Source: Dokdonia sp.
GTDB taxonomy: Bacteria; Bacteroidota; Bacteroidia; Flavobacteriales; Flavobacteriaceae
DNA length: 37,979 nucleotides
Assembly: GCA_020630915.1 (NCBI GenBank)
Contig: JAHDIF010000014.1
Coordinates: 1-37,979 of the forward strand
Reading direction: 5' to 3'
The notes beneath the pieces were generated by a model. The model was given only the letters and a program-made list of their open reading frames with translations. It was not told the origin of the DNA and did not search any database. Below, piece by piece: positions 1-37,979 of the stretch. How positions within the stretch are numbered: position 1 is the first letter of the stretch; every line of letters begins with the position of its first letter. The translations under genes were made by a program, and so were the position numbers.

Positions 1-2
1 TT

Positions 3-77
3 CGGGGTATAGCGTAGCCCGGTTATCGCGCCTGCTTTGGGAGCAGGAGGTCGCAAGTTCGAATCTTGCTACCCCGA
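3..77 (+). tRNA. tRNA-Pro (anticodon TGG)
   Basis: A complete cloverleaf can be folded. The acceptor CGGGGTA at 3-9 pairs with TACCCCG at 70-76, with discriminator A77. The anticodon stem CCTGC/GCAGG holds the loop TTTGGGA, which gives anticodon TGG (proline, CCA and wobble CCN codons). The T arm is GCAAG-TTCGAAT-CTTGC. The D stem has three firm pairs. CCA is not encoded. A strong hairpin terminator follows directly, and the 3' half of the gene recurs twice downstream at a 109 bp period. Confidence 0.96.
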
Positions 78-79
78 CT

Positions 80-116
80 TAAAAGAGCCTTGCTTTATGC
101 AGGGCTCTTTTGTTTT
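80..116 (+). terminator. Terminator of tRNA-Pro(TGG)
   Basis: A hairpin with stem AGAGCCTTGC / GCAGGGCTCT is flanked by A and T runs, three bases after the tRNA discriminator. It is copied with the tRNA 3' half in the downstream repeats, at 189-225 and, in changed form, at 299-335. Confidence 0.85.
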
Positions 117-298
117 ATTAAAGAGGGAATGTTTATCGCGTCCCGCTGCAGCGGGAAGGTCGCAAGTTCGAATCTTGCTACCCCGACTTAAAAGAGCCTT
201 GCTTTATGCAGGGCTCTTTTGTTTTATTAAAGAGGGAATGTTTATCGCGTCCCGCTGCAGCGGGAAGGTCGCAAGTTCGAATCTTGCTACCCCGACTT

Positions 299-335
299 AA
301 AAGAGCCTTGCAATTTGCGAGGCTCTTTTCTTTTT
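299..335 (+). terminator. Terminator of the last tRNA-derived repeat unit
   Basis: The stem AGAGCCTTGC / GCGAGGCTCT is followed by a T-rich run. It differs from the two upstream copies at loop and stem positions but still pairs. It lies just downstream of the convergent gene ending at 348 and may terminate on both strands. Confidence 0.7.
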
Positions 336-347
336 CAATTAATTGGA

Positions 348-794
348 TTATTCTAATCGTTTGTAACTCTCTCCATCAGTAGAGATTCCCTCGTTGTTTA
401 TGGCAATTTGTTGGTAGGAATTCTTGTCTATTATTAGCTCAAATCTAAATACTTGAGTAGTATCCACAATTTTCATCATAGGACCCGATGCATATTCTAA
501 GCGCTCTTCCAGAATGCCGTCTTTAATAGAATACGTTCCATAGCCAAACCATTCATTTGAGTCCGACGGGTCATTGCGCGTCCACATCACTTTGCCTTTG
601 CTATACATTTTAACCTGCCTGTAACCATTTTCGTTTTCTAATGTTTCTGTGAGTTTTCCATCTTCATACATCTGTTGGTTTACAAGTTCCCAGACTCCAT
701 GGAGTGAATCCTTTTCCTCTAGTTCTAATCTTCCATCACTCGTAAAGAGTGTAGCACTTATCAAATAAACACAGGTAATGAGTACTGTTTTCAT
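348..794 (-). CDS. Small exported protein, lipocalin-like (DUF4488-type) fold possible
   Basis: A 148-residue protein with an N-terminal hydrophobic segment (about residues 3-18) that should act as a signal peptide. The mature part opens with GVWELVNQQMYEDGK, followed by alternating strands such as QVKMYSKGKVMW and YGTYSIKDGIL. This pattern is seen in small Bacteroidota lipocalin-like proteins (DUF4488 and relatives). No catalytic motif is visible, so no function is assigned. It is a single gene, convergent with the tRNA-Pro(TGG) unit. No clear promoter was recognised upstream. Family placement is inference; that it is an expressed secreted protein is fairly likely. Confidence 0.7.
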   Translation of the reverse strand: MKTVLITCVYLISATLFTSDGRLELEEKDSLHGVWELVNQQMYEDGKLTETLENENGYRQVKMYSKGKVMWTRNDPSDSNEWFGYGTYSIKDGILEERLEYASGPMMKIVDTTQVFRFELIIDKNSYQQIAINNEGISTDGESYKRLE

Positions 795-954
795 AATACA
801 TTGATTTTGGTTTGAATGATATAAATACTGATTATCAGTTATTTAAGTTACGAAAAAATGAAGAACAAAACAGAATTATTCGATAAATTACATAGGATAT
901 ACCTTTTGATATACAAATGAAGAGGAGATGGGGCTAATTGTTAGGGTGTATGTT

Positions 955-988
955 AAAAAAGTGAAACAGACTATCTGCTTCACTTTTT
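955..988. terminator. Bidirectional hairpin terminator
   Basis: AAAAAGTGAA(G)CAGA pairs with its complement ending in CACTTTTT, leaving A- and T-runs on opposite sides. It ends the minus-strand transcript that contains tRNA-Pro(GGG) and its downstream repeat units. Between 795 and 954 I see only AT-rich sequence without a gene. Confidence 0.65.
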
Positions 989-995
989 AGTTTAG

Positions 996-1255
996 TCGGG
1001 ATAATAGGATTTAGAGAATCTCAATAAACCCTCTGTGCAAATAAAGCTTTGCTTTATTTAAAACAAAAGCCCTAGTTTTCTTAAGAAAGTAAACTTTCTA
1101 CAAAAACTAAAGCTTTTATTTAGTCGGGATGACAGGATTTAGAGAATCCTATTACATCGCTATTGTTGCAAATTAAAGCGTTGCTTTAATTTAACTTAAG
1201 CGCTTCGTTCTTTTAAGAAAATACATTTTCTACAAGAACTCTACGCTTTCGTTTG
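996..1255 (-). repeat. Two tandem units carrying the 3' end of tRNA-Pro(GGG) and covarying hairpins
   Basis: Units 996-1123 and 1124-1255 each begin (plus-strand view) with a copy of the tRNA-Pro(GGG) 3' end, TCGGGATGACAGGATTT, degenerate in the outer unit. Each continues with a short hairpin (1039-1059; 1170-1192) and a long three-tier hairpin (1065-1117; 1198-1248). The paired stretches differ between the units but stay complementary: AGTTTT/AAAACT versus GTTCTT/AAGAAC, and AGAAAGT/ACTTTCT versus AGAAAAT/ATTTTCT. The tRNA gene itself then starts at 1256, so the units lie downstream in its transcript. Confidence 0.85.
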
Positions 1256-1330
1256 TCGGGATGACAGGATTTGAACCTGCGACCACACGGCCCCCAGCCG
1301 TGTACGCTAACCGGACTGCGCCACATCCCG
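1256..1330 (-). tRNA. tRNA-Pro (anticodon GGG)
   Basis: On the minus strand a full cloverleaf forms. The acceptor CGGGATG pairs with CATCCCG, discriminator A. The anticodon stem CACGG/CCGTG holds the loop CTGGGGG, so the anticodon is GGG. The T arm is GCAGG-TTCAAAT-CCTGT (one G-T pair). It reads proline CCC/CCT codons and complements the TGG isoacceptor at the window start. CCA is not encoded. Confidence 0.95.
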
Positions 1331-1410
1331 AAAATTATTAAAATCTAACTGCTTGCAAGTTAGTCTGAGGTTTTACAACAATCACAGGTTTGCAAGTGGT
1401 GCAGTTTATC

Positions 1411-1438
1411 CTGAGCCTGTCGAAGGGCCACATCCCGA
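1411..1438 (-). repeat. REP-like element abutting a stray copy of the tRNA-Pro(GGG) 5' end
   Basis: CTGAGCCTGTCGAAGGG at 1411-1427 is a dispersed flavobacterial-type REP half-site; the complementary form occurs at 29565-29578. It touches GCCACATCCCGAA, an exact copy of the tRNA-Pro(GGG) 5' end that also lies at 1320-1332. Between them, complementary arms CTAACT/AGTTAG and CTTGCAA/TTGCAAG could fold. No gene is visible in 1331-1442. Confidence 0.6.
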
Positions 1439-1442
1439 ATTT

Positions 1443-1877
1443 TTAAGATTTTTCTACTTTTTTTACTTCTTCTTCCGTCACTAAAGTTTCACTAGTATTC
1501 CCCCAGTTGTTTAGAATATAGTTCATCACATCTGCAACCTCGTCGTCATACAGCCCTAGCTCTGCCATAACGCCATTGTATGTTTCACCGTTTACTTTGA
1601 TCTCTCCAGATTGTCCATATTTTACAACTCGTATAGCTTCTTTACGTTTTTCTGGTAGCAGCCAATCTGAATTTGCAAGCGGCGGGAAGGTGCCTTTTAC
1701 GCCTTCTCCTTGCCCTAGGTGGCATTGTATGCAGTACTCGGTATAAATTTCAGCTCCTCTTTTCATACTTTCTGTTAAAGGATCTTGAGAGGTAAGAACG
1801 TAGGCCTCTTTTTCTACTTTCGCGAAAGCAAAAAAAGACAGCACAACTGCACTTATTACTGTGATCATTAGCTTCAT
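1443..1877 (-). CDS. Class I c-type cytochrome, periplasmic
   Basis: A 144-residue exported cytochrome. An N-terminal signal peptide (about residues 1-19) is followed by one heme-binding site C49-I-Q-C52-H53, and Met104 in NGVMAELG is the probable second axial ligand. The C-terminal part (DDEVADVMNYILNNWGN) is the usual final helix of small diheme-type or cbb3-like cytochrome modules. Its ATG overlaps the stop of the upstream sugar dehydrogenase (TAATG, shared A at 1877), so the two are translationally coupled. It probably carries electrons from that dehydrogenase to the respiratory chain; the pairing is inference. The signal peptide's end is encoded by a TTTCGCGAAA palindrome (1818-1827, read as AFAK). 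Confidence 0.88.
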   Translation of the reverse strand: MKLMITVISAVVLSFFAFAKVEKEAYVLTSQDPLTESMKRGAEIYTEYCIQCHLGQGEGVKGTFPPLANSDWLLPEKRKEAIRVVKYGQSGEIKVNGETYNGVMAELGLYDDEVADVMNYILNNWGNTSETLVTEEEVKKVEKS

Positions 1878-2995
1878 TAGTTCTTGATAAGTTTAAGGAT
1901 TCCTTTTCCCTCTACTCCCAAGTATACAAAGCCGTCAGGTCCCATAACCACATTACGCACACGACCTACTTCTTCTAGTAACTTTTCTCTTTTTACAACT
2001 TGATCGTTCTTAAGAATAAGGTGTTCTAAATATTGAAATTTGAGAGATCCAGCTAGGATATTTCCTTCTAGATGTTTGTCCTTACTACCAGCTACAAAAG
2101 CCATTCCAGAAGGGGCGATGGAAGGCACCCAATAGTACACAGGTTGCTCCATTCCTTCTTTTTCTGTAATGTCAGTAAACGAGGTGCCGCTGTAATTAAT
2201 TCCGTAGGAGATTACGGGCCAGCCAAAGTTTTTACCAGCTCGAGAGATATTAATCTCATCACCGCCACGAGGTCCGTGTTCGTGAAGCCATACTTCACCC
2301 GTCTTAGGGTGAATAGCCATTCCTTGTGGATTACGATGACCATAAGAAAATATAGCTTCTCTCGCTCCCGAAGTGCCTACAAAGGGATTATCTTTTGGGA
2401 TACTACCATCTAAGTTAAGCCTGTAAATTTTACCGCCGTCTCTTGTGACATCTTGAGGGTTTTCATCACGTGCTCCACGGTCTCCTATGGAAAAGTAAAT
2501 ATGACCTTCATTGTCAAAAACAATACGCGATCCAAAATGATGTCCTTTACGGGTATTAGGACTTCCTTTGTATAACACTTTTTGGTTTGAGAGCGAGCTT
2601 CCTTCAAGTGTAGCCATCATTAACGCTGTGTGCGCTCCCTCTTCTTTACCTTCTGGAGAGGAGTAGGTGAGATAGACGGTATTGTTCTTTGTGTAATTAG
2701 GATGTAGTCTTACATCTAGTAGTCCTCCTTGATTGCGAGTTACTACTTCTGGAACACCTGTAATCATTGTTTTTACGCCATTTTTAGCGTGTATGAGCTC
2801 TCCGGTTTTTTCGGTAATTAACAGACTGCCATCAGGAAGAAATGCCATTCCCCAGGGATTGACAAGTTCTGGTACAATGACCTCGTAGGTGTAATCTGTA
2901 TTGGACGTAATGACAACATCATTTTCTCGAGTTTCTTGCGCACAAGCACTTCCTAAAATGAGTAGACTTATAAGACAAAGAGACATCCATTTCAT
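1877..2995 (-). CDS. PQQ-dependent soluble sugar (aldose) dehydrogenase family protein
   Basis: A six-bladed beta-propeller of the YliI/Asd, soluble glucose dehydrogenase type. Visible motifs include NPWGMAFLPDGSLLITEKTG at the start of the propeller, TRKGHHFGSRIVFDNEGHIYFSIGDRG, the HRNPQGMAIHP motif, and EHGPRGGDEINI. These are the family's PQQ- and calcium-binding regions. The start at ATG 2995 gives 372 residues with a good signal peptide ending GSACAQ; a longer frame from TTG at 3025 adds ten residues and is less likely. The Cys may make it a lipoprotein, although the lipobox is weak. It should oxidise aldoses in the periplasm and feed the coupled cytochrome c. Whether the cell makes PQQ cannot be seen here. 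Confidence 0.88.
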   Translation of the reverse strand: MKWMSLCLISLLILGSACAQETRENDVVITSNTDYTYEVIVPELVNPWGMAFLPDGSLLITEKTGELIHAKNGVKTMITGVPEVVTRNQGGLLDVRLHPNYTKNNTVYLTYSSPEGKEEGAHTALMMATLEGSSLSNQKVLYKGSPNTRKGHHFGSRIVFDNEGHIYFSIGDRGARDENPQDVTRDGGKIYRLNLDGSIPKDNPFVGTSGAREAIFSYGHRNPQGMAIHPKTGEVWLHEHGPRGGDEINISRAGKNFGWPVISYGINYSGTSFTDITEKEGMEQPVYYWVPSIAPSGMAFVAGSKDKHLEGNILAGSLKFQYLEHLILKNDQVVKREKLLEEVGRVRNVVMGPDGFVYLGVEGKGILKLIKN

Positions 2996-3066
2996 AGTTC
3001 TGAATTTTAATGGAAAATTACGCAATAATTTTAAGAGTTAATAATGTCTAGATCTATAGTTTTATG

Positions 3067-3080
3067 TGATAAAATTATCA
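3067..3080. promoter_or_regulatory. 14-bp perfect palindrome upstream of trxB
   Basis: TGATAAAATTATCA lies in the divergent gap between the sugar dehydrogenase and trxB, 18 bp before the trxB -33 element. It could be an operator for a dimeric regulator. Only the symmetry and position support this. Confidence 0.35.
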
Positions 3081-3097
3081 TTTTTCTTAATAAGTTC

Positions 3098-3130
3098 TTT
3101 GTAAGGAACTCTCTTAAAAAACTACTTTTG
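3098..3130 (+). promoter_or_regulatory. trxB promoter (Bacteroidota type)
   Basis: TTTG at 3098-3101, 21 bp, then TACTTTTG at 3123-3130. This matches the Bacteroidota housekeeping consensus TTTG-N(17-23)-TAnnTTTG. The start codon is about 100 bp downstream, leaving a long leader that contains a TTTCGCGAAA palindrome at 3163-3172. Confidence 0.7.
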
Positions 3131-3232
3131 TAGTCGTATTACGAAAGTGTTGTTTAGTACGCTTTCGCGAAAACCCAACCCGTGCGATTTTCTTCCAAAA
3201 GAACACCACGGGGTTAAAGCAAAACAAATAGT

Positions 3233-4189
3233 ATGGAAATAGAACACGTAAAATGCCTAATTATAGGATCTGGACCAGCGGGATACACAGCAGCAATATA
3301 TGCCGCAAGAGCAAATATGGCTCCAGTGCTATATCAAGGAATGCAACCAGGAGGACAGCTTACTACAACTAATGAAGTAGAGAACTTTCCTGGATATCCA
3401 GATGGAATCACAGGTCCCGCGATGATGATAGAATTAATGAATCAAGCAAAACGTTTTGATACAGATGTGCGTGATGGATGGATCACTAAGGTAGACTTCT
3501 CAGGAGAGATTCATAAGGCTTGGGTAAACGGAGAAAAAGAAATACATGCAGATACTATAATTATATCTACAGGAGCAAGTGCTAAATATTTAGGGCTTGA
3601 GTCTGAGCAAAAGTATCTAAAATTAGGAGGAGGTGTTTCTGCCTGTGCCGTATGTGACGGGTTCTTTTATAGAGGGCAAGAAACAATTATAGTGGGTGCA
3701 GGAGATAGTGCCTGTGAAGAAGCGCATTACCTTTCTAAATTATGTAAGAAAGTTACAATGCTCGTAAGACGAGATGAGTTTAGAGCATCAAAAATTATGG
3801 CTGCTCGTGTAAAAAATACAGAGAACATTGAGATTCTATATAACACTGAAACTGAAGAAGTCCTTGGAGATGGGGTTGGCGTTACAGGAGCACGTGTTGT
3901 AAATAATCAAACAGGAGAGAAGCACGATATTCCAGCAACGGGATTTTTTGTGGCTATAGGACATAAGCCTAATACAGATATCTTTAAAGATTATCTTGAA
4001 CTTGATGAAACTGGATATATCATTAACGAGCCAGGAAGTTCAAAAACAAATGTACCTGGTGTATTTGTGTCTGGAGACGCAGCAGACCACGTGTACCGTC
4101 AAGCAGTAACCGCTGCGGGAACCGGATGTATGGCGGCATTAGATGCCGAGCGTTATCTTGCGGCTAAAGAAAGTGTTGTAGAAGCGTAG
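3233..4189 (+). CDS. trxB: Thioredoxin-disulfide reductase
   Basis: A 318-residue flavoprotein that uses NADPH to reduce thioredoxin in the cytoplasm. The FAD-binding motif GSGPAGYTAAIYAARA is at residues 12-27. The redox-active pair is C138-A-V-C141-D-G. The NADPH-binding motif GAGDSACEEA follows, then an arginine cluster VRRDEFRAS typical of NADPH preference. The C-terminal FAD motif is GVFVSGDAAD. Length is normal for bacterial low-molecular-weight TrxB. It has its own promoter and is closed by a hairpin terminator. Identification is secure. Confidence 0.97.
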   Translation: MEIEHVKCLIIGSGPAGYTAAIYAARANMAPVLYQGMQPGGQLTTTNEVENFPGYPDGITGPAMMIELMNQAKRFDTDVRDGWITKVDFSGEIHKAWVNGEKEIHADTIIISTGASAKYLGLESEQKYLKLGGGVSACAVCDGFFYRGQETIIVGAGDSACEEAHYLSKLCKKVTMLVRRDEFRASKIMAARVKNTENIEILYNTETEEVLGDGVGVTGARVVNNQTGEKHDIPATGFFVAIGHKPNTDIFKDYLELDETGYIINEPGSSKTNVPGVFVSGDAADHVYRQAVTAAGTGCMAALDAERYLAAKESVVEA

Positions 4190-4206
4190 TCACACTTCTT
4201 ATAATC

Positions 4207-4250
4207 GCATAAAACCCTTTTTGACTTAGTTTAAGAAGGGTTTTTTATGC
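4207..4250. terminator. Bidirectional terminator between trxB and a convergent small gene
   Basis: GCATAAAACCCTTTTT pairs with AAGAAGGGTTTTTTATGC around a loop near 4226, with T-runs on both strands. It serves trxB (plus) and the gene ending at 4252 (minus). Confidence 0.85.
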
Positions 4251-4251
4251 T

Positions 4252-4488
4252 TTAATTTTCACCGTTTGATACTGTCATTTTTATTCTTGCATAAAGAAGA
4301 TATATACCACTTATAGCTGTAAAAAGAATCGCTGTTATAAAAGAAAATTCTAAAAGGGTAGTACTCATTTTATCATAGGGAAGATCATTATCTAGAAGGT
4401 AGCCTAGCCCCGTAACGGCCATTGATAAAAGTAATATCCAGCCTATGTTTTTATAGTACGAACGTGTCATTATAAAAGAATTAGTCAT
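4252..4488 (-). CDS. Small two-helix membrane protein, unknown
   Basis: Seventy-eight residues with two hydrophobic helices (about 15-31 and 46-66) joined by a short acidic loop (DNDLPYDK). The N-terminus is basic, suggesting both ends face the cytoplasm. An internal Met7 is an alternative start. I recognise no family. It lies between two terminators (4207-4250 and 4500-4531), so it is a separate transcription unit. No -7 element was recognised upstream. Confidence 0.55.
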   Translation of the reverse strand: MTNSFIMTRSYYKNIGWILLLSMAVTGLGYLLDNDLPYDKMSTTLLEFSFITAILFTAISGIYLLYARIKMTVSNGEN

Positions 4489-4499
4489 TGTTTAAACGA

Positions 4500-4531
4500 A
4501 AAAAGCCTCGATATCGTATCGAGGCTTTTCT
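4500..4531. terminator. Hairpin terminator
   Basis: AAAAGCCTCGATA pairs with TATCGAGGCTTTT around 4512-4518, with T-runs available on either strand. It most likely ends the long minus-strand operon whose last gene stops at 4602. Confidence 0.8.
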
Positions 4532-4601
4532 GTGCAAATCAAGAGCAGTGATTGCACGAACTATGGTTGATTATGCCAAGTTTTTTGATTGATGTTCTGT
4601 A

Positions 4602-5339
4602 TTATTCTTTTGCATCGACACTTCCTCCAGAAACGCTTTTTTTAGGCTTGTCTACTTCTTTGGGACTTCCCCAATAATCGATGTCTCCGCCACTTGAAGC
4701 ACGTGCTTTAAGTCTGTCTGTGACCATAAGATCAATTGTCCCGCCGCTAGAAGCTTCTGCATCTGCAAATTTTGCTTTTAATTCTTTAGCTTTTATAACA
4801 CCACCGCTAGAAACATCTGCATCCAGAGATTCTGTGCTTCCCGCAATGTTTATGCTTCCGCCACTACTTACATCTGTATCGATATTGCGCACGACGGCGG
4901 TTGTTTTTATGGAACCTCCACTAGAGACATCAAGATCTAATTGCTCACCTTCTAATACCTGTTTTGTTGTGATGTATGCACCACTGCTCGCACCTATTCC
5001 TTCTAGGTCATCTACATAGGTTACATATACTTTCTTAGAAGAGGCACTACGAATGTTATCCTCACAATACACTTTAAGAGTGCCGTTTTTTACATAAATG
5101 TCTGCTGCTTGTAGGATATTTTCATCTGCTTCTACAACAACTGAATAGCTGTCACCTTTTTCTAAGATTACATCCCAACCGTTTCCTGCAGATACACGAT
5201 CAAAATCTTCTGAGATATTAAAATTTTCAGTTTGTACATTTCCATTTCCTCGTATTTGCCCAAAGGAAATATCAAAAGCGCAAGAAGTCATTAGAAGTGC
5301 TCCTAAGATTCCGATAATAAATTTAATTAGTGATGTCAT
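4602..5339 (-). CDS. Head GIN domain (DUF2807) lipoprotein
   Basis: A 245-residue lipoprotein with signal sequence and lipobox LLMTSC (Cys20). After an N-terminal region (GNGNVQTENFNISEDFDRVSAGN) it contains at least five repeats of the form SSGGxI about 20-25 residues apart, the ladder of a right-handed beta-helix typical of putative auto-transporter adhesin, head GIN domains. It is the last gene of the PadR/PspC locus and probably sits at the outer membrane or periplasmic face. Its molecular role is not known. A TTGATTGATG motif lies both upstream (5365-5374) and downstream (4585-4594). Confidence 0.85.
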   Translation of the reverse strand: MTSLIKFIIGILGALLMTSCAFDISFGQIRGNGNVQTENFNISEDFDRVSAGNGWDVILEKGDSYSVVVEADENILQAADIYVKNGTLKVYCEDNIRSASSKKVYVTYVDDLEGIGASSGAYITTKQVLEGEQLDLDVSSGGSIKTTAVVRNIDTDVSSGGSINIAGSTESLDADVSSGGVIKAKELKAKFADAEASSGGTIDLMVTDRLKARASSGGDIDYWGSPKEVDKPKKSVSGGSVDAKE

Positions 5340-5396
5340 AATTGGTTGATTTTAATGATTGTATTTGATTGATGGTGTAAAAGTGGGTGTTTTTAA

Positions 5397-5410
5397 GCTT
5401 TCGCGAAAGC
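5397..5410. repeat. GCTTTCGCGAAAGC palindrome (intergenic copy)
   Basis: A perfect 14-bp palindrome between the head-GIN gene and the SnoaL-like gene. Other copies or cores are at 1817-1829, 3161-3173, 8301-8313, 12308-12321, 14814-14827, 18552-18564, 19159-19170, 21436-21449, 23474-23487, 27514-27527, 31279-31292 and 34446-34459. Degenerate forms occur at 8955-8965 and 35613-35626. Confidence 0.9.
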
Positions 5411-5447
5411 ATAATCTACCCAACTGTAATTTTCTGCGTCTGAACTG

Positions 5448-5894
5448 TTAGTGCAAGCTTATAACCTCCGTCATCTGCCAGCTACCGGCGGTTTGTTTCC
5501 AAATACCTACAAACTTGGCATCTTTAAAAGGTGCATCTGGTTCTCTGTTGTTTTTAAAACCATGCCTACCCAATAATATGGCTCCATAGTTAGGGATTCT
5601 ATAAACTTCTAGACTCCCTTCAGTGAGGTGCCTGGTGGTCGTGCCGCATACATTTTCTTTAATAGATTGTATGAGTTTATCCTTAGAGGTTTCTAATCCT
5701 CCCATATCGTGGTAAAATCTAATATCTTCAGAAATCAGACTCGCTTGAGTTTCCAAGTCACACGTGTCGTAAGCGTCAAAATATTTTTTATCTAAAGACA
5801 CGATTGTTTTATATAACTCACTTGTAACTGGTTCTTGAGCTGCGAGAACTCCTCCTATGAGGAGTCCTAACAGTATGGTGATTATAGTTCTCAT
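5448..5894 (-). CDS. Exported NTF2-like (SnoaL/DUF4440-type) protein
   Basis: A 148-residue protein with a signal peptide ending near LAAQE (residue 20). The body fits an NTF2-like cone fold: a helix DKKYFDAYDTCDLETQASLISEDIRFYHD, then strands ending in GIWKQTAGSWQMTEVISLH. The terminal W-x3-G-x-W-x-M pattern is common in DUF4440/SnoaL-like proteins. These bind small ligands or act as polyketide cyclase-like enzymes; no substrate can be named. It sits 11 bp downstream of the PspC gene and is probably in the same operon. Confidence 0.78.
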   Translation of the reverse strand: MRTIITILLGLLIGGVLAAQEPVTSELYKTIVSLDKKYFDAYDTCDLETQASLISEDIRFYHDMGGLETSKDKLIQSIKENVCGTTTRHLTEGSLEVYRIPNYGAILLGRHGFKNNREPDAPFKDAKFVGIWKQTAGSWQMTEVISLH

Positions 5895-5905
5895 AGTCTC
5901 TTCTT

Positions 5906-7885
5906 TTATAATTCGCCTATCACGAACGGTTGCAAAGCATCTGACTTGTAGTCTCTAATAAACCCAATAGTATTATTATCAAGACTTTTAGACCAATTAA
6001 TTGTCTTGCCGCTAAAACCGTCATTACAGTCTATCTCTAAGGACAGTTTTTTAATACGACCTCTGGAGGTAAATTCAGATCCAGAATAACTCATGTCTAT
6101 ATTCTTGTCCCTTTTAAGTTGTTGTTTGATATTTTCTAACTCATTACGGGTCGTAAGTGTTCCTACGGCTAGGCGCACTTCATCATTCGTGATAATAAGC
6201 TGGGTCGCTGAACTGGAGTTCTCCCAGTCTGCATTGCGACTTTTCTCTTCGTACGAATCATACTGCCAGTCATCTTCTTTATCTGCCTCGTTATCTTTAG
6301 GACAAGTGTCGCATACAAAAGTTCCGTTTTCTAGTCGTAGATATTTATCTTCATCCCCGTTGTTAAGGATATCCCTGTATCGGCTGTCATTACGATGATA
6401 ACTATACGTGTTTTCATCTGCATAGAGATAGGCTCCTTCTGGGATATACAAGATCACTTGTACTTCTTGATCTCGGTATCTGTTTCTTCTCTCAGAGGTA
6501 AAGAAACCATCTAATATGAGATTGTTATCTGTACTATCAAATTCGTACGTGATAAAGCCAGCTTCTTCTTTTGCAGCTGTAAAGCTACTTCCATCTGCCT
6601 CTCGCACTACTTTAAAATACCCGCTTGTATCTTGCGTTTCTCTTACAATAAGGCGCACATTACGACTTACATAGAGACGTTCTCCAGAAGCATTTTCTCG
6701 CATCACTGAATTATTGGATCTACCCATAGGAAGGTCAAAAGCTTCATTAGATCGCATAGATAGTTTTAAAGTGTCTCCAGAAACAATGTTGAGACGCTCT
6801 TCTGTAGTTACTTTACCACTAAACGAGTGCTCTGTAGCTTCACGTATTCCTAGTACTCCTAGTCCTATTACAGAAACTAACCATAGACCTAGCAATGTTA
6901 ATTTTCCAGCTAGTGGCATAGACTTTAGGTTGGTGGCAAGAATTTTTAATCCTAAATAAAACAGAAAGAAAAATGGAATCCCTACGGCAAAGAATACAAG
7001 AAGTGAGGTCACCCAGATTGGGGCTCCGCTAGGATATACAATATTGTCAAATTGTTCCATTCCTCCGTCATAAAATATATCAAAGGTCCCAGCTGTAAAT
7101 AGACCTACAAAGAGTGCTATTACGGTGGATGCACCTGTTATTATAAATATTACTCCAAAAATCTTGGCGAGTACTTTCAAGAAGAACATAATAACATTTC
7201 CTATAGCTCCAAAAAATCCTTGAGTACCTTTCTTGATCTTATTGCCATACTTATCATAGTCTACGTTTTTAACCGCATCAGAAACATTTTCAAATCCTTC
7301 TTTTACTTTTTCTTGGATATTGTCAATGTTAACAGCCTTTCCCGACATAGAAAGTTTGTCTGCCGTACTTGCAGCTTCTGGTACTAATACCCAAAGAAGT
7401 ATATATAAGAAGATAGGAAACCCTACACCTGCAATTACTATAAGTACTAAGGCTAGTCGTATCCATAAAGCATCTATCCCAAAGTAGTGCCCTAAACCAC
7501 TAGAGACTCCTCCTATATATGCGTTATCAACATCTCTATAAAGTTTCTTTCCTGAGCCTGGGCGCTCCGCTCTTGTTCTAGATTTTTTCTTCCCCGTTGG
7601 AGTATCTTCAAAGATATCGTCATCTACCATATAGTCTTCAGGTTGTCCCATAATGGTGATTACTTCATCCAGTTCAGTCATCCCTATTACCTGGCGATCA
7701 TCTTTAATACGGCTAGAGAAAAGTTCTGATATACGAGCTTCGATATCTGCTATGATCTCGTCTTCTCCATTTACACCCTCAAATGAACGCTTGATAGCAG
7801 TTAGATAGCGCTGTAATTTGGCGTATGCATCCTCATCTATGTGGAAGAATACACCTGCTAAATTTATGTTTACTGTCTTGTTCAT
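5906..7885 (-). CDS. PspC domain-containing membrane protein
   Basis: A 659-residue protein. Residues 1-90 are a soluble helical domain (NLAGVFFHIDEDAYAKLQRYL, EIIADIEARISELF) seen in Bacteroidota PspC proteins. A PspC domain with two membrane helices follows (about 112-171: KKLYRDVDNAYIGGVSSGLG, LVPEA). Further membrane helices lie around 225-265, 285-315 and 325-345, and a long C-terminal extracytoplasmic domain contains C-x2-C (CDTCPKD). PspC belongs to envelope-stress sensing. Here the gene overlaps the upstream PadR gene by 4 bp (ATGA), so regulator and sensor are co-translated. It is larger than classical PspC because of the added domains. Confidence 0.88.
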   Translation of the reverse strand: MNKTVNINLAGVFFHIDEDAYAKLQRYLTAIKRSFEGVNGEDEIIADIEARISELFSSRIKDDRQVIGMTELDEVITIMGQPEDYMVDDDIFEDTPTGKKKSRTRAERPGSGKKLYRDVDNAYIGGVSSGLGHYFGIDALWIRLALVLIVIAGVGFPIFLYILLWVLVPEAASTADKLSMSGKAVNIDNIQEKVKEGFENVSDAVKNVDYDKYGNKIKKGTQGFFGAIGNVIMFFLKVLAKIFGVIFIITGASTVIALFVGLFTAGTFDIFYDGGMEQFDNIVYPSGAPIWVTSLLVFFAVGIPFFFLFYLGLKILATNLKSMPLAGKLTLLGLWLVSVIGLGVLGIREATEHSFSGKVTTEERLNIVSGDTLKLSMRSNEAFDLPMGRSNNSVMRENASGERLYVSRNVRLIVRETQDTSGYFKVVREADGSSFTAAKEEAGFITYEFDSTDNNLILDGFFTSERRNRYRDQEVQVILYIPEGAYLYADENTYSYHRNDSRYRDILNNGDEDKYLRLENGTFVCDTCPKDNEADKEDDWQYDSYEEKSRNADWENSSSATQLIITNDEVRLAVGTLTTRNELENIKQQLKRDKNIDMSYSGSEFTSRGRIKKLSLEIDCNDGFSGKTINWSKSLDNNTIGFIRDYKSDALQPFVIGEL

Positions 7886-8223
7886 TTTTTTGCTTTTTTA
7901 GAGGCCGTTACAACCGTTACTGCGGTCTGTAATTCGTCCCAAGTGGTGGTAAGTTCATTTAAAAATAATTGTCCTGTTTCCGTTAGTCCGTAGTACTTAC
8001 GTGGCGGTCCGCTGGTAGATTCTTCCCAACGATAATTGAGCAAGCCTGCGTTCTTTAAGCGGGTAAGTAGTGGGTAAATAGTACCTTCTACTACCAGCAG
8101 CTTGGCGTCCTTGAGTGTGTCAAGAATCTCTGCTACGTATGCATCGTCGTCTTTTAAAACAGACAGGATGCAATACTCTAGCACGCCTTTGCGCATCTGT
8201 GCTTTGGTGTTTTCAACCTTCAT
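7882..8223 (-). CDS. PadR family transcriptional regulator
   Basis: A 113-residue winged-helix regulator. The PadR signature is clear: RKGVLEYCILSVLKDDDAYVAEILDTL, then VVEGTIYPLLTRLKNAGLLNYRWEESTSGPPRKYYGLTETG, which is the recognition helix and wing. The short form lacks the long C-terminal dimerisation helices. It overlaps the PspC gene by 4 bp and follows the DUF4870 gene, so it probably controls this envelope locus, perhaps autoregulating it. No classic PadR operator was recognised in the 109-bp gap upstream. Confidence 0.92.
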   Translation of the reverse strand: MKVENTKAQMRKGVLEYCILSVLKDDDAYVAEILDTLKDAKLLVVEGTIYPLLTRLKNAGLLNYRWEESTSGPPRKYYGLTETGQLFLNELTTTWDELQTAVTVVTASKKAKK

Positions 8224-8261
8224 AAATTCTCATTTTAGTGTGCATTAAACTAATTCGTTTT

Positions 8262-8330
8262 TTGATTGATGTGGGTACCTCTTGTGATGTTGATTTTTAC
8301 GCTTTCGCGAAAGTATACCCTTGATTGATG
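8262..8330 (-). repeat. TTGATTGATG motif pair, part of a four-copy intercistronic repeat
   Basis: TTGATTGATG (minus strand CATCAATCAA) occurs at 8262-8271 and 8321-8330 in the DUF4870-PadR gap, and at 4585-4594 and 5365-5374 around the head-GIN gene. All four are between genes of the same minus-strand locus, two of them just after stop codons. I saw no copy elsewhere in the window. Confidence 0.6.
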
Positions 8331-8332
8331 TT

Positions 8333-8860
8333 TTATTCAGGATTTATAACCTGGTTAATTGGTAGGTCTGTACCTTCCTTTTCTTCTTGTACGGTTTCTT
8401 TTATAAAATTGATTGAAAATGGATATGTAAACTCTTCACCCTTAGACGCCTTTATAGCTGCCGAAATCACGTTAATGATTTCGAAGAGTGCTATGCCTAT
8501 AGCTATTGTCCCAACAATAATGGCAATAATAAGTATGGTGCTTAAACTCGCCACATCTCCGTTACTATGTATATGACCATTAAAATAAAACTCGGCATCA
8601 GACCCTTCTAATTTGAGCGCTTGCCAAACGAAAAATGGAATACTAATAATTACAAGAACTATTGTGTACAATAAAGTGCTTAACTGAAAGTTGATCGCTT
8701 CACGTCCATTCTTATCTACAAACTTGGAAGTGTTTTTTTGTGCACTCCATAAAATAAGAGGTGCAATAAAATTTCCGAAAGGGAAAAACCACTTTGCAAA
8801 GGTTGATAAATGAATAAATGTACCTAGATTTTTTTGGTGATTGGTCACGGTGCTTTCCAT
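8333..8860 (-). CDS. DUF4870 domain-containing membrane protein
   Basis: A 175-residue protein with three or four hydrophobic helices. The DUF4870 (Tic20-like) pattern is visible: HLSTFAKWFFPFGNFIAPLILW, then FVDKNGREAINFQLSTLLYT, the conserved NGREAxNFQ motif, and a last helix leading to PFSINFIK. Function is unknown. It is the first gene of the minus-strand envelope locus with PadR and PspC, an arrangement often seen in Flavobacteriaceae. A -7 element lies 20 bp upstream of the start. Confidence 0.88.
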   Translation of the reverse strand: MESTVTNHQKNLGTFIHLSTFAKWFFPFGNFIAPLILWSAQKNTSKFVDKNGREAINFQLSTLLYTIVLVIISIPFFVWQALKLEGSDAEFYFNGHIHSNGDVASLSTILIIAIIVGTIAIGIALFEIINVISAAIKASKGEEFTYPFSINFIKETVQEEKEGTDLPINQVINPE

Positions 8861-8879
8861 TACTTACTATTTTCTTATG

Positions 8880-8887
8880 CAAATATA
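8880..8887 (-). promoter_or_regulatory. -7 element for the DUF4870/PadR/PspC operon
   Basis: The minus strand reads TATATTTG, matching TAnnTTTG, 19 bp upstream of the DUF4870 ATG at 8860. No convincing TTTG -33 element is visible at the usual distance. Confidence 0.5.
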
Positions 8888-8978
8888 TGTCTAAGAAAAG
8901 GTACTTTGTTACGCATAGTACTAAAATTTAACATTTATTTAAGAAAAATACTAATTCGCGAAAGCAATATTTTATACT

Positions 8979-8986
8979 TATTTTTG
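8979..8986 (+). promoter_or_regulatory. -7 element for the DUF4442 gene
   Basis: TATTTTTG matches TAnnTTTG and ends 16 bp before the ATG at 9003. A degenerate ATTCGCGAAAGC palindrome (8954-8965) lies just upstream, overlapping the expected spacer and -33 region. Confidence 0.55.
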
Positions 8987-9002
8987 CGATAAATAATAGG
9001 TT

Positions 9003-9461
9003 ATGATATTCCCAAGCACTAGTAAATTCAATATGTTCACGATGATGAAGCTTCCATCTGCTTGGCTTACTGGAGTGCGATTAAAAAAAATTGATACCCA
9101 AAGCTCGACGGTGTCTGTAAAACACCGTTGGATCAATCAAAATCCTTTTAAAAGTATGTTTTGGGCGGTTCAAGGGATGGCTGCAGAGCTCGCTACAGGA
9201 GCATTAGTAATAGGCTATATTCGCAATTCTGGAAAGAAAATCTCTATGCTAGTGGTGACTAATAAGGCTCAGTTTACTAAAAAAGCAACAGGGAGAATAG
9301 ACTTCGTGTGCAACGATGGTGATAAGATCAGAGAAGCAATAGATAAAACAATCGCCACAGGTGAGGGACAAACATGTTGGATGAAAGCTGTAGGTACAAA
9401 TAGTGATGGCGTTCAAGTTTCTGAATTTGACTTCGAATGGACGGTAAAGGTGAAAGATTGA
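9003..9461 (+). CDS. DUF4442 hotdog-fold (thioesterase-like) protein
   Basis: A 152-residue protein. It matches the DUF4442 family of the YiiD/PaaI hotdog superfamily: KLPSAWLTGVRLKKID, then KHRWINQNPFKSMFWAVQGMAAELATGALV, where the N-P and A-x-E-L motifs sit on the hotdog helix, followed by beta-strands MLVVTNKAQFTKKATG and VSEFDFEWTVKVK. These proteins are thought to act on acyl-thioesters, but substrate and activity are unproven. It is a single gene with its own promoter. The next 175 bp are low-complexity repeats. Confidence 0.82.
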   Translation: MIFPSTSKFNMFTMMKLPSAWLTGVRLKKIDTQSSTVSVKHRWINQNPFKSMFWAVQGMAAELATGALVIGYIRNSGKKISMLVVTNKAQFTKKATGRIDFVCNDGDKIREAIDKTIATGEGQTCWMKAVGTNSDGVQVSEFDFEWTVKVKD

Positions 9462-9636
9462 AGATTTAAGGTTTGGAGAATAACGAATAAAGAATAACGA
9501 ATGATGAACAAGGATTTGTGGGATTTAAATTTCCCTCATCCCTCATCCCTCATCCAGCTTCCAACTGCAACATCCCACCTCTAAATTTCGTTTTTCTAAT
9601 TTCTAATTTCTACTTTCGTATCACAAGTCAGCTATT
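9462..9636. repeat. Low-complexity gap with short tandem repeats
   Basis: No gene. Contains purine-rich AATAACGAATAAAGAATAACG, a triple CCCTCAT repeat near 9533-9552 and pyrimidine-rich CTAATTTCTAATTTCTA runs. TACTTTCG at 9611-9618 is a near-consensus -7 element for the next gene. Confidence 0.6.
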
Positions 9637-10812
9637 ATGAATTACATTCTCTTTGACGGTACTGTCCGTAATCAACTATTACCATTTACCTATACGCGCC
9701 CTGTGGCAGATATACGTATTGGACTTTTAACCATACGAGAGAAATGGGAGATGCATCTGGGCTCTACAACATCTACTGTTACGGAAGAGTATCTAAGTGA
9801 AAAATATCCAATGGTGGAGTTTCAAGAAAATGTGATGATTAATGCCTCCTATTTACCTACCCAGAATCTTGCTACTATTGTAAAAGGAATGACAGAAGGG
9901 CAAGCTATTTTTGATGGAGATGAGGTCATTGCTTTTTACACAAAAGAAGATGAAGAGGTAGATTTTGATACCTATGATTGTATAGAGTACACCTTTGAAG
10001 ATATTTTTAGAATAGAACATACGTGGGATATTTTTTCTAAAAATGGAAGAGCTATTCAAGAAGATTTTGAATTGCTCACCCAAGGACGTACTTCGCAACC
10101 CATTCCAGAAACGGTACATTGTATGAACCGTGATCTGATATTTCTAGAAGAAGGTGCTACCATTGAAATAGGTGTTTTGAATGCCACCAATGGTCCTATA
10201 TATTTAGGTAAAGACAGCGAGGTGATGGAAGGATCAATCATTAGAGGTCCTTTTGGACTAGGTGAGCATAGCCAAGTAAAAATGGGGGCAAAAATCTATG
10301 GACCTACCTCCACAGGACCCCATTGTAAAATAGGAGGAGAAGTAAACAACAGTGTTTTCTATGGATATTCTAGTAAAGGGCACGATGGTTTTCTTGGCAA
10401 CAGTGTGATAGGTGAGTGGTGTAATCTAGGAGCAGATACCAACAATTCTAACCTTAAAAACAACTATGCATCCGTTAAATTATGGGATTATGAGTCGGGT
10501 AGATTTGCAAATACTGGGCTGCAGTTTTGCGGTTTGATGATGGGTGATCATAGTAAGTGCGGGATTAATACCATGTTTAATACAGGAACGGTAGTAGGAG
10601 TAGCGACCAATATTTTTGGGAGCGGTTTCCCGCGAAATTTCATTCCATCCTTTCAATGGGGTGGCGCTAGTGGTTTTGTAACCCATCTTCCTAAAAAGGC
10701 TTATGAGACCGCAAGAATTGCCATGGCACGTCGCGATATAGAATTGTCAGAGCAAGAAGAGGCGATTTTAAACCACGTGTTTGAAGAGACACAGCAGTAT
10801 CGTAGGGATTAG
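9637..10812 (+). CDS. GlmU-family sugar nucleotidyltransferase-like protein
   Basis: A 391-residue protein conserved in Bacteroidota and usually called GlmU family. The N-terminal part (MNYILFDGTVRNQLLPFTYTRPVADIRIG) is a divergent nucleotidyltransferase fold lacking the classical GxGTRM loop. The C-terminal part (about 170-340) is a left-handed beta-helix of hexapeptide repeats (IYLGKDSEVMEGSIIRG, GEWCNLGADTNNSNLKN). True GlmU makes UDP-GlcNAc; with the loop missing, the substrate here is uncertain. Its stop overlaps the stop of the convergent small gene by 3-4 bp (10809-10812). Confidence 0.85.
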   Translation: MNYILFDGTVRNQLLPFTYTRPVADIRIGLLTIREKWEMHLGSTTSTVTEEYLSEKYPMVEFQENVMINASYLPTQNLATIVKGMTEGQAIFDGDEVIAFYTKEDEEVDFDTYDCIEYTFEDIFRIEHTWDIFSKNGRAIQEDFELLTQGRTSQPIPETVHCMNRDLIFLEEGATIEIGVLNATNGPIYLGKDSEVMEGSIIRGPFGLGEHSQVKMGAKIYGPTSTGPHCKIGGEVNNSVFYGYSSKGHDGFLGNSVIGEWCNLGADTNNSNLKNNYASVKLWDYESGRFANTGLQFCGLMMGDHSKCGINTMFNTGTVVGVATNIFGSGFPRNFIPSFQWGGASGFVTHLPKKAYETARIAMARRDIELSEQEEAILNHVFEETQQYRRD

Positions 10813-11081
10813 GTATTCATAAGGTAGGCCAGTATTGCGAAAATCAAAATGCTTATTACTAGGGTTGCGACTAGAACTTTTCTTTCGTAACCTCTCTGTT
10901 CTTTTTTAAATTTTTTTGAAAACTCTTGCAGTTCTTCTTTGCTCAACTTCTTTTCAAAATGAACCTGCTGCCTGTTGTCCGTCTTTTTGAAACCTTTATT
11001 AAATAAGCGCCTGTCTTTCTTACGATAAGAAAGATTGGATTTGACTGATTTTGACATTTGATGTCCAGGTCCGTATGGCAT
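10809..11081 (-). CDS. Tail-anchored small protein (paralogue 1 of 3)
   Basis: Ninety residues. The cytoplasmic part is very basic (SYRKKDRRLFNKGFKK), then LSKEELQEFSKKFKKEQRGYERKVL leads into a single C-terminal helix VATLVISILIFAILAYLMNT at the extreme end. It shares the layout, the 'EL..' motif before the helix and the terminal MN with the next two genes. It begins MPYGPGHQM, resembling the glycine-rich start of the third paralogue. No known function. Confidence 0.65.
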   Translation of the reverse strand: MPYGPGHQMSKSVKSNLSYRKKDRRLFNKGFKKTDNRQQVHFEKKLSKEELQEFSKKFKKEQRGYERKVLVATLVISILIFAILAYLMNT

Positions 11082-11092
11082 AATAAATGGTT

Positions 11093-11374
11093 TTAATAAT
11101 TCATCACATAAATTAATCCACCTATGATTATAGCGGTAATTATTAGTGTTGTAACAAGAACTCTTCTTCTTCTTTTACTTTGCTCTCTTATTACACGCTC
11201 TCTTATTTTGGCAAGAAGCTCTGGTGATGCCGTTTTGTGATCTGCCCATTTTTCAACATTAGAAAAGAGAGAAATATCTCTTTCTTTATTAGGTCGTTGC
11301 GCTCTGTTATTTTTTATCAAAGTTCTCCCTAAAGAAGCAAAACCCACACTATTTAAGTTTATTCTTCTTTTCAT
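11093..11374 (-). CDS. Tail-anchored small protein (paralogue 2 of 3)
   Basis: Ninety-three residues. LIKNNRAQR and KWADHKTASPELLAKIRERVIREQSKRRRRVLVTTLIITAIIIGGLIYVMNY closely match the next gene (IIKNNRAMLKK; KWVDHKTASPELLDEIKNKII). There is one C-terminal transmembrane helix preceded by four arginines. It is 11 bp upstream of paralogue 1. No signal peptide or catalytic motif. Function unknown. Confidence 0.68.
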   Translation of the reverse strand: MKRRINLNSVGFASLGRTLIKNNRAQRPNKERDISLFSNVEKWADHKTASPELLAKIRERVIREQSKRRRRVLVTTLIITAIIIGGLIYVMNY

Positions 11375-11406
11375 AGTTGTGAATGAAATAAGGTTTATTT
11401 GTTAAT

Positions 11407-11670
11407 TTAATTCAAAAGGAATGCCATCGACCCAATGATCAAAATAATGACAAGCACAGTAGAAATAAGAATTCTTCTATTTCGTGTTTTTTCTTGTTTG
11501 ATAATTTTGTTTTTAATCTCATCCAATAGTTCTGGAGAAGCCGTTTTATGATCTACCCATTTTTTGTTTTCAGAAGCAAAAGAAAGTTTATTCTTTGTAC
11601 GCTTCTTGAGCATAGCTCTATTGTTTTTAATAATTTGATTTGCCGCTAATGCACTTCCTCCCCATCCCAT
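11407..11670 (-). CDS. Tail-anchored small protein (paralogue 3 of 3)
   Basis: Starting at ATG 11670 gives 87 residues beginning MGWGGSALAANQIIKNNRAMLKKR, a start typical of a conserved flavobacterial small-protein family. The reading frame is open to 11739, but that extension has poor composition. The protein has the DHKTASPELL motif and ends in one helix ILISTVLVIILIIGSMAFLLN. First gene of the three-gene set. Confidence 0.65.
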   Translation of the reverse strand: MGWGGSALAANQIIKNNRAMLKKRTKNKLSFASENKKWVDHKTASPELLDEIKNKIIKQEKTRNRRILISTVLVIILIIGSMAFLLN

Positions 11671-11789
11671 AGTCGATCTTTTTAAGTTATAATTATGGGT
11701 AGTAAAAAAATATAAAATGTTACAAAAAATCGGTAGCATGCGATGAATAACCTGGGAAATTGACTCTAAAGAATAGGAGGGTATTCTTG

Positions 11790-13415
11790 CTATAAAGGGG
11801 TTTTCTGTACTCTTTTCAACACCAAAAAATTCTGAGGGTTAGGAGTCAAACCACTTACGTTTTTTTGCGTAAATCGCACCACCTGATCATAGTATAAAGG
11901 AATAATTGGTGCCTTGGACATAATGATAGAATCCATCTGGGTATACACTAGTTTGCGCTTTTCTATATCTGTCATAGATAAGCTAGACTCATATAAGGAG
12001 TCATATTTGGCATTCTTGAAATGTGTGTAGTTGGGACCATTAGGGGTGAAGTTCTTGCTGTAAAAAAGGCTAAGGTAATTTTCGGCATCTGGATAATCTG
12101 CAATCCAGCTGGCACGAAAGGTATCCAGATCTCCACTACTCTTCATCTGTCGCAGTGTAGATGGGGGCATCACATCAATATTCACAGTAAGTCCCACTTT
12201 TTCTAGCTCACGCTGTATATATTCACAAATATCTAGGTACTGGCTGTTAGTTCCTATGGAAATTGTAGGCTGCGTATCTCCAGTTTCTTGTATGTATTGT
12301 TTTATTAGCTTTCGCGAAAGCGTTCCATCATACTCATACCCATCTATATAATCAAAGCCAGGTAATCCCATAGGAATGAACCCGTGAGTCGCAGGCTCGC
12401 CTATGCCATTGCGTAAATAGGTGATCATTTTCTTACGGTCAAAGCCGTAATTTACTGCTTTACGCAATAGTTCTGATTGCACTTCTTGTGTGTCGCTTCC
12501 TAAGAAAAAACCTATATACTCTGTATTTAACCAAGGGCTTATAGACATATGTACCTTATCTTGATACTTTTTGCGCAAGCGGCCAGAAGGCGTGAGTAAC
12601 TCATCTTTATAAGAAGGGTCGAGACTATTTAAAAAATCGATATTTCCTTGAGCAAATTGTAAAAATTCACTTTGTTTATCTGGTAAAAAAGTAATGGCCA
12701 CAGCTTCTAGATAAGGTAGTTGGTTACCTTGTTCATCATACTCATAGTAAAGTTCATTACGACGTAAGACTAATTTTACTCCTTCTTCCCAGCGCTTAAA
12801 TTTAAAAGGACCGGTTCCAATAGGATTGGATCTAAAATCATTACCGTAAAAAGTAACTATTTCCCTAGGTACTACAGAGCAGTACCGCATACTTAATAAT
12901 CCAAGAAATGCTGGAAATGGTTTTTTTAATGTAATGGTAAATGTGGAGTCATTGATTGCTTTGTAGTTTTTTACATTGCTCAATACCCAACTTCCAGGAG
13001 AAGCTACGCCGGCATCTGTAAGTCTATCAAAGCTGTACTCAAAATCTTGAGCAACGGCTATCCGCGTACTATCTGCAGTTTTAAATTGAGAATGTTTGTG
13101 GAATTTTACGTCATCTCTTAAGGTAAAATTATAGGTAAGAGCATCTTCAGAAACGGTCCATCGCTTTGCTATATCAGGTTGTACATTGAGACTATCATCT
13201 AGTTGTACCAGGCCATTAAAAAGCTGATTTGTGGGCCAGATAATAGATGGATTTCGAGCAAAAGCAGGATCTAATGTCGAGATTTGATACTGCTCGTTAT
13301 ATCTAAATACGAGGTGGTCTCGGGCATCTTTCTTGTTTTCAAAACACGAAGAAAATAACAGCAGACAAACGATAGATAGTATGGTGAATAGTGTAAAGCG
13401 TTTGCTGTTTTTCAA
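11790..13415 (-). CDS. Peptide ABC transporter substrate-binding lipoprotein (SBP family 5)
   Basis: A 541-residue lipoprotein (lipobox LFSSC, Cys24) of the OppA/DppA family. Recognisable features are LDPAFARNPSIIWPTNQLFNGLV near the N-terminus, LTYNFTLRDDVKFHKH, the family signature region RLTDAGVASPGSW, NPIGTGPFKFKRW, and the C-terminal NGPNYTHFKNAKYDSL. It should bind oligopeptides or similar ligands. No permease or ATPase genes accompany it, so its partners must be elsewhere. A TTTCGCGAAA palindrome at 12310-12319 is read as LSRK. It is divergent from mtaB with a 72-bp gap. Confidence 0.9.
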   Translation of the reverse strand: MKNSKRFTLFTILSIVCLLLFSSCFENKKDARDHLVFRYNEQYQISTLDPAFARNPSIIWPTNQLFNGLVQLDDSLNVQPDIAKRWTVSEDALTYNFTLRDDVKFHKHSQFKTADSTRIAVAQDFEYSFDRLTDAGVASPGSWVLSNVKNYKAINDSTFTITLKKPFPAFLGLLSMRYCSVVPREIVTFYGNDFRSNPIGTGPFKFKRWEEGVKLVLRRNELYYEYDEQGNQLPYLEAVAITFLPDKQSEFLQFAQGNIDFLNSLDPSYKDELLTPSGRLRKKYQDKVHMSISPWLNTEYIGFFLGSDTQEVQSELLRKAVNYGFDRKKMITYLRNGIGEPATHGFIPMGLPGFDYIDGYEYDGTLSRKLIKQYIQETGDTQPTISIGTNSQYLDICEYIQRELEKVGLTVNIDVMPPSTLRQMKSSGDLDTFRASWIADYPDAENYLSLFYSKNFTPNGPNYTHFKNAKYDSLYESSLSMTDIEKRKLVYTQMDSIIMSKAPIIPLYYDQVVRFTQKNVSGLTPNPQNFLVLKRVQKTPL

Positions 13416-13439
13416 TTTTATAAAGCCGATTATTGTGAG

Positions 13440-13447
13440 TATCTTTG
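13440..13447 (+). promoter_or_regulatory. -7 element for mtaB
   Basis: TATCTTTG matches TAnnTTTG. It lies 40 bp before the ATG at 13488 and 19 bp before an in-frame TTG at 13467. Confidence 0.5.
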
Positions 13448-13487
13448 AGCCCCATTTTTAAAGGGCTTGAATAACAAAGATAGGTCA

Positions 13488-14831
13488 ATGCATTCTAGAA
13501 AAAAAGTAGCTTTTTACACTCTTGGCTGTAAATTAAATTTTTCTGAAACTTCCACTATAGCAAGGGGTTTTGAAGGAGAAGGATTTGACCGTGTAGACTT
13601 TTCTGAAAATGCAGATATTTATGTTATTAATACGTGTAGTGTTACTGAAAATGCTGACAAACGTTTTAAAACCATTGTAAAACAAGCTCAAAAAATAAAC
13701 CCAGAAGCTTTCGTAGCTGCCATAGGCTGCTATGCACAATTAAAGCCTGAAGAACTTGCTGCTATAGATGGAGTTGATCTTGTGCTCGGAGCGACAGAAA
13801 AGTTCAAGATAACAGGTTATATTAACGATCTCTTGTCGCGCCCTGAGCGTAGTCGAGGGATGGGAGAAGTGCATTCTTGTGAGATAGAAGATGCAGATTT
13901 TTATGTAGGTTCGTATGCTATTGGTGATAGAACAAGGGCCTTTCTAAAAGTACAAGATGGGTGTGATTATAAATGTACCTATTGTACCATACCATTAGCA
14001 CGAGGTATATCGCGCAGTGATACTGTGGACAATGTGATTAAAAATGCGACAGAAATCGCCGCTCAAAACATTAAAGAAATTGTTTTAACAGGCGTTAATA
14101 TTGGTGATTATGGAAAAGGAGAGTTTGGAAATAAGAAACACGAGCATACTTTTCTGGACTTAGTTACTGAGCTTGATAAAGTAGATGGCATAGAGCGCCT
14201 TAGAATTTCATCTATAGAGCCTAATCTTCTTAAAAATGAGACGATAGAATTAGTATCAAAATCGAGGGCATTTGTACCGCATTTTCACATTCCGTTGCAG
14301 AGTGGTAGCAATAAGATATTAGGTTTAATGAAACGTCGCTACCAGCGTGAACTTTATGTAGATCGCGTAGCAAAAATTAAGGAGATAATGCCACACGCCT
14401 GTATAGGAGTAGATGTGATTGTAGGATTTCCTGGAGAAACAGATGATGATTTTCTTGAGACTTATAACTTCCTGAATGAACTTGACATATCGTATTTACA
14501 CGTGTTTACCTACTCAGAACGTGCAAATACAGAAGCTGCTCTGATGGACGGAGTCGTACCTAAAAAAATTCGAAGCAAACGAAGTAAAATGCTTCGTGGC
14601 CTTTCGGCGAAAAAGCGAAGAGCTTTTTACGAATCTCAATTAGGAAAAACAAGAACGGTACTTTTTGAAGGAGAGAATAAAGAGGGCTATATCCACGGTT
14701 TTACAGAGAACTATGTAAAAGTGAAAGCACCTTGGAACCCAGAAATGGTAAACACCTTACATCAAGTAGAGCTCACGAAGATTGACGAAGATGGGATGGT
14801 GCGTTTTGAGTATGCTTTCGCGAAAGCGTAA
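13488..14831 (+). CDS. mtaB: tRNA ct6A37/t6A37 methylthiotransferase MtaB
   Basis: A radical-SAM enzyme that adds a methylthio group to t6A37 of tRNAs reading ANN codons. The N-terminal UPF0004 domain holds three cluster cysteines (TLGCKLN, NTCSVTE, AIGCYA). The radical SAM cluster is C-DYK-C-TY-C (GCDYKCTYCTIPLARG). The C-terminal TRAM region covers about the last 60 residues. ATG 13488 (447 residues) is preferred to TTG 13467 (454). Two oddities: codons at 13841-13860 carry a REP-like insertion read as RPERSRG in a surface linker, and the final residues AFAKA come from a perfect GCTTTCGCGAAAGC palindrome ending at the stop. Confidence 0.95.
   Translation: MHSRKKVAFYTLGCKLNFSETSTIARGFEGEGFDRVDFSENADIYVINTCSVTENADKRFKTIVKQAQKINPEAFVAAIGCYAQLKPEELAAIDGVDLVLGATEKFKITGYINDLLSRPERSRGMGEVHSCEIEDADFYVGSYAIGDRTRAFLKVQDGCDYKCTYCTIPLARGISRSDTVDNVIKNATEIAAQNIKEIVLTGVNIGDYGKGEFGNKKHEHTFLDLVTELDKVDGIERLRISSIEPNLLKNETIELVSKSRAFVPHFHIPLQSGSNKILGLMKRRYQRELYVDRVAKIKEIMPHACIGVDVIVGFPGETDDDFLETYNFLNELDISYLHVFTYSERANTEAALMDGVVPKKIRSKRSKMLRGLSAKKRRAFYESQLGKTRTVLFEGENKEGYIHGFTENYVKVKAPWNPEMVNTLHQVELTKIDEDGMVRFEYAFAKA
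13839..13860 (+). repeat. REP-like insert inside mtaB
   Basis: GCCCTGAGCGTAGTCGAGGG resembles the dispersed CTGAGCNNNGTCGAAGGG element (compare 1411-1427 and 29521-29534). It is in frame, encoding RPERSRG between the N-terminal and radical SAM domains. Confidence 0.6.
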
Positions 14832-15184
14832 TCGGGTATGTAAGTAATTTGGTAAGCTCGTATATTGATACTTTGATTTTTTTTCTTTTGGGTAGTGTCC
14901 AACATCAGGCTTCTGTGATTTCGATACATTTCTCGTACCTCAAAACACTCAATCACCGATCACCCAACTTCCAACTTCCAACTTCCAACTTCCAACTTCC
15001 GACTCAAAAGTACGCCCCATCGAGTCCCATTTTTTCTCTCTTCTCCCTTGTCTCTTGTCTTTTTTCTCTTGTCTCTTGTCTTTTCTCTAATCTCCCTAAT
15101 CCCTAATCCCTAATCCCTCACTATGCCACTACACCGTTTTCGCAATTTTATCACAAACGATTTTAGGTTATCTCCTTAAAGTGT
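14832..15184. repeat. Intergenic low-complexity tract with several microsatellite-like arrays
   Basis: No gene. It holds about five copies of CAACTTC (14958-15000), repeated CTTGTCTCTTGTCTTTT (15046-15083), and CCTAATC repeats (15090-15118, a telomere-like heptamer). The strand shown is strongly pyrimidine-rich. An open frame through it is meaningless. Confidence 0.75.
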
Positions 15185-15192
15185 TATTTTTG
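15185..15192 (+). promoter_or_regulatory. -7 element for pdhA-pdhC
   Basis: TATTTTTG matches TAnnTTTG, 41 bp before the pdhA ATG. A clear -33 TTTG is not seen; TTTTAGG at 15161-15167 is at the right distance. Confidence 0.55.
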
Positions 15193-15233
15193 TTATTCGC
15201 CTTAATTTTGGGCAGTAATTATATGCTATTTAG

Positions 15234-16232
15234 ATGAAGGAAATCACTAAAGACACGTATCTCAATTGGTACGAAGAAATGCTCTTCTGGCGCAAGTTTG
15301 AAGACAAACTAGCACAAGTTTATATTCAGCAAAAAGTACGCGGGTTCTTGCACCTTTACAATGGGCAAGAAGCGATACTTGCGGGTTCATTGCATGCAAT
15401 GGATTTAAGCAAGGATAAAATGATTACTGCATACCGTAATCACGTGCAACCTATCGGGATGGGTGTAGACCCAAAACGTGTGATGGCAGAATTGTATGGA
15501 AAAGCAACTGGAACCTCACAAGGTCTTGGGGGATCTATGCACATCTTTTCTAGAGAAAAAGGATTTTACGGAGGTCATGGTATCGTAGGAGGTCAGATTC
15601 CGCTAGGAGCAGGGATGGCTTTTGGAGATAAATACCACAAAACAGGTGCGGTAACGCTATGTTATTTTGGAGATGGGGCAGCTAGACAAGGATCTTTACA
15701 CGAAACCTTCAATATGGCAATGAACTGGAAATTACCCGTAGTTTTCTGTGTAGAAAATAATGGGTATGCGATGGGAACTTCTGTTGAGCGTACAGCAAAC
15801 CATACGGATATATGGAAGCTAGGTTTGGGATATGAGATGCCTTGTGGTCCTGTAGATGCTATGAATCCTGTAGCTGTTGCAGAGGCGATGGACGAAGCAA
15901 TAGAACGTGCGCGTCGTGGAGATGGACCTACCTTTTTAGAATTAAAAACGTATCGTTATAGAGGTCACTCAATGTCTGATGCACAACATTATAGAACAAA
16001 AGACGAAGTAGCAGAATATCAGAAAATAGATCCTATTACTCAAGTAAAGGATATCTTGTTAGAAAAAGGATATGCTACCGAAGAAGAGATTAAGGTAATG
16101 GACAAGCGTGTAAAAGAACGCGTGAAAGAATGTGAGAAATTTGCAGAAGAGAGTCCTTGGCCAGAAAAGAACGTGATGTACGATGTTGTGTACGATCAAG
16201 AAGATTATCCATTTTTATCTCATAAATTATAA
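15234..16232 (+). CDS. pdhA: Pyruvate dehydrogenase E1 component, alpha subunit
   Basis: A 332-residue thiamine-diphosphate enzyme subunit that decarboxylates pyruvate and passes the acetyl group to E2 lipoyl domains. The TPP motif starts at GDGAARQG and ends at VENN; GSMHIF and YGGHGIVGGQIPLGAG are family motifs; YRYRGHSMSDAQHYR is the phosphorylation-loop region. It is a two-subunit type E1, yet no beta-subunit gene (pdhB) is adjacent; that must lie elsewhere, as is usual in this group. The E2 gene follows after 3 bp, forming an operon. Confidence 0.96.
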   Translation: MKEITKDTYLNWYEEMLFWRKFEDKLAQVYIQQKVRGFLHLYNGQEAILAGSLHAMDLSKDKMITAYRNHVQPIGMGVDPKRVMAELYGKATGTSQGLGGSMHIFSREKGFYGGHGIVGGQIPLGAGMAFGDKYHKTGAVTLCYFGDGAARQGSLHETFNMAMNWKLPVVFCVENNGYAMGTSVERTANHTDIWKLGLGYEMPCGPVDAMNPVAVAEAMDEAIERARRGDGPTFLELKTYRYRGHSMSDAQHYRTKDEVAEYQKIDPITQVKDILLEKGYATEEEIKVMDKRVKERVKECEKFAEESPWPEKNVMYDVVYDQEDYPFLSHKL

Positions 16233-16235
16233 GCT

Positions 16236-17909
16236 ATGGCAGAAGTAATTAATATGCCGCGTTTGAGCGACACGATGGAAGAAGGAACCGTTGCTACTTG
16301 GCTTAAAAAAGTAGGTGACAAGGTAGAAGAAGGTGATATTCTTGCCGAGATAGAAACAGATAAGGCGACTATGGAGTTTGAGTCCTTTAATGAAGGGGTG
16401 CTACTGCACATCGGAATAGAAGAAGGAAAAACAGCACCCGTAGATACATTGCTTGCCATTATAGGTGAGGAAGGAGAAGATATTTCTGGATTGTTGAGTG
16501 GTGGTAATAACACCGCTTCCCTGTCTGCCGAACAGGCAGGCGAGAAAGAAGAATCGGCTGCAGGAGAAGCTGCTACTGCTCCAGAGACAGCAGAAGAAAG
16601 TGACACCGATGCATCACTTCCAGAAGGAGTTGTGGTGGTTACCATGCCTCGACTATCTGATACGATGGAAGAAGGAACCGTTGCCACCTGGCTTAAAAAA
16701 GTAGGTGATAAAGTAGAAGAAGGTGATATCCTTGCCGAAATTGAAACTGACAAGGCAACCATGGAGTTTGAGTCCTTTAATGAAGGAACACTATTACATA
16801 TAGGACTAGAAGAAGGATCTACTGCAAAAGTAGATGCACTTCTTGCTGTGTTAGGACCAGAAGGAACAGATGTTTCTGGTGTTGTAAGTGGTTTCAAATC
16901 TGGAGGAGCTCCTGCAAAAACAGAAACACCCAAGAAAGAGGCTCCTAAAAAGGAAACTCCTAAAAAAGAAATGCCTAAAGCGGCTGCACCTGAGAAAAAG
17001 GCAGAAGCGTCTAAAGTGTCAAACTCAACTGGAAATTCAAACTCTAATGGTGGAAGAATTTTTGCCTCACCTTTAGCAAAGAAAATTGCCGAAGAAAAAG
17101 GGATCAACCTAACTCAGGTAAAAGGCTCGGGAGAGAATGGTCGTATTGTAAAAAGTGATGTAGAAAACTTTGTGCCTAGCGCTGCTGGAGCAAGTGCAGG
17201 CGTTGCTCAATTTGTGGCAACAGGAGAAGAGAGCTTTGAGGAGATAGAAAACTCGCAAATGCGCAAAGCAATTGCCCGCGGACTTTCTAACTCTAAGTTT
17301 AATGCACCGCATTACTATTTGAACGTCGAGTTCAATATGGAAAATATGATGAATTTCAGAAAGCAATTTAATGCACTTCCTGATACGAAGGTATCTTACA
17401 ATGATATGATTATTAAAGCGGTGTCTATCGCTTTAAAACAACATCCTCAAGTAAATTCGCAATGGTTTGATGACCGTATGAGACTCAACCATCACGTACA
17501 TATTGGTGTTGCGGTAGCTGTGCCAGATGGATTGGTAGTACCAGTTGTAAATTTTGCAAATGAAAAGTCGTTACAGCAGATCAATGCAGAGGTAAAAGAA
17601 CTGGCAGGAAAAGCGCGTAACAAAAAACTTACAATCCAGGAGATGGAAGGAAGTACCTTTACCATTTCTAACCTAGGAATGTTTGGTATTACAGACTTTA
17701 CATCTATTATCAACCAGCCTAACAGTGCTATCTTATCTGTAGGAGCCATCGTAGAGAAACCAGTTGTAAAGGATGGTCAGTTAGCAGTAGGTCACACAAT
17801 GAAACTAACAATGGCCTGTGATCACCGTACGGTAGATGGTGCAACAGGAGCACAATTCTTACAAACGCTTAAAACGTATATTGAGAATCCAGTTTTAATG
17901 CTGGCTTAA
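16236..17909 (+). CDS. pdhC: Dihydrolipoamide acetyltransferase (E2 of pyruvate dehydrogenase)
   Basis: A 557-residue E2 that transfers acetyl groups from lipoamide to CoA. Two lipoyl domains (about 1-80 and 133-211) carry the lipoyl lysines K43 and K173 in ETDKATMEFES. A Lys/Pro/Ala-rich linker follows (225-260), then a peripheral-subunit-binding domain (about 274-311, ASPLAKKIAEEKGI) and the catalytic domain (about 335-557) with DHRTVDG, His530 and Asp534. Residues 7-54 and 137-184 are identical, a recently homogenised duplication. A REP-like hairpin (16519-16541) encodes part of the first linker. A long minus-strand frame across it is only a shadow. Confidence 0.96.
   Translation: MAEVINMPRLSDTMEEGTVATWLKKVGDKVEEGDILAEIETDKATMEFESFNEGVLLHIGIEEGKTAPVDTLLAIIGEEGEDISGLLSGGNNTASLSAEQAGEKEESAAGEAATAPETAEESDTDASLPEGVVVVTMPRLSDTMEEGTVATWLKKVGDKVEEGDILAEIETDKATMEFESFNEGTLLHIGLEEGSTAKVDALLAVLGPEGTDVSGVVSGFKSGGAPAKTETPKKEAPKKETPKKEMPKAAAPEKKAEASKVSNSTGNSNSNGGRIFASPLAKKIAEEKGINLTQVKGSGENGRIVKSDVENFVPSAAGASAGVAQFVATGEESFEEIENSQMRKAIARGLSNSKFNAPHYYLNVEFNMENMMNFRKQFNALPDTKVSYNDMIIKAVSIALKQHPQVNSQWFDDRMRLNHHVHIGVAVAVPDGLVVPVVNFANEKSLQQINAEVKELAGKARNKKLTIQEMEGSTFTISNLGMFGITDFTSIINQPNSAILSVGAIVEKPVVKDGQLAVGHTMKLTMACDHRTVDGATGAQFLQTLKTYIENPVLMLA
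16519..16541 (+). repeat. REP-like hairpin inserted in the pdhC linker
   Basis: CCTGTCTGCCGAACAGGCAGG is a near-perfect inverted repeat, in frame, encoding LSAEQAG between the two lipoyl domains. It is more GC-rich than its surroundings and resembles dispersed Bacteroidota repeats of the CCTGCCTG...CAGGCAGG type. Confidence 0.6.
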
Positions 17910-17920
17910 GATATTAATAG

Positions 17921-17990
17921 TCGTCACCCTGAATTTATTTCAGGGTCACATATCTAATAAGAAAGCTACTCAATCGAGTAGCTTTTTTTT
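17921..17990 (+). terminator. REP-like hairpin followed by terminator of pdhA-pdhC
   Basis: TCACCCTGAA...TTCAGGGTCA at 17924-17948 is a REP-type hairpin related to the repeats at the window end. It is followed by AAGCTACTCAATCGAGTAGCTT plus nine T (about 17963-17990), a classical rho-independent terminator. Confidence 0.85.
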
Positions 17991-18003
17991 TATCTTTATC
18001 ACT

Positions 18004-19068
18004 ATGAGAAAACTATTCCTTTACCTATCGCTAACCATATTATTAGCTTGCGGAAGCAACAAACAAGTAGATGCTCCAGTATCTACTATCGAAAAGCCAG
18101 ACCCTACACAAAATCAAGTGACAATGGTCTTGCCAGATATCGCGACGATGACGTCTGTAGAGAAGACCATAGATTTTTTGGCATCAGATGAGTTGCAAGG
18201 GCGTGATACTGGAAGTCCAGGTATTGAGATGGCGGCACAGTTTATAGAAGCCCGTTTTGAGCACGCTGGTATTGAGCCCTTTTTTGATACCTATAGAGAT
18301 CATTTTATAGCCAAAGGAAGAACTACCTTTGATCCTAAAACCGCAGAACCTATCGTTGGTAAAGATGCAAAGGCTTTTAATATCGTAGGTGTCTTAGAAG
18401 GTACGGACCCTGTTCTAAAAGATGAGGTGATTATTATAGGTGCCCATTATGACCATATAGGATATGGAAAGAAAGTGGCAAATGATAGCATTGCAAATGG
18501 CGCTAATGATAATGCCGCTGGTACGACTACCGTTCTTGCGCTGGCTGATCATTTCGCGAAAGCGAAAAATAACAAGCGCACGCTTATATTCACCTTATAT
18601 TCGGCAGAAGAACGTGGGCTTTTAGGTTCTAAACACCTGTCTGCTCAGCTTAAGAAGCAGGGTATTAATTTGTATACGATGTTTAATATCGAGATGGTAG
18701 GAGTGCCTATGGTAGACAAAGACCACCAGGTATACTGCTCAGGCTATGAGATGTCCAATATTGCTGAAAAGTTTAATGAATATGCAGGAGAAAAAGTAAT
18801 AGGATTTTTGCCGAAAGCGCAAGAATTTAGACTCTTTTATCGCAGTGATAATTACCCTTTTTATTTAGACTTTAAGGTGCCAGCACACACCATTTCATCT
18901 TTTGATTTCACCAATTATGAGCACTATCATGGTGTAGGTGACGAGGCAGATTTAATGGATATTGCATTTATGGAAGGACTCGTGCAAAAACTGATTCCTG
19001 GGATAGCTGGAATGGCAAATAGTGCAGAAAAGGAAATTAAAATGGGTAGTACTGTAAATAAGCAATAG
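18004..19068 (+). CDS. M28 family zinc metallopeptidase, lipoprotein
   Basis: A 354-residue lipoprotein (lipobox ILLAC, Cys16) of the M28 aminopeptidase family. Zinc ligands are visible in order: GAHYDHIG (His), NGANDNAAG (Asp), YSAEERGLLGSKH (catalytic and metal Glu), then NIEMVG, and a late His in SSFDFTNYEHYHGVGD. It should hydrolyse peptides in the periplasm or at the cell surface. It opens a tight plus-strand gene run; the next gene starts 1 bp after its stop. A TTTCGCGAAA palindrome (18552-18561) encodes HFAKA. Confidence 0.92.
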   Translation: MRKLFLYLSLTILLACGSNKQVDAPVSTIEKPDPTQNQVTMVLPDIATMTSVEKTIDFLASDELQGRDTGSPGIEMAAQFIEARFEHAGIEPFFDTYRDHFIAKGRTTFDPKTAEPIVGKDAKAFNIVGVLEGTDPVLKDEVIIIGAHYDHIGYGKKVANDSIANGANDNAAGTTTVLALADHFAKAKNNKRTLIFTLYSAEERGLLGSKHLSAQLKKQGINLYTMFNIEMVGVPMVDKDHQVYCSGYEMSNIAEKFNEYAGEKVIGFLPKAQEFRLFYRSDNYPFYLDFKVPAHTISSFDFTNYEHYHGVGDEADLMDIAFMEGLVQKLIPGIAGMANSAEKEIKMGSTVNKQ

Positions 19069-19069
19069 T

Positions 19070-19750
19070 ATGAAGCGAATTATAGTGACTGGTACGAGCA
19101 GAGGCATAGGTTTGCAACTAGCACAGCAATTAGCCACAGAAGGGCATCAGGTATTGACGCTTTCGCGAAATGCCAAGCCGTGCAAATCCCTTAATAAACA
19201 AAACATCACTGCTTTTCCGTTTGACATTACAGACGCAAGTCACTTTCAGAAAGTGGTAGATTTTATCGAGAGTGATTGGGAAGGAGTAGATGTTTTAATA
19301 AATAATGCAGGCGCCTTGTTAAATAAACCATTTGCAGAAACAACTGTATCAGATTTTGAGGAGGTTTATAAAGTGAATGTTTTTGGCGTGGCAGAGTTAA
19401 CACGTGTAGTCTTGCCATTTATGAGTGCAGGAAGTCACGTAGTGACAGTTTCTAGTATGGGTGGAGTACAAGGGAGTATGAAGTTTCCGGGTCTGGCAGC
19501 ATATAGCTCCAGCAAAGGAGCGGTAATTACCTGGAGTGAACTCCTCGCCGAAGAATATAAAGAACAAAACATTGCTTTTAATGTACTAGCGCTAGGTGCT
19601 GTACAAACAGAAATGCTCGAAGAAGCCTTCCCGGGATTTCAAGCACCGAATAGTGCAGATGAAATGGCGTCTTACATTGCAAACTTTGCGATAACAGGAA
19701 ATCATTATTATAACGGGAAACTATTACAGGTTTCTTCGAGTACGCCTTAG
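19070..19750 (+). CDS. Short-chain dehydrogenase/reductase
   Basis: A 226-residue SDR with a classical Rossmann start TGTSRGIG (residues 7-14), NNAG at 78-81, catalytic Ser in VSSMGG, and Y145-SSS-K149. LSRNAK after the second strand suggests NADP preference and is encoded by a TTTCGCGAAA palindrome (19161-19170). The substrate cannot be told. It is slightly shorter than average but complete, and lies in the operon that starts with the M28 peptidase. Confidence 0.92.
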   Translation: MKRIIVTGTSRGIGLQLAQQLATEGHQVLTLSRNAKPCKSLNKQNITAFPFDITDASHFQKVVDFIESDWEGVDVLINNAGALLNKPFAETTVSDFEEVYKVNVFGVAELTRVVLPFMSAGSHVVTVSSMGGVQGSMKFPGLAAYSSSKGAVITWSELLAEEYKEQNIAFNVLALGAVQTEMLEEAFPGFQAPNSADEMASYIANFAITGNHYYNGKLLQVSSSTP

Positions 19751-19768
19751 AATTTCAAATGTTAATTA

Positions 19769-20323
19769 ATGGAAATTCAGGTAATTCAAAGAAAATGGAA
19801 CTTTATTTATGATCAATATGAAATAATTATTGATGGTAAGAAATCCTATACTGCTAAGTCTAGACTATTTTCATTTTACCCAAAAATTGATGTTTATAGT
19901 CAGGATAAAAAGAAGTTGATTAGTGTAGAAAAAAAATCTAATGACTTTGTCAAACTAGACTTTTTAATCCGTTATAGTCTTAATTCTTATGTCAATATTA
20001 ATACGAATAGTTTAATTTCTTATTCTATTAGAAATTCATCTGGCTCGATTAATTTTTACGAACAAGAAAATAATTTAATAGGTGTATTTCTTAATGACTT
20101 GCAGATAGGTGTTTTGGATAAAAATAAAAAAGTTATCCTAGGGTCAGACAAATATGATATAGTTATAGATCCAAAATATGTAGATCCTCTATTAATTATA
20201 GGCTTCGTGTTAGCTTTCGATTGTCAATATAATAATGATAAGGATTCTCTTTATTTTTATGACCACGGCAATGTAATAATAGATCCAGTTTTGAAAATTG
20301 ATCCTAATTGGAAAGTGCAATAG
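19769..20323 (+). CDS. Unknown protein, possibly LURP-one/Tubby-like beta-barrel
   Basis: 184 residues with no signal peptide. The repeated strand pattern (YEIIIDGKKSYTAKSRLFSFYPKIDVYSQDKKKLISVEKK) recalls LURP-one-related/Tubby C-like beta-barrels; this is a weak fold guess. A hydrophobic segment near the C-terminus (DPLLIIGFVLAFDC) fits the buried helix of that fold. Its DNA is visibly more AT-rich, and its Asn/Ile/Lys content is higher than in neighbouring genes, suggesting a later insertion into the operon (18 bp after the SDR gene, 4 bp before the SprT gene). Function unknown. Confidence 0.6.
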   Translation: MEIQVIQRKWNFIYDQYEIIIDGKKSYTAKSRLFSFYPKIDVYSQDKKKLISVEKKSNDFVKLDFLIRYSLNSYVNINTNSLISYSIRNSSGSINFYEQENNLIGVFLNDLQIGVLDKNKKVILGSDKYDIVIDPKYVDPLLIIGFVLAFDCQYNNDKDSLYFYDHGNVIIDPVLKIDPNWKVQ

Positions 20324-20327
20324 GGTA

Positions 20328-20924
20328 ATGCAAGAAATCCTATCAAAATATATCCCAGAACGTGCCGTTGTACCATCAGTTGCCTTAATCAAGGAACATA
20401 AAATACATCTTAAGATCGTAAACCAGCGAGTGACGCGTCACGGGGACTATAGAAGGTTACCCAATGGGCAACACCAGATTACTGTAAACGCGGGAGAAAA
20501 TAAGTATCGATTTTTTATTACCCTTATTCACGAGATAGCACACCTTGTTGCTTTTGAAAAATATGGGAGACGTATCAAACCGCACGGCAAAGAGTGGAAA
20601 TATACCTTCCAGCATCTTATGCTGCCATTTATACGACCAGAGGTATTCCCACAAGAATTGCTGCCATACTTGGCTCGTCATTTTAAAAACCCTAAAGCGA
20701 GTAGCGATACAGATGCACATCTCTCGGTAGCGCTCAAGAACTACGATCCACCCACAGATAAAAACTATATCTTTGAGCTTCCGCCAGGTGCTGTTTTTAG
20801 AATTTATAATGGTAAGGTGTTTAAAAAAGGAAATAAGCGTGTAAAGCGTTATGAATGTGTAGAGCTAGCAACGGGAAAAGTATATCTTTTTCAACCTAAT
20901 GCGGCGGTAGAAAAATTAGAGTAA
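20328..20924 (+). CDS. SprT-like zinc metalloprotease domain protein
   Basis: From ATG 20328 the product has 198 residues; a TTG 30 bp earlier overlaps the previous gene and is less likely. The zinc site is H68-E69-x2-H72 (LIHEIAHLVAF), followed by HGKEWK, the third-ligand region of SprT/Spartan-like proteases. The C-terminal part (FRIYNGKVFKKGNKRVKRYECVELATGKVYLF) resembles the SprT zinc-ribbon region but lacks its cysteines apart from one. Eukaryotic Spartan cleaves DNA-protein crosslinks; the bacterial role is not established. It starts 4 bp after the previous stop. Confidence 0.88.
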   Translation: MQEILSKYIPERAVVPSVALIKEHKIHLKIVNQRVTRHGDYRRLPNGQHQITVNAGENKYRFFITLIHEIAHLVAFEKYGRRIKPHGKEWKYTFQHLMLPFIRPEVFPQELLPYLARHFKNPKASSDTDAHLSVALKNYDPPTDKNYIFELPPGAVFRIYNGKVFKKGNKRVKRYECVELATGKVYLFQPNAAVEKLE

Positions 20925-20928
20925 GACT

Positions 20929-22017
20929 ATGAGTAGAGATACTAAAAATTATTATGCCCTTTTAATGGCAGGAGGTGTAGGGTCGCGATTCTGGCCAGTA
21001 AGTACGGAGGCTTTTCCTAAACAGTTTCACGATATGTTAGGAACAGGAGATACCCTATTACAAAAGACATTTAATAGATTGGCAAAACTAGTTCCCGAAG
21101 ATCAGATTCTGGTATTAACCAATGCAAAGTATAATGATCTTGTAAAAGCACAGCTACCTAACATCGCTCAAAAAAATATCGTCCTTGAGAGTGCTATGCG
21201 CAATACGGCGCCCTGTATTTTACTATCCGCCCTTAAAGTAGAGAAGGAAAATCCAGATGCGGTAATGATCGTAGCGCCTAGTGACGCTTGGATTGAAGAT
21301 GAAGATGCTTTTGTAAGTGATTTGCAGAAGGCTTTTGATGCCTCACAAGAAGAAGGAGTCATTACTACTTTGGGTATACAACCTACGTTTCCTAATACGG
21401 GGTACGGGTATATAAATTATGTTAAGGAGGATAGCGCTTTCGCGAAAGCGGTAAAACGTTTTACAGAAAAACCCAATTATGAAGATGCCAAAGAGTTCGT
21501 TGCAAGCGGCGAGTATCTTTGGAATGCAGGAATGTTTGTGTGGAGTGCACAAACCGTTTTAAAAGGCTTTAAGGAACATTTACCTAAAATGCACGCCTTG
21601 TTTCAAGAAGGCTATGATGTTTTTAATACACCGGACGAGCAGGCGTTTATTGCTATAAATTATCCCAAAGCCGAAAATATTAGCATAGATTACGGCATAA
21701 TGGAAAAACACGATGCTGTAAAAGTGGTACCCGCTACTTTTGATTGGAATGATTTGGGAACGTGGGGATCTTTGTATGAAAAGTTAGATAAAGACAGTGA
21801 TGATAATGCAGTAGTAAATGCACAGGTACTGTCCAGTAACTCTAGAGGAAATATCATACGTTCACAAGGCAAAAAAGTGGTCGTAATAGACGGATTAGAA
21901 GATTACATTATCGTCGAAAAGGAAGATGTACTCGTTATAGTGCCAAAATCTAAGGAGCAGGACATTAAAGAAATTAGAAATTCGGTGCAATCAAAATTTG
22001 GTAGTAATTTAGGGTAG
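20929..22017 (+). CDS. manC: Mannose-1-phosphate guanylyltransferase
   Basis: A 362-residue nucleotidyltransferase making GDP-mannose from GTP and mannose-1-phosphate for surface polysaccharide or glycan synthesis. LLMAGGVGSRFWPVS (residues 11-25) is the pyrophosphorylase signature, APSDAWI the metal-binding region, and RFTEKP the sugar-phosphate motif. It is the short type without the C-terminal isomerase domain of bifunctional ManC/AlgA. It starts 4 bp after the SprT gene. A perfect 16-bp palindrome containing TTTCGCGAAA (21435-21450) is read as AFAKA. Confidence 0.93.
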   Translation: MSRDTKNYYALLMAGGVGSRFWPVSTEAFPKQFHDMLGTGDTLLQKTFNRLAKLVPEDQILVLTNAKYNDLVKAQLPNIAQKNIVLESAMRNTAPCILLSALKVEKENPDAVMIVAPSDAWIEDEDAFVSDLQKAFDASQEEGVITTLGIQPTFPNTGYGYINYVKEDSAFAKAVKRFTEKPNYEDAKEFVASGEYLWNAGMFVWSAQTVLKGFKEHLPKMHALFQEGYDVFNTPDEQAFIAINYPKAENISIDYGIMEKHDAVKVVPATFDWNDLGTWGSLYEKLDKDSDDNAVVNAQVLSSNSRGNIIRSQGKKVVVIDGLEDYIIVEKEDVLVIVPKSKEQDIKEIRNSVQSKFGSNLG

Positions 22018-22042
22018 TTACACTATAGCCAGCGTTAAAAGA

Positions 22043-23521
22043 ATGGAAAATCAAGAACAAGATATAGAGCAAAATAAAGAGGCCGTTAAGAAGGATGCCC
22101 AAGGGTTATTTATAAGTATTAAAACCTTTCTAGTTGAGTTATTAGATTTTAGATCAGATACAGATCGAGAGGCAACTATGGAGAATATCAAAAGTGATAT
22201 TCCTATGAAGGGTGCGACTGCTTGGATTTTAATATGCTCGATTTTTGTGGCTTCTATTGGGCTTAATGCAGATTCTACAGCTGTCGTGATTGGAGCGATG
22301 CTTATTTCTCCCTTAATGGGGCCTATTCTCGGGATGGGTATGTCTATAGCCATTAATGATATTGACACTTTAAAAAGGTCTTTAATAAATCTTGCAACAA
22401 TGATTGTGTTGAGTTTATTAACGGCCTATTTGTTTTTTGCCTTTTTTCCTTTGGGTACGCAAGAAACCTCAGAACTATTGGGAAGGACTCAACCAGATAT
22501 ACGAGATGTACTCATTGCTTTTTTTGGCGGTTTGGGACTCATTATAGCAAGAACTAAAAAGGGTACTATCGCAAGTGTTATTTTTGGAGTGGCTATTGCT
22601 ACAGCTTTAATGCCTCCATTATGTACCGCAGGTTATGGACTTGCATTAGGTAACTGGCCTTACTTTCTCGGGGCGATGAATTTGTTTACCATTAATACAA
22701 TATTTATTGCACTTGCAACTTTTATTGTTCTTAAGGTATTACGTTTTCCTATGCTGCGTTATGCAAATTCTAAAAAGAGAAAGCGTATTGCGCAGTTAGC
22801 TTCTCTAGCAGCAATTGTGGTGATGATTTATCCAACAATGACATTTCTAGAGGTTCTCAAAGAAAGCGGGTTTAAAAATGACTATACTAATTTTGTACGC
22901 AATGAGATTGAAGACAATAATGAGCTTTGGTTTCAAAAAGGGATATTAGATAGCGAGAAAAAAGAGATTACCTTATTTTTTAATGGAGAAATTACAGATG
23001 CTACAGAGGCCGACTTGCGTAATGAATTAAAAGGATACGAAAATATTAGTGAGTTTGAATTGAATATAAGCGGCAATAAAAACAGAAGTTTTGATAAAAT
23101 TTCTGATGCTTATGACAGGGCGATTAATGAGTTAGACGAAAAGAATACCATCATTTATGGATTACAGAAAGAAGTAAAAGACCTTCAGTTTGTGATTTCT
23201 GAGATGAACGAAAAAAATAAAGCATTTCCTTTTACCACCGTATCAAAGGATGCAAAAATTAGGTTCCAAGATCTTAACTCGTTTGCCTATTCAAAAAGAC
23301 TGTACTCTAAAGATTTTAGCCACGTAGATACACTTGATATTATAAGTGTTACTTGGAGAAGTGCAGTTAATGATAGTCTTAGAAGCACACGTAATAAACA
23401 GTTGAAAGATTGGATTAAGGCGCAAGTAGTTTCAGATAGTTTGATTGTAGAAGATGGTATGGGGGCTGAGAAAGCTTTCGCGAAAGCAATATCGGACACC
23501 ACAACTACCAATCAAAATTAG
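22043..23521 (+). CDS. DUF389 (TIGR00341-type) membrane protein
   Basis: A 492-residue protein. After a soluble N-terminus (1-60) comes the DUF389 core with about six or seven membrane helices (65-270), including NADSTAVVIGAMLISPLMGPILGMG, the family hallmark, and GVAIATALMPPLCTAGYGLA. The extracytoplasmic or cytoplasmic C-terminal half (290-492) has a likely coiled coil around YDRAINELDEKNTIIYGLQKEVKDLQFVISEMNEK. Function is unknown. The last codons include a GCTTTCGCGAAAGC palindrome read as AFAKA. The stop overlaps that of the convergent gene. Confidence 0.9.
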   Translation: MENQEQDIEQNKEAVKKDAQGLFISIKTFLVELLDFRSDTDREATMENIKSDIPMKGATAWILICSIFVASIGLNADSTAVVIGAMLISPLMGPILGMGMSIAINDIDTLKRSLINLATMIVLSLLTAYLFFAFFPLGTQETSELLGRTQPDIRDVLIAFFGGLGLIIARTKKGTIASVIFGVAIATALMPPLCTAGYGLALGNWPYFLGAMNLFTINTIFIALATFIVLKVLRFPMLRYANSKKRKRIAQLASLAAIVVMIYPTMTFLEVLKESGFKNDYTNFVRNEIEDNNELWFQKGILDSEKKEITLFFNGEITDATEADLRNELKGYENISEFELNISGNKNRSFDKISDAYDRAINELDEKNTIIYGLQKEVKDLQFVISEMNEKNKAFPFTTVSKDAKIRFQDLNSFAYSKRLYSKDFSHVDTLDIISVTWRSAVNDSLRSTRNKQLKDWIKAQVVSDSLIVEDGMGAEKAFAKAISDTTTTNQN

Positions 23522-24060
23522 GTGCAATCTTTCTGAATTTCTTTATGTCGCCATTGAATCCAGTATTCTTCTAGGCCCTCGGGTGTTGTCTTAAGATCGC
23601 TTATGTTTAGTTTTTCATTCTCTAATAATAGGCTATTCAATTGTTTTTTACGTTGTAATAGTGCGGGTGAGTGATCCCACCCACCTACGTGATCGAAAGA
23701 GGTATAGGCATCACATTTTTTTGATACCCTCTTAAAGGGAATAAAAAGATAATAGGTGACCTTTCCACTGCCCATTCCGTTTGTTGTCATTTGGATACTC
23801 TTAAAATCTACTTCACTATAAGTTCCCGATGCGTATAACTCTTTGAGTTTATCACCCACAACTGCAGACATGGTGTTAGAAAATTGATGTGCAATGTCAT
23901 CACCCTCTATAAATTCTGGCCCGACATACTTTCCCTTACAACTATGGTCTGAGCATTCTATTAGAGATGTTTGTGATACTTTTTGGGCAGGGGTTGTGGT
24001 GCTATTCTGGCAACTTAGTGATGCGGTTGAGAACAAAATGGCGAGTAGTAGTCGAATCAT
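23518..24060 (-). CDS. Small lipoprotein, unknown
   Basis: From ATG 24060 the product is a 180-residue lipoprotein with lipobox SLSC. The frame is open to 24129, but that start would lie inside the ABC gene and spoil the signal sequence. The mature part carries four to five cysteines (ECSDHSCKG, KKCDAY, QKDCT) and a region GKVTYYLFIPFKR. No family recognised. It follows the Mla-like ATPase gene after 13 bp and may share its transcript. It overlaps the DUF389 stop by 4 bp in convergent orientation. Confidence 0.7.
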   Translation of the reverse strand: MIRLLLAILFSTASLSCQNSTTTPAQKVSQTSLIECSDHSCKGKYVGPEFIEGDDIAHQFSNTMSAVVGDKLKELYASGTYSEVDFKSIQMTTNGMGSGKVTYYLFIPFKRVSKKCDAYTSFDHVGGWDHSPALLQRKKQLNSLLLENEKLNISDLKTTPEGLEEYWIQWRHKEIQKDCT

Positions 24061-24073
24061 TTCTGAGATGTTG

Positions 24074-24835
24074 TTACGACTTATTCTGAGCTTCTCGAAC
24101 CATTTTAAAGAGGTTAGAAGAATATACAAAGTTGGTCACCTCTTCATTATCTGTTTTAAAGATTTGAGTTTTATCTCCTTCCCAAGCTAAGTGGCCTTCT
24201 TTAAGAAACACGATTTTATCTCCTATTTCCATCACAGAATTCATATCGTGGGTGTTGATAATGGTAGTGATGTTATACTCTTGGGTTATTTCTTGTATAA
24301 GGTTATCGATAACCGTCGCTGTGCGAGGGTCTAGACCTGAGTTAGGCTCGTCACAGAATAGGTACTTAGGATTATTTACAATGGCTCTAGCAATGGCAAC
24401 ACGTTTTTGCATACCTCCAGAGATTTCTGAGGGAAGCTTGTTGTTTGCATTTTCAAGATTTACACGGTCTATTACGACATTAGCTCTATCTCTTATCTCG
24501 TCCTTTTTGAGCTTTGTAAACATACGGAGTGGGAACGAAATATTTTCCTCCACCGTCATCGAGTCAAATAGAGCACTTCCTTGAAAGACCATTCCTATTT
24601 TCTCTCTAATCTCACGTTGCTGGTCAAAGTCTAAAGAAGAGTAAGGAGTGCCACTATAAAAAATCTCACCGCTATCGGGTTGAAATAGCCCGAGCATACA
24701 TTTAATAAAAACAGTTTTACCCGATCCACTCTGCCCAATAATAAGATTGGTCTTTCCTTGATCAAAAGATGTGCTAAGACCTTTTAATACTTTTATATCT
24801 CCAAATCCTTTATGTAAATCTTTTACTTCTATCAT
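24074..24835 (-). CDS. ABC transporter ATP-binding protein, MlaF-like
   Basis: Starting at ATG 24835 gives 253 residues (MIEVKDLHKGFG). Walker A is GQSGSGKT, the signature is SGGMQKRVAIARA, Walker B is YLFCDEP, and the switch His is in INTHD. SGGMQKR with FCDEPNSGLDP is typical of MlaF/TTG2A-type ATPases that power phospholipid transport across the envelope. The start overlaps the permease stop (TAATG), so the two are co-translated. No MCE/MlaD or MlaB gene is adjacent. Confidence 0.93.
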   Translation of the reverse strand: MIEVKDLHKGFGDIKVLKGLSTSFDQGKTNLIIGQSGSGKTVFIKCMLGLFQPDSGEIFYSGTPYSSLDFDQQREIREKIGMVFQGSALFDSMTVEENISFPLRMFTKLKKDEIRDRANVVIDRVNLENANNKLPSEISGGMQKRVAIARAIVNNPKYLFCDEPNSGLDPRTATVIDNLIQEITQEYNITTIINTHDMNSVMEIGDKIVFLKEGHLAWEGDKTQIFKTDNEEVTNFVYSSNLFKMVREAQNKS

Positions 24836-25572
24836 TAGCTCAGGAGCATTTGAGTTATAAAATAATTTGTGATAATGATCACCACACTGGTCCAAACAAA
24901 TGATGTTGTACTCGCCTTTCCTACTTCAAGAGCACCACCACGCATATAAAATCCGTGAAAAGAAGGAATTGTTGCTAGTATGAAGGAGAATATAAAAGTC
25001 TTAATAAAAGCATACGCCACATGAAAAGGAATAAAATCATCCTGCAGTCCCGTAAGAAACTCATCTGCAGAGGTAAATCCACCGTATACTGCAGCAATGT
25101 AGGCTCCTAGAATTCCTAAAAACATGGCTATAGCGATAACAAACGGATAGAAAAACATGGCTATGATTTTTGGGAATACGAGATAGTTTACGGCATTGAT
25201 ACCCATAACCTCCAGAGCATCTATTTGCTCTGTAACACGCATCGTTCCAATACTTGATGTAATAAAAGACCCAACCTTTCCTGCCATAATCACCGAAATG
25301 AAAGTAGGAGCAAATTCTAGAATTACAGACTGTCTGGAGGCAAAACCAATGAGCTCTTTGGGTATGATCGGGTTAGTTAAGTTAAGGGCTGTCTGTATAG
25401 CAACTACACCTCCCACAAAGAAGGATATAAAAGCTACAATACCTAAAGAGCCAATAATAAGATCATCTATGTCTTTAAATATTAGACCTTTTAAAACAGA
25501 CCATTTCGTAGGTTTTACGAAGGTTTGTTTTATCATAAGAAAGTACTTTCCTATTTCGTGAAGGTAGCCCAT
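24835..25572 (-). CDS. ABC transporter permease, MlaE-like
   Basis: 245 residues with five to six membrane helices. MlaE family features: FFVGGVVAIQTALN, SRQSVILEFAPTFISVIMAGKVGSFITSSIGTMRVTEQIDALEVMGINAVNYLVFPK (the conserved cytoplasmic EQIDAL region), and the terminal VVIIITNYFITQMLLS. Works with the ATPase encoded immediately downstream, probably in retrograde or anterograde lipid transport between inner and outer membranes. First gene of the pair. Confidence 0.93.
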   Translation of the reverse strand: MGYLHEIGKYFLMIKQTFVKPTKWSVLKGLIFKDIDDLIIGSLGIVAFISFFVGGVVAIQTALNLTNPIIPKELIGFASRQSVILEFAPTFISVIMAGKVGSFITSSIGTMRVTEQIDALEVMGINAVNYLVFPKIIAMFFYPFVIAIAMFLGILGAYIAAVYGGFTSADEFLTGLQDDFIPFHVAYAFIKTFIFSFILATIPSFHGFYMRGGALEVGKASTTSFVWTSVVIIITNYFITQMLLS

Positions 25573-25642
25573 AGAACTGCTTTGTAGCTAAAGTATAAAA
25601 TTATATATCGTTGGGTATTTTTTTAATACAGATTTGTGATCG

Positions 25643-26761
25643 CTATCTGTTTAAAATACGTGTAATTTTATGGTAGATTTCTGTATTCTCATAAATGCCT
25701 GCAAAATTTTTGGCGCCTGGACCGTAGGCAAAAACTGGCACCATAGTCGCTGAATGACCTCCTGTAGAGAATGTAGGTTTTATAATATTGTAATTTCCAT
25801 CATCAGAGGCTAGTGTAAATCCTCCTGTCTCGTGATCTGCCGTTACAACCACAAGTGTGTTTCCATCTCTTTTTGCATAATCCAAGACATATCCCAACGT
25901 ATCATCAAAATCGATAATTTCTCCAATAAGATAGTTAGCCTCGTTTGCGTGTCCTCCCCAATCTACTTGCGACCCTTCTATCATCATAAAGAAGGGCTGC
26001 TTGTTTTGAGATAAGTGATTAATACCTAGCTGAGTCGCATTTTTGAGAAAAGGACCTCGGCCATCAATCATTTTTGGCATTCCTTCTTCGGCAAGGAGAA
26101 AGCCGTATTTTTTATCTGGACTTAAGAAGGCATCGGTATTTAAAAAATTAGTTTCAACTTCAAATCCTTTTGTTTGTAATTGAGACAATAAATCTTTCTT
26201 GTCTGATCTCGCATTAAAATATTTTAAGCCACCTCCAGCAAAGAAATCCACTCCAGATAGTGTGAGCGCCTCTGCAATCTCTTCTTCCATCTTCCTGTAG
26301 CGCACGTGGGCATAAAAACTGGCCGGTGTGGCGTGTGTGATTGTTGAAGTAGCGATGACTCCTGTTTTATATCCTTTTCGATCTAACTGTTCTAATATCG
26401 TAGGCTTTGCAATGGTATCATTATCCACTCCTATCGCTCCATTGTAGGTTTTAATGCCACTAGCAAAGGCTGTTGCACCTGCAGCACTGTCTGTAATCAA
26501 GTCGCTAGAGGAAGATGTTTTGATCAGTCCTATATGCCTAAAACGCTCGTAATTAGAAGTATTTACATTGTAAAACTGGCTTGCAGATATCTGGCTCAAT
26601 CCGGTACCATCTGCAATCATTAAGATTACATTAATGGGTCTTTCTTTTACTGGAGTACCTTCAACAACATCTATAATTTCTTCTACAACAGGTGTAGAAG
26701 AGCTACAAGAAACAAACAGGCTAAGTACGATGCAAAAAGTGGTGATAATTATCGAACGCAT
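25643..26761 (-). CDS. Alkaline phosphatase, lipoprotein
   Basis: A 372-residue PhoA-family enzyme with lipobox LFVSC (Cys19), so anchored in the envelope. Metal and active-site motifs: MIADGTG (Asp51), DSAAGATA with the nucleophile Ser92, HATPASFYAH, EGSQVDWGGHAN, TADHETGG and GGHSATMVPVFAYGPGA. Position 95 is Gly where E. coli PhoA has Ser; the family tolerates this. It should release phosphate from organic esters. A -7 element lies 18 bp upstream. No Pho-box-like repeat was recognised. Confidence 0.94.
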   Translation of the reverse strand: MRSIIITTFCIVLSLFVSCSSSTPVVEEIIDVVEGTPVKERPINVILMIADGTGLSQISASQFYNVNTSNYERFRHIGLIKTSSSSDLITDSAAGATAFASGIKTYNGAIGVDNDTIAKPTILEQLDRKGYKTGVIATSTITHATPASFYAHVRYRKMEEEIAEALTLSGVDFFAGGGLKYFNARSDKKDLLSQLQTKGFEVETNFLNTDAFLSPDKKYGFLLAEEGMPKMIDGRGPFLKNATQLGINHLSQNKQPFFMMIEGSQVDWGGHANEANYLIGEIIDFDDTLGYVLDYAKRDGNTLVVVTADHETGGFTLASDDGNYNIIKPTFSTGGHSATMVPVFAYGPGAKNFAGIYENTEIYHKITRILNR

Positions 26762-26778
26762 AGATCTTTTATTTTATA

Positions 26779-26786
26779 CAAAGTTA
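26779..26786 (-). promoter_or_regulatory. -7 element for the alkaline phosphatase gene
   Basis: The minus strand reads TAACTTTG (TAnnTTTG), 17 bp before the ATG at 26761. No good -33 element was found. Confidence 0.5.
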
Positions 26787-26825
26787 CACATAAACCACTG
26801 CTGTTTATAAAGTGATTGTTAAGAT

Positions 26826-27674
26826 TTAGAAAAGCTTCTTTTTAATTCCTTTCCATCGCAGTTGTCTGATAAAGGCACCTTCTTTTTTAGAAACTAGAAA
26901 TACTTTTTGAGTTCGCTTGGCGCGAAAAAAACCTCGTAAGCAATTTAAAAAGAATCTAGGACTTCCTTTTAAAAGTGCTAGTTTCAATGAAGCGATTAAG
27001 GTTAGTAAAAATCCATAGCGAAGACTATAAAAAGCCTCTCCCTGTTTAAACTTAGAAGCTTTTGTGTAGGTAATTCCCGTAGGCTTGAGATGCTTAACGT
27101 GCAAGTGGTCTAGCGTTGTTACTTCCCACGTATGATATTTTGCAAGTAGCTCATCTGCCGTGTCCCAACCCATAGCAGGTTTTAAATGTCCTATTTGCTC
27201 GAGACATTCTTTACGATAGGCTTTTAATGCGCCTCTAATATGATCTTTGTTCGTAAGACTTTCTAGCACCCATTCGCTACCTTTTTGAATATAGCAAAAA
27301 CCTCCTACGATTCCGGCTTGTGGGTTTGAGCTAAAGACTTTGGATACCTCTTCAAGATAATTTTCAGGAAAAATGAGATCTCCATCAAATTTGCATATGA
27401 TGTCATACGCTTTGTCTACATAGTCAAGGCCTGCATTAAATGCGTTTACCACTTTACTCCCTGGAAGATGAATGGAAGCTGCTTTTGTAGTGATCGTTTG
27501 TATGGTTGAGTCCGCTTTCGCGAAAGCGGAAATGATCCCCTCAGTACCATCCGTACTGTTGTCATTTACAACGACTATTTTTTTAGGTTTGAGCGTTTGG
27601 TTTTGTAGAGAGGTAAGCGTCTTGCTTATAAATTGCTCTTCATTGTAGCACGGTATAATGATGTAAATATTCAT
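26826..27674 (-). CDS. Glycosyltransferase family 2
   Basis: A 282-residue GT-A enzyme. Motifs: IIPCYNEEQFISKTLTSLQNQT, VVVNDNSTDGTEGII, and the metal-binding F-D-G-D (KFDGDLIFP). The catalytic-base region follows in GWDTADELLAKYH. There is no strong transmembrane helix, so it is probably cytoplasmic or peripheral. Its first codon overlaps the stop of the upstream methyltransferase (ATGA, 4 bp), so they likely modify the same glycan. A 20-bp palindrome around TTTCGCGAAA (27511-27530) is read as SAFAKAD. Confidence 0.93.
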   Translation of the reverse strand: MNIYIIIPCYNEEQFISKTLTSLQNQTLKPKKIVVVNDNSTDGTEGIISAFAKADSTIQTITTKAASIHLPGSKVVNAFNAGLDYVDKAYDIICKFDGDLIFPENYLEEVSKVFSSNPQAGIVGGFCYIQKGSEWVLESLTNKDHIRGALKAYRKECLEQIGHLKPAMGWDTADELLAKYHTWEVTTLDHLHVKHLKPTGITYTKASKFKQGEAFYSLRYGFLLTLIASLKLALLKGSPRFFLNCLRGFFRAKRTQKVFLVSKKEGAFIRQLRWKGIKKKLF

Positions 27675-28201
27675 GAGTGCGTGCGCTCTGCGTAAATGAG
27701 ATAATATCTAGGGGTAAAAAGTCTTAGTAAGGGTCTAAAACCGATTTTTTTTACAGGATGTGTAAATTTTTTACGACGTTTAATCTCCCAACCAGCTTTT
27801 TCAAAAATCCAATCGAACTGCCAGTCTTCAAATTCGTGATAGTGCCTGTCCCAAGTATCTGTCTTACTCCTATATGCTGAAGAAAACCAAAGTTTAAGAG
27901 GTATACTAGCCACAATTTTATCTCCTTTAATGCTATTTACAACGTGAAAAGGAGCAAGAAGATGTTCGAAAATTTCAAAAGCAGTGACTACATCGTATTC
28001 CTGATTTTGTACCGCAGAAGTGTCTAGATCTAGGTCTTCTCCTAAAGTATTTTGTACAGCGTACCCTTCTCGTTCCATATAATCTACAAAAGGATTGCGA
28101 ACTCCAAGATCCAGAATCTTTGTATTCGTATTAGGAACAACTTCTTTTAAAAAAGCAATGGTATGCTTATACCGTTTGTTAGGAAAAGTATGCTCGTACA
28201 A
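27671..28201 (-). CDS. Class I SAM-dependent methyltransferase
   Basis: A 176-residue protein. The SAM-binding motif is reduced (KILDLGVRNPF), with VVTAFEIFEHL as motif II/III. It is a short methyltransferase of the type found in glycan clusters. It is co-translated with the glycosyltransferase gene by a 4-bp overlap. Substrate unknown; the missing GxGxG glycines make the assignment a little less certain than usual. Confidence 0.8.
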   Translation of the reverse strand: MYEHTFPNKRYKHTIAFLKEVVPNTNTKILDLGVRNPFVDYMEREGYAVQNTLGEDLDLDTSAVQNQEYDVVTAFEIFEHLLAPFHVVNSIKGDKIVASIPLKLWFSSAYRSKTDTWDRHYHEFEDWQFDWIFEKAGWEIKRRKKFTHPVKKIGFRPLLRLFTPRYYLIYAERTHS

Positions 28202-28250
28202 CTATTTACTTCTTAGGTTGTCAAAAATACAAAAAGAGAAGTCGTATATC

Positions 28251-29309
28251 TTAGTATCGATATACAATTGCATTAATATTCATTCCGGCACCCACACTAG
28301 CAAAAATAACGATGTCTCCCTTGTTCACTTCTTGGTTGTCCAGCTTTCCTTGTCTTACGAGATCGAAAACTGTAGGAACTGTAGCTACAGAACTATTTCC
28401 CAGCTTGTGTATACTCATAGGCATGACTCCTTCTGGCATAGGATAATCGTACAGTTTGTAGAAGCGCTCACAGATGGCTTCGTCCATTTTCTCATTTGCC
28501 TGATGGATAAATATCTTTTTTACATCTTGAATGGCAATACCACTTTTATCAAGACAGGATTTCATTGCATTGGGCACGTTAGTTAGGGCGAAGTTATAAA
28601 TCTTACGTCCGTACATTTTAATATACTTTGTAGCTTGCTCTGCATCTGGATTGTAAGAAGATCCATTAAATAGAAAATAAGCTTCATCATATGTAAAAGT
28701 AGCCGTCTCAAAAGAAAGGATGCCTGTATCACTATCATCTTTTTCTATGATAGATGCACCCGCACCGTCACTGTAGATCATACTATCTCTGTCATGATCA
28801 TCTACCACACGAGAGAGCATTTCTGTCCCTACTACAAGACATCTGTTTGCCATTCCTGCTTTGAGATAAGCCTGTGCTTGTATCACACCTTCTATCCATC
28901 CAGGACATCCAAAAAGAATGTCGTAGGCAACACACTTAGGGTTTTTGATACGGAGTTTATGTTTTATACGAGAAGCCAGGCTCGGCACGATATCGCTAAA
29001 GTTACTTCCCTTCTGTACATCACCATAGTTATGAGCTACGATAATATAGTCTAAAGTCTCAGGGTCAATTTGAGCATCTGCAATGGCTTTTTCTGCGGCA
29101 AAGAACCCTAGATCAGAAGAGGTGTACTCTTTTTTTGCATAACGTCTTTCTTCAATTCCTGTAATCGCTTTAAACTTTTCTATAATCACAGTGTTTTCGT
29201 GATTGATAGAGGAGCCGTCTGCATTTAAAAATTCATGATTATTAAAATCTTCATTTTTTTCTATACCCCTTGGTATGTAACTTCCTATTCCGGTGATTTT
29301 AATTGCCAT
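28251..29309 (-). CDS. 3-oxoacyl-ACP synthase III (FabH) family protein
   Basis: A 352-residue thiolase-fold condensing enzyme. The catalytic triad is visible: Cys135 (FGCPGWIEGV), His269 (IHQANEKMD) and Asn305 (KLGNSSVAT). It is a little longer than FabH (about 320), with an inserted early segment (NHEFLNADGSSINHENTV) as in secondary-metabolism or special-lipid ketosynthases. It may serve ordinary fatty acid initiation or a branched or special lipid; the neighbours (GT2, methyltransferase) do not decide this. Confidence 0.9.
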   Translation of the reverse strand: MAIKITGIGSYIPRGIEKNEDFNNHEFLNADGSSINHENTVIIEKFKAITGIEERRYAKKEYTSSDLGFFAAEKAIADAQIDPETLDYIIVAHNYGDVQKGSNFSDIVPSLASRIKHKLRIKNPKCVAYDILFGCPGWIEGVIQAQAYLKAGMANRCLVVGTEMLSRVVDDHDRDSMIYSDGAGASIIEKDDSDTGILSFETATFTYDEAYFLFNGSSYNPDAEQATKYIKMYGRKIYNFALTNVPNAMKSCLDKSGIAIQDVKKIFIHQANEKMDEAICERFYKLYDYPMPEGVMPMSIHKLGNSSVATVPTVFDLVRQGKLDNQEVNKGDIVIFASVGAGMNINAIVYRY

Positions 29310-29477
29310 GTAAACGTTAACTTTTAATTAGGTAAATGTAAGGAAACTGTGTGGATTAACTCTATGAGAATTATGACCGGAGATTTTTTACGAATACTTA
29401 AATGAGGTTATTTATAATCTCTCAAAAATGTATTTTACTTATCTAATCTCTTCTTATGTTGATAATCTTTTAAAAAT
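29310..29477. other. Gap with no recognised gene
   Basis: AT-rich sequence between the FabH-like gene start and the composite inverted repeat. I found no TAnnTTTG element on the minus strand and no ORF with protein-like composition. Confidence 0.4.
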
Positions 29478-29615
29478 AAAGAGGATGTCTGAAAAGTAAT
29501 CAAAGGAGCAGTTTGTTACCTTGAGCCTGTCGAAAGGGTTTTTGAAAATCAATAGGTTAAAAACTTCGACAAGCTCAGTTTGACAAGATCACTTTACTTT
29601 TTAGACATCCTCTTT
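29478..29615. repeat. Nested inverted repeat (MITE-like) containing a REP pair
   Basis: Outer arms at 29478-29499 and 29594-29615 match at 21 of 22 positions (AAAGAGGATGTCTGAAAAGTAA and its complement). Inside, TTGAGCCTGTCGAA (29521-29534) pairs with TTCGACAAGCTCAG (29565-29578). The whole 138-bp unit lies 18 bp after the gcvP stop and can fold as a long hairpin, ending with T-runs; it may act as terminator, mobile repeat or both. Confidence 0.8.
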
Positions 29616-29633
29616 AATAAAGGAGTTTGCTAT

Positions 29634-32483
29634 TTAAGCTTCTTCCATATATTGCTCAATAGGAGCACAGGTACAAATTAGATTTCTATCTCCGTAGGCA
29701 TCATCTACACGACGTACGGTAGGCCAGAATTTATTATCTGCTATGTAATCTAATGGGTATGCCGCTTTTGCTCTACTGTAGGGAAAATCCCAATTATCTG
29801 CAGTGACCATTGCTAGGGTGTGAGGTGCATTTTTCATAACGTTGTTCGTGTCATTTGCTGCTTCATTAATCTCTCCTCGTATGCTTATCATCGCATCACA
29901 AAAACGGTCAAGCTCTTCTTTGCTTTCACTTTCTGTAGGCTCTATCATGATGGTTCCTGCTACTGGGAAAGATACTGTAGGTGCATGAAAACCATAATCC
30001 ATTAAACGTTTAGCGATATCAGTTACTTCGATGCCGTTTTCTTTAAAGGGACGACAGTCTATAATCATCTCGTGAGCTGCTCTACCGCGTTCTCCTACGT
30101 AGAGACATTGGTAATGACCATCGAGTCTTTCTTTAATATAATTTGCATTAAGAATTGCATACTCTGTTGACTTACGGAGTCCGTTCTCACCTAACATACA
30201 GATGTATGCGTAAGAAATTAAACATGCCAGTGCAGACCCCCAAGGCGCAGCAGAGATAGCTGTAATGGCATTTTCTCCTCCTGTTTCTATAACAGGGTTG
30301 GTAGGTAAAAATGGGACTAATTGCTTTGCCACACAAATAGGTCCTACGCCTGGGCCTCCACCTCCGTGAGGGATCGCAAACGTTTTATGCAAGTTTAAGT
30401 GACATACATCTGCACCAATGGCTCCTGGATTTGTAAGAGCTACTTGCGCATTCATATTTGCACCATCCATATATACTTGTCCGCCGTTTTCGTGTATAAG
30501 AGATGTAATTTCTTTAATAGCACTTTCATATACTCCGTGCGTAGAAGGGTAGGTTACCATAAGAGCGGCAAGGTTATCTTTATGCTCTTCTGCTTTGGCC
30601 CTTAAATCATCTACATCAATGTTTCCGTTTTCTAGGGCCTTGGTCACAACTACTTTCATTCCTGCCATTACCGCACTCGCAGGATTTGTACCGTGAGCAG
30701 AAGAAGGGATTAAGCAAATATTGCGATGCGCATCTCGGCGTGACTCGTGATAGGCTCTAATAACCATTAAACCAGCATACTCTCCTTGAGCACCCGAGTT
30801 AGGCTGTAGCGAAGTGCCAGCAAAACCTGTGATTTCTGTAAGCTGGTCTTCTAATTTTTTAAGCATTTCTTGGTATCCTTGTGCCTGCTCCAAAGGAGCA
30901 AAAGGATGGATATTTCCCCATTGCGGATCGCTTAAAGGCAACATTTCTGAAGCCGCATTCAGTTTCATCGTGCACGAACCTAGCGAAATCATCGAGTGGT
31001 TGAGAGATAAATCTTTACGCTCTAATTTTTTGATATAACGCATCAATTCTGTCTCTGAGTGATACGAATTAAATACCTCATTGGTCAAGAAATCTGTATC
31101 TCTAGCCACAGCTGTTGGTATTACACTTGCCTCTTGAATGCTCTCGAGTACAATAGTATCCTTATCTAGCGCCTTTGCAAATACGGCAATGATCGCATTA
31201 AGGTCTTGTAGGTTCGTCGCCTCGTTTATAGAAATTGCTACGGTTTCACTATCTGGATAGTTAAAGTTGATGTGTTGCGCTTTCGCGAAAGCGGCCACCT
31301 TACCAGCATCTGCTTTTACTTGAATCGTATCAAAATAAGCTTCATTAGTCTGGTAAAGCCCCATTTTTTCTAAAGCATCTGCAAGTGTAGCAGCTTTATT
31401 GTGCACTTTGTTTGCAATATCCTTAAGCCCTTCTGGACCGTGATACACGCCGTACATACCAGCCATTACTGCAAGTAGTACTTGGGCTGTACAAATATTA
31501 GAGGTGGCTTTGTCTCTTTTTATATGCTGCTCACGAGTTTGGAGCGCCATGCGCAGGGCGCGGTTGCCGTTTGTATCTCTAGTAACCCCGATAATACGTC
31601 CTGGAATACTACGTTTGTATACTTCCTTAGTTGCAAAATAGGCTGCGTGAGGACCTCCGTATCCTAGAGGAATTCCAAAACGCTGGGTCGTACCTACCAC
31701 TACATCTACACCCATTTCTCCTGGTGCGCGAAGTTTTACAAGACTTAGAATGTCTGCAGCGACAGCTACTTTTATTTGCGCATCGTTTGCTTTGGACACA
31801 AATCCAGCGATGTCGACAACAGCTCCGGATTTTCCTGGGTATTGTAAGATCGCTCCAAAAAATTCGTTAGAAAAATCAAATTCACTAGGGTCTCCTATTA
31901 CGAGTTCTATACCTATAGGCGTAGATCTTGTTTGTAATAAAGAAAGGGTTTGTGGTAAGATCTCGTTAGCAACAAAAAACTTGCAAACATTTGCTTTCTT
32001 TTGATCACGACTGCGCACAGAAAACAATAGGGCCATAGCTTCTGCAGCAGCAGTAGCTTCGTCTAGTAAGGAAGCGTTTGCTAATTCCATCCCAGTAAGA
32101 TCTGTGATCATAGTCTGGTAGTTAAGCAAAGCTTCTAGTCTCCCTTGTGCAATTTCTGCTTGATATGGGGTGTAGGCGGTGTACCATCCTGGGTTTTCTA
32201 GAATGTTACGCTGGATAACAGCAGGAGTAACCGCCTGATGATATCCGAGGCCTATGTATGTCTTGAATACTTGATTTTTTGCAGCCAAATCTTGGATATG
32301 GTTTGCAAATTCTGATTCGCTCATGGCTTCCTCAAGGTTGAGGTTTTGTTCTAAACGAATATTGTCTGGAATGGTCTCAAAAAGGAGTTGATCCATCGTT
32401 TCAACACCCACGGCTTTGAGCATTGCAGGAAGGTCTTTTCTTCTGGGACCTATGTGACGAGCAGCAAACGAATCTGTATTCAT
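29634..32483 (-). CDS. gcvP: Glycine dehydrogenase (decarboxylating), P-protein
   Basis: A 949-residue PLP enzyme of the glycine cleavage system, starting at ATG 32483 (MNTDSFAARHIGPR); the frame extends 54 bp further but the family starts here. The single-chain form contains both halves. The PLP lysine is in HLNLHKTFAIPHGGGGPGVGPI, and family motifs FIGLGYH-like TYIGLGYHQAVTPAVI, YTPYQAEIAQGRLEALLNYQ and SLGSCTMKLNAASEM are present. GcvT and GcvH are not adjacent. A perfect GCTTTCGCGAAAGC copy at 31279-31292 is read as AFAKA. No glycine riboswitch was seen in the short leader. Confidence 0.97.
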   Translation of the reverse strand: MNTDSFAARHIGPRRKDLPAMLKAVGVETMDQLLFETIPDNIRLEQNLNLEEAMSESEFANHIQDLAAKNQVFKTYIGLGYHQAVTPAVIQRNILENPGWYTAYTPYQAEIAQGRLEALLNYQTMITDLTGMELANASLLDEATAAAEAMALLFSVRSRDQKKANVCKFFVANEILPQTLSLLQTRSTPIGIELVIGDPSEFDFSNEFFGAILQYPGKSGAVVDIAGFVSKANDAQIKVAVAADILSLVKLRAPGEMGVDVVVGTTQRFGIPLGYGGPHAAYFATKEVYKRSIPGRIIGVTRDTNGNRALRMALQTREQHIKRDKATSNICTAQVLLAVMAGMYGVYHGPEGLKDIANKVHNKAATLADALEKMGLYQTNEAYFDTIQVKADAGKVAAFAKAQHINFNYPDSETVAISINEATNLQDLNAIIAVFAKALDKDTIVLESIQEASVIPTAVARDTDFLTNEVFNSYHSETELMRYIKKLERKDLSLNHSMISLGSCTMKLNAASEMLPLSDPQWGNIHPFAPLEQAQGYQEMLKKLEDQLTEITGFAGTSLQPNSGAQGEYAGLMVIRAYHESRRDAHRNICLIPSSAHGTNPASAVMAGMKVVVTKALENGNIDVDDLRAKAEEHKDNLAALMVTYPSTHGVYESAIKEITSLIHENGGQVYMDGANMNAQVALTNPGAIGADVCHLNLHKTFAIPHGGGGPGVGPICVAKQLVPFLPTNPVIETGGENAITAISAAPWGSALACLISYAYICMLGENGLRKSTEYAILNANYIKERLDGHYQCLYVGERGRAAHEMIIDCRPFKENGIEVTDIAKRLMDYGFHAPTVSFPVAGTIMIEPTESESKEELDRFCDAMISIRGEINEAANDTNNVMKNAPHTLAMVTADNWDFPYSRAKAAYPLDYIADNKFWPTVRRVDDAYGDRNLICTCAPIEQYMEEA

Positions 32484-32506
32484 TAGTTTCTTTAATTTAG
32501 GTTGCA

Positions 32507-32514
32507 CAAAATTA
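32507..32514 (-). promoter_or_regulatory. -7 element for gcvP
   Basis: The minus strand reads TAATTTTG (TAnnTTTG), 23 bp before the gcvP ATG. The leader is thus about 15-20 bases. Confidence 0.55.
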
Positions 32515-32599
32515 CGATTTATTGCCCATAAAATCACTCATTTCAATGTCGCTCAGCCCGAAGTTTTTCACCAATTTAAGGGCTTATTAACAGTTGCCG

Positions 32600-32607
32600 T
32601 ATTTTTG
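32600..32607 (+). promoter_or_regulatory. -7 element overlapping a possible leaderless start
   Basis: TATTTTTG ends only four bases before the ATG at 32612. With the usual distance to the start site, transcription would begin at or next to the ATG. Confidence 0.45.
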
Positions 32608-32611
32608 TTTA

Positions 32612-33433
32612 ATGAAGTGGATTGTAAAAATCTTTAATTTTTATCTCAATAGTAGTATTCATGTGAGTTTAGCGGTGGTTGCTTTGCAGCTAGTGACCTA
32701 TCTTACATTAGACATATCATTGGATAAAAATTTACTTTTATTTACTTTTTTCGCAACAATTACTGGATACAATTTTATCAAATACTCGAGACTGGCAAAA
32801 TTGCATCATTTGAGCCTTACAGAATCCCTAAGAGTTATTCAGATTTTTTCATTCGTGTGTTTTTTGGCAATGTTATATTATATGAGTAAACTCAACTTTG
32901 ATGTGCTTCTGGCGTGTCTTCTTTTAGGGTTAGTTACGGCATTATATGCTCTGCCTGTTTTTTCGCGTAAGCGAACTCTAAGATCTATACAAGGAGTTAA
33001 GATTTATGTGATTGCTCTTGTTTGGGCCGGGGTCGTTGTGCTGTTACCAGTGCTTCAAAATAGACTCAGCATTGGGTGGGATGAGATTGTTATGAGTGTC
33101 CAGCGGTTTTTGTTTGTCATAGCCATTACCATACCTTTTGATATTAGAGATCTTAGGTATGACGATAGGTCTATTGGTACATTGCCGGGGCAACTTGGGG
33201 TAAAGAAAGCGAAGGGGCTCGGGGTTGTAGTATTAGTACTCTTTGTTTTACTAGAAGCCCTAAAAGACGAAATCACCATTGCGATTATTATATCTTCAAT
33301 AGTGATTTCTATATTTTCTGGAATATTGTTGCTTTTTAGTAATGAAAAGCAATCTAAATATTATGCATCATTTTGGGTGGAGAGTATACCTTTAGTATGG
33401 TTTATTATATTGGGTATTATCTCTGTTTATTGA
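32612..33433 (+). CDS. UbiA-like polytopic membrane protein
   Basis: A 273-residue protein with about eight hydrophobic helices. FDIRDLRYDDRSIGTLPGQLG resembles the second aspartate-rich motif of UbiA prenyltransferases (DxxxD). The first motif (NxxxDxxxD) would be at NFIKYSRLAK, but its aspartates are absent. It is either a divergent UbiA member or a non-catalytic relative. The ATG at 32612 is preferred to the TTG at 32594. It diverges from gcvP and its stop overlaps the convergent anti-sigma-like gene by 7 bp. Confidence 0.72.
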   Translation: MKWIVKIFNFYLNSSIHVSLAVVALQLVTYLTLDISLDKNLLLFTFFATITGYNFIKYSRLAKLHHLSLTESLRVIQIFSFVCFLAMLYYMSKLNFDVLLACLLLGLVTALYALPVFSRKRTLRSIQGVKIYVIALVWAGVVVLLPVLQNRLSIGWDEIVMSVQRFLFVIAITIPFDIRDLRYDDRSIGTLPGQLGVKKAKGLGVVVLVLFVLLEALKDEITIAIIISSIVISIFSGILLLFSNEKQSKYYASFWVESIPLVWFIILGIISVY

Positions 33434-33669
33434 CTCATTTCTCTTGCGAGTCTTTCTTTAAGCGCATTCTTTTCATTTGTTGTCACAGACTGCACTTTTG
33501 GGCTTTTTATTACCTTAGAAAGCTTGTTGTTATTTGCAGAGTATTTCCTACAAGCTCTGCAATAGATAAGGTGAAAGTTAAGTTTTACCTTCTCCCAAAA
33601 ACTTGCTTCCTTATACTGGTTCTTATCACAAATATGATTTGCTTCGTGACATGCTACTTTTACTTTCAT
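33427..33669 (-). CDS. Small Cys/His protein, putative anti-sigma partner
   Basis: Eighty residues. Possible zinc ligands: ACHEANHIC near the N-terminus and CRAC at residues 37-40, separated by WEKVKLNFHLI. Together these recall the H-x3-C-x2-C zinc-binding anti-sigma (ZAS) helix. The tail is basic (LSKVIKSPKVQ). It has no membrane helix. It lies 20 bp downstream of the sigma factor gene in the same direction, so a cytoplasmic redox- or zinc-sensing anti-sigma role is a fair inference, unproven. Confidence 0.68.
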   Translation of the reverse strand: MKVKVACHEANHICDKNQYKEASFWEKVKLNFHLIYCRACRKYSANNNKLSKVIKSPKVQSVTTNEKNALKERLAREMSQ

Positions 33670-33689
33670 TTCTTATATCTTAATACGGT

Positions 33690-34241
33690 TTAAAACCAAT
33701 TCTTTTGCAAACAGCTTGCCATCGCAGTTCTTGCTCTATGAATGATCACCCAAAAATTAGACGGGGTAATCCCAAATTCATTACAAATAACTTCAGTATC
33801 AATATTTTCTATCGTTTTCATTCTAAAAATTCTGGATTGCTTTTCTGGAAGTTTTCCCAAACATCTATAGATTGCTTCTCCTAGTTCTTCGTTTTGAATA
33901 CTGTCTTCGGCAGTTTTATCAAAAGGATCTGCAACTCTTTCTTCTAGCCAGTCACCTTCACTTTCTTCATCCTTGTAATTAATATGTACTTCTGCTTTTC
34001 CTTTTTTAGAATTGGACTTGCGATAGTGGTCTATTATTTTACGTTTAAGAATAGAAATTAGCCAGGTGCGCTCGCTTGCTTCTCCCTTAAAATTCTTCAT
34101 AGACTTTAGGCCTGCCAGAAATGTTTCCGAAATCAGATCCTGAGCCATGTCTCTATCATTTACACGAGCAATCGTATAATTAAAAAGATAGTCAGAATAT
34201 TGATCTACCCATTTTGTTGGGTCAATTTTATGTGATGGCAT
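33690..34241 (-). CDS. RNA polymerase sigma factor, ECF type
   Basis: A 183-residue sigma-70 family member. Region 2 is DYLFNYTIARVNDRDMAQDLISETFLAGLKSMKNFKGEASERTWLISILKRKIIDHYRK; region 4 is CLGKLPEKQSRIFRMKTIENIDTEVICNEFGITPSNFWVIIHRARTAMASCLQ. No sigma-3 domain. The region 4 sequence with NFWVxxHRAR is the type found in Bacteroidota and Proteobacteria stress sigma factors. It is transcribed with the small Cys/His protein and has a -7 element upstream. Confidence 0.93.
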   Translation of the reverse strand: MPSHKIDPTKWVDQYSDYLFNYTIARVNDRDMAQDLISETFLAGLKSMKNFKGEASERTWLISILKRKIIDHYRKSNSKKGKAEVHINYKDEESEGDWLEERVADPFDKTAEDSIQNEELGEAIYRCLGKLPEKQSRIFRMKTIENIDTEVICNEFGITPSNFWVIIHRARTAMASCLQKNWF

Positions 34242-34265
34242 AGATTATAGGTCGAAAGTTGCACT

Positions 34266-34273
34266 CAAAAATA
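34266..34273 (-). promoter_or_regulatory. -7 element for the sigma factor operon
   Basis: The minus strand reads TATTTTTG (TAnnTTTG), 24 bp before the ATG at 34241. This is a housekeeping-type element, not an ECF autoregulation signature. Confidence 0.5.
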
Positions 34274-34286
34274 ACACAAATAAAAA

Positions 34287-34745
34287 TTATCTGTTTTCTA
34301 GTGCCTTTTTGAGTGCCCTATTGCGCTGCTCTAAAAACTTTGTGAGGTGTTGTTTTAGGAGCGTTTTGTTAATGATGTTACCTATAATTCCATAAGGGAC
34401 TTCATATGATAGAATGTCTGTCATGTAGGTTTCGTTTTTAGTCTCGCTTTCGCGAAAGCGGTGTTCGTGTCTAAAGCTCTTAAACTTTCCATCGGTCATC
34501 TCGTCTACAAAATATGTAGGTGCGTTATACGCAGAAAGTATACTCCTATGTGTAAACCAAACACCCAAGTGTTTTCCTCTCCAAGTTACTGTTTCTCCTA
34601 ATTTTATCTGTCCAGTTACTACGCCCGCAATAGCTTCTTCTTGGGTTTGAGATACAGATTCCTTGTGGAAATCTATATCCAACGAAAGATCAAAAACCTG
34701 ATCTATGGGAGCTTTTATCAAAGTTTCTAGTGTGATTTGTGTCAT
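34287..34745 (-). CDS. SRPBCC family (START-like) protein
   Basis: A 152-residue helix-grip protein: TLETLIKAPIDQVFDLSLDIDFHKES at the N-terminus, GETVTWRGKHLGVWFTHRS, and a long C-terminal helix (LLKQHLTKFLEQRNRALKKALEN). It is often coupled to TIGR01777 NAD-binding proteins, as here (12 bp gap). The ligand is unknown. A 16-bp TTTCGCGAAA palindrome at 34445-34460 encodes RFRES. Confidence 0.87.
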   Translation of the reverse strand: MTQITLETLIKAPIDQVFDLSLDIDFHKESVSQTQEEAIAGVVTGQIKLGETVTWRGKHLGVWFTHRSILSAYNAPTYFVDEMTDGKFKSFRHEHRFRESETKNETYMTDILSYEVPYGIIGNIINKTLLKQHLTKFLEQRNRALKKALENR

Positions 34746-34757
34746 AACAGTTGGAGT

Positions 34758-35714
34758 TTAAGCCAGTAAATCTTGGAGTGCAAGTTCAAGATTGTGATGT
34801 GTAAAATGAAATCCTTCATCGGTGAGCCTTTTAGGGATCACGTTTCTACTTTTTAGTAGCAGCTCAGTTTCTGTCTGGATAAGAAATGCACCTAGTTCTA
34901 AAAGAGGTTTGGGAGAAGTAAGACCAAAAGGAACTTTTAAAGTCGTTCTCATAAGTTTCATTAATTCGCTGGTGGTACTTGGCTCGGGAGCAACGATATT
35001 AATGGCTCCTTCTACTCTAGAGTTATTTATTAAAAAGTCAAGACTGCGCACAAAATCTTCTTCGTGAATCCAACTAAATTTTTGCTTGCCATTTCCTTGC
35101 TTTCCGCCTAGTCCTAGTAGCGTAATCTTTTTTATGGGTTGCAAAGCGCCTCCATTTTTACCCAGCACGATTGACGTTCTTAGCGCAACTTTACGGGTTT
35201 GAGGTGTGTTATTAGTGAAAAAAGCTTTTTCCCAGGCTTTTGCTACGTTTACAGAAAATCCTGTTCCTATCTCACCTTTTTCTTCGCTCATTTTTTTATC
35301 TAATGAGTGTCTGTAAATAGTAGCAGTAGAGGAGTTGAGCCACACCTTAGGAGGATGACTACATTGTGCAATCGCCTCTCCTATAATACGAGTAGAATCT
35401 ACTCTGGAGTTCATAATCAAATCTTTGTTCTTTTGATTATAGCGACAATCTACAGAGCGTCCTGCCATATTAATGATGACGTCTGCACCTTCAAACTCTT
35501 TTTCCCAGCCCGAAAAGATTTTTGCATCCCAAAGGACTGTACGTATGTTGTTTTTATGTGGTTTTTGCTTTACCGCTTCGCTCTCCTTTTGGTCGTGAAT
35601 CTCGCGCACTCGATTTCGCTAAAGCAAAACAATCTCTTCAAATTGATCTCCAAAGTACTGGGTTAATACAGAGCCTAGAAACCCACTTCCTCCTGATATG
35701 ATTAATTTTTTCAT
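34758..35714 (-). pseudogene. TIGR01777 family NAD-dependent epimerase-like gene, broken by an in-frame TAG
   Basis: From ATG 35714 the frame reads MKKLIISGGSGFLGSVLTQY, the proper Rossmann start with GGSGFLG. It then meets TAG at codon 32 (35621-35619) and continues in the same frame through IINMAGRS, SSTATIYRH and SWIHEEDFVRSLDFL to 34758. Complete, it would have 318 residues, normal for TIGR01777 (SulA-like) proteins. The part open from GTG 35609 (283 residues) lacks the nucleotide-binding loop and would not bind NAD properly. The stop lies in a degenerate palindrome GCTTTAGCGAAATC; one C-to-A change from TCG (Ser) explains it. It may be a true pseudogene, a sequencing error, or read through. 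Confidence 0.85.
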
Positions 35715-35719
35715 CAGTG

Positions 35720-36607
35720 TTATTTTTCTGCAGTTATAATGTAATAGCCAAAATCGTTCATATGCAAGCCACATAGCAATGAATAAAAAGATGCTTTGAG
35801 GTTATTCCAACTTTGTTTCTTGATCTTGCGCCCTTTTAAAAATTGCTTGATAATAAATAACGGAATCGCAAAGGGCACGTGCAAGACAGATGGAGCTACG
35901 TGTAGCGAGACATCTTCTATTGTTACCTTACTAAAACCTATAGCATGTAGATCTTTTTGTACTTGATCTATCACGCCTATACCATCAAGACTCCATCCTT
36001 TACAGAGCCCTTTGTATCCGTAGCCACTTCCTGGGCATAATTGAGAAGGGTCTTTTTTAAGAAACGCATCTGTGATGACGAGGCGTTTTCCTTTTTTGAG
36101 AATGCGATGCGCCTCTTTTAGGGTTTGATAACTATGCCCAGTATGACAAAAACTTTCCATAGCGACAGCACCATCCATTGTATTGGAGAGTATCGAGGTG
36201 TTTGTAAAATTCTCTTTGATGATCACACCATTCGTGTTTTTGAGCAACTTATTGCCTTCGTGTACTTGAAAGTCTGATAAGGTAACACCTAGAGTCGATA
36301 GATTTGGCAGGTGTTTCATAAGATAACGCATTGTTCCACCCATACCGCAACCTAGATCTGCAGTGATTTGTTTTTCTTGTGTTAGGTTTAAACGGAGCAA
36401 TACTTGCCTATTCATTTCATTATGCATCGTGTCTCTTAAAAACGGATTGGTTTGTCCCATTGTACAGTACCCAAAATGCATATTAAAATCTTTACTCCAG
36501 AAATTGTAATCTTCTGTTGCTTCGTCATAAAAGGTCTTGATATTTTCTGGACTTGCATTGGGATCAGAAAAGATATGAGTATCTAGTTGTATGGTGGTTG
36601 TTTTCAT
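35720..36607 (-). CDS. Class I SAM-dependent methyltransferase
   Basis: A 295-residue methyltransferase with motif I DLGCGMGG (residues 84-91), a following acidic region, and AHRILKKGKRLVITDAF as post-motif. It resembles type-11 / sterol- or cyclopropane-synthase-like methyltransferases acting on small or lipid substrates. A C-terminal hydrophobic stretch (VPFAIPLFIIKQFL) may bind membrane or substrate. It overlaps the upstream membrane-protein gene by 4 bp (ATGA) and precedes the TIGR01777 gene by 5 bp. Confidence 0.9.
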   Translation of the reverse strand: MKTTTIQLDTHIFSDPNASPENIKTFYDEATEDYNFWSKDFNMHFGYCTMGQTNPFLRDTMHNEMNRQVLLRLNLTQEKQITADLGCGMGGTMRYLMKHLPNLSTLGVTLSDFQVHEGNKLLKNTNGVIIKENFTNTSILSNTMDGAVAMESFCHTGHSYQTLKEAHRILKKGKRLVITDAFLKKDPSQLCPGSGYGYKGLCKGWSLDGIGVIDQVQKDLHAIGFSKVTIEDVSLHVAPSVLHVPFAIPLFIIKQFLKGRKIKKQSWNNLKASFYSLLCGLHMNDFGYYIITAEK

Positions 36608-36921
36608 AACTTCTCAGGATTAATAGTTCGTAACATAAAAGTGAAATAGAGAGATAAAGGAATAGGAAGGATCATCCATAATTGATCCCAAGGCAAGAAG
36701 CAAACTCCTAGAAATACGAGCAAGCCACCCATATATATCTGAAAACGTGTACTAAATGGTTTATATATAAATAAGATAATACCCGTTATTGCTTGAAAAG
36801 CTCCCAGAAGTATTGCATATAGTGCTCCTAGCATCCAGAAACCATCGTCTATAAATCCTAGAATTCCTATACATATCCATATCCCCATTAAGCCGTAATT
36901 AATATTTCTTGTTGTGTTCAT
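36604..36921 (-). CDS. Small four-helix membrane protein
   Basis: 105 residues, nearly all hydrophobic, with four predicted helices (about 8-25, 27-52, 61-77, 80-97). No family recognised. The first gene after the regulator, behind an inverted repeat that may be the regulator's operator, and translationally coupled to the methyltransferase. It could support the methyltransferase's membrane substrate; that is only context. Confidence 0.7.
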   Translation of the reverse strand: MNTTRNINYGLMGIWICIGILGFIDDGFWMLGALYAILLGAFQAITGIILFIYKPFSTRFQIYMGGLLVFLGVCFLPWDQLWMILPIPLSLYFTFMLRTINPEKL

Positions 36922-36938
36922 AGTCGTCTATTTTAAAG

Positions 36939-36956
36939 TTTCAGAAAATATTGAAA
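36939..36956. promoter_or_regulatory. Putative operator 2, TTTCA-N8-TGAAA
   Basis: TTTCAGAAAATATTGAAA, extended by flanking AAG/CTT pairing (36936-36959), lies 18 bp upstream of the membrane-protein start. It has the same half-sites and spacing as the repeat in the regulator's promoter at 37506-37523. Confidence 0.6.
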
Positions 36957-36975
36957 CTTATAATTAAAAAATATA

Positions 36976-37479
36976 TCAAGTCATCAGTTTGATAATGGTC
37001 TTTGTAATCCAGTTTTCTTTTTGCTCTGTAATTTTTTCAAGCATATTATCGGCACGAGAGACAAAGTCGTATAATTCTTCTGTTTTTGCTTTAAAGTGCG
37101 CGGCTTCTCCAGAGTCACCTGTATCTATGGTACTCACATCTTTAAGTACACGCAACGTTGGTTTGATTTCTCGTTTGCTACGTTCCTTAGCAATTTTTCG
37201 GGCCAGTTCATCTATATTTCCTTCGGCAGAGAAATACTCTTTACGTTCTCCAGGTTTATATTCCTTATACACAATTCCCCAATCCATTAAAGAACGGAGG
37301 TTCATACTCGTGTTTCCTCTAGAGATATGCAATTCTTCCATAATATCTTCCATACTTAACGCATCTTGAGATACCATAAGTAGCGCGTGTATTTGAGCCA
37401 TTGTTTTATTAATGCCCCATTGAGAGCCTAATGCACCCCACGTTTGTATAAATTTAGATTTTGCTTCTTTAAATTCCAT
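36976..37479 (-). CDS. GbsR/MarR family transcriptional regulator
   Basis: From ATG 37479 the product has 167 residues (MEFKEAKSKFIQTWGALGSQWG). The winged helix-turn-helix is LSMEDIMEELHISRGNTSMNLRSLMDWGIVYKEYKPGERKEYFSAEGN, the GbsR pattern. A C-terminal helical region forms the dimer interface. The frame runs upstream to 37656 only because it reads through low-complexity repeats (NPSTPQLLNPSTPQ); that part should not be included. A full promoter sits immediately upstream. It likely represses itself and the four genes downstream. Confidence 0.92.
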   Translation of the reverse strand: MEFKEAKSKFIQTWGALGSQWGINKTMAQIHALLMVSQDALSMEDIMEELHISRGNTSMNLRSLMDWGIVYKEYKPGERKEYFSAEGNIDELARKIAKERSKREIKPTLRVLKDVSTIDTGDSGEAAHFKAKTEELYDFVSRADNMLEKITEQKENWITKTIIKLMT

Positions 37480-37482
37480 ATG

Positions 37483-37512
37483 CAAATATACATATATTTT
37501 TAAACTTTCAAA
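37483..37512 (-). promoter_or_regulatory. Promoter of the GbsR-type regulator gene, possibly leaderless
   Basis: On the minus strand TTTG (37512-37509), 18 bp, then TATATTTG (37490-37483), a full TTTG-N18-TAnnTTTG match. Only three bases separate it from the ATG at 37479. Confidence 0.65.
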
Positions 37513-37523
37513 ATGTTTTGAAA
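37506..37523. promoter_or_regulatory. Putative operator 1, TTTCA-N8-TGAAA
   Basis: TTTCAAAATGTTTTGAAA is an exact inverted repeat (8-bp arms around TG) covering the -33 element of the regulator's own promoter, ideally placed for autorepression. See the matched repeat at 36939-36956. Confidence 0.65.
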
Positions 37524-37539
37524 TATAAATAATTTTGTT

Positions 37540-37597
37540 TGAGGGGTTGAGGGGTTGAGGAGTTGAGGGGTTGAGGAGTTGAGGAGTTGAGGGGTTG
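37540..37597. repeat. Octamer-like tandem array GGGGTTGA / GGAGTTGA
   Basis: About seven copies of an 8-bp G[GA]GTTGAG unit in alternating forms. It is noncoding; an upstream extension of the regulator frame through it is spurious. Confidence 0.85.
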
Positions 37598-37610
37598 GAA
37601 GTTTTATGCG

Positions 37611-37979
37611 ATTTCTCGTCGCTGGGCCCTGTCGAAATGACTTTGAGATTCGTCATTCTGAACTTGTTTCAGAATCTCACATGATTGCCTAGTGTTGTGA
37701 TTTCGATACAATGCAACTGCGTTGCATCACTCAATCACCAGCTATTTCGATTTCGATTTCAGTTTCGATTTCTTACGTGATGTGATTTCTCGTCGCTGCG
37801 CTCTGTCGAAATGACTTTGAGATTCGTCATTCTGAACTTGTTTCAGAATCTCACACGATTGCCTAGTATTGTGATTTCGGTACAATGCAACTGCGTTGCA
37901 TCACTCAATCACCAATTATTTCTGATTTCGATTTCGATTTCAGTTTCGATTTCTTACGTGATGTGATTTCTCGTCGCTG
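37611..37979. repeat. 174-181 bp tandem repeat with REP hairpins, continuing beyond the window
   Basis: ATTTCTCGTCGCTG begins copies at 37611, 37785 and 37966, so the periods are 174 and 181 bp and the third copy is cut by the window end. Each unit contains GAGATTC...GAATCTC around CATTCTGAACTTGTTTCAGAA, a hairpin ATGCAACTGCGTTGCAT, and runs of GATTTC. No coding potential. Confidence 0.85.

Follow-up and report, generated by a model that had tools for sequence, protein, structure and literature searches.

Mobile DNA is well known to land in tRNA genes, and the sequence behind them is usually taken as a terminator or a scar. The tail of E. coli tyrT is made up of 178-bp repeats that hold the tRNA 3' end, together with the rtT RNA (Rfam family RtT). 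The tyrosine integrases of tRNA-targeting islands often cross over in the T-loop, and in integrons the attC sites are folded on one strand and recognised by the recombinase, with the cassettes standing in arrays. Displacement of tRNA 3' ends by integrative islands has been described (PMC4383910; PMC9897764). In the window analysed here, a stretch of 37,979 nucleotides from Dokdonia sp., a tRNA-Pro(GGG) gene is followed by two units that belong to a family of structured elements of the class Bacteroidia, which are found directly behind tRNA genes and on the tRNA strand.

Organisation of the tRNA-Pro(GGG) tail

The tRNA-Pro(GGG) gene lies on the minus strand at 1255-1330 (ARAGORN; Rfam RF00005, 61.6 bits), and the features of its tail are on the same strand. 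Each of the two units is built from two hairpins, the long P3 and the short P4, and a copy of the tRNA 3' end; a terminator-like hairpin comes after the second unit. In unit 1, which is of type II, P3 (1193-1253, drawn from the fold and aligned in the sets A1 and A3 described below) includes an outer stem, a 3x3 internal loop, a middle stem, a GU/UAA internal loop, an inner stem and a UGUA loop. It is followed by P4, AAATTAAAGC/GCTTTAATTT, at 1170-1192 (fold), a P5-like arm, AGGATTCTCT, at 1141-1150, and the first copy of the tRNA 3' end, AAATCCTGTCATCCCGAC, at 1123-1140 (repeat D2; copy start mapped). Unit 2 is of type I, a type also present in other genera, and its P3 (1061-1121, fold) has the GU/UAA internal loop and, as in type I generally, a broken U-rich arm; P4, AAATAAAGC/GCTTTATTT with one extra pair, is at 1038-1060 (fold), and the second, slightly decayed tRNA 3'-end copy, AAATCCTATTATCCCGAC, is at 995-1012 (D2). 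The start-to-start spacing of the tRNA 3' ends is 132 and 128 bp, and the two types differ at about a quarter of positions (repeat D1, 75%).

The preliminary description of tandem units with a tRNA 3'-end copy and two hairpins each was thus correct, and the four stem pairs named in it are all in the sequence as written, but AGAAAGT/ACTTTCT is not a full stem, since the fold gives six stem pairs plus loop letters. Its extent of 996-1255 requires adjustment to about 995-1254 for the units and their copies, and the terminator-like hairpin also belongs to the arrangement. This 15-bp hairpin, located 3' of the second copy at 956-988 (inverted repeat I1, fold z -6.7), is expected to be the transcript end. 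It was called by our own terminator rule (L001 271-293), which found no site within the units (L001), and was not reported by a generic terminator scanner, which gave no minus-strand site within window positions 1-1500. The units include no integrase gene and contain no ORF of ≥20 aa; the three ORFs listed there all cross unit borders.

The 305-nt tail folds to -101.3 kcal/mol, as compared with -55.0 (sd 4.9) for its shuffles (z -9.4), and none of 100 shuffles equalled it. When folded singly, unit 1 gave z -3.1 and unit 2 z -6.2, with none of 200 shuffles as good for either. For the whole predicted transcript (956-1330, minus strand), the minimum-energy fold keeps the normal tRNA; in the ensemble centroid, the 5' strand of the acceptor stem is paired with the tRNA-end copy furthest from the tRNA.

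The only Rfam matches in the window at gathering score were two tRNAs. The statement that no named family has this form holds for Rfam 15, in which no family matches the units beyond the tRNA, and the RtT model gave no match up to E=1 in window positions 900-1500, nor did it appear in further Rfam searches. Matches below threshold (Srn266, sX4, BTnc005, plastid models and others) lay far below the cut-offs and were dismissed as chance or tRNA overlap.

On the plus strand at 3-330, the contig starts with a tRNA-Pro(TGG), behind which stand two near-identical repeats of 109 bp. Both contain a terminator-like hairpin as well as two thirds of the tRNA, from its 3' side, in which the anticodon arm has been remade. 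Ahead of tRNA-Pro(GGG), in the minus-strand segment 1331-1439, a 13-base copy of the 5' end of this tRNA (1427-1439, repeat D3) adjoins CCTGAGCCTGTCGAAGG, which we take to be a common flavobacterial repeat.

A shared fold behind tRNA genes

A BLASTN search with the tail found one place in its own genome. Counting that genome, 2 of the 18 searched in the genus and 92 of the 397 in the family had matches; in the family search, two candidates were scored per genome, and the covariance-model searches (R1, R2) used stricter filters. Twenty-six of the 29 loci fetched from other genera (L005-L033) include a proline tRNA, either GGG or TGG, and in L013, L016 and L025 the units are displaced from their tRNA. 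Within the set gathered by similarity to the tail, the P3 core (TGTAG...) starts exactly 20 nt behind the tRNA in 18 of 19 core-bearing GGG tails, 18-22 nt behind it in 14 TGG tails and 18-19 nt behind it in two tRNA-Tyr tails, and this although the flanking stems differ in their letters; the core is absent from 8/27 GGG and 4/18 TGG tails. Of 18 genomes in the genus of the window, 13 of them with a completeness of at least 90%, four have a detected tRNA-Pro(GGG), and hence the tRNA gene itself comes and goes.

With up to one mismatch, the core pattern had 21 matches in 15 of 199 family genomes, and the reversed pattern had four. Eighteen of the 21 lie behind a tRNA gene, including the second unit of the window, which stands behind a tRNA-end copy; L038 is displaced, and L034 and L046, without a tRNA, look like chance matches. 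An exact scan of 84,980 GTDB species genomes gave 57 matches in 54 stretches, mostly in records titled Flavobacteriaceae or with genera of that family. A same-strand tRNA precedes 48 of these matches (26 Pro-TGG, 14 Pro-GGG, three Tyr, and one each of Arg-CCT, Ser-GCT, Phe, Pro-CGG and Ser-CGA), while seven of the other nine are behind a displaced proline tRNA end, L213 is behind a tRNA-like end and L223 is behind neither. L223, on a contig titled Planctomycetota, has the P3 core without a tRNA end and, elsewhere, a tRNA-Asn with a 3'-end copy; this would be a case of either mis-binning or transfer. The exact core had no match in the viral contig collection, on which ground a viral origin was rejected for this exact form; a more diverged phage form may exist.

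The covariance model for P3 (R1) matched 54 of 397 family genomes at E 0.01. Weaker matches place the P3 hairpin behind Ser, Val, Phe and Ala tRNAs, although a few of them look like chance; L137 and L139 are without a tRNA end, and in L124 the tRNA is on the opposite strand. The second model (R2) matched 38 of 395 class genomes, in 18 families by tool labels. Among 30 R2 loci, a same-strand tRNA lies within 40 nt in 18 and 129-752 nt upstream, in arrays, in five. Of the seven without one, four (L274, L276, L285 and L296) start from an apparent displaced tRNA end and L272 lies at the end of a contig, while no tRNA end is seen in L288 and L301. The further copies called for in the preliminary description were thus found behind many tRNA genes of Bacteroidia, including those for proline, serine, tyrosine, valine, arginine, histidine and phenylalanine. 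A1, A3 and a set of 204 tRNA tails were all collected for their resemblance to the tail and so do not yield rates for whole genomes.

Set A1 comprises 36 P3 hairpins, 34 of them from other genomes, and A3 comprises 33 more diverse ones. In A1, 85.4% of the cells pair, as compared with 72.0% after shuffling, the covariation score is 0.425 against 0.193, with none of 500 shuffles reaching it, and double changes occur at 19 of 26 pairs. The score for A3 is 0.593 against 0.196, again with no shuffle of 500 as high, and falls to about 0.27 when the partner is shifted by one column. The 702 Watson-Crick cells in A1 are accompanied by 97 G-U, 13 A-C and 124 other cells; given that 115.5 G-U and 43.5 A-C are expected from the shuffles, A-C is avoided and G-U hardly so.

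The tRNA-sense strand folds better than its reverse complement in all 51 non-redundant proline P3 hairpins (from 66), with 88 G-U pairs versus 6, and in 16 of 17 non-redundant P3 hairpins behind other tRNAs (from 19), with 25 versus 4. For proline P3+P4 stretches, the tRNA strand is better in 53 of 56 and the opposite strand in two. As the tRNA-sense strand folds better and tolerates G-U, one strand is selected, most simply as RNA, and a duplex palindrome does not fit because it would give no strand asymmetry in folding. Folded single-stranded DNA, or a C-to-T bias together with pairing, would also fit. Covariation and one-strand G-U tolerance together strongly support the earlier claim, based on two copies, that the structure is maintained.

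In the P3 internal loop of A3, which was chosen with the core in view, the 3' strand is UAA in 33/33 and the 5' strand GU in 29/33. Among wider class matches, UAA is kept in 30 of 39 and is mostly replaced by AAA or CAA in the remainder, and an invariant loop strand was therefore an overstatement.

Behind other tRNAs, a longer form is found, in which a four-way junction P1[P2 P3 P4]P1', starting with P1 right behind the tRNA, is followed by a linker, P5 and, often, a copy of that tRNA's 3' end. P2 carries a T run and resembles a terminator, P3 is not followed by a U run, and P5 resembles GGATCACGAG...GAGTAATCC. The proline tail of the window retains P3, P4, the P5-like arm and the tRNA-end copy, and is without P1 and P2. 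P1 strands pair with their own partners in runs of 10.96 bp on average, as compared with 6.74 (sd 0.20) for permuted partners (n=49). In minimum-energy folds of 25 tails, the four-way junction forms fully in L238 (tRNA-Ser) and largely in L056, L122, L136 and L190, whereas in L111, L134 and others the terminator form of P2 wins. Since the 5' arm of P1 doubles as the 5' arm of the P2 terminator, the two forms are partly exclusive; the position of the terminator-like P2 ahead of P3 should limit the P3 RNA in the four-way form.

Terminators were surveyed with our own rule in 68 proline tails with the core. A tRNA-end copy and a terminator occur together in 25 tails, and in every one of these the first copy precedes the first terminator. 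The distance from the start of a copy is at most about 45 nt in 19 tails and larger in six, and hence the unit and copy are mostly located between the tRNA and the terminator. In six of the 25, more than 60 nt separate the last copy from the terminator, which may be that of a later gene. A copy without a terminator was found in 12 of the 68 tails, and 31 have no copy; in one of the latter (L022), the rule calls a site inside P3. The suggestion of a structured noncoding RNA co-transcribed with the tRNA is thereby favoured, indirectly, by the order of copy and terminator.

Gain, loss and reordering of the units

The units behind tRNA-Pro(GGG) are of the two types I and II in differing orders. 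As read by eye, the order is II then I in the window and in G246 (L011), and I then II in G095 (L005). G401 (L023), from the same genus as G246, has only a type II unit, behind which come the terminator and flank of G246. The presence and absence of a unit between congeners, ahead of the same terminator, counts for cassettes. Given that the types are about a quarter different and occur in either order, they are not recent duplicates of each other.

Type I units are 92-95% identical among G000 (the genome of the window), G095, G259 and G118, in which third positions of gcvP are 40-45% identical. Over the 78 non-independent pairs of 13 genomes, compared at 105 unit bases and including one same-genus pair, unit identity and host identity are not correlated (rho 0.06, p 0.60). 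The species of the same-genus pair are 95.6% identical in gcvP, yet their units show a 9.5% difference, which means that the unit is not simply frozen. The region ahead of the tRNA gave no long match between G000 and G095, G259 or G118; a shared stretch of 46 bases at 83% was found for G276, and the upstream region is common to G095 and G118.

Of the partial tRNA copies, 28 are distinct; the start of 24 of them falls in the T-loop, 16-20 nt ahead of the tRNA end, and 14 of these start at 16. A 13-base tRNA-end copy within 330 nt was detected in 54 of the 204 collected tails, as compared with 0 and 3 in two controls. The idea of a recombination site array therefore stands in part, in that the units act as cassettes bounded by tRNA 3' ends with a preferred start in the T-loop. 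The copies fit integrase footprints, and the units are without the other features that define an island.

Forty-four arrays, in a list that includes some unrelated local repeats, contain units shortened at the 5' side, which start inside P3 or P4 behind a complete P5. Recombination from middle to middle (P5 with P3) was rejected, as the joints of the shortened copies, examined by eye, lie behind P5. L007 is an array of near-identical 101-bp repeats, and plain tandem duplication of 101 bp is enough to explain the array in G118. At least four near-identical units, with two pairs spaced 177-178 bp, stand behind tRNA-Ser(TGA) in G191 (L293, L311). A contig of G136 (L302 1-4977) carries a tRNA-Ser-like sequence that ARAGORN did not call and whose anticodon arm is odd; it has the same P3 as the true tRNA-Ser(TGA) at the opposite contig end. 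In G043 (L069 1021-6800), a 5.8-kb element with a 415-aa tyrosine integrase lies between tRNA-Pro(GGG) and a displaced unit, which identifies this tRNA gene as a landing site.

Explanations and comparison with known systems

We put at slightly better than even the chance that the units are a new family of tRNA-trailer RNAs carried as horizontally spreading cassettes. The units would be transcribed as a 3' extension of the tRNA precursor and freed as a structured small RNA by tRNA 3' processing. The conserved two-loop P3 hairpin would then be a protein-binding site, and extra units would raise the dose of this site. A cassette bringing its own tRNA 3' end could enter between the tRNA and the terminator and leave the tRNA unharmed, either through T-arm recombination by a tyrosine integrase acting in trans or through homologous exchange via the tRNA and its end copies. 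The RNA job, the transcription and the mover of the units are thus what we infer. Against this reading, the terminator-like P2 ahead of P3 should limit the P3 RNA, UAA is kept in only 30 of 39 wider matches, and the terminator site in L022 falls inside P3; furthermore, G-U tolerance and the GNA triloops of P4 (see below) are also compatible with DNA.

A broader version of the trailer-RNA reading is tentative and falls well short of an even chance. It holds that mobile, gene-free RNA cassettes occur across the class, with a four-way-junction RNA in the tRNA transcript, an own tRNA 3' end for harmless insertion and arrays that repeat the same P3 binding site. If this is true, they would represent an integron-like or SINE-like way of life for a structured RNA in bacteria.

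The strongest alternative, which we nevertheless regard as unlikely, is that RNA plays no part and that the units are gene-free DNA recombination cassettes, in which case a tyrosine recombinase would recognise one folded DNA strand and the tRNA T-arm would be the receiving site. The common T-loop start of the partial tRNA copies, half of them at the same base, the varying order of units between genomes and the unit displaced by the G043 element are as expected of such cassettes. GNA triloops, which are favoured by DNA, are found in 18 of 46 P4 and 1 of 46 P2 hairpins; as the P4/P5 finder was crude and misassigned some hairpins, this is a hint only. However, P2 has the look of a functional RNA terminator, tolerance of G-U pairs is most readily expected of RNA, the units are without a recombinase gene, their exact core is in no viral contig, and the shortened copies are not joined at the middle of P5. 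Tyrosine recombinases (PF00589) were found in 18/18 genomes and also in 14/14 controls, and are therefore uninformative as the mover.

It is less likely still that the hairpins serve as terminators or processing stems of the tRNA and grew in number as the tRNA end was tandemly duplicated, with likeness between genera due to homologous exchange at tRNA genes. This would account for the terminator-like P2, for near-identical arrays such as that in L007 and for the terminator repeats behind the other tRNA-Pro of the window (3-330). A terminator, however, has no need of the conserved internal loop or of a closing four-way junction, P3 of the four-way form lacks the U run, and the divergence of types I and II, in either order, speaks against recent duplication.

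A non-autonomous retroelement, a bacterial counterpart of SINEs in which a reverse transcriptase acting in trans would copy a tRNA-driven RNA into T-arm-like sites, would combine the tRNA promoter with a structured, gene-free RNA that spreads between genera, and the arrays shortened at the 5' side with the 3' part kept are of the kind that it should leave. We consider it very improbable, given that reverse transcriptase (PF00078) is present in 5 of 20 genomes searched, a set that includes G300, a carrier only by a short BLASTN match, and absent from that of the window; moreover, many of the shortened copies start from the top of P3 and not from its base, and they can equally be explained by tandem duplication. 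A REP-type element, a possibility named in the preliminary description, would be moved by a RAYT (Y1) transposase and would suit the short, hairpin-forming, intergenic and one-strand units; it is barely credible, as the tail has one place in its own genome rather than many scattered copies, its relatives are almost exclusively behind tRNA genes, and Y1 transposase (PF01797) is found in 8 of the same 20 genomes and not in that of the window (G000).

The family is real and structurally maintained, and apparently undescribed; an RNA function for it is proposed here. A literature search, mostly confined to papers available without subscription, found none on these tRNA tails and none devoted to rtT RNA, and the passages considered from PMC9723704 and PMC7366714 mention no tRNA-tail RNA.

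Like intrinsic tRNA terminators, the longer form has a P2 that resembles one, with the 5' arm of P1 pairing either in P2 or with the distal P1', but P3, P4, P5 and the tRNA-end copy are additional and conserved. Integron attC sites are likewise folded on one strand and belong to arrayed cassettes, whereas the cassette here is without a gene and sits behind tRNAs. The units share with tRNA-targeting integrative elements, for which tRNA-Pro(GGG) is a site in G043, a displaced tRNA 3' end that starts in the T-loop and marks the far end, with the intact tRNA restored; they differ in being 100-200 bp long and gene-free, with a conserved covarying fold and repeated arrays.

The nearest known thing is probably the tail of E. 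coli tyrT, in which tandem repeats behind a tRNA gene each hold about the last 18-19 tRNA bases and a structured trailer RNA is present. In contrast to it, the units have no match to RtT, occur behind many tRNAs and in a whole class of another phylum, and have a four-way junction with the P3 loops, a cassette order and a spread between genera. They are therefore laid out like the tyrT tail but are not placed as members of it, given the unmatched Rfam model and the differences in fold, range and spread. The tail itself is a conserved folded element behind many tRNAs that apparently moves between genera. If it acts as RNA, such tRNA transcripts yield a second structured product, and if it acts as DNA, it is a gene-free recombination cassette; either way, the long-standing puzzle of why there are tRNA-end repeats like those of E. 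coli tyrT can be tested on it.
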